The position numbers and the translations under genes were made by a program. A stretch of 35,600 nt of DNA from Persephonella sp. (GTDB lineage Bacteria; Aquificota; Aquificia; Aquificales; Hydrogenothermaceae): positions 1-35,600 of the forward strand of contig NZ_WFPS01000040.1 of NCBI RefSeq assembly GCF_015487465.1, written 5' to 3'. Below the pieces are notes generated by a model, which was not told the DNA's origin, did not search any database, and saw nothing but the letters and a program-made list of their open reading frames with translations. Shown piece after piece: positions 1-35,600 of the stretch (within the stretch, counting starts at the first letter, position 1; every line of letters begins with the position of its first letter).

Positions 1-269
1 ATAAGCATCACATACACAAGATAAATCAGAAAATTAAAAATCAGGGATCTTAATCCAGAGTTTTTTAAATTTTCTTTCTGAAAAATCATAAAGTAAAGCC
101 AGACAGCTAAAAACTGTAAAACAAAAGTAATCAAGAATTTAAGATCCACGGGAAAATCAAATAAAACAAAAAATACAGGATTTTTTATTCCCAGACTGTC
201 AAAAATGTTCCATACCAGAACAAAGATCAAAATCCATATTAAAAAAACGACAAAAGAGATCTTTTTCAT
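1..269 (-). CDS. Partial small integral membrane protein, unknown
   Basis: An open frame runs leftward from an ATG at 269 and leaves the window without a stop, giving about 89 residues. It begins MKKISFVVFLIWILIFVLVW and is strongly hydrophobic, with apparent membrane segments at about residues 4-22, 30-60 and 75 onward, separated by short polar stretches. No family is recognised. It diverges from aguA with about 50 bases between the starts. The ribosome binding site is weak (GAG just upstream). Only the N-terminal part is visible, so length and role are open; the hydrophobic pattern and maintained frame make a real gene likely. Confidence 0.6.
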   Translation of the reverse strand, partial: MKKISFVVFLIWILIFVLVWNIFDSLGIKNPVFFVLFDFPVDLKFLITFVLQFLAVWLYFMIFQKENLKNSGLRSLIFNFLIYLVYVML

Positions 270-318
270 ATCTCAACTATTGTAAAATATTCATCTGATT
301 TTTCAAAAAGGAGGAAAA

Positions 319-1344
319 ATGAAAAGAAGACTACCGGCAGAGTGGGAAAAACACTACGGAACAATAACAACATATCCTCAGGCGTATGAGACTTTTTTTG
401 ACAGGTTAGAGCAGGCACAGGAAACATTTGTAAAAATGGTAAAAATCATATCTTTATCAGAGAAAGTTTTTATAAATGTAAATGATCAGGAAATTAGGGA
501 AGAGCTGGAAAAAAAGCTCAAAAAAGTTGATGCAAACCAAAAAAACATAAAAATTTTTATAAACAAAACAGATGACGCGTGGTGCAGAGATTACTGCCCT
601 ATCTTTGTTAAGGAAAATGGTGATACCGTTGCACTTAAATTCAGATTTAATGCATGGGGTAAAAAATATCCATACGAAAATGACGAAAAAACAGGAAAAA
701 AAATAGCAGATATTCTGGGCTACAGAAGGATTGATCTTGATATGATTCTTGAGGGAGGCTCAATTGATACAAACGGCAAAGGTTGTCTTATAACAACTGA
801 AAGCTGTCTTTTGAACAAAAATAGAAATCCTGATATGTCAAAAGAGGAGATTGAAGAAAATCTCAAAAAGCTCTTAAGTATTCAAAAAATACTATGGCTG
901 AAAGAGGGGATAGTAGGAGACGATACAGATGGTCATGTTGACGACATCACAAGATTTGTGTCTGAGGATACTATACTGACAGTCATTGAAAAAGATAAAG
1001 ATGATCCCAACTACCACATACTAATGGAAAATTTTGAAAGACTGAAAACTTTCACTGATCAGAATGGAAACCCATTCAAGGTAATAACCCTTCCAATGCC
1101 AGAGCCTGTTTACTACAAGTATCCAGATAAAAAACAACCAGACAGGCTCCCTGCAAGCTATGCCAACTTCTACATAACAAACACACATATTATAGTTCCC
1201 ACATTTAACTCAAAATATGACGAACCTGCCGTTGAGATAATACAAAAACTTTTTCCTGAAAGAAAGGTTATCGGTCTTTACGGATATGACATACTTGTTG
1301 GGCTGGGAGGATTTCATTGCTTAACAATGCAGGTACCGGAATGA
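319..1344 (+). CDS. aguA: Agmatine deiminase (peptidylarginine deiminase-like family)
   Basis: Predicted to hydrolyse agmatine to N-carbamoylputrescine and ammonia, a cytosolic step of putrescine synthesis. The 341 residues match the usual family length. Visible hallmarks are DDAWCRDYCP (residues 85-94), EGGSID (145-150), the DDTDGHVDD block with His206 (201-209), and the C-terminal GGFHC motif whose Cys334 is the expected nucleophile. The ATG at 319 follows AAGGAGG by a few bases, which fixes the start. The stop overlaps the start of the next gene as ATGA, so the two are translationally coupled. speD, another polyamine enzyme, lies further along the window. A protein-arginine deiminase activity cannot be excluded from motifs alone, but bacterial members of this length are normally agmatine deiminases. 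Confidence 0.85.
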   Translation: MKRRLPAEWEKHYGTITTYPQAYETFFDRLEQAQETFVKMVKIISLSEKVFINVNDQEIREELEKKLKKVDANQKNIKIFINKTDDAWCRDYCPIFVKENGDTVALKFRFNAWGKKYPYENDEKTGKKIADILGYRRIDLDMILEGGSIDTNGKGCLITTESCLLNKNRNPDMSKEEIEENLKKLLSIQKILWLKEGIVGDDTDGHVDDITRFVSEDTILTVIEKDKDDPNYHILMENFERLKTFTDQNGNPFKVITLPMPEPVYYKYPDKKQPDRLPASYANFYITNTHIIVPTFNSKYDEPAVEIIQKLFPERKVIGLYGYDILVGLGGFHCLTMQVPE

Positions 1345-1613
1345 TAAGCAAAAACTTTAAAAACTATCATCTTGAGGGAACGCTAAAACAATTTGAAGAA
1401 ATTTTTTCTCAAAAAGGCTATAAAATACTGAAAAAACAAAAAATGACAGAAAAAAACTTTCCTGAGATTGTAGTTTTCACTTTATCAAAGGATCAAAAAC
1501 TGTTCAGAACAAGCTTCGTTTTAGACAAAAACGGCATTACCATTACGGTTGTAGGCATAAAAGAAAAAAACCTAAAAAAAGAAATTACTGATCTTCTTGA
1601 GCTCCTCCAATAG
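1341..1613 (+). CDS. Small unknown protein coupled to aguA
   Basis: A 90-residue soluble, lysine-rich protein starting at the ATG that overlaps the aguA stop (ATGA). An upstream TTG at 1317 would add eight residues but lies inside the aguA coding end, and the overlapping ATG is the more natural start. The middle is a beta-strand-like stretch (IVVFTLSKDQKLFRTSFVLD, then ITITVVGI), followed by a short helix. No domain is recognised and no signal peptide or membrane segment is present. The 3' end overlaps the opposing SH3b gene by 29 bases. Its coupling to aguA suggests co-expression, not necessarily a shared function. Confidence 0.6.
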   Translation: MISKNFKNYHLEGTLKQFEEIFSQKGYKILKKQKMTEKNFPEIVVFTLSKDQKLFRTSFVLDKNGITITVVGIKEKNLKKEITDLLELLQ

Positions 1614-2133
1614 TAAAAAATCTATCATCTACCCAGCCTTCATAAACCCTGTTTTCAGAGGTGTACAGCACTCTTTTCCAGTGCTTTGCCTTTTTTCCAA
1701 TTATCTTCACTGTTGACCCTTTTTTTATAACTGCAACAATCTCAGAGTTAACATCAGGTTCTTTTCTCAGATTAACATAAACATTTGCCACCATATAACC
1801 TTCAGGAATTTGGGTTGTTTTTTTGGCTTTATTCTTTTCAGACATTTTTTCTAACTTGAGATTTTTTTTCTTTTCTTCAGGCTTTATTTGTTCAGCATCA
1901 GGTTCATTTTTCTTAGCAATAGTCTGAACCGGCTTCGTTTGATCTTTTTTTGTATTTATTTCTTCTATTTTTTCCTCTTTAGCTGAGGTTTCAGTTATTA
2001 TCTGCTTTTCATTTTCATTCTTTATCTTTAAAAACTCTTCTTTATGATGAACATTAATCAAAATCTGTTTTGCCATGTATATATCAACCACAGCAATTAC
2101 CAGAATAAAGATCAAAAGAAAGAGTTTTCTCAT
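1585..2133 (-). CDS. Membrane-anchored SH3b-domain protein
   Basis: A 182-residue protein with an N-terminal signal anchor (MRKLFLLIFILVIAVVDIYM, residues 1-20), a long charged low-complexity linker rich in Lys and Glu (about 25-110), and a C-terminal bacterial SH3 domain (about 112-178, with VNLRKEPDVNSEIV and W-K-R-V near its end). Such domains usually bind cell-wall or protein ligands, so a periplasmic role tethered to the inner membrane is inferred. Its start overlaps the tadA 3' end by 50 bases; an AAAGGGGG sequence about ten bases upstream supports the ATG at 2133. A later ATG (residue 20, at 2076) would avoid the overlap but would discard the anchor. The gene is last in the leftward fur-like/tadA run. 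Confidence 0.7.
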   Translation of the reverse strand: MRKLFLLIFILVIAVVDIYMAKQILINVHHKEEFLKIKNENEKQIITETSAKEEKIEEINTKKDQTKPVQTIAKKNEPDAEQIKPEEKKKNLKLEKMSEKNKAKKTTQIPEGYMVANVYVNLRKEPDVNSEIVAVIKKGSTVKIIGKKAKHWKRVLYTSENRVYEGWVDDRFFTIGGAQEDQ

Positions 2134-2596
2134 TATCTAACCGCCCCCTTTTATTAGAAAAATAATCTTTTAGTATTTTTGAAGATTTTTTATCCTCTAT
2201 ATACTCATATTCAACACTGTAAGGTAAACCTTCTTCGTCAAAAACTCTAAAATTGCTTAAAATCGCTCCCATCTTTTTATTTAAAGATCCAAAAACCACC
2301 TTTTTTATCCTTGAATGCATAATAGCACCGGCACACATAAGGCATGGTTCATTTGTAACATAAATCGTAGCCTCGTCAAGCCTCCAATTTTTCAAACTTT
2401 TGCAAGCTTCCTGTATGGCAACTATTTCGGCATGAGACAAGCTGTTGTTTTCAGAAATTCTTCTGTTATGTCCCCTACCGACTATTTTACCTTCAATAAC
2501 CACAACAGCACCTACAGGAACTTCATCTATGAAGTATGCTTTAACAGCTTCTTTATAAGCTTCTTCCAAAAAAAATCTGTCTATTTCTTCTGACAT
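2084..2596 (-). CDS. tadA: tRNA-specific adenosine deaminase TadA
   Basis: Zinc-dependent deaminase expected to convert A34 to inosine in tRNA-Arg(ACG). The 170 residues contain VPVGAVVV (26-33), the zinc/catalytic HAEIVA block (His55, Glu57) and PCLMCAGA (Cys85 and Cys88), the standard cytidine/deoxycytidylate deaminase-fold signature. Length is slightly above typical because of a C-terminal tail (about 140-170) that overlaps the start of the SH3b gene. The start overlaps the 3' end of the fur-like gene by 16 bases, so tadA is probably expressed from the promoter of that regulator. A guanine or other nucleobase deaminase is the alternative, but the spacing and tail fit TadA best. Confidence 0.88.
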   Translation of the reverse strand: MSEEIDRFFLEEAYKEAVKAYFIDEVPVGAVVVIEGKIVGRGHNRRISENNSLSHAEIVAIQEACKSLKNWRLDEATIYVTNEPCLMCAGAIMHSRIKKVVFGSLNKKMGAILSNFRVFDEEGLPYSVEYEYIEDKKSSKILKDYFSNKRGRLDNEKTLSFDLYSGNCCG

Positions 2597-2991
2597 TCTG
2601 GACAGATCCCGTAAACCTCTATTGAATGACCGGTTATATCAAAACCGTGAACTTCTATAAGCTCCTCTTTGAACTTATCAAATGGGCAATTATCTATTAT
2701 CACGATCTTTCCACATTTTTCACACACAAGGTAGTTTTTCTTGTCAGGAAGGGCATATCTGGCTTTGTCCTCATTCATCATGTAAGACTTTACTGTCAGA
2801 CCTTCCTTTGTAAGCATTTCCAGATTTCTGTAAATCGTTGAAAGGCTTATATCAATACCATCATTTTTCAGCTCCATAAAAATGTGTTCTGCTGTTATTG
2901 GATATTCTGCCCTTTCAAGAACTTTGAGGATAGCTTCTCTCTGTTTTGTTTTCCTGTAGCCTTTTGGTATAAAAAGCTTCTGCTCTCCCAT
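2581..2991 (-). CDS. Fur-family metalloregulator (Fur/Zur/PerR-like)
   Basis: A 136-residue Fur-family protein. A longer frame from 3027 exists, but the ATG at 2991 follows GGAG at good distance and gives a normal N-terminus. The winged helix spans about 10-80, with the recognition helix ISLSTIYRNLEML. The structural zinc site is intact: CEKC (Cys90, Cys93) and CPEC (Cys130, Cys133). Unusually, the HHDH-type cluster that normally precedes the first CxxC reads DKKNYLVC here, so much of the regulatory metal site is absent. HGF and GHSIEVYG later in the domain are retained. The gene diverges from metE, and two Fur-box-shaped palindromes lie between them, one covering its own probable -35 element (self-regulation inferred). 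The metal or signal sensed cannot be named. Confidence 0.85.
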   Translation of the reverse strand: MGEQKLFIPKGYRKTKQREAILKVLERAEYPITAEHIFMELKNDGIDISLSTIYRNLEMLTKEGLTVKSYMMNEDKARYALPDKKNYLVCEKCGKIVIIDNCPFDKFKEELIEVHGFDITGHSIEVYGICPECQKK

Positions 2992-3039
2992 AAATAACTC
3001 CGTTAAAAATAAAAAATATTTTATCACCTTAAAAATAAA

Positions 3040-3067
3040 ATTATACTCTGGCTATTTTTTTTGCAAA
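3040..3067 (-). promoter_or_regulatory. Predicted promoter of the fur-like/tadA/SH3b run
   Basis: Reading leftward, TTTGCA (3067-3062) is followed after 16 bases by a perfect TATAAT (3045-3040), about 50 bases before the ATG at 2991. The -35 element lies inside the first Fur-type palindrome (3062-3076), so a regulator bound there should block this promoter. Confidence 0.5.
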
Positions 3068-3076
3068 TCATTTGCA
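3062..3076. promoter_or_regulatory. Fur-type operator 1 (perfect 7-1-7 palindrome)
   Basis: TGCAAAT-C-ATTTGCA is a perfect inverted repeat with one central base, the same geometry as Fur, Zur and PerR boxes. It covers the -35 regions of both divergent promoters (metE and the fur-like gene). That the adjacent Fur-family protein is its ligand is inferred. Confidence 0.65.
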
Positions 3077-3100
3077 TTTGAAAAAAAACTGTGTTTTAAT
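3072..3100 (+). promoter_or_regulatory. Predicted metE promoter
   Basis: TTGCAT (3072-3077) and TTTAAT (3095-3100) are separated by 17 bases. The -10 matches the consensus in five positions, while the -35 is weak. The first palindrome overlaps the -35 and the second starts right after the -10, where transcription would begin, an arrangement expected of a repressed promoter. Confidence 0.4.
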
Positions 3101-3121
3101 AAATGCAAATTATTCGCATTT
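3101..3121. promoter_or_regulatory. Fur-type operator 2 (10-1-10, one mismatch)
   Basis: The core TGCAAAT-T-ATTCGCA repeats operator 1 with one mismatch, and the symmetry extends three further pairs on each side (AAA/TTT). Its centre (3111) lies 42 bases from that of operator 1 (3069), close to four helical turns, so both sites face the same side of the DNA. Confidence 0.6.
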
Positions 3122-3137
3122 GCAGAAGGAGGTTAAA

Positions 3138-5423
3138 ATGGGCATAAAAACCACAGCTTTCGGTTATCCAAAGATAGGTCCAAACAGAGAGATGAAAAAG
3201 GCTATAGAGAGCTACTGGAAAGGGGAGATAAGCAGAGAACAGATGCTTAAAACAGTTGAGGACATAAACCTGAAAAGATTGCAGAAGGTTATAAATGCAG
3301 AGGTTGATCTGATACCCTCAAATGATTTTTCACTTTATGACTTTGTTCTTGACATATCAACAATGATTGATGCTGTTCCTGAAAGGTTCAGGGCTATACA
3401 GGATAGCCTTGACAGGTATTTTGCAATGGCAAGGGGGACAGAAAACGCCGTTGCCTGTGAGATGACAAAATGGTTTGATACCAATTACCATTACATTGTT
3501 CCTGAACTCACTGGGAACTTCAGACTTGTAAAAAACAGACCTCTGGAGTCATACCTGTGGGCAAAAGAAAAATCAAGTGTCGAAACAAAACCTGTTATTG
3601 TTGGTGCATTTACCTACCTGATGCTCTCAAAGGTTTACCAAAAACAGGAAGGCTCTATCCTAATGGAGATGGTAAGGGCTGACAGTTCAGAAAAGTTTGG
3701 GATTTTTCTTATGGAGATTGCAAAAATCTACAACAAAATACTGAAAGAGCTTCAGGAAAATGGTGTAAAAGCTGTCCAGTTTGATGAGCCTGCACTTGTT
3801 CTTGATCTGGAAGATGAAAAGGTTAACATGCTAATTAAGGCTTACAAAGTTATTACTGATGGAATAGACAATCTGGAGATATTCGTCCACACATATTACG
3901 AAAGTCTTGACAGTTTTGAAAGGATCGTTAATGAACTTCCTGTGTCCGGTATAGGTCTTGATTTTGTGGTAAATAACGAAAATCTTGAGAACCTGAAAAA
4001 ATACGGATTTCCAAAAGATAAAAAACTGCAGGCAGGTGTAATCTCCGGCAGAGATCCGTGGAGGACATACTACAGGGAAGTTTTAGGTCTTCTGGATCAG
4101 ATAGAAAATATTGTAGATCAGGATAGAATTGTGCTTTCCAATGCCTCACCCCTTTTTCATCTTCCTGTTTCTACTAAAGCTGAAAAGGGACATCTTGATG
4201 AGAACCTGATTGAACTGCTCTCCTTTGCAGATGAGAGGCTTGAGGAATTGAAAACGTTAAAGCAGATAATAAACGAAGGAAAGCCTGTTCCTGAACAGCC
4301 TGCTGTAGACAGATTTAAAAATAAAAAAGTTAGAGAACTTGTTAAAGATATAGAACTTCAGGAGATAAAAAGACCCCATACATTCAAAGAAAGATACAAA
4401 AAACAGATTGAGATTTTAGGTCTGCCTAAATTCCCCACAACAACGATAGGAAGTTTTCCACAGACAGACCAGCTGAGAAAAGTGAGAGCAGATTACAGAA
4501 AAGGAGTTATTTCACAGGAAGAGTATGAAAACTTCATAAAAGACCAGATCAGATATGCGGTCAAAATTCAGGAAGAATTAGAACTTGATGTTTTTGTTCA
4601 TGGTGAGTTTGAAAGAACAGATATGGTTGAGTTTTTCGGTCAAAAATTAGAAGGGTTTGCATTCACAAAAAACGGCTGGGTGCAGTCCTACGGAACAAGA
4701 TGCGTAAGACCCCCTATTATCTATGGAGACATTTCCAGACCTGAACCTATGACCCTAAAGGAAACAGTTTATGCCCAGAGCTTGACCAAAAAACCTGTCA
4801 AAGGAATGCTCACAGGACCAGTTACGATACTCAACTGGTCTTTTTACAGGAAGGATATACCAAAAAGAGAGATCGCTTACCAGATAGCTCTGGCATTAAG
4901 AGATGAGGTTATTGATCTTGAAAAAGAAGGTATAAAGATAATCCAGATAGATGAGCCAGCTTTCAGGGAAGGACTTCCCCTAAAAAGAAGAAAACAGGAA
5001 GATTACCTTAACTGGGCTGTAAAAGCATTCCGACTGACCCACAACACAGTAAAAGAAACAACTCAGATACACACCCACATGTGCTACTCAGAGTTTAATG
5101 AGATAATTGAATGGATTTACAAAATGGACGCCGACGTTATATCTATAGAAGCATCAAGATCAAGAGGAGAAATAATAAAAGCCTTTGAAAACTTTAATTA
5201 CGATCACGGCATAGGTGTTGGAGTTTACGACATACATTCTCCAAGAATACCATCTGTTGAGGAGATGCTTGAAATAGCAGAAAGAACAGTTCAGGTTATA
5301 GACAAAGATCTTATATGGATTAATCCTGACTGTGGATTAAAAACAAGACAGTGGAAGGAGGTCATACCGGCACTTAAGAACATGGTAGAAGTGGCAAAGA
5401 TACTCAGAAAAAAATACAGCTAA
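3138..5423 (+). CDS. metE: Cobalamin-independent methionine synthase MetE
   Basis: Transfers the methyl group of 5-methyltetrahydropteroyl-polyglutamate to homocysteine, the last step of methionine synthesis, without vitamin B12. The 761-residue length is typical, with an N-terminal barrel (GYPKIGPNREMKK near the start) and a C-terminal catalytic barrel beginning near TTTIGSFPQT. The zinc/homocysteine ligands are all present: His647 and Cys649 in HTHMCYSE, Glu671 in SIEAS, and Cys732 in NPDCGLKTRQW. The ATG at 3138 follows AAGGAGG (3126-3132); a longer frame from a TTG at 3072 would run through the operators and is rejected. Expression is probably controlled by the two Fur-type palindromes and the divergent Fur-family gene, which would be an unusual link between metal or redox state and this zinc enzyme. 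Confidence 0.95.
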   Translation: MGIKTTAFGYPKIGPNREMKKAIESYWKGEISREQMLKTVEDINLKRLQKVINAEVDLIPSNDFSLYDFVLDISTMIDAVPERFRAIQDSLDRYFAMARGTENAVACEMTKWFDTNYHYIVPELTGNFRLVKNRPLESYLWAKEKSSVETKPVIVGAFTYLMLSKVYQKQEGSILMEMVRADSSEKFGIFLMEIAKIYNKILKELQENGVKAVQFDEPALVLDLEDEKVNMLIKAYKVITDGIDNLEIFVHTYYESLDSFERIVNELPVSGIGLDFVVNNENLENLKKYGFPKDKKLQAGVISGRDPWRTYYREVLGLLDQIENIVDQDRIVLSNASPLFHLPVSTKAEKGHLDENLIELLSFADERLEELKTLKQIINEGKPVPEQPAVDRFKNKKVRELVKDIELQEIKRPHTFKERYKKQIEILGLPKFPTTTIGSFPQTDQLRKVRADYRKGVISQEEYENFIKDQIRYAVKIQEELELDVFVHGEFERTDMVEFFGQKLEGFAFTKNGWVQSYGTRCVRPPIIYGDISRPEPMTLKETVYAQSLTKKPVKGMLTGPVTILNWSFYRKDIPKREIAYQIALALRDEVIDLEKEGIKIIQIDEPAFREGLPLKRRKQEDYLNWAVKAFRLTHNTVKETTQIHTHMCYSEFNEIIEWIYKMDADVISIEASRSRGEIIKAFENFNYDHGIGVGVYDIHSPRIPSVEEMLEIAERTVQVIDKDLIWINPDCGLKTRQWKEVIPALKNMVEVAKILRKKYS

Positions 5424-5432
5424 GCAAAGGGT

Positions 5433-5506
5433 ATGTGTTGCCAAAATGTGATAAAATCCCATATTAATATAAAATCTCTTGAAGCAGGATACCTATGGCA
5501 ACACAT
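5433..5506. repeat. 11-base inverted repeat spanning the IclR-gene leader
   Basis: ATGTGTTGCCA (5433-5443) and its exact complement TGGCAACACAT (5496-5506) are separated by 52 bases. The right arm includes two bases of the regulator's start codon and its first codons; the left arm follows the metE stop. It could be a pair of regulator half-sites for autoregulation or a long-range stem sequestering the start codon. It differs from the TCAAACA operators upstream of the porin. Confidence 0.5.
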
Positions 5507-6148
5507 GCCCTTGAAGATGCATTAAACATAATAGAGCTTCTCAGAAAAAAGTATTATATGGGAGTGTCTGAATTAAGCAAAGAGCTTAAATTGAATAAAA
5601 ACAAAGTTTTCAGGATTATTGCCACACTTGAACTGAAAGGAATTGTTGAACTTGACAAGGAAATAGGGAAGTATAAGCTGGGTATGAACTTAATAAAACT
5701 TGAGCATGCCTATATTAAAAGCCTTGACTTTCTTGGACTTGCAAAACCTGTTATAAAAAACTTAAGAAAAAAAATTGATGAAACTGTATACATCGCAACA
5801 GCCCACAAGAAAGATGTTATCTATATATACGAAGAACCTGCAAGGAAGTCTGTTATTGTGAACTCAAGACTTGCTTTAAGATACAGAGCTGATAAAACAG
5901 CTGCAGGAAAAGTATTAAAAAGGGCAAAAAAAGAGGTTGGTTTTATTATTGAAAAATTATCAAATGAAGAAATATTAGAAATAGCCACTATAGTCAGAGA
6001 TGAGTTTTATCACCCTGTTGCTGCTGTCTCTGTTGTTGCCCCCTCACATAGAGTTGATCTGGACAAAGAAGAAACTATAAAAGACAGTCTCATATCATCT
6101 GCAGAAGAAATCACAGAACTTTTAGCTCCAGCCTTTTCCCTTGATTAA
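5495..6148 (+). CDS. IclR-family transcriptional regulator
   Basis: A 217-residue regulator with an N-terminal winged helix (about 5-65: GVSELSKELKLNKNKVFRII then a wing ending GKYKLGMNLIKL) and an IclR effector-binding domain (about 75-215: VYIATAHKKDVIYIYE, then RYRADKTAAGKVL). It is roughly 30 residues shorter than usual: the region that normally carries the iR-x-x-GyA-x-x-x-E loop is reduced to LSNEEILEIATIVRDEF before the conserved HPVAAVSVVAP strand. It precedes the porin-acs-actP cluster, where three IclR-like palindromes lie, so it is the natural candidate controller of acetate uptake. The ATG at 5495 has only a weak binding site (AGCAGG). An 11-base inverted repeat surrounds its leader. 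Confidence 0.85.
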   Translation: MATHALEDALNIIELLRKKYYMGVSELSKELKLNKNKVFRIIATLELKGIVELDKEIGKYKLGMNLIKLEHAYIKSLDFLGLAKPVIKNLRKKIDETVYIATAHKKDVIYIYEEPARKSVIVNSRLALRYRADKTAAGKVLKRAKKEVGFIIEKLSNEEILEIATIVRDEFYHPVAAVSVVAPSHRVDLDKEETIKDSLISSAEEITELLAPAFSLD

Positions 6149-6213
6149 AATTCAAATTTTTATTTCCCCACATATTGATAAAAAATAACGAATAATAAAC
6201 TTTCCTCAAAAAA

Positions 6214-6228
6214 TCAAACAATGTTTGA
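6214..6228. promoter_or_regulatory. IclR-like operator copy 1
   Basis: TCAAACA-A-TGTTTGA, a perfect 7-1-7 palindrome about 200 bases upstream of the porin start. It resembles the TGAAACAnTGTTTCA form known for the IclR-family protein KdgR. Binding by the adjacent regulator is inferred. Confidence 0.6.
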
Positions 6229-6279
6229 AAATTTTGCACCAGTATAAAAAGTTTTTCTTCAAAATTCAGGCTCAAAACC

Positions 6280-6302
6280 TAAATCAAACGATGTTTGATT
6301 TA
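6280..6302. promoter_or_regulatory. IclR-like operator copy 2 (extended palindrome)
   Basis: The core TCAAACG-A-TGTTTGA has one mismatch, and symmetry extends four more pairs on each side (TAAA/TTTA), giving an 11-1-11 palindrome. Its centre lies 70 bases from copy 1 and 104 bases from copy 3. Confidence 0.6.
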
Positions 6303-6335
6303 TAAGTAGTTGATATTTATATATTTTTCAGAGTT

Positions 6336-6345
6336 GCATTAATGC
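6336..6345. repeat. Short perfect palindrome GCATTAATGC
   Basis: A ten-base perfect palindrome ten bases upstream of the -35 element of the porin promoter. Its position would suit an activator site, but its short length means chance is a real alternative. Confidence 0.25.
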
Positions 6346-6354
6346 TTGGCTTTC

Positions 6355-6384
6355 TTGACAAGTTTAATTTAAACCTGCTATTTT
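6355..6384 (+). promoter_or_regulatory. Predicted promoter of the porin-acs-actP cluster
   Basis: A consensus TTGACA (6355-6360) is followed after 18 bases by TATTTT (6379-6384). The predicted start near 6391 falls inside operator copy 3, a classic repressor position. Confidence 0.6.
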
Positions 6385-6387
6385 GTT

Positions 6388-6402
6388 TCAAACATTGTTT
6401 TA
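6388..6402. promoter_or_regulatory. IclR-like operator copy 3 (on the start site)
   Basis: TCAAACA-T-TGTTTTA, 7-1-7 with one mismatch, centred at 6395 on the expected transcription start and ending just before the ribosome binding site AAGGAGG (6411-6417). Confidence 0.55.
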
Positions 6403-6423
6403 AAAATAAAAAGGAGGGAAAAC

Positions 6424-7602
6424 ATGAAGAAATTAGCACTAAAAACATTAATTCCAGCGGCTTTTATTGCATCAGCAATTTCTACAACTCCTGCCAATGC
6501 AGTAGCAAAATTTAAAATCAATGATGAAAGCACAGTCTGGATAAGTTTACTGTTACAGTTAAGGGGAGAATGGACAGAAGACGGACAGGTAGATGGATCT
6601 GGTTGGAGAAGTGACTTTTATATTAGAAGGGCAAGGATACTTTTCGGGGGGACAATTAATAAATATGTTGACTTTTTTGTTGAAACAGATAACCCAAACA
6701 TGGGAAAAGATAAAAAAGTATACGACAACAGCAATAACTTTATTGGATACAAATCGGATAACGATACAAAAACATTTATACAAGATGCATGGATAAGGCT
6801 AAAGTTTGCTAAAGAATTTAATATTGTGATGGGTCAGATACTTCTTCCATTTTCACACAACAATGCTACAGGTGCTACTTCTCTGCTGGGACTTGATTAC
6901 AACCTGACAGTTGTAAAGTTTCCTCCAACAAGTCATTTTGTCTGGAGAGATTACGGTGTGGAAGTGATGGGTCTTGTATCTTTACCAAAAGGAAGTCTTG
7001 ATTACAGAATTGGACTTTTTGATGGTGTTGAGTCTGTAAGAGGAACAGGAGTAACAGTAAACAAAGATGACAACTACAGGGTTACAGGAAGACTTCAATA
7101 CAACCTGTTCGATTCGGAGGGTTTTTACTACAAAGGAACATATTTAGGAAAGAAAAAGATTGTTTCTTTCGGGGCAGGTATCGATTATCAGAAAGATGGT
7201 GCAGCAGATAACTACACCACTCCTACAAAAGTAGATGACTACAAAGCATGGACTGTGGACATGTTTATTGATTACCCACTTGAAAACGGAGATGTTCCGT
7301 CGTTCCAAATAGGCTATATAGATTACGATTACGGTAATACAGGACACGCCAACGACGGAACAGCTATTTATGCACAAGCTGGTTATCTGTTTAGCAAACA
7401 GATGGGTATAGGAAAAATTGAACCAATAGTAAGGTATCAATCATTTGATTCTTCATCAGGAACTGACGACTCAGGTCTTTATCTTGGTGTGGCTTACTGG
7501 ATAGACGGATTTAGAGCAAATCTGAAAGCAGAGTATGAGATTGATGGAGGGGACGGAAAAGATCAAGATGTGTTTACGATACAGGCTCAAATACTATTTT
7601 AG
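6424..7602 (+). CDS. Outer-membrane porin (phosphate-selective porin O/P type)
   Basis: A 392-residue beta-barrel porin. The signal peptide (residues 1-26) ends ANA before VAKF. Family-like features follow: LRGEW, then YIRRARILFGGTINKYVDFF, then IQDAWIRLKFAKEFNIVMGQ, repeated amphipathic strands with aromatic ends, and a terminal strand ending in Phe (VFTIQAQILF) as expected for outer-membrane insertion. AAGGAGG precedes the ATG by six bases. acs follows after 12 bases, its binding site immediately after the porin stop, so the porin is the first gene of the acetate cluster and presumably passes acetate or another small anion. The real substrate is not known: the family name refers to phosphate or polyphosphate, but context favours carboxylates. 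Confidence 0.8.
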   Translation: MKKLALKTLIPAAFIASAISTTPANAVAKFKINDESTVWISLLLQLRGEWTEDGQVDGSGWRSDFYIRRARILFGGTINKYVDFFVETDNPNMGKDKKVYDNSNNFIGYKSDNDTKTFIQDAWIRLKFAKEFNIVMGQILLPFSHNNATGATSLLGLDYNLTVVKFPPTSHFVWRDYGVEVMGLVSLPKGSLDYRIGLFDGVESVRGTGVTVNKDDNYRVTGRLQYNLFDSEGFYYKGTYLGKKKIVSFGAGIDYQKDGAADNYTTPTKVDDYKAWTVDMFIDYPLENGDVPSFQIGYIDYDYGNTGHANDGTAIYAQAGYLFSKQMGIGKIEPIVRYQSFDSSSGTDDSGLYLGVAYWIDGFRANLKAEYEIDGGDGKDQDVFTIQAQILF

Positions 7603-7614
7603 GAGGTGATCAAA

Positions 7615-9516
7615 ATGTCTGATCACAAAGATGAAGTTTTGTTAAAAATCAATAAGGTTTATAATCCCCCAAAAAGAGTTCTTGAGAAAGTTCATATTAC
7701 AGCTGAAGAGTTTGACAAAATGTACCAGGAGTCTATAAAAGACCCTGAAACTTTCTGGAGCAGGCTTGCAGAGAAAGAGCTCCACTGGTTCAAAAAATGG
7801 GAAAAGGTAAGAGAATGGGAGTTTCCAAACTACAAGTGGTTTATAGGTGGAAAGCTAAACATCACCTATAACTGTCTTGACAGACATGTTGAAGGGGGAA
7901 AAAGGAATAAGGTTGCTTACATTTACACAAATGAAGATAATCAGGAAGTAAAAATCACCTATGGTGAACTTCTTGAGCTTGTGAACAAAATAGCCAATGG
8001 TCTTAAATCCCTCGGTGTCAAAAAAGGAGACAGGGTTGTTATCTATATGCCCCTTGTTATTGAACAACTTGCAATCATGCTTGCCTGTGCAAGGATAGGT
8101 GCGATACACTCAGTTGTCTATGCAGGATTTAGTGCAAACGCTCTAAAAATGAGAATAGAAGATGCACAGGCAAAGGTTGTTTTCACTTCAACATGGACAA
8201 AAAGAAGAGGAAAGAAAATTGATCTAAAATCTGTCGTTGACGAAGCGGTAGATGGTTTAGAGTTTGTGGAAAATATAGTTGTTCTTCAGAGGGAAGGGGA
8301 TCAGTTTGAGTTAGAGGAGAAAGAGATAGACTTTTACGATCTGATTAAAGACCAATCTCCACACTGTGATCCTGAAATTATGGATTCAGAAGATCCTTTG
8401 TTTATACTCTATACTTCCGGTTCCACAGGAAAACCGAAAGGAGTTCTTCACACAACAGGAGGATACAACCTTTATACACATGTCACAACAAAGTATGTAT
8501 TTGACATACACGAAGATGATATTTTCTGGTGCACTGCAGATCCCGGCTGGATAACAGGACACAGCTACATGGTTTATGGACCTTTATCTGTCGGAGCAAC
8601 ATCTGTTATAGCAGAAGGAGCCCCAGATTATCCGGATCCGGGTAGATGGTGGTCTATAGTTGAAAAATACAGAGTAAACATATTCTACACTGCTCCAACA
8701 GCCATAAGACTATTTATGAAATACGGTGAAGAATGGCCTAAAAAATACGACCTATCTTCCCTAAGAATACTTGGCTCTGTTGGAGAACCGATTAACCCTG
8801 AAGCATGGATATGGTATTACGAAGTTATAGGAAACAATCAATGTTCAATAGTTGATACATGGTGGCAGACGGAAACAGGGGGACACATGATAACAACAGT
8901 TCCTGCATACCCTCAAAAACCTGGAAAAGCTGGCAGACCTTTCTGGGGGGTTGATGCCGATGTTGTTGACAGAGAAGGTTACACTGAAGAACCTAACAAG
9001 GTTGGCTACCTCATAATTAAACAACCCTGGCCCTCGGCACTGAGAACATGCTGGGGAGAACCGGAAAGATTTGAGAAATACTGGACTGAGATAGACCATT
9101 ATTATTTTGCAGGTGATCTGGCGACAAAAGATGAAGACGGCTACATAATGATTTTAGGTAGAGCTGATGATGTTATAAACATATCAGGGCATAGAATAGG
9201 AACAGCTGAGGTTGAAAGTGCACTTGTATCCCACCCTGCAGTTGCTGAAGCCGCAGTTATAGGAAAACCCCATGAAGTAAAAGGGGAATCAATTAAGGCT
9301 TTTGTAATCCTCAAACAGGATCACGAGCCTTCTGAAAATCTAATAAAAGATCTCAAAATGCATGTTAGACATGAGCTTGGATCTCTCGCCGTTCCTGATG
9401 AGATAGAGTTTGTTGAAAAATTACCTAAAACAAGATCAGGAAAAATAATGAGGAGAGTTCTCAAAGCAAGGGAACTTGGAATGCCTCTTGGAGACATATC
9501 AACATTAGAAGACTAA
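7615..9516 (+). CDS. acs: Acetyl-CoA synthetase
   Basis: Activates acetate to acetyl-CoA through acetyl-AMP in the cytosol. The 633 residues carry the full adenylate-forming set: YTSGSTGKPKGVLHTTGG (P-loop A3, about 265-282), the TADPGWITGHSYMVYGPL block, WWQTETGGH, AGDLATKDEDGYIMILGRADD, and the C-terminal SGHRIGTAEVESALVSH plus TRSGKIMRR, whose lysine is the one acetylated in homologues. A GTG at 7606 lies inside the ribosome binding site AGGAGGT (7601-7607), so the ATG at 7615 is chosen. The gene sits between the porin and the DUF485/ActP pair. A GC-rich hairpin follows the stop and may separate its expression from the transporter genes. Confidence 0.95.
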   Translation: MSDHKDEVLLKINKVYNPPKRVLEKVHITAEEFDKMYQESIKDPETFWSRLAEKELHWFKKWEKVREWEFPNYKWFIGGKLNITYNCLDRHVEGGKRNKVAYIYTNEDNQEVKITYGELLELVNKIANGLKSLGVKKGDRVVIYMPLVIEQLAIMLACARIGAIHSVVYAGFSANALKMRIEDAQAKVVFTSTWTKRRGKKIDLKSVVDEAVDGLEFVENIVVLQREGDQFELEEKEIDFYDLIKDQSPHCDPEIMDSEDPLFILYTSGSTGKPKGVLHTTGGYNLYTHVTTKYVFDIHEDDIFWCTADPGWITGHSYMVYGPLSVGATSVIAEGAPDYPDPGRWWSIVEKYRVNIFYTAPTAIRLFMKYGEEWPKKYDLSSLRILGSVGEPINPEAWIWYYEVIGNNQCSIVDTWWQTETGGHMITTVPAYPQKPGKAGRPFWGVDADVVDREGYTEEPNKVGYLIIKQPWPSALRTCWGEPERFEKYWTEIDHYYFAGDLATKDEDGYIMILGRADDVINISGHRIGTAEVESALVSHPAVAEAAVIGKPHEVKGESIKAFVILKQDHEPSENLIKDLKMHVRHELGSLAVPDEIEFVEKLPKTRSGKIMRRVLKARELGMPLGDISTLED

Positions 9517-9522
9517 AAAAAA

Positions 9523-9538
9523 GGGGGGCTTTCCCCCC
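9523..9538 (+). terminator. GC hairpin after acs (attenuator or mRNA-end stem)
   Basis: GGGGGG-CTTT-CCCCCC, a six-pair stem with a four-base loop, directly after the acs stop. On this strand it is preceded by A's and not followed by a T run, so it is not a standard terminator rightward; on the opposite strand it would be followed by T's, but no leftward gene needs it. A partial terminator or a stabilising 3' stem within the operon is the best reading. Confidence 0.4.
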
Positions 9539-9576
9539 ATAAAAACGATACCTTAAGCCAACCAAGGAGGTTGACC

Positions 9577-9888
9577 ATGAAAAAAGAGGATCTAAAAAAA
9601 ATTTTACAGGATCATGAATTTCAAAGTCTAATGAAAAAAGTTTCCTTTGTATCCCTATTTTTTACCGCCGCAATAATGGTTGTGTATTACTCATTTATTT
9701 TACTACTTGCCTATGGAAAGGAGTTTCTTTCCAAACCTTTATATGAAGGAAGTGCAACAACATTAGGAATTCCGATAGGGATTGGGGTGATAATCGCAGC
9801 ATGGGTTCTTACTGGTCTCTATGTTTATTGGGCTAATAAAAACTACGATCCAATGGTTAAAAAATTAAGAGAAAAATTCAGGGGGTAA
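9577..9888 (+). CDS. DUF485 small membrane protein (YjcH-like)
   Basis: A 103-residue protein with two transmembrane segments (about 20-43 and 63-87) and the DUF485 pattern: HEFQSLMKK near the N-terminus, the [19 protein letters not shown] block, then [12 protein letters not shown]. In many bacteria this gene sits between acs and actP, and the protein is thought to assist the symporter. AAGGAGG (9564-9570) lies six bases before the ATG at 9577; a TTG at 9571 is too close to it. actP begins four bases after the stop, so the two are certainly co-translated. Confidence 0.88.
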
Positions 9889-9892
9889 AAAA

Positions 9893-11491
9893 ATGAAAAA
9901 AATAATATATACATGGGCAGGCTTGTCTATATTCTCCACCCCTTCCTTCGCAGGAAACGAAGCCATCGTAGGTATGAACCCTATCGCTATAGCTTTTTTT
10001 CTATTTTTTATTGTTGCAACTTTAGGAATAACATACTGGGCTGCTAAAAGATCAAGAACAGCAACAGAATTTTATGCTGCAGGAAGAAGTATTTCCGGAT
10101 TCCAAAATGGGCTGGCACTGGCTGGAGATTACATGAGTGCTGCTTCTTTTTTAGGCATTGCCGGTATGGTGGCAACCAAAGGGTATGATGGATTGATTTA
10201 CTCAATAGGATTTTTGGTAGGCTGGCCAGTTATAATGTTCCTGATAGCTGAGCCTCTGAGAAACTTAGGTAAATATACATTTGCAGATGTTGTTGCCTAC
10301 AGACTGAAACTAAGACCTATTAAGGTGCTTGCTGCTATGGGTTCTGTTGCTGTTGTGATACTGTATCTTATCGCCCAGATGGTCGGTTCTGGAAAACTTA
10401 TCCAGCTTGTTTTTGGTATTCCGTATGAGCTTGCCGTTGTAATAATTGGAGGTTTGATGATCACATATGTCTTATTTGGGGGAATGCTGGCAACAACATG
10501 GGTTCAGATTATAAAAGCTGTTTTACTCTTAGGTGGTGCAACTATAATGACCGTCTGGACGCTTGCCAAGTTTGGTTTCTCCCCGGAAAACCTGTTCCAG
10601 AACGTTAAAGACATTGCCGGTGAAAAATGGCTACAGCCGGGAGGACTTGTTTCTGACCCTATAGACGCTATCTCTCTTGGGCTTGCTCTTATGTTTGGGA
10701 CTGCAGGTCTGCCTCACATTCTTATGAGGTTTTACACAGTTCCAGATGCAAAAGAGGCAAGGAAATCTGTATTTTTTGCAACAGGATTTATAGGCTATTT
10801 CTACATACTGACATTTGTTATAGGTTTTGGAGCTGTTGTTCTTGTAGGTCTTGATAAGATACTTGCCATTGGAAAAGGCGGTAACATGGCTGCTCCACTG
10901 CTTGCACAGGCTTTAGGAGGTGACGCATTCTTAGGATTTATAGCCGCAGTAGCTTTTGCAACCATACTTGCTGTTGTAGCCGGATTAACGCTGGCAGGTG
11001 CCAGTGCTTTATCACACGACCTTTATGTGGGGGTCTTTAGAAAGGGAGAGTCTTCTGAAGAGCAGGAAGTTAAAATCACAAGAATATCCGTTCTGGTTCT
11101 TGGAATAATAGCTATCGTTCTGGGAATAGCCTTCAAAGATCAGAATATAGCATTTATGGTTGGTCTGGCTTTTGCGATAGCTGCATCAACGAACTTCCCT
11201 GCTCTTTTAATGTCTATAGTATGGAAAAGGTTTACCACAGCAGGTGCTGTTGCAAGTATGGCTACAGGTCTGGTTCTCTCTGTTGTTCTGATTATACTCA
11301 GTAAAACTGTGTGGGTTGCAATTCTTGGAAATCCAGAGCCTATATTCCCTTACAAAAATCCGGCTATAATATCAATGACAGCAGCTTTTATAGTTGGAAT
11401 TCTGGTTTCTCTGATGACTTCTGAACCGGAAGCTGAAGAAAAATATGAAGAGATGAAAGTAAGAAAGTATCTTGGAATAGGCGCAGAATAA
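9893..11491 (+). CDS. actP: Acetate/solute:sodium symporter ActP
   Basis: A 532-residue member of the solute:sodium symporter family, predicted to carry acetate inward with Na+ or H+. A signal-like N-terminus ([20 protein letters not shown]) precedes about thirteen membrane helices. Family marks include [32 protein letters not shown] (read as two adjoining motifs, about 58-90), [22 protein letters not shown] split across a helix-loop, and the [16 protein letters not shown]-like region near 365-380. The acs/DUF485 context makes acetate or another short carboxylate the likely substrate. A hairpin follows the stop, before the DUF294 gene. The specificity assignment rests on neighbours more than on residues. 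Confidence 0.9.
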
Positions 11492-11496
11492 AAACA

Positions 11497-11514
11497 GGGG
11501 GCTTTAATGCCCCC
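11497..11514 (+). terminator. GC hairpin after actP (weak terminator or attenuator)
   Basis: GGGGGC-TTTAAT-GCCCCC, a six-pair stem followed only by TTAAAG, fifteen bases before the next start codon. The poor T tract suggests partial termination or mRNA-end protection, so the downstream regulatory genes would be expressed less than the transporter. Confidence 0.45.
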
Positions 11515-11528
11515 TTAAAGAGAAAAAG

Positions 11529-13352
11529 ATGAGTCTTGATATTAAAGAGTTTTTAAGTAAACAAGAGCCCTTCTCCTCCCTTTCAGAAAACCAGATAGAG
11601 TATATTATCAAAAATTCTTCCCTTGATTATGTTCCAAAAGATGAAATACTTTTAAAACCCGGTCAGATACCTTCATATTTATATCTTATAATCAAAGGGG
11701 GCTTTGTTCTAAAAAAAGGGGAAACTACCCTTGAATTTTTAGAAAAAGGAGACAGTATCGGCGATACTTCACTGATTTTTGATCAGGAAAACCAGTTTAC
11801 CGTTCAGGCAGTTGAAGACAGCATACTGCTTTTAATCCCTTCTGATATATTTAAAACCATTATCAACAGCCACCCAGAGTTTAAAGAGTATTTCACAAAA
11901 ACAACAATAAAAAAACTGACAGAAGGATACAGGAGATTACAGGGATCAATTGATGACACTTCCCTTTTAAGCATAAGGGATTTTCCCCTTAAAGAACCTT
12001 TATTCTGCAGTGGAGAAGAAAAAATCACAGAAGTTGCAAAAAAAATGACCAAAAAAGGTCTATCCTACTGCCTTGTAGGAGAAACTTCAGATCTGCAAGG
12101 AATAATAACAGATAGGGATCTGAAAGATAGAGTTATCGCAGCAGGAAAAAATCCAGATATGATCAAAGCTGAGGAGATCAAAACTTATCCGGTAGAAACT
12201 ATAGACAGCAGCAAATTTTTATTTGAAGCAGTTCTTAAAATGGTTAACAAAAACATAAAAAGACTGCCTGTTGTTGAAAATAAAAAAGTTGTTGGGGTTA
12301 TTGAAGATAGGGATATATTTATATTTCAGTCCAAAAACTTACTTCACTTTATAAAACAGATACAGGTTGAAAGTGATGTAAAAGTTTTAAAGGAGATTTA
12401 TTTCAACATTCAGGAATCTGTGAAAAATCTTTTTAAAACCGGAAAAGACATAGAAATACTCCAGAAATACACAGCTGAAATAAATGACAGGTTTATACAG
12501 AAAGCTATCCAGCTGACCCTCAATGAGTTAAAGGAGAAGATAGATTTTTCTTTTGTTGTTTTAGGAAGTGAGGGAAGAAAAGAACAGACCCTTAACACAG
12601 ACATTGATAACGGGATTATATACTCAGACAGTTCTCCCAGAGAAACTGTGTTAAAGATAGGAAGGAAGGTTGTTGAGAGGTTATTAGAAATAGGATTTCC
12701 AAAATGCCCCGGAAACATAATGGCATCTAATCCTGTATGGGTAAAATCTCTTAAAGATTGGGAGGACACTCTCAGCAGTTGGATACACAGACCTGATCCA
12801 GAAAGTATAATGTATATAAGCATTTTCTTTGATCTTAGATCTGTGTATGGAAATGATAACTTTTCACAACAGCTTAGAAAACATATTTTTAATGTTGTGG
12901 AAAAAAATAAAAACTTCCTTGTTGTGATGGCATTAAAAACACTGGAATTTGAACCTCCAATCGGTTTTTTCAGGAATTTTATAGTTGAAAAAACCGGTGA
13001 ACACAAAAACGAGCTTGACATAAAAAAAGGAGGTATCTTCCCCATAGTTCAGGGAACAAGGGTTCTGTCCATTGAAAACAAAGTTGAGTTGACAGGAACA
13101 CTTGATAGATTAAGAGAACTTAGAAATAAAATTGGAACCCATCTAACAGAGGAGTTAATTGAGAGCTTCAAATTCTTCCAGATACTCAGGCTAAAATTCC
13201 AGATAGAAAAAATTCAGGAAGGTAAAGAGCCTGATAATTACATAAATCCGGAAAAACTTTCAAAATTTGAAAAAGATCTTCTTAAAGATGCATTTAAGGT
13301 CGTAAAAAGGTTTCAGGAGATGTTAGGAGTTCACTACAGGATAAGAGTATGA
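11529..13352 (+). CDS. cNMP-binding/CBS/DUF294 nucleotidyltransferase-like protein
   Basis: A 607-residue multidomain signalling protein. In order: a cyclic-nucleotide-binding-like domain (about 15-130), a CBS pair (about 155-270, with TDRDLKDR and GVIEDRDIF), and a DUF294 putative nucleotidyltransferase region near 340-370 (GSEGRKEQTLNTDIDNG, the GlnD-like G-S-x-G-R-x-E-Q-x-x-x-T-D-x-D pattern) plus its C-terminal helical domain. Such proteins commonly stand next to acetate symporters with a DnaQ-like exonuclease, as here, and are thought to tune the transporter or nucleotide signalling; the actual reaction is not established. The ATG at 11529 has only a purine-rich tract as binding site. 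The stop overlaps the exonuclease start (ATGA). Confidence 0.85.
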   Translation: MSLDIKEFLSKQEPFSSLSENQIEYIIKNSSLDYVPKDEILLKPGQIPSYLYLIIKGGFVLKKGETTLEFLEKGDSIGDTSLIFDQENQFTVQAVEDSILLLIPSDIFKTIINSHPEFKEYFTKTTIKKLTEGYRRLQGSIDDTSLLSIRDFPLKEPLFCSGEEKITEVAKKMTKKGLSYCLVGETSDLQGIITDRDLKDRVIAAGKNPDMIKAEEIKTYPVETIDSSKFLFEAVLKMVNKNIKRLPVVENKKVVGVIEDRDIFIFQSKNLLHFIKQIQVESDVKVLKEIYFNIQESVKNLFKTGKDIEILQKYTAEINDRFIQKAIQLTLNELKEKIDFSFVVLGSEGRKEQTLNTDIDNGIIYSDSSPRETVLKIGRKVVERLLEIGFPKCPGNIMASNPVWVKSLKDWEDTLSSWIHRPDPESIMYISIFFDLRSVYGNDNFSQQLRKHIFNVVEKNKNFLVVMALKTLEFEPPIGFFRNFIVEKTGEHKNELDIKKGGIFPIVQGTRVLSIENKVELTGTLDRLRELRNKIGTHLTEELIESFKFFQILRLKFQIEKIQEGKEPDNYINPEKLSKFEKDLLKDAFKVVKRFQEMLGVHYRIRV

Positions 13353-14008
13353 ACTTATTAAAAAAAATAACTTATCTAAAGTATAAAAAAAATCCTTATT
13401 TTCACAAATTTTATACCGAAATTCAAAAAAAACCTCTGGAGCATCTCACTTTTTGTTCTTTTGATCTGGAGACTACAGGTCTGGACATAAAAAAAGATGA
13501 GATCATCTCTATAGGCGGTATAAAAATAAAAGACCTCAAAATAGAATTAAGTTCAAAATTTTATAAAGTGGTAAGACCAAAAAAAAAGATAAAAAAAGAA
13601 AGCATTTTGATACACGGTATTACTACAGCAGACATAGAGACAGCCCTCCCCCCAGAAGAAGTAATCCCTAATTTTTTAGAATACATAAAAGGAACTATTC
13701 TTGTTGGATACTTTATCAGTTTTGACATATCAATACTCTCAAGGTATTCACAGGAGATGTTTGGTATTCCTGTATTAAATCCATACATTGATATAAGAGA
13801 TATTTATTTTTCAAAACTTAAAAGCAGGTACACACCTACAGAAAAAAGGGAAGAAAAAAATCTTGAACAGCTGGCAGAAGAATATGGCATACCTGTAGAA
13901 AAAAGACATGACGCATTTTACGACAGTCTTATATCAGCTCTGATTTTTATGGCTATGGCTAAAAAAGATAGATCTATTGTTGAAAAAGCTGTAAGAAAGA
14001 TTATTTAA
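13349..14008 (+). CDS. DEDDh 3'-5' exonuclease (DnaQ/PolC epsilon-like)
   Basis: A 219-residue exonuclease. Exo I is FDLETTGLD (catalytic Asp and Glu near 38-40), Exo II is VGYFISFDISIL with its Asp near residue 127, and Exo III is KRHDAFYDSL, which gives the His and Asp of the DEDDh type near 188. The N-terminal 35 residues are outside the domain. It overlaps the DUF294 gene by four bases and accompanies it beside actP, a pairing known from many genomes, so a role in nucleotide signalling or turnover linked to that protein is more likely than replication proofreading. The substrate is not known. Its 3' end overlaps the opposing permease gene by four bases. Confidence 0.85.
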   Translation: MNLLKKITYLKYKKNPYFHKFYTEIQKKPLEHLTFCSFDLETTGLDIKKDEIISIGGIKIKDLKIELSSKFYKVVRPKKKIKKESILIHGITTADIETALPPEEVIPNFLEYIKGTILVGYFISFDISILSRYSQEMFGIPVLNPYIDIRDIYFSKLKSRYTPTEKREEKNLEQLAEEYGIPVEKRHDAFYDSLISALIFMAMAKKDRSIVEKAVRKII

Positions 14009-15342
14009 ATTTTTATAAGACCAAATATCCTTTTTTTCAGATTTTTATTCTTAAATTCCCTTTTAATAAATTTTCTCTTGGTTATAGACCTGTAAGTCAG
14101 CTCAAACACAAAAGATACCAAAAGAACACCAAAACTTGTAAAAAAGCTCTCTTTTTGTGTTTTCCACTGGTATGCTACAAGTGTTATAAAGATCGTAAAA
14201 ATAACAATAAAATTAAAAAGTATTATCAGTTTATTTCCCTCAACTTCACCTAAGAGCTTGTAGTGTGAGGCTATCACAAAAAGGTAAATAATGAGAAAAA
14301 CAAAGCTTATGAGAGTAGATATACCGTTCAGATCAAAGAAAAGTGCAAAAATAATACTCAAAACAGCTGTTATATACAGACCTTCCGGCTCGTTAAACCA
14401 CACTTTTCTCTCAAAAGTTTTAGGCAGGTGTCCTTTTTTTGCGAGAACATAGGCAACATTTGCTCCTCCGTAAAGGGTTGCATTTATAGCAGAAGATGTT
14501 GAAAACAGAGCACCAATTGAGACAAGAATAAAACCTATCTGCCCCAAGAAAGGCTTTGCAGCCTCAGCAAGTGCATACTCTTTTGACTTTATCAAGCCTT
14601 CTACACCAAGGTTCCCAACAGCAACAACAGCAACAGACACATAAACAACAGCAACTATCATTATACTGATGTAGATCGCTTTAGGAACATTTTCTTTAGG
14701 GTTTTCCATGTTTTCTGATGCGTTCGTTATTAGTCCAAACCCCATATATGTAAGAAATAAAACAGAAGCTGCATAAAAGGTTGATACTATATCTTCAGGA
14801 TCAACAAGAGGTTTCAAAAATTCAGGTTTTATACTCCAGACACCCAACACAACAAAAGAGAGCAAAACAGCAAGTTTTACAAGCACTATCCAGAATTCTG
14901 CTTTACCTACAGCTTTTGATCCAAAAAAGTTAAGAACCGTAAAAAAAGAGACTATCAATATCTCCATAAACGCAAGGTATAAAGGCTTAACAGGAATGTG
15001 AAACAGGGCAAGGAAGTATCCACCAAAGGCTTTCGCGAAAAGGGATATGGAGATAACATAACTGAACCACATAAGTATGCTTAATGTTCCTGTTATCACA
15101 TTGTCTCCAATCCCCCTGAGTATAAACTCAATCGGACCTGCATTAGAGACATAAACAGACCCTAACTTTGCGTAAGAATAAGCAACAGAAAGAGAAACAA
15201 CTGCTGCAAGAATGAAGGCGATATAAAGGTTATTATGACAGATCTGGGCACCAACCCCAAGAATTGAAAATATTCCAGCACCTATCATGGTGCCAACAGC
15301 TATAGAAACAGCTTCCCACAGACCTATCTTTTTATCTTTCAA
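14005..15342 (-). CDS. APC-family amino acid permease
   Basis: A 445-residue transporter of the amino acid-polyamine-organocation superfamily with about twelve predicted helices. The first helix has the signature VGTMIGAGIFSILG (about 17-30), and helix 6 has SVLFLTYMGFGLITNASENM (about 193-212). Substrate is not predictable from sequence; polyamine or amino acid uptake are both possible. The start is a TTG at 15342, with AAGGAGG five bases upstream and no suitable ATG nearby, which makes this non-ATG start convincing. The zinc-ribbon miniprotein gene lies 23 bases upstream and is probably co-transcribed. Confidence 0.85.
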   Translation of the reverse strand: MKDKKIGLWEAVSIAVGTMIGAGIFSILGVGAQICHNNLYIAFILAAVVSLSVAYSYAKLGSVYVSNAGPIEFILRGIGDNVITGTLSILMWFSYVISISLFAKAFGGYFLALFHIPVKPLYLAFMEILIVSFFTVLNFFGSKAVGKAEFWIVLVKLAVLLSFVVLGVWSIKPEFLKPLVDPEDIVSTFYAASVLFLTYMGFGLITNASENMENPKENVPKAIYISIMIVAVVYVSVAVVAVGNLGVEGLIKSKEYALAEAAKPFLGQIGFILVSIGALFSTSSAINATLYGGANVAYVLAKKGHLPKTFERKVWFNEPEGLYITAVLSIIFALFFDLNGISTLISFVFLIIYLFVIASHYKLLGEVEGNKLIILFNFIVIFTIFITLVAYQWKTQKESFFTSFGVLLVSFVFELTYRSITKRKFIKREFKNKNLKKRIFGLIKI

Positions 15343-15365
15343 TCAGCCCTCCTTACTAAAACAGA

Positions 15366-15560
15366 TTAACGGGCTGTTTCCTTTGTGTCAACCTCAACTA
15401 TTTTTGTCTCAATTATTCTTCTACCGCAGCTTTCACACCTTGTGTCAAGAACACCTACATTATTTGCAACAACAATTACTTCTTTCCCTTCCTTTCCACA
15501 TTTACATCTGTAAGGAACTTCAACAAACCTCACATCATAATCCTCCACAGTTTTCACCAT
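15366..15560 (-). CDS. Zinc-ribbon miniprotein
   Basis: A 64-residue protein with CKC (Cys19, Cys21) and CESC (Cys42, Cys45), spaced to bind one zinc ion, between beta-like strands (VIVVANNVGVL and IIETKIVEVD). No named family is recognised. An AAGGAGGTGA site lies nine bases before the ATG at 15560. It diverges from speD and leads into the APC permease. A nucleic-acid or protein-docking role is possible but not supported beyond the metal site. Confidence 0.7.
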   Translation of the reverse strand: MVKTVEDYDVRFVEVPYRCKCGKEGKEVIVVANNVGVLDTRCESCGRRIIETKIVEVDTKETAR

Positions 15561-15731
15561 ATCATCTCACCTCCTTGGTTAGTTTTTATTAACTATTAAA
15601 AATCTATTCCGATTGTCTGATATGTTGATGAGCTTTATCATAAAAAGGTTTCCAAAAATCTTTACAATGGTTAAAAATTGGTATATTTTTTATATTTTGT
15701 AAACAAGATAAATACAAGGAGGATTGACGGA

Positions 15732-16157
15732 TTGATAGGATTCGGACCACACTTGATGGTTGACGGTTACGATGCAAATTACGAAGTCCTCGCAAGCGTA
15801 GAGGCAGTAACAGAATTTTTAGACATGCTCCCAAGAGAGATCAACATGACCAAAATAATGCCTCCCTATGTATTCAAATACGACGGGGGAGATAAACCTG
15901 AAGACTGGGGGGTTTCTGGATTTGTGATTATAGCAGAAAGCCACATTAGCATACACACATTTCCCGAAAAGGGATACTTTTCAATAGATATATTCTCATG
16001 CAACGATTTTGACATAGACAGAGCTGTAGAAATCATAAAGGATTACTTTGGGACAGACAGACTTGAGATAAGAACAACAAACAGGGGAACTGAGTTCCCG
16101 AGAGATATAAGAATAGCTACATCTATTACAGATGCCCAAAGGAATAGACTTATTTAG
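15732..16157 (+). CDS. speD: S-adenosylmethionine decarboxylase proenzyme
   Basis: Makes decarboxylated SAM, the aminopropyl donor for spermidine and longer polyamines. The protein self-cleaves to form a pyruvoyl group: the cleavage pair is Glu69-Ser70 in GFVIIAESHISIHTFPEKGY, with His75 and Cys90 (DIFSC) as expected processing and catalytic residues. At 141 residues it fits the short bacterial/archaeal class. The frame extends upstream to 15678, but AAGGAGG (15716-15722) is nine bases before a TTG at 15732, giving MIGFGPHLMVDGYD, which matches family N-termini; the ATG at 15756 is too far from the site. With aguA it suggests active polyamine synthesis, typical of thermophiles. A terminator overlaps its stop codon. 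Confidence 0.92.
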   Translation: MIGFGPHLMVDGYDANYEVLASVEAVTEFLDMLPREINMTKIMPPYVFKYDGGDKPEDWGVSGFVIIAESHISIHTFPEKGYFSIDIFSCNDFDIDRAVEIIKDYFGTDRLEIRTTNRGTEFPRDIRIATSITDAQRNRLI

Positions 16158-16521
16158 GGGACTGCTCCCCTTTCTCTTTTTTAGGTGGTTTTAAATTAAC
16201 AATGTAATCAATGATAACCTTCATCTCATCTTCTTTTATCTGGGGATGGGACGGCATTTTCATATTAAGAAAATCAAACCATTTCCCCTGACTTCCTTTT
16301 CTGATTGTGTTATACAGGTATTTTCTTAAGGCTTCTTTGTCTCCGTTAAACTCTTTCATATACTTTTCCTTAACCATATAAAAAGCTGGTCCTGCTATTA
16401 TACCGTAATCAGAATGACAGCCTTCACATCCGTATTTCTTAAATAATTCCTTTGCATTTTCCCCATATGAAAGATTTATTACTGCAGAAAAAGATATAAT
16501 CCCGACAATTAACCTTTTCAT
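16150..16521 (-). CDS. Secreted monohaem cytochrome c
   Basis: A 123-residue class I type c cytochrome. A signal peptide (about 1-20, ending SYG) precedes the mature chain; haem attaches at CEGCH (Cys32, Cys35, axial His36), and Met89 in NMKMPSHP is the likely sixth ligand. It should carry electrons in the periplasm, though its partners are not shown. The ATG at 16521 follows GGAGG by five bases; a GTG twelve bases further upstream is part of that binding site. The lysine-rich tail (KPPKKEKGEQ) contains the speD terminator on the other strand, and the 3' ends overlap by eight bases. Confidence 0.9.
   Translation of the reverse strand: MKRLIVGIISFSAVINLSYGENAKELFKKYGCEGCHSDYGIIAGPAFYMVKEKYMKEFNGDKEALRKYLYNTIRKGSQGKWFDFLNMKMPSHPQIKEDEMKVIIDYIVNLKPPKKEKGEQSPK
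16157..16182 (+). terminator. Rho-independent terminator of speD
   Basis: GGGGA-CTGC-TCCCC (16157-16170) followed by TTTCTCTTTTTT. The first G belongs to the speD stop codon TAG, and the whole element lies inside the 3' coding end of the opposing cytochrome gene. Confidence 0.7.
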
Positions 16522-16554
16522 AACTCCCTCCACAAAAATATATTTATTTATAAT

Positions 16555-17142
16555 TTATAACATTTTTTTAATTTCTTGCCCGGGAATGCTTCCCTCTCTT
16601 ATTATTTTTATATCTTTATTTACCTTGACTATTGTTGAAGGCAGACCTTTCTTTTTACCTTTATCCACATAAAGATCAACCTTATCACCAAAATACTCAA
16701 CAGCTTTTTTTATATCTTCTGGGGGGGTTTTGCCTTCTGGATTTGCACTTGGGGCAACAAGAGGTTTTTCTACTTTTCTTATAAATTCAATTAAAGGTTT
16801 ATAATCAGGAATTCTGAAAGCAAGAGAGCTTTTACCTCTATGAAGGTATTCATACTTACTGTCCTGAATATCCATAACAACTGTTATACCTTTTCTCTCA
16901 AGGAGTTTTTCCTCTACGCTGGAAGGTTTTATACCGAATATAGAAAGATAATCTATTGAAGGAATAAGAATTATAAGAGGTTTATCAGGAGATCTTTTTT
17001 TCAGTGAATACACTCTCTCAACAGCTTTTTTATTAAGAGCATCTGCAAGAAGTCCGTAAAGGGTGTCTGTCGGGGCTACAATAACCCCACCTTTTTTTAT
17101 CACTTCAACAGCCTTATCAAAATCTTTTTTTATTTTAATCAT
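16555..17142 (-). CDS. TsaC/Sua5/YciO-family threonylcarbamoyl-AMP synthase
   Basis: Predicted to form threonylcarbamoyl-adenylate from threonine, bicarbonate and ATP for the t6A37 modification of tRNAs. The 195-residue YrdC-type domain has APTDTLYGLLADA (about 23-35), KKRSPDKPLIILIP (about 48-61), VAPSANPEGKTPP and STIVKV. The ATG at 17142 overlaps the panB stop by eight bases (ATGATTAA), so translation is coupled; an extension to 17190 would lie wholly inside panB. It lacks the extra C-terminal Sua5 domain. The YciO subfamily has the same fold without proven t6A activity, so the symbol is withheld. Confidence 0.8.
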   Translation of the reverse strand: MIKIKKDFDKAVEVIKKGGVIVAPTDTLYGLLADALNKKAVERVYSLKKRSPDKPLIILIPSIDYLSIFGIKPSSVEEKLLERKGITVVMDIQDSKYEYLHRGKSSLAFRIPDYKPLIEFIRKVEKPLVAPSANPEGKTPPEDIKKAVEYFGDKVDLYVDKGKKKGLPSTIVKVNKDIKIIREGSIPGQEIKKML

Positions 17143-17926
17143 AAGTATGTTTTTTCTCTGGAAATTTACCTTCCTGAACTTCTTTTGCAAACTGTTTTAA
17201 AGCTTGTGTGAAAAGTTCTTTTCCTTCAACATACCTTTTTACAAACTTTGGGGATCTATCAAAAAACCCCATCATGTCGTGAAAAACAAGAACCTGACCA
17301 TCGGTATATCTGCCGGCACCTATTCCTATTGTAGGCAGATCAACAAACTCTGTTATCTCTCTTGCAAGATCTGACGGAACAGCCTCAAGAACTATTGAAA
17401 ATACTCCTGCCTGTTCAAGAGCTTTTGAGTCATTTATTATCTTTTTCTGCTGCTGCTGGGTCTTCCCTTGAACCCTATATCCTCCAAGGGCATGAACAGA
17501 CTGTGGGGTTAATCCCAGATGTCCCATTACAGGAATACCTGAAGATATCAGCTTCTGAATTATAGGAATAACTTCCTCCCCACCTTCAATCTTGACAGCG
17601 TTTGCACCTGTTTCTTTCATTATCTTTCCTGCATTTTTCAGGGCATCTTCCGGGCTTATCTGATAGCTCATAAAAGGCATATCAACGATTATAAAAGTTT
17701 CAGGAGCTCCCCTCCTAACAGCCTTAGCATGGTAAATCATCTGGTCTACAGTAACAGGCAGGGTAGTTTCAAGACCCTGGATCACCATTCCCACAGAATC
17801 ACCAACAAGAATACAGTCAACACCAGCTTCCTCACAGATTTTTGCAGACCAGTATTCATATGTGGATATCATTGTTATCTTTCTACCCTCTTTCTTTGCC
17901 TCTAAAAAATCATTTATGGTTTTCAT
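17135..17926 (-). CDS. panB: Ketopantoate hydroxymethyltransferase PanB
   Basis: Transfers a hydroxymethyl group from 5,10-methylene-tetrahydrofolate to alpha-ketoisovalerate, the first committed step to pantothenate and CoA. The 263-residue barrel contains ISTYEYWSAKICEEAGVD (about 19-36), ILVGDSVGMV (metal-binding Asp), FMSYQ, VKIEGG, GHLGLTPQSVHALGGY and PTIGIGAG, all family signatures. The ATG at 17926 is two bases beyond the proA stop, with its binding site GAGGT inside the proA end. It forms a coupled run proA-panB-tsaC. CoA supply fits with the acetyl-CoA synthetase cluster but no direct link is shown. Confidence 0.94.
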   Translation of the reverse strand: MKTINDFLEAKKEGRKITMISTYEYWSAKICEEAGVDCILVGDSVGMVIQGLETTLPVTVDQMIYHAKAVRRGAPETFIIVDMPFMSYQISPEDALKNAGKIMKETGANAVKIEGGEEVIPIIQKLISSGIPVMGHLGLTPQSVHALGGYRVQGKTQQQQKKIINDSKALEQAGVFSIVLEAVPSDLAREITEFVDLPTIGIGAGRYTDGQVLVFHDMMGFFDRSPKFVKRYVEGKELFTQALKQFAKEVQEGKFPEKKHTYD

Positions 17927-17928
17927 AA

Positions 17929-19272
17929 TTACCTCAAATCACACGCTTCTTTATTAATCTCCACATTTTCTTCCTCTTTTGGAATACCAAAATTATCCCT
18001 TATCTGTCCATCTCCAAATATGATAAATTTCGGTATTGTAAGTTCCTCAAGTCCCATAGGACCTCTTGCATGTATTTTATCTGTTGATATTCCCATTTCA
18101 GCCCCAAGTCCAAACTCATTTCCATCTGTAAATCTTGTTGAGGCGTTGATATAAACAGCTGAACTGTCAACCTCATTTATAAATCTCATTCCTTTTGTGT
18201 AGTTTTCTGTAACGATAGCTTCTGAATGGTTTGATCCATATTTGTGTATAAAATCAATAGCTTCATCTATATCTTCAACTACCTTTACAGCTATGATCAG
18301 GTCCAGAAACTCCTCATAATAGTCTTCTTCTTCAGCAGGTACAAGCTCAGTATCATGTGCTTTTGGGTGATCCTGAAGTATTTCAAGAGATGCTTGATCA
18401 CATCTCATCTCAACTCCTGCTTTTCCAAAATAGTAAGCTATCTCAGGAAGAAACTTCTCAGCTATATCTTTGTGAACTATAAGATTTTCTATAGCATTAC
18501 ATACAGATGGTCTCTGAACTTTTGCGTTGTATGCTATGTTTAAAGCCTTTTCCATATCTGCTTCGTTGTCTATGTATAGGTTGCAAACACCCTTGTAATG
18601 TTTTATTACTGGCATTTTTGCCTTTTCAGATACAGCTCTTATCAGACTTTCCCCACCTCTTGGTATCACCACATCTATATACTGATCTAACTGCAGAAGG
18701 TAGTTGACTACCTCCCTCTCTGTTGTCTCAACAAACTGTATCGCATCTTCAGGGAAACCTGTCTCCCTTGCAGCCTGCTTCAGTATATCAACAAGTATTT
18801 TGTTTGAGTTTATTGTCTCACTGCCTCCTTTCAGTATGACAGCGTTGGAAGATTTCATACACAGAGAAGCCGCCTCTACAGTCACATTAGGTCTTGCCTC
18901 GTATATGATCATTATTGTTCCAAGGGGAACTCTCATTCTTCCTATTTTTAGACCGTTTGGTCTTGTCCACATGGAGATTATCTGACCGACAGGATCAGGC
19001 AAAGATGCAACATCTTTTAAAACCTGAACCATACCGTTTATTCTTTTCTCATTAAGTGCCAGTCTGTCTAAAAGAGCCTTTGAGTATCCTTTTTTTTCTG
19101 CTTTTTCAAGATCTTTTCTATTTTCCTGTTGAATAAGGTCTTTTTTTTCTATAATCAGTTCAGCTGCTCTTAAGAGAGCCATGTTTTTTATTTCGGTGTT
19201 TATTTTTATCAGATCTTTTTGAGATTTTTTTGCCCTTTTTGATATATTCTCAGCATACACCCTAAGATCCAT
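17929..19272 (-). CDS. proA: Glutamate-5-semialdehyde dehydrogenase ProA
   Basis: NADPH-dependent reduction of gamma-glutamyl phosphate, the second step of proline synthesis. The 447-residue protein has the aldehyde-dehydrogenase fold with RMRVPLGTIMIIYEARPNVT (about 112-131), SNAVILKGG (about 142-150), VVIPRGGESL and the catalytic Cys258 in QRPSVCNAIE, then FTDGNEFGLGAEMGIS near the end. A longer frame begins at 19296, but GGAGGAG sits six bases before the ATG at 19272, giving MDLRVYAENISKRAK, which aligns with family starts. It is the first gene of the proA-panB-tsaC run. Confidence 0.94.
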   Translation of the reverse strand: MDLRVYAENISKRAKKSQKDLIKINTEIKNMALLRAAELIIEKKDLIQQENRKDLEKAEKKGYSKALLDRLALNEKRINGMVQVLKDVASLPDPVGQIISMWTRPNGLKIGRMRVPLGTIMIIYEARPNVTVEAASLCMKSSNAVILKGGSETINSNKILVDILKQAARETGFPEDAIQFVETTEREVVNYLLQLDQYIDVVIPRGGESLIRAVSEKAKMPVIKHYKGVCNLYIDNEADMEKALNIAYNAKVQRPSVCNAIENLIVHKDIAEKFLPEIAYYFGKAGVEMRCDQASLEILQDHPKAHDTELVPAEEEDYYEEFLDLIIAVKVVEDIDEAIDFIHKYGSNHSEAIVTENYTKGMRFINEVDSSAVYINASTRFTDGNEFGLGAEMGISTDKIHARGPMGLEELTIPKFIIFGDGQIRDNFGIPKEEENVEINKEACDLR

Positions 19273-19320
19273 AATTCTCCTCCGAAAGGATTTCATAGAA
19301 ATTAATTATAAGACAGAAAC

Positions 19321-20541
19321 TTAGTTAGATTCCATAAAGTTCTCGTAGTAGGTGATAGCCTCAAGCTCTGCCGATAAAAGATCTTCAAGACCTAATCTAA
19401 CAGGTTCAAGTTTTTTTCTTGCTTCTTCAATATTATCCTTTTCCAGATCAATAATTGAGGCAAGGAGACTGCCTAAGATCCCTTCATTTTGCAGAACAGC
19501 CTTTTTTATTTCTTCATCTATGTAAAGCTCATTCAGTATCTCTTCAAGAGGCCTGTAAAGGACAGAACCGATAAGAGATATCATACCTGTGATGTAAGCT
19601 TTTTCTATCAGATCTATATTTGATGTTATTTTTGATACGAGTACCTCCATCATTTTTCCCCTTATAACAGCCCTTTCAAGCAGGGGATTAGATTTTATAT
19701 CGCCCCCTTCCGATGCAAAAAGCTGAAGTATAGCCCATTTCTGTATGTTTGAATATCCAAGTATTGAAAGAGCCTGTTTTATTGAATAGACCTTATTCCT
19801 CAGATAAAAGTAAGGGGAGTTTACATATCTAAGCAGTTTATATCCAAGATCAGGATAACCTTTGATCAGTTCAGAGATCTCCTCTATACTTTTTTCAAGT
19901 ATCGCATACTTAATTATTTTAAGAAGGGCAAGTTTATAGGAAGGAAGTTTTTTTTCTTTTTTTATTGTGGGCTTTTCAAAGAAAAATCCCTGAAAATAAT
20001 CAAATCCAAGCTCTTTAGTAAACAGAAAATCTTTCTCAGTTTCAACCTTAACAGCTATGGTTTTAACGCTGTATTTTTTTAAAAAATCAACAATTTCTTT
20101 TAGTTCAATGTCTGAAAAACTTCTTATGTTTATCTTCACATAATCCACTATCTCAAGAAGAGGTGTTAGAAGCTCGTTAAACTGGACATTATCAAGAGCA
20201 ACCTGATAGCCTTTTTCCTTTACTTTTGAGATACTGTCAAGGACAAATTTGTTTATTTTGTCAAGTGTTGATATCTCAAGAACAATTCTGTTTTCAGGAA
20301 GAAGGTCTATAAAGTCCCCTTCCAAGAACTCCGGGCTGACATTTATAAAACCTTTCTTGTTGTTTATTATTTCCTTAAAGTCCATGTATGTCAGCAGGTT
20401 CATCACAACCCTTGCTGTTGCTTCTATTGAGTCCTTGATTACAGCAAAATTTTCTTCTCTATCTCTAAAAAGAAGCTCATAACCGAATATCTTTATATCC
20501 CTATCAAGAATAGGTTGACGCCCCAAAAATACTTCGCTCAT
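19321..20541 (-). CDS. Degenerate EAL-HDOD signalling protein (YuxH/CdgJ type)
   Basis: A 406-residue protein with an N-terminal EAL-like domain (about 1-195) and a C-terminal HDOD domain (about 200-390). ExLxR is kept as YELLFR (21-26), as are the Asn in FINVSP and the final YFQGFFFEKP, but the DDFG metal-binding motif reads ALDNVQ (Asp117-Asn118) and the later E-G-V-E-T motif reads VKVET. Loss of these ligands predicts no c-di-GMP hydrolysis; the domain may bind c-di-GMP or act through protein contact. HDOD proteins act in motility, chemotaxis and stress signalling. It lies 48 bases upstream of proA and diverges from nadE; membership of the proA run is uncertain. Confidence 0.85.
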   Translation of the reverse strand: MSEVFLGRQPILDRDIKIFGYELLFRDREENFAVIKDSIEATARVVMNLLTYMDFKEIINNKKGFINVSPEFLEGDFIDLLPENRIVLEISTLDKINKFVLDSISKVKEKGYQVALDNVQFNELLTPLLEIVDYVKINIRSFSDIELKEIVDFLKKYSVKTIAVKVETEKDFLFTKELGFDYFQGFFFEKPTIKKEKKLPSYKLALLKIIKYAILEKSIEEISELIKGYPDLGYKLLRYVNSPYFYLRNKVYSIKQALSILGYSNIQKWAILQLFASEGGDIKSNPLLERAVIRGKMMEVLVSKITSNIDLIEKAYITGMISLIGSVLYRPLEEILNELYIDEEIKKAVLQNEGILGSLLASIIDLEKDNIEEARKKLEPVRLGLEDLLSAELEAITYYENFMESN

Positions 20542-20614
20542 TTGCTAACCTTTATTAAGGTTTATTAATTATCTATCGTAAAAAAACATATTAGTTATTA
20601 ATTTAATATATAGG

Positions 20615-20620
20615 TATAAT
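20615..20620 (+). promoter_or_regulatory. Probable -10 element of nadE
   Basis: A perfect TATAAT (20615-20620) lies 26 bases before the nadE start in the intergenic gap. The sequence 17 bases further upstream (TAGTTA) is a poor -35, so promoter strength is unclear. Confidence 0.4.
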
Positions 20621-20646
20621 GTTAAAAAACAATTGGTGGAGTGGAG

Positions 20647-22371
20647 ATGAGGAAGCTCAGGCTGGCTCTGGCTCAGATTAACAGCACAGTAGGTGACATA
20701 GAGGGAAACACAGAAAAAATTATCAAATGTATAAAAAAAGCAAGACAGCATGATGTTGATATAATAGCGTTTCCAGAGCTTGCTGTCACAGGATATCCTC
20801 CTGAAGACCTTCTTTTGAAACCTTCATTTATTAATAAAAATATCAGATATTTAGAAAAAATCGCTCAGGAAAGCAGAAACATAATAAGTATTGTTGGCTT
20901 TGTTGATAAGGTGGAAGACATATATAACGCCTCTGCTGTTCTTTTGAACGGGGATGTAGTTGCAAAATACCACAAGAACTTTCTCCCTAATTACGGTGTT
21001 TTTGATGAGGTAAGGTATTTCCAGAAAGGTAATGAGATAACCATTCTGAATATTCAAGGATACAAAATAGGAATGTCAATATGTGAAGATATCTGGTATC
21101 CGGAAAACCCCATAAATATTCAGGCAATAGAAGGAGCTGAGCTTGTTATAAACATAAACGCTTCTCCATACTATGCAGGAAAGGTAAAAGTAAGAGAGGA
21201 TATGCTCAGGGTGAGGGCAAGGGACAATCTGATCTCCATTGCGTATGTGAACCTTGTTGGGGGACAGGACGAGCTTGTTTTTGACGGCAACAGCCTTGTT
21301 GTCGGACCCGACGGAGACATAATCGCTAAAGGAAAGGCTTTTGAGGAAGATCTTCTTATATGTGATATTGATCTTGATGCTATTTTTAGAAAACAGCTTA
21401 AAGACAACAGGCTAAGGAACTTGAGAGCATCTTACAAAAGAGAAGAAAGGGTTGTAGAGGTTTTTCTTAACTACAAAATAAAAGATAAAGTAGATATTAT
21501 TCCCCAGAGGGTTGAGCTTGACCTTAAAGAAACTGAAGAAATTTACAAAGCTCTTGTTTTGGGACTTAAGGATTATATACATAAAAATAACTTTGAAAAG
21601 GTTGTTATAGGGCTTTCGGGGGGAATAGACAGTTCGCTTACAGCAACAATAGCTGTTGATGCCCTTGGAGCTGAAAATGTGAAAGGGGTTCTTATGCCTT
21701 CCCAGTATACATCAAAAGAGAGCATTGAAGATGCAAAACAGCTGGCAGAGAACCTTGGGATAGAGATATTTGTGCTCCCGATAACGGATATTTTTAACAG
21801 CTATCTAAATGAACTTAAACCTGTATTTGAAGGTTTTGAACCTGACGTCACAGAAGAAAACCTTCAGGCGAGGATAAGGGGTAATCTTCTTATGGCTCTT
21901 TCAAACAAATTCGGCTGGATAGTTCTTGCAACAGGGAACAAATCTGAGATGAGCGTTGGATACGCAACCCTTTACGGAGATATGGTGGGCGGATTTGCTG
22001 TTTTAAAAGATGTGTATAAAACAAAGGTTTACGAACTTGCCCAGTACAGAAACAGCATTTCACAGGTAATACCTGAAAGAGTTCTCCACAAACCTCCCTC
22101 AGCAGAGCTAAAACCTGACCAGAAAGATGAAGATGAACTTTTGCCTTATGTAATACTTGATGAGATAATATATATGTATGTTGAGGAAGACATATCAGCT
22201 GAAGATATAGCAAAAAAAGGGTTTGACAGGGAAAGTGTAGAAAGAGTTATAAAAATGATAGACAGAAATGAGTACAAAAGAAGACAGGCTCCTGTTGGAA
22301 TTAGAATAACACCAAGAGGTTTTGGAAAAGACAGAAGAATGCCAATAACAAACAAATACAGGGAGATTTAA
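20647..22371 (+). CDS. nadE: Glutamine-dependent NAD+ synthetase
   Basis: Final step of NAD synthesis, amidating deamido-NAD with ammonia released from glutamine. The 574-residue protein is a fusion: an N-terminal nitrilase-like glutaminase (1-260) with catalytic Glu44 ([15 protein letters not shown]), Lys110 (YHKNF) and Cys146 (SICEDIW), then a synthetase domain with the ATP pyrophosphatase loop LSGGIDSS at about 322-330 and ATGNKSE later. A GTG at 20641 is in frame, but GGAG (20638-20641) is five bases before the ATG at 20647, which is chosen. It is followed immediately by a 59-codon gene. Confidence 0.95.
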
Positions 22372-22372
22372 T

Positions 22373-22552
22373 ATGAGAGATTTTATAAAATTTGCCATTG
22401 GTTTTACTGCAGGTTTTGTAGCTGTTTACAAATATCTTTCCAAAAAAGAGGAAAAGGTTATTTCCAATCCGCCTGAAGTCAAACCTTTCCAGTCAAATGG
22501 TAGAATGTTAGAAGTATTAAAAAAGTTCAATGAGATAAAGCAAAATATTTAA
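22373..22552 (+). CDS. Small single-pass membrane protein, unknown
   Basis: A 59-residue open frame beginning two bases after the nadE stop, with GGGAG seven bases upstream inside the nadE end. The N-terminus [20 protein letters not shown] carries one glycine-rich hydrophobic segment (about 5-19), followed by a basic/acidic soluble tail (KKEEK, then a helix [13 protein letters not shown]). The last four bases overlap the 3' end of nth. The segment resembles the YtxH-like N-anchor of small Gram-positive and thermophile proteins, but no family is claimed. Tight spacing, a good binding site and hydrophobic pattern support a real gene. Confidence 0.6.
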
Positions 22553-23208
22553 CGGTGCTTTTTTACACCAACCTTCTCACAGTATTTTTCAACAGGACAT
22601 TTTGAACACAGAGGAGATACAGGCTTACAGATAGTTTGACCAAATGCAACAAGTAGGTCGTTTATTCTATTCCAGTATTCCATTGGAACCTTTTTCATAA
22701 GCTGTTCTTCTGTTTCTTCCGGGTTTTTTGTCTTAACAAAACCAAGCCTGTTTGTTATCCTGTGGACGTGAACATCAACACAGATTGCAGGTTTGCCAAA
22801 AGAAAGAGCAAGAACAAGGTTAGCCGTTTTTCTTCCAACACCGGGAAGTTTTAAAAGCTCCTCAAGGGTGTCAGGGACTTTCCCTTTATATTTTTCAACG
22901 ATTATCCGGGCTATTTTTTTTATCGTTTTTGCCTTGTTTTTATAAAAACCTGCGGGATATATAGCTTTCTGTATTTCCTCTTCTGAAAGTTTCAAAATAT
23001 CTTCAGGTGTTTTTGCAATTTTAAAAAGCCTTTCTGAAGCTTCTGCTGTAATCTGATCCTTTGTTCTAAGGCTGATAATTGTTGATACAAGTATCTGAAA
23101 AGGGGTTCTGTGATCTCTTTTTGCCATTAATGAAACGACCGGAGCGTTCCATTTTGGAAACTCTTTTTCCAGAATATCTAAAATCTTTAAAAATGTGGCT
23201 GTATCCAT
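22549..23208 (-). CDS. nth: Endonuclease III (DNA glycosylase/AP lyase)
   Basis: Removes oxidised pyrimidines from DNA and cleaves at abasic sites. The 219-residue protein has the helix-hairpin-helix [10 protein letters not shown] with catalytic Lys127, Asp145 in [10 protein letters not shown], and a [4Fe-4S] loop with Cys194, Cys201, Cys204 and Cys210 (C-x6-C-x2-C-x5-C), the classic arrangement. Start codons of nth and the divergent M23 peptidase are only 22 bases apart. A TATAAT reading leftward (23222-23217) ends eight bases before the ATG and no ribosome binding site is visible, so the mRNA is probably leaderless. Confidence 0.94.
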
Positions 23209-23216
23209 AAAATAAG

Positions 23217-23224
23217 ATTATACT
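23217..23224. promoter_or_regulatory. Overlapping divergent -10 elements (nth / M23 gene)
   Basis: TATACT on the top strand (23219-23224) and TATAAT on the bottom strand (23222-23217) share four bases. Each lies six to eight bases from the start codon of the gene it would drive, predicting leaderless transcripts and mutually exclusive polymerase binding. The matching -35 regions are weak. Confidence 0.4.
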
Positions 23225-23230
23225 AAAAAT

Positions 23231-24037
23231 ATGCAGATAATACTTTTTTTGCTTGTTTTGGCAGGTTTTGGGCTGTGCAGTGAGGTGAAGATACTTTCTG
23301 ATAACTTTTATCCTGCCGGGTTGAATGTTGTCAAAATAAAAACCAAAAATGCATACATTGAGGTAAAAACAGACCACAAAACTCTCAAGTTTCCTATTTA
23401 TGATGAAATATCCTTTTTTGCAATTCCCTATTGGACTGGGAAAATAGCCGTTTTGAATGTTGTTTCTGAGGGTAGGGTAATTTTCAGAAAATTTATAAAA
23501 ATCAAAAAAAGAAAGTATCCTGTATCAAAGATAACAGTAAATGAAAGGAAGTTAACAAAGGAGATTGTAAAAAGAATAAAAAATGAAAACAGAATTTTAA
23601 GGAAGAAACTTTCCCAATACACACAAAAAAAATTCACAGAAAGCAGTTTTATAAAACCATTAAAAGCTCTATCCATCTCAACACCATTTGGAGCAAAAAG
23701 AATAATAAACGGCAAAAAAAGGTCAGTGCACTGGGGAGTTGATTTTAAAGCACCTGAAGGAACTGAAGTTTATGCCTCCTTATCAGGCAGGGTGGTTCTA
23801 GCAAGGGAGCTTTTTTACACTGGAAAAACGGTTGTTATAGATCACGGAATAGGGCTTCACACACTTTATGCCCATTTATCAAAAATAGCTGTAAAAGAGG
23901 GGCAGAATGTGAAAGGAGGACAGGTTATAGGAAAAGTTGGTTCTACAGGAAGATCAACCGGACCCCACCTTCATTTTGGGATTTACCTGGGGGGTGTTAG
24001 AGTTGATCCTTATTTAGCTTTCAGGCTAAAACTGTAA
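23231..24037 (+). CDS. Secreted M23-family metallopeptidase
   Basis: A 268-residue LytM-like zinc peptidase. Residues 1-16 form a signal peptide (MQIILFLLVLAGFGLC); the cysteine is preceded by GL, so it is a poor lipobox. A beta-rich N-terminal region (about 17-95) is followed by a charged helix and the peptidase domain (about 150-265) with HWGVDF and GPHLHFG, which supply the zinc ligands, and the YAHLS motif. It should trim cross-links in murein or activate such enzymes in the periplasm. No ribosome binding site is visible, and a -10-like TATACT ends six bases before the ATG, suggesting a leaderless mRNA. mutS follows after 39 bases. Confidence 0.88.
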   Translation: MQIILFLLVLAGFGLCSEVKILSDNFYPAGLNVVKIKTKNAYIEVKTDHKTLKFPIYDEISFFAIPYWTGKIAVLNVVSEGRVIFRKFIKIKKRKYPVSKITVNERKLTKEIVKRIKNENRILRKKLSQYTQKKFTESSFIKPLKALSISTPFGAKRIINGKKRSVHWGVDFKAPEGTEVYASLSGRVVLARELFYTGKTVVIDHGIGLHTLYAHLSKIAVKEGQNVKGGQVIGKVGSTGRSTGPHLHFGIYLGGVRVDPYLAFRLKL

Positions 24038-24076
24038 TATATTGTTAATGAAAAAATTTTTCATGGAGTCAGATAG

Positions 24077-26662
24077 ATGTCCAATGAAAATATGACACCT
24101 ATGTTAGCCCAGTATCACAGAATAAAAAATGATTATCCTGATGCCCTTGTTCTTTACAGGTTAGGAGACTTTTATGAGATGTTTTATGAAGACGCATACA
24201 CAGGGGCAAGGGATCTGAATATAGCCCTTACAAAAAAGAAGGTGGGAAAGGATAAATATATCCCTATGTGCGGAATTCCTTACCATTCTGCAGACAGCTA
24301 CATATCAAGGCTTGTTTCCAAAGGACACAAAGTCGCAATATGTGAACAGCTTGAGGATGCATCAAAAGCAAAAGGGATAGTAAAAAGAGATGTTATAAGG
24401 GTGATAACCCCCGGAACATACTTTGAGAACGAAAAGATGAGGTCTGCCCTTGCTTCTGTTTTCCCATCAGGGAGTGATTTTGGTGTTTCATATCTTGATC
24501 TTTCAACAGGTGAGTTTTTTGCTTCTATTATGGACACAGACAGTCTTATCTCATTTATAGGGAAGTTTCAGCCTAAAGAGATACTCATACCTGAAGGTAA
24601 AAATCTTGAATTCCTGAAAGAAAACTTCAGATGGATATTTATCACCCAGCTACCTGAGGATTTTTTTGATAAACAGTCTGTTGATGAGCTTTTAGAATTT
24701 TTTAATACAGTTGATCAATCCTCATTCGGTTTTTCACAGAACGATGATTTTGCCATTAAGTCTGCCGCCTCAATATTGAAGTATGCAAGGATAACCCAGA
24801 AAGAGTTTTTACCTTTTATATCTCCCCTTAAACCGTATAAGGAAGACATCTTTATAAGACTTGATTACTCAGCACAGAAACATCTTGAGCTTGTTAACGC
24901 AAATGAGGGAAATATTCCCCTTTTCAGGATAATAGACAGAACGCTGACAGGAATGGGAAGAAGAAAACTTAAGTTTTACCTCCTTCATCCCCTTAAAGAC
25001 CTGAACCTTATTATAAAAAGACAGGAAGCCGTTGAGGAGCTTTATAAAAACTCAGCCATTAGAGGTCAGATAAGACAGATACTGAAAGATATATTTGATG
25101 TTGAGAGGCTTATATCAAAAATATCGTCCGGCACAATGTCCCCAAGGGATATGGTTGCTTTGAGAGAGTCTTTAAAAAATATCCAGAAACTAAAAAAACT
25201 GGAAAAACATGTTAAATCAGGGTTTTTGAAAGATGCCTTTAAAGAGATGGAAGATTTTGAATGGCTTGTTGAAAAAATGGAAAAAACCCTTGAAGACAAT
25301 CCCCCTGTTCACCTGAAAGAGGGGGGACTAATAAAAAAAGGTGTTAATCCTGATCTTGACGAGTTAAAACAGATAAAAGAAAAAGGAAGTCAGTGGGTAA
25401 GACAGTATCAGCAGAAACAGAGAGAAGAAACAGGAATACAAAGCCTTAAGGTAGGTTTTAACAAGGTTATGGGCTACTACATAGAGATAACAAAACCTAA
25501 TCTTAAGTTTGTTCCTCCACACTACAGAAGAAGACAGACACTTTCAAATGCAGAAAGGTTTATAACAGATGAACTCCAGAGGTTTGAAGAAAAAATACTA
25601 TCAGCTGATGAAAAGATAAAAACCTTAGAATACGAGATATTTATGAAATTAAGGGAGGAGGTCTCATTTATCTCCGATAGGATTGTAAAAACAGCCCAGA
25701 AGGTAGGAGAAATTGATGCTCTCCAGTCCCTTTCAACAATAGCTGTTGAAAAAGGCTGGGTAAAACCTGAGATAACAGATGAGTACTCCATTTTTATAGA
25801 GGAGGGATACCACCCTGTAATAGCTGAATCTGTCAGCGATTTTGTTCCAAATGATCTGAAGATGAATGAGAAATCCTACTTCCACATAATAACAGGTCCT
25901 AACATGGCAGGAAAAAGCACATACATAAGACAGTCTGCGATAATTGTTATCCTCGCACAGATGGGATCTTTTATACCGGCAAAAAAAGGAAAAATAGGGA
26001 TCGTTGACGGTATTTTCACAAGGATCGGTTCAGGGGATATTCTGTCAAAAGGTCTATCAACATTTATGGTTGAGATGCTTGAGGTTGCAAACATTCTGAA
26101 CAACATTACAGAAAGAAGCTTTGTTATCCTTGATGAGGTTGGAAGGGGAACAAGCACTTATGACGGTCTTTCTATAGCATGGGCTGTTTCAGAATACATC
26201 AGCAAGAACATAAGGGCAAAAACACTTTTTGCCACACATTACCATGAGCTTACAAAACTTGAAGAGGAGATAAGGGGAGTGAAAAACTTTCATATGCACA
26301 TAGATGAGGAGGGGGAAAACATAAGATTTCTCTACAGAGTGATGGAAGGTTTTTCAAACAAAAGCTATGGTGTTCATGTTGCAAAGCTTGCAGGGATAAA
26401 AGAAGAGATAATAAAAAGGGCTTACGAGATACTTTACCATCTTGAGGAAGAGCAGGAGAAAAAGATTGATGAAACAATAATAAACCTTTCACAGAAAAAA
26501 GAGGATTACCTTCCACTTTTCAGCCATATCCAGCAGGAAGAGTCAGATCAGGTTAAACAGATACTGAAAGAGATTGAAGAGCTTGATCTTGCAGACATGA
26601 CACCTATTGAAGCTATGGTCTTTCTAAATAACATCAAAAACAGAATAAAAAAGATGATTTAA
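24077..26662 (+). CDS. mutS: DNA mismatch repair protein MutS
   Basis: Recognises mismatched bases and signals repair. The 861-residue length is typical of MutS1. The mismatch-reading motif DFYEMF is at 31-36 (Phe32, Glu34), the Walker A is GPNMAGKST near 607, STFMVEM follows, the Walker B is DEVGRGTS near 686, and FATHYHEL completes the ATPase. A C-terminal segment (about 800-861, ending MTPIEAMVFLNNIKNRIKKM) matches the usual tetramer/beta-clamp-like tail of MutS1 and not MutS2 (no Smr domain). GGAG lies eight bases before the ATG. The candidate small RNA terminator begins at its stop codon on the opposite strand. Confidence 0.96.
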   Translation: MSNENMTPMLAQYHRIKNDYPDALVLYRLGDFYEMFYEDAYTGARDLNIALTKKKVGKDKYIPMCGIPYHSADSYISRLVSKGHKVAICEQLEDASKAKGIVKRDVIRVITPGTYFENEKMRSALASVFPSGSDFGVSYLDLSTGEFFASIMDTDSLISFIGKFQPKEILIPEGKNLEFLKENFRWIFITQLPEDFFDKQSVDELLEFFNTVDQSSFGFSQNDDFAIKSAASILKYARITQKEFLPFISPLKPYKEDIFIRLDYSAQKHLELVNANEGNIPLFRIIDRTLTGMGRRKLKFYLLHPLKDLNLIIKRQEAVEELYKNSAIRGQIRQILKDIFDVERLISKISSGTMSPRDMVALRESLKNIQKLKKLEKHVKSGFLKDAFKEMEDFEWLVEKMEKTLEDNPPVHLKEGGLIKKGVNPDLDELKQIKEKGSQWVRQYQQKQREETGIQSLKVGFNKVMGYYIEITKPNLKFVPPHYRRRQTLSNAERFITDELQRFEEKILSADEKIKTLEYEIFMKLREEVSFISDRIVKTAQKVGEIDALQSLSTIAVEKGWVKPEITDEYSIFIEEGYHPVIAESVSDFVPNDLKMNEKSYFHIITGPNMAGKSTYIRQSAIIVILAQMGSFIPAKKGKIGIVDGIFTRIGSGDILSKGLSTFMVEMLEVANILNNITERSFVILDEVGRGTSTYDGLSIAWAVSEYISKNIRAKTLFATHYHELTKLEEEIRGVKNFHMHIDEEGENIRFLYRVMEGFSNKSYGVHVAKLAGIKEEIIKRAYEILYHLEEEQEKKIDETIINLSQKKEDYLPLFSHIQQEESDQVKQILKEIEELDLADMTPIEAMVFLNNIKNRIKKMI

Positions 26663-26687
26663 AAAGGGCGGTGCCTGATGCACCGCC
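26661..26687 (-). terminator. Rho-independent terminator (leftward)
   Basis: An eight-pair GC-rich stem with a five-base loop, followed leftward by CTTTTT. It ends at the mutS stop codon and closes the candidate small RNA, or any readthrough from the rluB-type operon. Confidence 0.75.
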
Positions 26688-26760
26688 AGAAATAGGAGGT
26701 TAGGAGGGCCATGAGAGGAAACACAGCTCAGATGCTGCGAGTCCTTCTAACCTGAGGGGA
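26661..26760 (-). ncRNA. Candidate small RNA with anti-Shine-Dalgarno motifs
   Basis: Reading leftward, a promoter (TTGAAA at 26793-26788, 16-base spacer, TATAAT at 26771-26766) is followed about 100 bases later by a strong terminator (GGCGGTGC-ATCAG-GCACCGCC then CTTTTT, 26687-26661). The transcript would start near 26760. Its 5' part AGGTTAG-A-AGG (26753-26743) pairs with CCTCCTAACCT (26707-26697), with one mismatch, forming a long stem around a loop of about 35 bases. The 3' arm and following bases read CCCTCCTAACCTCCT (26708-26694), holding two copies of CCTCCT, the anti-Shine-Dalgarno motif. No known family (SRP, 6S, tmRNA, RNase P, riboswitch) is recognised. The opposite strand pairs slightly better (a G-U in place of the mismatch), so strand is not beyond doubt. 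Confidence 0.5.
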
Positions 26761-26765
26761 TTTGT

Positions 26766-26793
26766 ATTATATGCAAAAACTAAAAAATTTCAA
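26766..26793 (-). promoter_or_regulatory. Predicted promoter of the candidate small RNA
   Basis: TTGAAA (26793-26788) and a perfect TATAAT (26771-26766) with a 16-base spacer, located just downstream of the 101-aa gene's stop codon. No protein gene lies ahead of it before the terminator. Confidence 0.6.
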
Positions 26794-26802
26794 CACCTTA
26801 TA

Positions 26803-27108
26803 TCACATAATATGTTTTGCCATCGTGTGAAACACTATCCCTACAGCCTGCTCGACATTTTCAGGTGTAAAGTCTGCTTCTATCCCTACATCTCCAAATG
26901 TTTTGAAATATCTGATTATTCTGAAAGATTTTTTATCGTTTTCATCTTTCTCTGCAAGGATAAAAATAACATTTCCCACCTTTCCTGGCTGAACAGCCTC
27001 AATGACTGTGTAGCCCTTTAAAGCCTTGTAAAGGGGAAGTCCGTCAGGCAGTTCATACTCCTTCATCAGAGGCAAAACATCTTCAGGTCTTTCAATCTTA
27101 AGGTTCAT
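26803..27108 (-). CDS. Conserved-looking small soluble protein, unknown
   Basis: A 101-residue acidic soluble protein beginning MNLKIERPEDVLPLMKEYEL. The centre has beta-like strands (YTVIEAVQPGKVGNVIFILAE, read as two strands, then SFRIIRYFKTFGD), and the C-terminus is helical (ENVEQAVGIVFHTMAKHI). No family, signal peptide or metal site is recognised. A strong binding site GGAGGAG lies seven bases before the ATG, within AGGTTAGGAGG (27127-27117 leftward), an 11-base sequence exactly complementary to the candidate small RNA downstream. It follows the rluB-type gene after 38 bases and is probably co-transcribed with it. Confidence 0.7.
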   Translation of the reverse strand: MNLKIERPEDVLPLMKEYELPDGLPLYKALKGYTVIEAVQPGKVGNVIFILAEKDENDKKSFRIIRYFKTFGDVGIEADFTPENVEQAVGIVFHTMAKHIM

Positions 27109-27146
27109 AAATTGCTCCTCCTAACCTTTTCTTTTAATATAGACCT

Positions 27147-27872
27147 TTATGATGCTGATTTCACCACACTTTCAATCTCTTTCTGGCTTAGATACTTCCA
27201 CTGGGAAGGTTTGAGCCCGTCTAATGATATGCCGTCTATCTCAATTCTTATCAGCCTTAAAACAGAATGACCAAAAGATTTCATAAATCTTCTTATTATC
27301 CTTTTCTGTCCTGTATGGATAGTTATCTCAAGTATGGTTGAATTTTTTTTCTTTTTTAAGATTTTTATATCGTCAGGTTTCAAAAAGGTGTCATTTAATT
27401 TTTTCCCTTTTTTCATTTTGTTAAATGTCTCGCTGCTCACCCTTCCCTTTACTTCAACAATATACTTTTTTGGTATTTTTTTTCTTGGGTGCATTATTAT
27501 GTTTGCGAAATCCCCGTCATTTGTCAGTATGAGAAGACCCTCACTATCAAAGTCAAGCCTTCCTGCCGGAAAAACTTTTTCCTTTATTCCTGCTTCTTCC
27601 ATCAGATCAGAAAGGGTTTTTCTGCCGAATTTATCTTTACCAAGCTGTGTAAGGTATCCCCTTGGTTTATAAACTTTTATATAAACCTTTTTTTCCTGAG
27701 GTTTTATCAGTTTTCCGTCTATCTCAACAGTATCCCTTTCAGGATCAATCTTTATACCGGGCTGGGTTACAACCTTACCGTTAACCTTAACTCTGCCTTC
27801 CTTAATGAGAATGTCAGCTTTTCTCCTTGAACACATTCCAGACTGGGATATAAACCTGTTCAGTCTGATCAT
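27147..27872 (-). CDS. RsuA/RluB-family rRNA pseudouridine synthase
   Basis: Isomerises a specific uridine in ribosomal RNA. The 241-residue protein has an N-terminal S4 RNA-binding domain (about 2-50, LNRFISQSGMCSRRKAD and RVKVNGK) and a catalytic domain with Asp107 in AGRLDFDSEGLLILTNDGD, then GQKRIIRRFM. RluB (large subunit) is the closest in arrangement, but RluE/F or RsuA are possible, so no symbol is assigned. A GTG at 27893 is in frame but has no binding site; the ATG at 27872 gives the family's usual start, with GAGGT somewhat distant. It diverges from lemA. Confidence 0.86.
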   Translation of the reverse strand: MIRLNRFISQSGMCSRRKADILIKEGRVKVNGKVVTQPGIKIDPERDTVEIDGKLIKPQEKKVYIKVYKPRGYLTQLGKDKFGRKTLSDLMEEAGIKEKVFPAGRLDFDSEGLLILTNDGDFANIIMHPRKKIPKKYIVEVKGRVSSETFNKMKKGKKLNDTFLKPDDIKILKKKKNSTILEITIHTGQKRIIRRFMKSFGHSVLRLIRIEIDGISLDGLKPSQWKYLSQKEIESVVKSAS

Positions 27873-27933
27873 TTGTTTTTGTAACCTCTGCACTGTAATT
27901 TAATTTTAAATAATACACATTTTTGAGGTAAAA

Positions 27934-28488
27934 ATGCTGAAGATAATTATTTTGGGAGTTATAATAGGGATTGTTTTTTATGTTATATCAACATATAACA
28001 GGTTTATGACGCTGAAAAATGGTGCAGAGGCAACTCTGGGTCAGGTAAAGGTAGCCCTGAAAAAAAGACTTGATATGCTTTCCCAGCTTCTTGATACAGT
28101 CAAAAGCTATGCAAACTTTGAGAAGGAAACATTTGAGAGGGTAACACAGCTAAGGAGCGAGGTTCTTAAAGTTAAATCCCCAAAAGAGTTATCAGAAATA
28201 GAAAAACAGTCAAGGGATATAATGGGAAACATTCTTCTTACAGTTGAGAATTATCCTGAGCTGAAAACATCAGAGCTTGCCACAGATCTTACCCAGTCAA
28301 TAAAAAACATAGAAGATGAGATATCAAGACACAGATACACTTACAACAACATAGTTCAGGAGTTTAACACAATGAGGGATACTGTGCCCTCCAACATTGT
28401 GGCAAATGTTTTTAATTTTACAGGACTGGAATACCTTGAGTTTGGTGAAGAGATTGAAAAAAGACCTGACCTTAGCTGGAAAAGATGA
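27934..28488 (+). CDS. lemA: LemA family protein
   Basis: A 184-residue protein with an N-terminal membrane anchor ([20 protein letters not shown], residues 1-19), followed by a mostly helical, probably extracytoplasmic domain. LemA marks are [29 protein letters not shown] (read as two parts, about 21-49), [16 protein letters not shown] (about 134-149) and an FTGLEYLEF-like end. Function is not established; members often pair with DUF2207 or TPM-domain proteins and are linked to envelope stress. The stop overlaps the next start (ATGA), and that gene encodes a DUF2207-like protein. GAGGT lies five bases before the ATG. Confidence 0.9.
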
Positions 28489-30302
28489 CCGAAGAAAAAA
28501 AGTTTAAGATCTTAATGTTTATAACCCTTTTGATCGGGTTAACAGGTTTATACTTTGCCTATTTTAAGGATCTTAGACTTCTTTTCCACGATTTAACAGC
28601 AGATTACAAAGCCTATTTAACGATAGATAATAAGCTATATCTAAAAGAGACTTACACCTACAGAGTTGGAAGATCCAACAGATACAGAATGCTTTTTAGA
28701 TACTGGGATGCACCTGTAACTTACCAGACTGATCTAAACAGCCCATTTATTAAAGTTATCTCTGTAAGATCAGAATACCCATGGTACATAAAGGATTACA
28801 GAGGAAAGATACACGGAGAGATTGAGGATAACATCTCAAAATCCCTTGTTTTATCAAAAGCCTACAAAAATGAGATAGGGATAGTAAAGCCTGACTACTT
28901 CACAGTAGGCTTTTACAATCTAAAGATAGAGTATATCATTTATCCCCCTATTGAAGCTGATCAAAACTTTGTTCATATAAACCTGAAGCTTGGGGAAAAA
29001 CATATCCCTTATACAGACATAAAAATAGTGGTAGATGATCCTTTGGGAAAAGTATTAGAGATATTTCCCCACATACCTGTTTACTCAGTAAAAAAAACGG
29101 AAAAAGGCTGGATAATAAAAGGAAAAGCAAAACAAAACGGTCTTGTTGAGCTGGAGATACTTGCCCACAGGTTTGATCTGTCAGGCTTTTACAGGAATTA
29201 TCCTGATGTTTACAGGCTTACATTTGAGGCGAACAAAAATATCCATAAAAAATTTTTTGATCTGATAAAAATGATGTTTACCGGTTTTGTTTTTATTTTC
29301 CCTGCATTTTTATACATTTTTTATCATAGGTTCGGCAGGGAAAAAAGCTTTATAGTTCCCAAATTCCTCAGTTTTATCCCTGATGAAAACAAAAAGCCGT
29401 ATATCGTCAATATGGTTTTTAATGGGGATGCAGCCGTAGGAGATGAAAACGGATTTTACTCCACACTTCTTGATCTCCACATGAGGGGAAAAATTCAGAT
29501 AAAACCATATGAGACAGACCTTCAGATAGAGATAATAGACCCTAATGTTGAAGAAAGTTACGAAAAGCTGGTAATAAGCTTTCTAAAACAGTTTATGCTT
29601 GAACCTGATAATAAAATATTCAGCAGCGCTGTTTTGGAAAATAAAGTAAAAAGACTGTATTCAGAAAAAAATAAATCCAGCCTTAAAATGTTAAAAACCA
29701 TGATGGACAGGCTTTTTAAATACAAAGATCAAAGAACAATTTCCCAGTATATAGATTACAGGGGAAGGGTTTTATTCAGAACTATATCTATTTTTTTTAT
29801 AGTGATTACAGGAGGATTTTCTGTTTTTTATCTTATTTCTCAGGCAGAGGAGATGTTTAACAATACTGATCTTTACCCTATATTTGTCCTTTCTTTAACC
29901 CTTCTATTACAGTTCACGGCAGTTTTGCTCACCCCGACACAATTTTTAGGAAGGTGGAAAGGAACAAACTATATGGAAAAACTCCAGTGGGACGCATTCA
30001 AAAACTTCCTTTCAGACTTTGCAATGCTGAAAAAATACAGTCCAGAGGATGTAGTTATATGGAAGAAATGGCTTGTTTATGCTACCGCCTTAGGTGTTGC
30101 AAAAAAGGTTGAAAAAGCTATGAAAAAACTGAATATAGATATTCCTGAGATCCAGATAAGCAGAAGATCAAGAATAAGTTTTCACAGGATATACAGAACC
30201 ACATTTATAAACCTGAGCAAACTTCAATCTTCAGGATCATCTGCAGGAGGAGGATTTGGAGGTGGAGGTGGTTTTGGTGGTGGAGGTGCAGGGGGAAGAT
30301 AA
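28485..30302 (+). CDS. DUF2207 (YciQ-like) membrane protein with Gly-rich tail
   Basis: A 605-residue envelope protein translationally coupled to lemA. An N-terminal hydrophobic segment (about 6-26) is followed by a large beta-rich domain (about 35-250), a membrane helix near 262-284, a cytoplasmic-type region, and two further helices near 425-445 and 455-478. The C-terminus is a low-complexity glycine run ([20 protein letters not shown], about 584-604), common in DUF2207 and TPM/YgcG proteins that accompany LemA. The DUF2207 assignment rests on this architecture and the pairing, and no catalytic motif is visible. A role in envelope maintenance with LemA is inferred. Confidence 0.8.
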
Positions 30303-30327
30303 TGAACAAAGTTTGTGCAAATTAGTA

Positions 30328-30356
30328 TTGACAATATACTAAAAAAAGCACATACT
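30328..30356 (+). promoter_or_regulatory. Predicted cspA promoter
   Basis: Consensus TTGACA (30328-30333), a 17-base spacer and CATACT (30351-30356). Transcription would start near 30363, leaving a leader of about 100 bases before the cold-shock gene. Confidence 0.6.
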
Positions 30357-30363
30357 TATTGCT

Positions 30364-30430
30364 GAAGTTGTTTAAAGTCTCGGGGAGGGATCCCTTCCAA
30401 AGAGCGCTCAAACGGGTCTTTAAACGCTTC
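30364..30430 (+). promoter_or_regulatory. Structured 5' leader of cspA
   Basis: A long-range stem pairs GTTTAAAG (30370-30377) with CTTTAAAC (30418-30425), extended by GAAG (30364-30367) with CTTC (30427-30430). Enclosed is a hairpin GGGAGG-GATC-CCTTCC (30383-30398) and the small palindrome GAGCGCTC (30402-30409). The structure ends 20 bases before the binding site GGAGG (30451-30455). Long structured leaders control some cold-shock mRNAs by temperature; that role is inferred here. Confidence 0.5.
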
Positions 30431-30465
30431 AAAAAAGTTAAATTTATTTTGGAGGATTTTTAGTA

Positions 30466-30675
30466 ATGCGTCACACAGGCACAGTAAAATGGTTCAACTC
30501 AAAAAAAGGGTACGGATTTATCACAAGAGATGATGGTCAGGGAGATGTTTTTGTCCATTTCTCAGCTATTCAGGGAGAAGGTTTCAAAACCCTTGAAGAA
30601 GGTCAAAGAGTAGAGTTTGACATCGTTAAAGAGGACAAAGGCGAAAAAGCTCAAAACGTCGTAGTAAGCGGCTAA
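30466..30675 (+). CDS. cspA: Cold-shock domain protein
   Basis: A 69-residue single-stranded nucleic-acid-binding OB-fold protein acting as an RNA chaperone. RNP1 is KGYGFIT (14-20) and RNP2 is DVFVHFS (27-33); the start [11 protein letters not shown] and the end KGEKAQNVV are standard. GGAGG lies ten bases before the ATG. The gene stands alone between its own promoter, a structured leader and a good terminator. Which Csp paralogue it is cannot be said from sequence alone, so the symbol denotes the family. Confidence 0.95.
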
Positions 30676-30688
30676 TCAAACATCACAT

Positions 30689-30716
30689 AAAGGGGTGGAT
30701 TTCTGCCCCTTTTTTT
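30689..30716 (+). terminator. Rho-independent terminator of cspA
   Basis: AAAGGGG pairs with CCCCTTT around a ten-base loop and is followed by a run of T's, thirteen bases after the cspA stop. Nothing suggests readthrough. Confidence 0.85.
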
Positions 30717-30749
30717 CATATCTTTAAATAAAAAATCCTGAAGGTAAAA

Positions 30750-31265
30750 ATGAGAAGGATAGTTCTGTCTTTACTCCTGTTTTTAGTCTTTTTTCTTGTA
30801 TCTCATGCCGAAAAGGGAGTTTACAAGGCTTATGTTTATTTTATACCTGTCGGTGAGATCACATTCAGTCTGGAAAAGGACAGGATACTGGTCAGAGGAG
30901 AAACATACAAAAGTTTAAGATGGATATACAACTACACATTCAGGTTTGAGGCAAACAACAAGGGATACTTCCTTTATGAAAAAGAAAATAAAAAAGAAAA
31001 GATATACAAAAACAAACAGATAGAAGAAAAAAAACCGTGGCTACCTTTGATAGTAAAATACATAAAAGAAGGTAAAAAACCTGATACAGATAAAGATCCT
31101 GACTTTCCTTATAGAATAGAAGAAAAAGGAGATACAGTTTTTATATACCCTTTAAAAAGCAAAAATGTCAAAAAAATAAGATTAAAACTTTCAAAAAACA
31201 GCAGACTTCCTGAAAAGATAGAAATAGACGGAAAAATTGATATTAAACTGGAAAGAATTAAATGA
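30750..31265 (+). CDS. Secreted protein, possibly DUF3108-like
   Basis: A 171-residue exported protein: the signal peptide (about 1-20, MRRIVLSLLLFLVFFLVSHA) precedes a beta-strand-rich mature chain with many Lys and Glu residues. The pattern YKAYVYFIPVGEITFSLE, then YNYTFRFEANNKGYFLYE, and a closing strand pair resembles DUF3108 envelope proteins, but this is a weak resemblance. GAAGGT lies just before the ATG. The 3' end overlaps the opposing JAMM gene by eight bases. Periplasmic location is well supported; function is unknown. Confidence 0.65.
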   Translation: MRRIVLSLLLFLVFFLVSHAEKGVYKAYVYFIPVGEITFSLEKDRILVRGETYKSLRWIYNYTFRFEANNKGYFLYEKENKKEKIYKNKQIEEKKPWLPLIVKYIKEGKKPDTDKDPDFPYRIEEKGDTVFIYPLKSKNVKKIRLKLSKNSRLPEKIEIDGKIDIKLERIK

Positions 31266-31677
31266 TCTCCACCATCTCTTCCTCAAATTTTTCCCCTTTC
31301 AGTTCCCAGCTTCTCCAGTTATCAGCTTTTCCGTTTTTTACAGATAGGATTATGTAAGACATGTCAGGCTGGGCAAATCTAAGGTCTGTCTGTGAAGGTC
31401 TGTCCGGGTGATCAGGGTGTGTATGGTAAATACCAACAATAGTTAATCCTTTACTTTCTGCATGCTCCTCAGCTTTCAGATAATCTTTAGGATCTATCTC
31501 AAATCTGTCATTTGCCCTTTCTTTGTTTTTATTTTCAACCTGAAATGCCTCAAAAACTGTTCTTGTGTTGTTTGAGTAATCTATTTCTCCGATAAGAAAA
31601 CCACAAATCTCAAATGGATAGCCTTCTTCACCCTGCTTTTTTATCTGATCAACAACATGTTTTTCTATTCTAAGCAT
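31258..31677 (-). CDS. JAMM/MPN+ zinc metalloprotease (Mov34 family)
   Basis: A 139-residue protein of the Mov34/MPN/PAD-1 family. The zinc and catalytic set is complete: Glu23 (PFEICGFLIG), His85 and His87 (IYHTHPDHP), Ser95 and Asp98 (RPSQTD). Bacterial stand-alone members cleave isopeptide-like or C-terminal extensions, for example activating ubiquitin-like sulfur carriers in thiamine, molybdopterin or cysteine pathways (Mec+). No such carrier is adjacent, so the substrate is unknown. It diverges from lipB with 30 bases between starts. Confidence 0.88.
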   Translation of the reverse strand: MLRIEKHVVDQIKKQGEEGYPFEICGFLIGEIDYSNNTRTVFEAFQVENKNKERANDRFEIDPKDYLKAEEHAESKGLTIVGIYHTHPDHPDRPSQTDLRFAQPDMSYIILSVKNGKADNWRSWELKGEKFEEEMVEII

Positions 31678-31695
31678 TTATAAACCCTTTTTTAA

Positions 31696-31701
31696 TATAA
31701 T
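31696..31701 (+). promoter_or_regulatory. -10 element of lipB, predicting a leaderless mRNA
   Basis: A perfect TATAAT ends six bases before the lipB ATG and no Shine-Dalgarno sequence is visible, so transcription should begin at or next to the start codon. The -35 region is not recognisable. Confidence 0.45.
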
Positions 31702-31707
31702 TTTATC

Positions 31708-32313
31708 ATGAAGATTTTAGACATTGGAAAGACCAATTATGAAGATGCTCTGAAATTGCAAAAAAGTTTATTTGACCAGAAGGTAAAGGATCCGTGTAGT
31801 GAAGATATAATCCTTATTACAGAGCATTATCCTGTTTATACCCTCGGTAAAACCTCAAAAGAGGAGCATATCATAAATATTCCAGAAAATATTCCTGTTT
31901 ACAAAATTGAAAGGGGAGGTAGTATAACCTTTCATGGAGAAGGTCAGATAGTTGTTTACCCTGTTGTTCATCTGAAAGGGAAAAAACGGTCAGTAAGAAA
32001 TTTTATATGGACATTGGAAGAGATAATGATAAGAACAGTCCAGGAGTTTGGTATAAATGGTTTCAGACTGGACAGATACAGGGGGGTTTTTACACCAAAA
32101 GGGAAGATCGGTTTTGTTGGGATAAAGGTTTCAAGGCATATCTCTTACCACGGCATATCCCTCAATATAAGTGTGGATAAAAATTTTTTCAGAAAAATAC
32201 TTCCATGTGGTATAAAGGATATACCTGTTTGCAACATGTCAGACTTTGTTGGTGATGTTGACCTTGAAAATGTTAAACAGATATTAATAAAAAACATCAA
32301 ACAACTTCTTTAG
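31708..32313 (+). CDS. lipB: Octanoyl-ACP:protein octanoyltransferase LipB
   Basis: Moves octanoyl groups from acyl carrier protein to lipoyl domains, the first step of lipoate cofactor assembly. The 201 residues contain RGGSITFHGEGQIVVYPV (69-86), the invariant lysine Lys140 in GFVGIKVSRHISYHG, and the acyl-accepting Cys167 in ILPCGI, the usual Cys/Lys pair. The ATG at 31708 follows TATAAT by six bases and lacks a ribosome binding site, implying leaderless translation. The dapF-like gene follows after eight bases with its own AGGAGG. Confidence 0.93.
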   Translation: MKILDIGKTNYEDALKLQKSLFDQKVKDPCSEDIILITEHYPVYTLGKTSKEEHIINIPENIPVYKIERGGSITFHGEGQIVVYPVVHLKGKKRSVRNFIWTLEEIMIRTVQEFGINGFRLDRYRGVFTPKGKIGFVGIKVSRHISYHGISLNISVDKNFFRKILPCGIKDIPVCNMSDFVGDVDLENVKQILIKNIKQLL

Positions 32314-32321
32314 GAGGAATT

Positions 32322-33185
32322 ATGGAAAGGAATTTTTTTGCAAAATTTCACGGGCTTGGGAATGATTATATATGTTTAGATGAGGACTGGATTGATTTTG
32401 TCCTTGATGAAAATGCTGTAAAAACAATCTGTGATGTTCATTACGGAGTAGGATCAGATGGAATTCTTGTGAAGACCCATTCATCAAAAGCTGATTTTGG
32501 TTTAAGGATATTTAACCCTGATGGTTCTGAAGCTGAAAAAAGCGGAAATGGACTGAGGATCTTTGCAAAGTTTCTGTATGATTACGAATACACCCTAAAA
32601 AGAAAGTTCTCAATAGAAACGAAAGGAGGGATCGTTCAGGCAACTATTGAAGAACTTGTTGAAGGCAGGGCAAAACTGATCACAGTTGATATGGGAAAGG
32701 CAGTTTTTAATGCTCAGGACATACCTGTTTTGTGTGATGAGAAAGAATGTCTGGGAAAAAAGATCAAAATAAATGATAGAGAGTTTGAGATAAACTGCGT
32801 ATCTGTAGGAAATCCCCACTGTGTGATTATTGTAGATCAACTTGATGAAAACACAGTTAAAGAATACGGCAGTCTCATAGAAAATCTTGATATATTTCCA
32901 AACAGAATTAATGTCCAGTTTGCGAAAGTAATATCACCTGATCTTGTGGAAATAAGAATATGGGAAAGGGGAGCAGGTTATACACTTGCTTCAGGAAGCT
33001 CCTCCTGTGCTGTTGCCTCTGTTATGGTTAAAAAAGGTTTGACAGATAGAAATCTTACAGTAAAAATGCCAGGAGGAACCTTAAAAATTCAGATAGATCA
33101 AAACTGGAACATAAAAATGACAGGTGAAGTTCAGGAGATATGCTCAGGAAAACTCAGCAGAGAACTTACATCTCAGTTTATTTAG
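32322..33185 (+). CDS. DapF-fold protein with both catalytic cysteines replaced
   Basis: A 287-residue protein of the diaminopimelate epimerase fold: FAKFHGLGNDYICLD at the N-terminus, YGVGSDGILV (41-50), FNPDGSEAE, and VGNPHCVIIVD. True DapF uses two cysteines, in the ECGNGARC and ETLACGTGACA motifs. Here these read EKSGNGLRIF (Ser74) and GYTLASGSSSCA (Ser224), and the neighbouring Glu of GAGET is Tyr220. The codons are clear (AGC and TCA) and the frame is otherwise intact. Two-base epimerisation through thiolates should be impossible, so the gene is either a divergent isomerase, a ligand-binding relative, or uses another mechanism. It is eight bases after lipB with an AGGAGG site. Annotation as dapF by similarity would be unsafe. 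Confidence 0.85.
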   Translation: MERNFFAKFHGLGNDYICLDEDWIDFVLDENAVKTICDVHYGVGSDGILVKTHSSKADFGLRIFNPDGSEAEKSGNGLRIFAKFLYDYEYTLKRKFSIETKGGIVQATIEELVEGRAKLITVDMGKAVFNAQDIPVLCDEKECLGKKIKINDREFEINCVSVGNPHCVIIVDQLDENTVKEYGSLIENLDIFPNRINVQFAKVISPDLVEIRIWERGAGYTLASGSSSCAVASVMVKKGLTDRNLTVKMPGGTLKIQIDQNWNIKMTGEVQEICSGKLSRELTSQFI

Positions 33186-33885
33186 GCTGATAAATCAAAA
33201 ACCTTCCACAGTGGGGACAGGTCAGGAGTTTTTCCCCCTTTACAAGGGAGGAATATACCTTTGGAGGAATTATAAGATAACAGCCTGTGCATGTGTCACT
33301 ATCAACAACGGCAACAGCTGTTCCCCTTTTTTTTCTGATCATCTCATATTTTGAAAGGAGAGGGGTTTTCATACTTCTTAAAAGATTTTCCCTTTCTTCT
33401 TTTATCTTCTGGAGTTTTTGTTTGATCTGTTCAAGCTGTTTTTCTTTTTGTTTTATTTTTTTCTGGATCTCTTCTTTTTCTTTTTCCAATATTTCCTTGA
33501 TTTTTTCTTCCTCTTTTTGAAGATTTTCTATATCTTCCATTATCACAAGGATTTCATCTTCTATCTCCATTATGGACTCTTCTGCCTGAGCCTTTTCCCT
33601 TAAGAGTGCTTTATACTCCTCATTTGTTCTTACCTTATCCAATGCTTCCTGTATCTTGAGTATCCTATCTTCGTAAGACTGTATATCAAGCTCTTTTTCT
33701 CTTTTCAGAGTTTCAAGTTTTTTTATGTCTGTATGGATCTTTTCAAATTTGTAAATAAGTTCTTCTTTCTGTTTTTTTAGATTTTCTATCTCTTCTGGTA
33801 TTTGATTAATGAGTTTTTCCAGATCTGAGATCTCCTGATCTATCTTCTGGAGGCTGAGCAAAACCTGTATATCACTACTGTCCAT
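33178..33885 (-). CDS. Coiled-coil C4 zinc-ribbon protein (FlgZ/HP0958-like)
   Basis: A 235-residue protein: residues about 1-175 form a long charged helical hairpin (heptads of Leu/Ile with Lys/Glu), and the C-terminus (about 190-235) is a zinc ribbon with CTGC (in DTCTGCYLIIPP) and CPHC (in LTCPHCGRFLIY). This matches the family once called DUF164; the Helicobacter member HP0958 (FlgZ) binds RpoN and flagellin mRNA. A role in RNA binding or sigma-54 stability is possible but inferred. Its end overlaps dapF-like by eight bases. GAGGT precedes the ATG. Confidence 0.87.
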   Translation of the reverse strand: MDSSDIQVLLSLQKIDQEISDLEKLINQIPEEIENLKKQKEELIYKFEKIHTDIKKLETLKREKELDIQSYEDRILKIQEALDKVRTNEEYKALLREKAQAEESIMEIEDEILVIMEDIENLQKEEEKIKEILEKEKEEIQKKIKQKEKQLEQIKQKLQKIKEERENLLRSMKTPLLSKYEMIRKKRGTAVAVVDSDTCTGCYLIIPPKVYSSLVKGEKLLTCPHCGRFLIYQPK

Positions 33886-33916
33886 TTTAACCTCTTACCA
33901 CAAAAATTGTATATAT

Positions 33917-33945
33917 AATATAACCGTCACTGAAGGGTTAATCAA
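33917..33945 (-). promoter_or_regulatory. Predicted promoter of the zinc-ribbon coiled-coil gene
   Basis: Leftward TTGATT (33945-33940), a 17-base spacer and TATATT (33922-33917), about 32 bases before the ATG at 33885. Confidence 0.5.
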
Positions 33946-33975
33946 TAGAGATAAGTCAATAAGAAACTAAATACA

Positions 33976-34242
33976 TCAATATTTTTGTTTCTCTGGAATA
34001 ACGCCCCTCACTCCACCTTCTGGATTCTCCATATCTCCCTTATATCTTGGAATTAAATGGATATGAAGATGCATTACAGTCTGTCCTGCAGACTTTCCTA
34101 TATTTATTCCGATATTGTATCCATCAGGATGAAACTTTTTATCCAGAAAGTCTTTAGCTTTGTCTATCAGCTCAATAAAAGCGGTCTTTTCTTCCTTTGT
34201 TGCATCAAAGTAGTTTTCAAAATGTCTGAAAGGAATTAGTTG
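33976..34242 (-). pseudogene. HIT-family hydrolase gene lacking its 5' end
   Basis: Leftward from 34242 an open frame encodes the C-terminal two-thirds of a histidine-triad protein: LIPFRHFENYFD, then a helix, NIGINIGKSAGQTVMHLHIH (the HxHxH triad), LIPRYKGDMENPEGGVRG and a stop at 33978-33976. The first 30 or so residues with the nucleotide-binding start are missing; a stop codon (TAA) stands three bases upstream in frame and there is no start codon or binding site. The break coincides with the promoter of the neighbouring rightward operon, suggesting insertion or recombination removed the 5' end. HIT enzymes hydrolyse nucleoside phosphoramidates or dinucleoside polyphosphates; this copy is probably inactive. 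Confidence 0.75.
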
Positions 34243-34268
34243 TTAAGTTTGAATGTTAACTTTATAAT
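34240..34268 (+). promoter_or_regulatory. Promoter of the decayed HEPN/antitoxin operon
   Basis: TTGTTA (34240-34245), a 17-base spacer and a perfect TATAAT (34263-34268), followed by GGAGG (34276-34280) and an ATG at 34286. GTTAA and TTAAC repeats flank the -10 (34255-34272). The -35 sits on the HIT break point. Confidence 0.6.
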
Positions 34269-34285
34269 TAACACCGGAGGTAAAA

Positions 34286-34427
34286 ATGAAAAAAACAAAT
34301 AAAAAAGGGTTGTATTTTGAGTTAGAGTAAACAAAAATCTGGTTAAGGAACTGAAAAAGCTTGCTTTGAGCAAGACAAAAGATATGGTGAATTATTAGTG
34401 AAGAAGTATAAGAAGGAAGAAAAATAG
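34286..34427 (+). pseudogene. Frameshifted antitoxin-like gene
   Basis: A good binding site leads into an ATG, but the frame stops at 34328-34330. Coding sense continues in other frames: MKKTNKKGLYFEL, then RVNKNLVKELKKLALSKTKD from 34324, then GELLVKKYKKEEK to a TAG at 34425-34427. Two frameshifts (near 34322 and 34385) thus split a roughly 47-residue basic protein that looks like a small ribbon-helix-helix or VapB-type antitoxin (weak inference). It ends four bases before the HEPN remnant, the usual antitoxin-then-toxin arrangement. Confidence 0.5.
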
Positions 34428-34430
34428 TGA

Positions 34431-34799
34431 GTGGATGAAATATATAAATCAAAATTTTTTGAGAGATTAAAAGCCACTCGTTTAGAAAAAGAAAAGGGAT
34501 TATATCATCCGTTAGTTTCTAATTTGTATTTTACAGTATTTAATTACATGCAAGCATTTATTTGAGAAGCTCCTCAAGGAAAATGGAAACATGGAGCGAT
34601 AACAAAACCTTTTTCAAGAATTTGTTATAAGAAAGGGATATACAACAGTGATGTTTTAACAGCGTTTATAAGCAACTATGAGGAACTTTACAAATTTAGG
34701 GTTTACGCTGACTATAAAAGATATATATTTACAAAAGAAGAAAAATCAGAAATTAATAGAATTTATAAGTTTTTCATAGAGGTTTTTAGATATGAGTAA
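34431..34799 (+). pseudogene. HEPN-like gene broken by one nonsense codon
   Basis: From a GTG at 34431 the frame reads VDEIYKSKFFERLKATRLEK, then GLYHPLVSNLYFTVFNYMQA, FI, a TGA at 34563-34565, and then EAPQGKWKHGAITKPFSRIC and onward to EEKSEINRIYKFFIEVFRYE, TAA. About 122 residues, all helical, with the layout of HEPN-domain toxins or NTase partners. A single G-to-T change (GGA to TGA) would explain the stop, so the damage looks recent. The remaining frame has no other stop. The HEPN assignment is by pattern and context only. Confidence 0.6.
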
Positions 34800-35034
34800 G
34801 ACAATAGAGTTATCAGAATATTTAGGATTTTTGGAAGAGATTAACAACCTTCCAGAAATTGAAAAAGCTCAAATAATAGAAGTTCCAGAGGAAGATGCTG
34901 AATTTGACATATCCTTAAAAATAAAAACTAAAGCTGGAATAGATAAATGGAAACTTCAAAGAAAAATACAAGATTTAAGATGGAAGTATAGCAAAGAATA
35001 CGATCCTTTAACATTGTATTTAGAGATAGAATAA
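34792..35034 (+). CDS. Intact 80-aa partner of the broken HEPN gene
   Basis: An 80-residue acidic protein beginning MSKTIELSEYLGFLEEINNL, with a strand-helix-strand core (AEFDISLKIKTKAGIDKWKL and RWKYSKEYDPLTLYLEIE). Its ATG overlaps the end of the HEPN remnant by eight bases, so it was its coupled partner. The core is faintly like the C-terminal part of a minimal nucleotidyltransferase (MNT), but no GSxxxG or DxD motif is present. It has survived without stops while its neighbours decayed, which may mean protective (antitoxin-like) function or simply chance. Confidence 0.5.
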   Translation: MSKTIELSEYLGFLEEINNLPEIEKAQIIEVPEEDAEFDISLKIKTKAGIDKWKLQRKIQDLRWKYSKEYDPLTLYLEIE

Positions 35035-35170
35035 AAAAGGAAGAGAAAAAAATGTTTTTGCTATATTTCAACCTATTGTGAAGGAAAAATTTAAAATAAG
35101 AAATATTCTAATTTGCTAATTTAAATTTATTCTTCCTTCTGTTCCTTAAATTCTTATAAACAAGTTTTAA

Positions 35171-35368
35171 AAAATTGATCGGATAAAAAATAGCAAATCA
35201 TATATAGATCTGGCGTTCGAATCAGATGAAGATATAAGTAAAAAATTATCACAACTAAAATATATCCTTGAAGAAAGCAATCTGCCTTACAAAGTGGATA
35301 TAGTAGATTTAAAAGATGCTCCATATTTAAGAAAAATCATAAAGGAAAAAGGTATAAGATGGCTCTAA
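35171..35368 (+). pseudogene. Remnant of a minimal nucleotidyltransferase (MntA-like)
   Basis: The frame ending at TAA 35366-35368 encodes KSYIDLAFESDEDISKKLSQ, then LKYILEESNLPYKVDIVDLK and RKIIKEKGIRWL, the C-terminal half of an MNT-domain protein. The expected N-terminal GSRARG region is gone: an in-frame stop sits at 35168-35170, and the 135 bases between 35035 and 35170 hold no recognisable coding sequence. The DxD pair is reduced to the single Asp of YIDLA. It overlaps the start of the next remnant as ATGGCTCTAA, the normal coupling of this module. Confidence 0.6.
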
Positions 35369-35553
35369 AAAAGAGATTGGAAGATTTTGAGAAAGCGATA
35401 AAAAGATTAAAAGATGCTTACGAACAAACTTTAAAAACTTTCTTATAAGAACATGCAGGAATAGAATGCAAATCCCCAAAGAGTTGTATAAGGGATTTTT
35501 TTTCAGCAGGATTTTTAACAGAAGGCGAAACAACAAATTTACTTGAAAGGTAA
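35359..35553 (+). pseudogene. Remnant of an HI0074-like nucleotidyltransferase partner
   Basis: From the ATG at 35359: MALKKRLEDFEKAIKRLKDA, YEQTLKTFL, TAA (35446-35448), then in the same frame EHAGIECKSPKSCIRDFFSA and GFLTEGETTNLLER, TAA (35551-35553). The order matches HI0074/NTase substrate-binding proteins, but about 30 codons that usually lie between the first helix and the TLKDYLE-like helix are missing in frame, and one nonsense codon interrupts it. The remaining 47 bases of the window show no further recognisable sequence. It formed a two-gene system with the preceding remnant. Confidence 0.6.
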
Positions 35554-35600
35554 ATTTTCAGATGGTTTTAATCGAAGATTTTTTGGTGGCTATATAAGAT

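Follow-up and report, generated by a model that had tools for sequence, protein, structure and literature searches.

DapF is the textbook two-thiol, cofactor-free epimerase, and inhibitors as well as a redox switch rely on its cysteines. The window analysed here (the whole stretch of 35,600 nucleotides) carries a dapF gene whose product has serine at both catalytic positions, which raises the question of whether such a protein can still convert LL- to meso-diaminopimelate (DAP), and if so, how.

A DapF-family gene with serine at both catalytic positions

We found that the dapF reading frame is intact, with AGGAGG just 5' of its ATG start, and that the translation of 32322-33185 has Ser74, Tyr220 and Ser224. 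The first catalytic stretch reads NPDGSEAEKS(74)GNGLRIFA and the second IWERGAGY(220)TLAS(224)GSSSCAVAS. The features referred to below are:

31708..32313, + strand: lipB (lipoyl/octanoyl transferase), upstream of dapF and in the same direction (TIGR00214, 161.1 bits, cut-off 83.55)
32308..32321, + strand: ribosome-binding stretch AGGAGG between lipB and dapF (direct reading)
32322..33185, + strand: dapF, Ser/Ser form, 287 aa (translation; family profile; AlphaFold and Foldseek)
32538..32540, + strand: codon of Lys73, clade-specific, adjoining Ser74
32541..32543, + strand: codon AGC of Ser74, aligned with catalytic Cys75 of Anabaena DapF (Cys73 of H. influenzae)
32964..32969, + strand: codons of Glu215 and Arg216, distal DAP recognition, kept (E and R in 175/175 Ser/Ser proteins)
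32991..32993, + strand: codon TCA of Ser224, aligned with catalytic Cys224 of Anabaena DapF (Cys217 of H. influenzae)
33000..33002, + strand: codon of Ser227, clade-specific; Gly in Cys/Cys forms

An earlier sequence-only reading had described an intact gene with both catalytic cysteines changed to serine. The full frame with AGGAGG before its ATG bears out the first point, and the translation and clade alignment bear out the second. That reading had also pointed to Tyr220 in place of glutamate; the tyrosine is there, but we rejected it as the key change since position 220 varies in both forms: 100 of the 118 Cys/Cys proteins compared have Glu there, but alignments give Ile for the Anabaena enzyme and Ala for that of Arabidopsis, two DapF proteins of solved structure, and Y, F, W, E or H occurs across the Ser/Ser clade. 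A nearby cysteine is unlikely to stand in as the base, because many relatives have Ser in place of C229 and residue 82 is variable.

With the NCBIfam equivalog model for DapF, TIGR00652, the product scores 251.5 bits (cut-off 114.65) over profile positions 3-269 of 270; with Pfam PF01678 it scores 192.9. It stays under the cut-offs of the bifunctional DapF/glutamate racemase model NF038284 (79.8 bits; cut-off 350) and of the PhzF family models (TIGR00654, 15.3 vs 76.2; PF02567, 16.9 vs 27). The solved structures closest to it in sequence are those of DapF enzymes, and the best Foldseek PDB matches of an AlphaFold model made with 46 relatives (mean pLDDT 96) are DapF structures as well (TM up to 0.89/0.93). 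The DAP-recognition residues N65, N164, N197, E215 and R216 are all present. With Ser74 and Ser224 the protein fails the strict two-cysteine definition of classical DapF; judged by its sequence, it is a variant of the DapF family and not a classical DapF by that definition.

The lipB stop is separated from the dapF start by 8 bases, and the two genes also adjoin in two relatives (L074 and L075). On the minus strand of the window, 31258-31677 gives a desampylase-type (JAMM) peptidase match under the curated cut-off, and 33976-34236 encodes the C-terminal part of a HIT-family protein (HLHIHLIPR) with no start. The latter gene looks cut at its 5' end, with unrelated sequence beyond about 34236.

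Conservation and spread of the Ser/Ser form

To place the two serines, we compared 175 Ser/Ser proteins of the main clade with 118 Cys/Cys proteins, keeping the remote plasmid proteins L192 and L193 apart. Positions 74 and 224 are each S in 175/175 Ser/Ser and C in 118/118 Cys/Cys proteins, and no mixed Ser/Cys pair occurs among them, so the Ser/Ser pair is not a product of chance. Within the host's family, the Hydrogenothermaceae, about 33 DapF proteins from ten genera were examined, and all are Ser/Ser at 64-94% identity; since these come from independent genomes, the pair is not a sequencing error either. An error of sequencing, assembly or annotation, or gene decay, is therefore exceedingly improbable: we found nothing in favour of it, and it is refuted by identical residues in dozens of independent assemblies, by full-length frames and by strong conservation across phyla.

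Further residues separate the two forms. Lys73 is found in 174/175 Ser/Ser proteins vs 0/118 Cys/Cys proteins, which carry Met (99), Leu (14), Gln (3) or Asn (2) there; the only Ser/Ser exception is Ile in L109, from a genome with other DapF copies. Residue 227 is Ser in 175/175 Ser/Ser proteins vs Gly in 118/118 Cys/Cys proteins, and Q199 is a clade marker (175/175 vs 0/118). Common to both forms are N14, N65, N197, E215, R216 and T221, while N164 is present in all Ser/Ser proteins. A tree built without the catalytic columns still puts a 100/98 branch between the Ser/Ser and the Cys/Cys proteins, without exception, with support of 88/96 for the main Ser/Ser group and 99/94 for the Hydrogenothermaceae within it; the Ser/Ser form is thus a clade, a point that the sequence-only reading had proposed to settle with a tree.

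A scan of a genome collection for AEKSGNGL and WERGAG[YF]T confirmed at least 558 loci, of which the best 80 were kept. All of these 80 are Ser/Ser, and their phyla include Bacteroidota, Ignavibacteriota, Bacillota, Dadabacteria, Rokubacteria/Methylomirabilota, Armatimonadota, Dictyoglomota, FCPU426 and others. Since such a scan is biased towards its own motif, two samples were drawn otherwise. In the Bacteroidota sample, each of 118 genomes holds exactly one DapF, and of 70 proteins whose residues were read, 68 are Cys/Cys and 2 are Ser/Ser, one of the two belonging to the sample's centre genome. For the phylum of G104, whose loci are labelled Rokubacteria and Methylomirabilota, a Ser/Ser profile gave 47 full-length high scores (401-437 bits), 11 low-scoring genomes, one genome with both, two with fragments only and three with none; among 50 proteins, 38 are Ser/Ser and 12 Cys/Cys. 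The Ser/Ser and Cys/Cys forms replace each other one for one in several phyla.

The Bacteroidota loci L245-L253 hold a very divergent Cys/Cys DapF with an AEGLL-like stretch at the usual GxGADG, in single copy per genome. Phage records gave ordinary matches only (34-38% identity) among the matches listed. In the open-access literature searched, we found no mention of a natural Ser/Ser or serine-for-cysteine DapF.

The epimerase step in Ser/Ser hosts

The host is a heat-loving, Persephonella-like member of the Hydrogenothermaceae; its genome (G000) measures 1.83 Mb and is 99.9% complete. Judging gene presence and absence by profile searches, we found exactly one DapF match in it; the second, Cys/Cys dapF that the sequence-only reading had suggested looking for was not found there. 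The makers of LL-DAP are present, namely DapD (NF008808, 362 over a cut-off of 204), DapC (TIGR03537, 579 over 454) and DapE (TIGR01900, 446 over 304). So are the users of meso-DAP, LysA (554 over 298) and MurE, the latter matching the DAP-ligase model NF001126 (583 over 373) and bearing the DNPR motif of meso-DAP MurE. No DAP dehydrogenase (Ddh) in G000 scores over the cut-off, with one weak partial match of about 40 positions, and the PLP racemase fold occurs in one alanine racemase-like protein, one YggS-like protein and two decarboxylases.

Hydrogenothermaceae are chemolithoautotrophs and must therefore make their own lysine. LysA works on the meso-DAP D-centre, so any cell that makes lysine and lacks Ddh depends on an epimerase step; this need exists in G000, with its LL-DAP makers, its meso-DAP users and no Ddh over the cut-off. 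The suggestion that meso-DAP synthesis proceeds in an unusual way is upheld at exactly this step, the sole DapF of G000 being Ser/Ser.

Across the Hydrogenothermaceae, dapF is single copy wherever the assembly is good. The DapF of two sister families is Cys/Cys, at about 30% identity. In the Aquificota genomes searched (G000-G060), DapL lies over its cut-off in both sister families and in none of the Hydrogenothermaceae, where only aminotransferases under the cut-off were found; the best DapL-like candidate there is alanine transaminase-like and was rejected, the route being DapD/DapC/DapE. In Aquificota, a switch of the DAP route, G000 having DapD/DapC/DapE, thus coincides with a switch of DapF type.

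Profile searches of 50 genomes with the Ser/Ser form showed 43 to be free of any further DapF and 49 to lack Ddh; Ddh was checked both here and in Aquificota, host LysA and MurE in Aquificota. The seven Ser/Ser genomes with more than one DapF are mostly Bacillota, and the six extra copies examined are Cys/Cys. Among the best 80 of at least 558 loci, BLAST places a DapL-like gene near dapF in 26, a LysA-like gene in 20 and one or both in 34, although four Dadabacterial DapL-like matches are weak (32-35% identity). Family models confirm DapL in Maribellus and in one Ignavibacteriota locus, and LysA in Tangfeifania. The gene order dapL-dapF-lysA occurs in several loci (e.g., L088, L106, L113, L126, L128 and L153). 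Since the Ser/Ser protein is usually the sole DapF and often lies near its pathway partners, it probably performs the normal DAP reaction by an undescribed route.

Other settings were also seen. Plasmids of Streptomyces sp. NBC_01216 (L323:10308-16006) and Agrobacterium vitis VAT03-9 (L324:10177-16113) share the order iron-containing redox enzyme, 2OG-Fe dioxygenase, remote Ser/Ser dapF, molybdopterin oxidoreductase and aldo/keto reductase, with an EamA transporter nearby. This looks like a specialised-metabolite cluster in which a Ser/Ser DapF relative may act on another amino acid. In Eubacterium multiforme (L123:525-4858), an extra Ser/Ser dapF follows genes for a protein like D-Ala-D-Ala ligase, for an ATP-grasp ligase whose C-terminal domain is of the LAL type and for an MFS transporter, and the same genome also holds a Cys/Cys DapF. 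Because several genomes, mostly Bacillota, have a Ser/Ser copy in addition to another DapF and two remote plasmid copies lie in an unrelated cluster, the scaffold can serve other roles.

The sequence-only reading had suggested such a role for the window protein itself, whether that of a new isomerase, of a lyase-like relative or of a binding protein. We think it quite unlikely that the protein is no DAP epimerase and instead acts on another amino acid as a racemase, isomerase or lyase, or serves to bind DAP, with meso-DAP supplied by another enzyme. The absence of both textbook catalytic residues would fit this, as would the non-lysine cluster around the remote plasmid homologues and the Bacillota copies that are extra to another DapF, one of them adjoining ATP-grasp ligases and a transporter. 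Against it stand the sole DapF, which takes the place of the Cys/Cys form one for one across several phyla, the kept DAP contacts, the dapL-like and lysA-like neighbours, hosts with LysA and meso-DAP-type MurE but no Ddh, and the single alanine racemase-like protein of G000.

Proposed mechanism and known relatives

The sequence, the clade, the sole copy, the pathway context and the kept DAP-contact residues are observed, and from them we infer the activity and every mechanistic step. On this basis, we consider it likely that the window dapF encodes a true LL/meso-DAP epimerase whose active site is free of cysteine. Its product would turn LL-DAP from DapD-DapC-DapE into meso-DAP, which would pass to LysA for lysine and to MurE for peptidoglycan. 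DAP would be bound as in ordinary DapF; in the Anabaena enzyme, the counterparts of N65, N164, N197, E215 and R216 grip the distal end of DAP (PMC12039745). Ordinary DapF works with a thiol and a thiolate, each at the N-terminus of a helix (PMC12039745), and the hydroxyls of Ser74 and Ser224 at these N-termini probably replace the thiols as acid/base groups on both faces of the alpha-carbon. Lys73, beside Ser74, and Ser227, at the second catalytic contact, probably aid in forming or holding an alkoxide or in relaying protons; since they are present only in the Ser/Ser clade, they are the best candidates for alkoxide supply. The backbone NH of Gly227 in Anabaena DapF touches the catalytic thiolate (PMC12039745). 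A speculative benefit would be escape from a disulfide switch such as C. glutamicum DapF forms with its two cysteines (PMC5296763). For the fuller proposal, that of a widespread natural cysteine-free DAP epimerase clade that is the sole DapF in most hosts and runs a Ser/Ser shuttle activated by Lys73 and Ser227, we see the chances as evenly balanced.

Chemistry and mutants of Cys-based enzymes count against a Ser/Ser epimerase. The hydroxyl of serine is a much weaker acid than a thiol. C67S or C209S strongly cuts the turnover of a histidine racemase (PMC11602996), and the C83A and C221A changes leave C. glutamicum DapF with almost no activity (PMC5296763). A natural-serine precedent comes from the proline racemase superfamily, where 4-hydroxyproline epimerase has Ser93 opposite Cys255 (PMC4113996).

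The protein may also epimerise DAP with something other than serine as one of its bases, Lys73 or another clade-specific residue taking the proton on one face while the serines position substrate or water. We regard this as unlikely, even though Lys73 is nearly invariant in Ser/Ser and missing from Cys/Cys proteins. The Pro-Glu-Met loop of Anabaena DapF, which lies directly before the first catalytic Cys and matches the Lys73 region, bends round the substrate, and no basic residue lies within 4 Å of the catalytic sulfurs according to its authors (PMC12039745). The corresponding loop of C. glutamicum DapF shifts on opening and closing (PMC5296763). On the other hand, L109 does with Ile at position 73, in a genome with other DapF copies, and the invariance of both serines in 175 proteins suggests that both matter.

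Compared with known systems, our preferred reading of a Ser/Ser DAP epimerase stands closest to classical DapF (Anabaena 9MRO, H. influenzae 1BWZ/1GQZ and P. aeruginosa 8QZY). The window protein resembles these in fold, length, DAP contacts, pathway context and catalytic helix N-termini, but has a Ser pair with Lys73 and Ser227 where they have a Cys pair with Met, Leu, Gln or Asn and with Gly. The H. influenzae mutants 2Q9H (C73S) and 2Q9J (C217S), both among the fold matches, also have Ser at one catalytic position; they are single laboratory mutants, whereas the window protein is natural, with both serines and other clade-specific residues. 4-Hydroxyproline 2-epimerase (Ser93/Cys255) has a related fold, a natural Ser at one catalytic position and active 1,1-proton transfer, yet belongs to another family with another substrate and retains one Cys (PMC4113996). 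The histidine racemases HisR and CntK (PMC11602996) and O-ureidoserine racemase (7VDY, among the PDB matches) are likewise cofactor-independent with a DapF-like fold, but are Cys-based and act on other substrates.

If the proposal is true, the thiol pair would be dispensable for the housekeeping reaction of DapF, and an essential pathway would have a second way of catalysing amino-acid epimerisation without PLP. The removal of an alpha-proton by a weak base would become testable in a natural enzyme pair, and genome annotation would have overlooked a distinct active site under one name.
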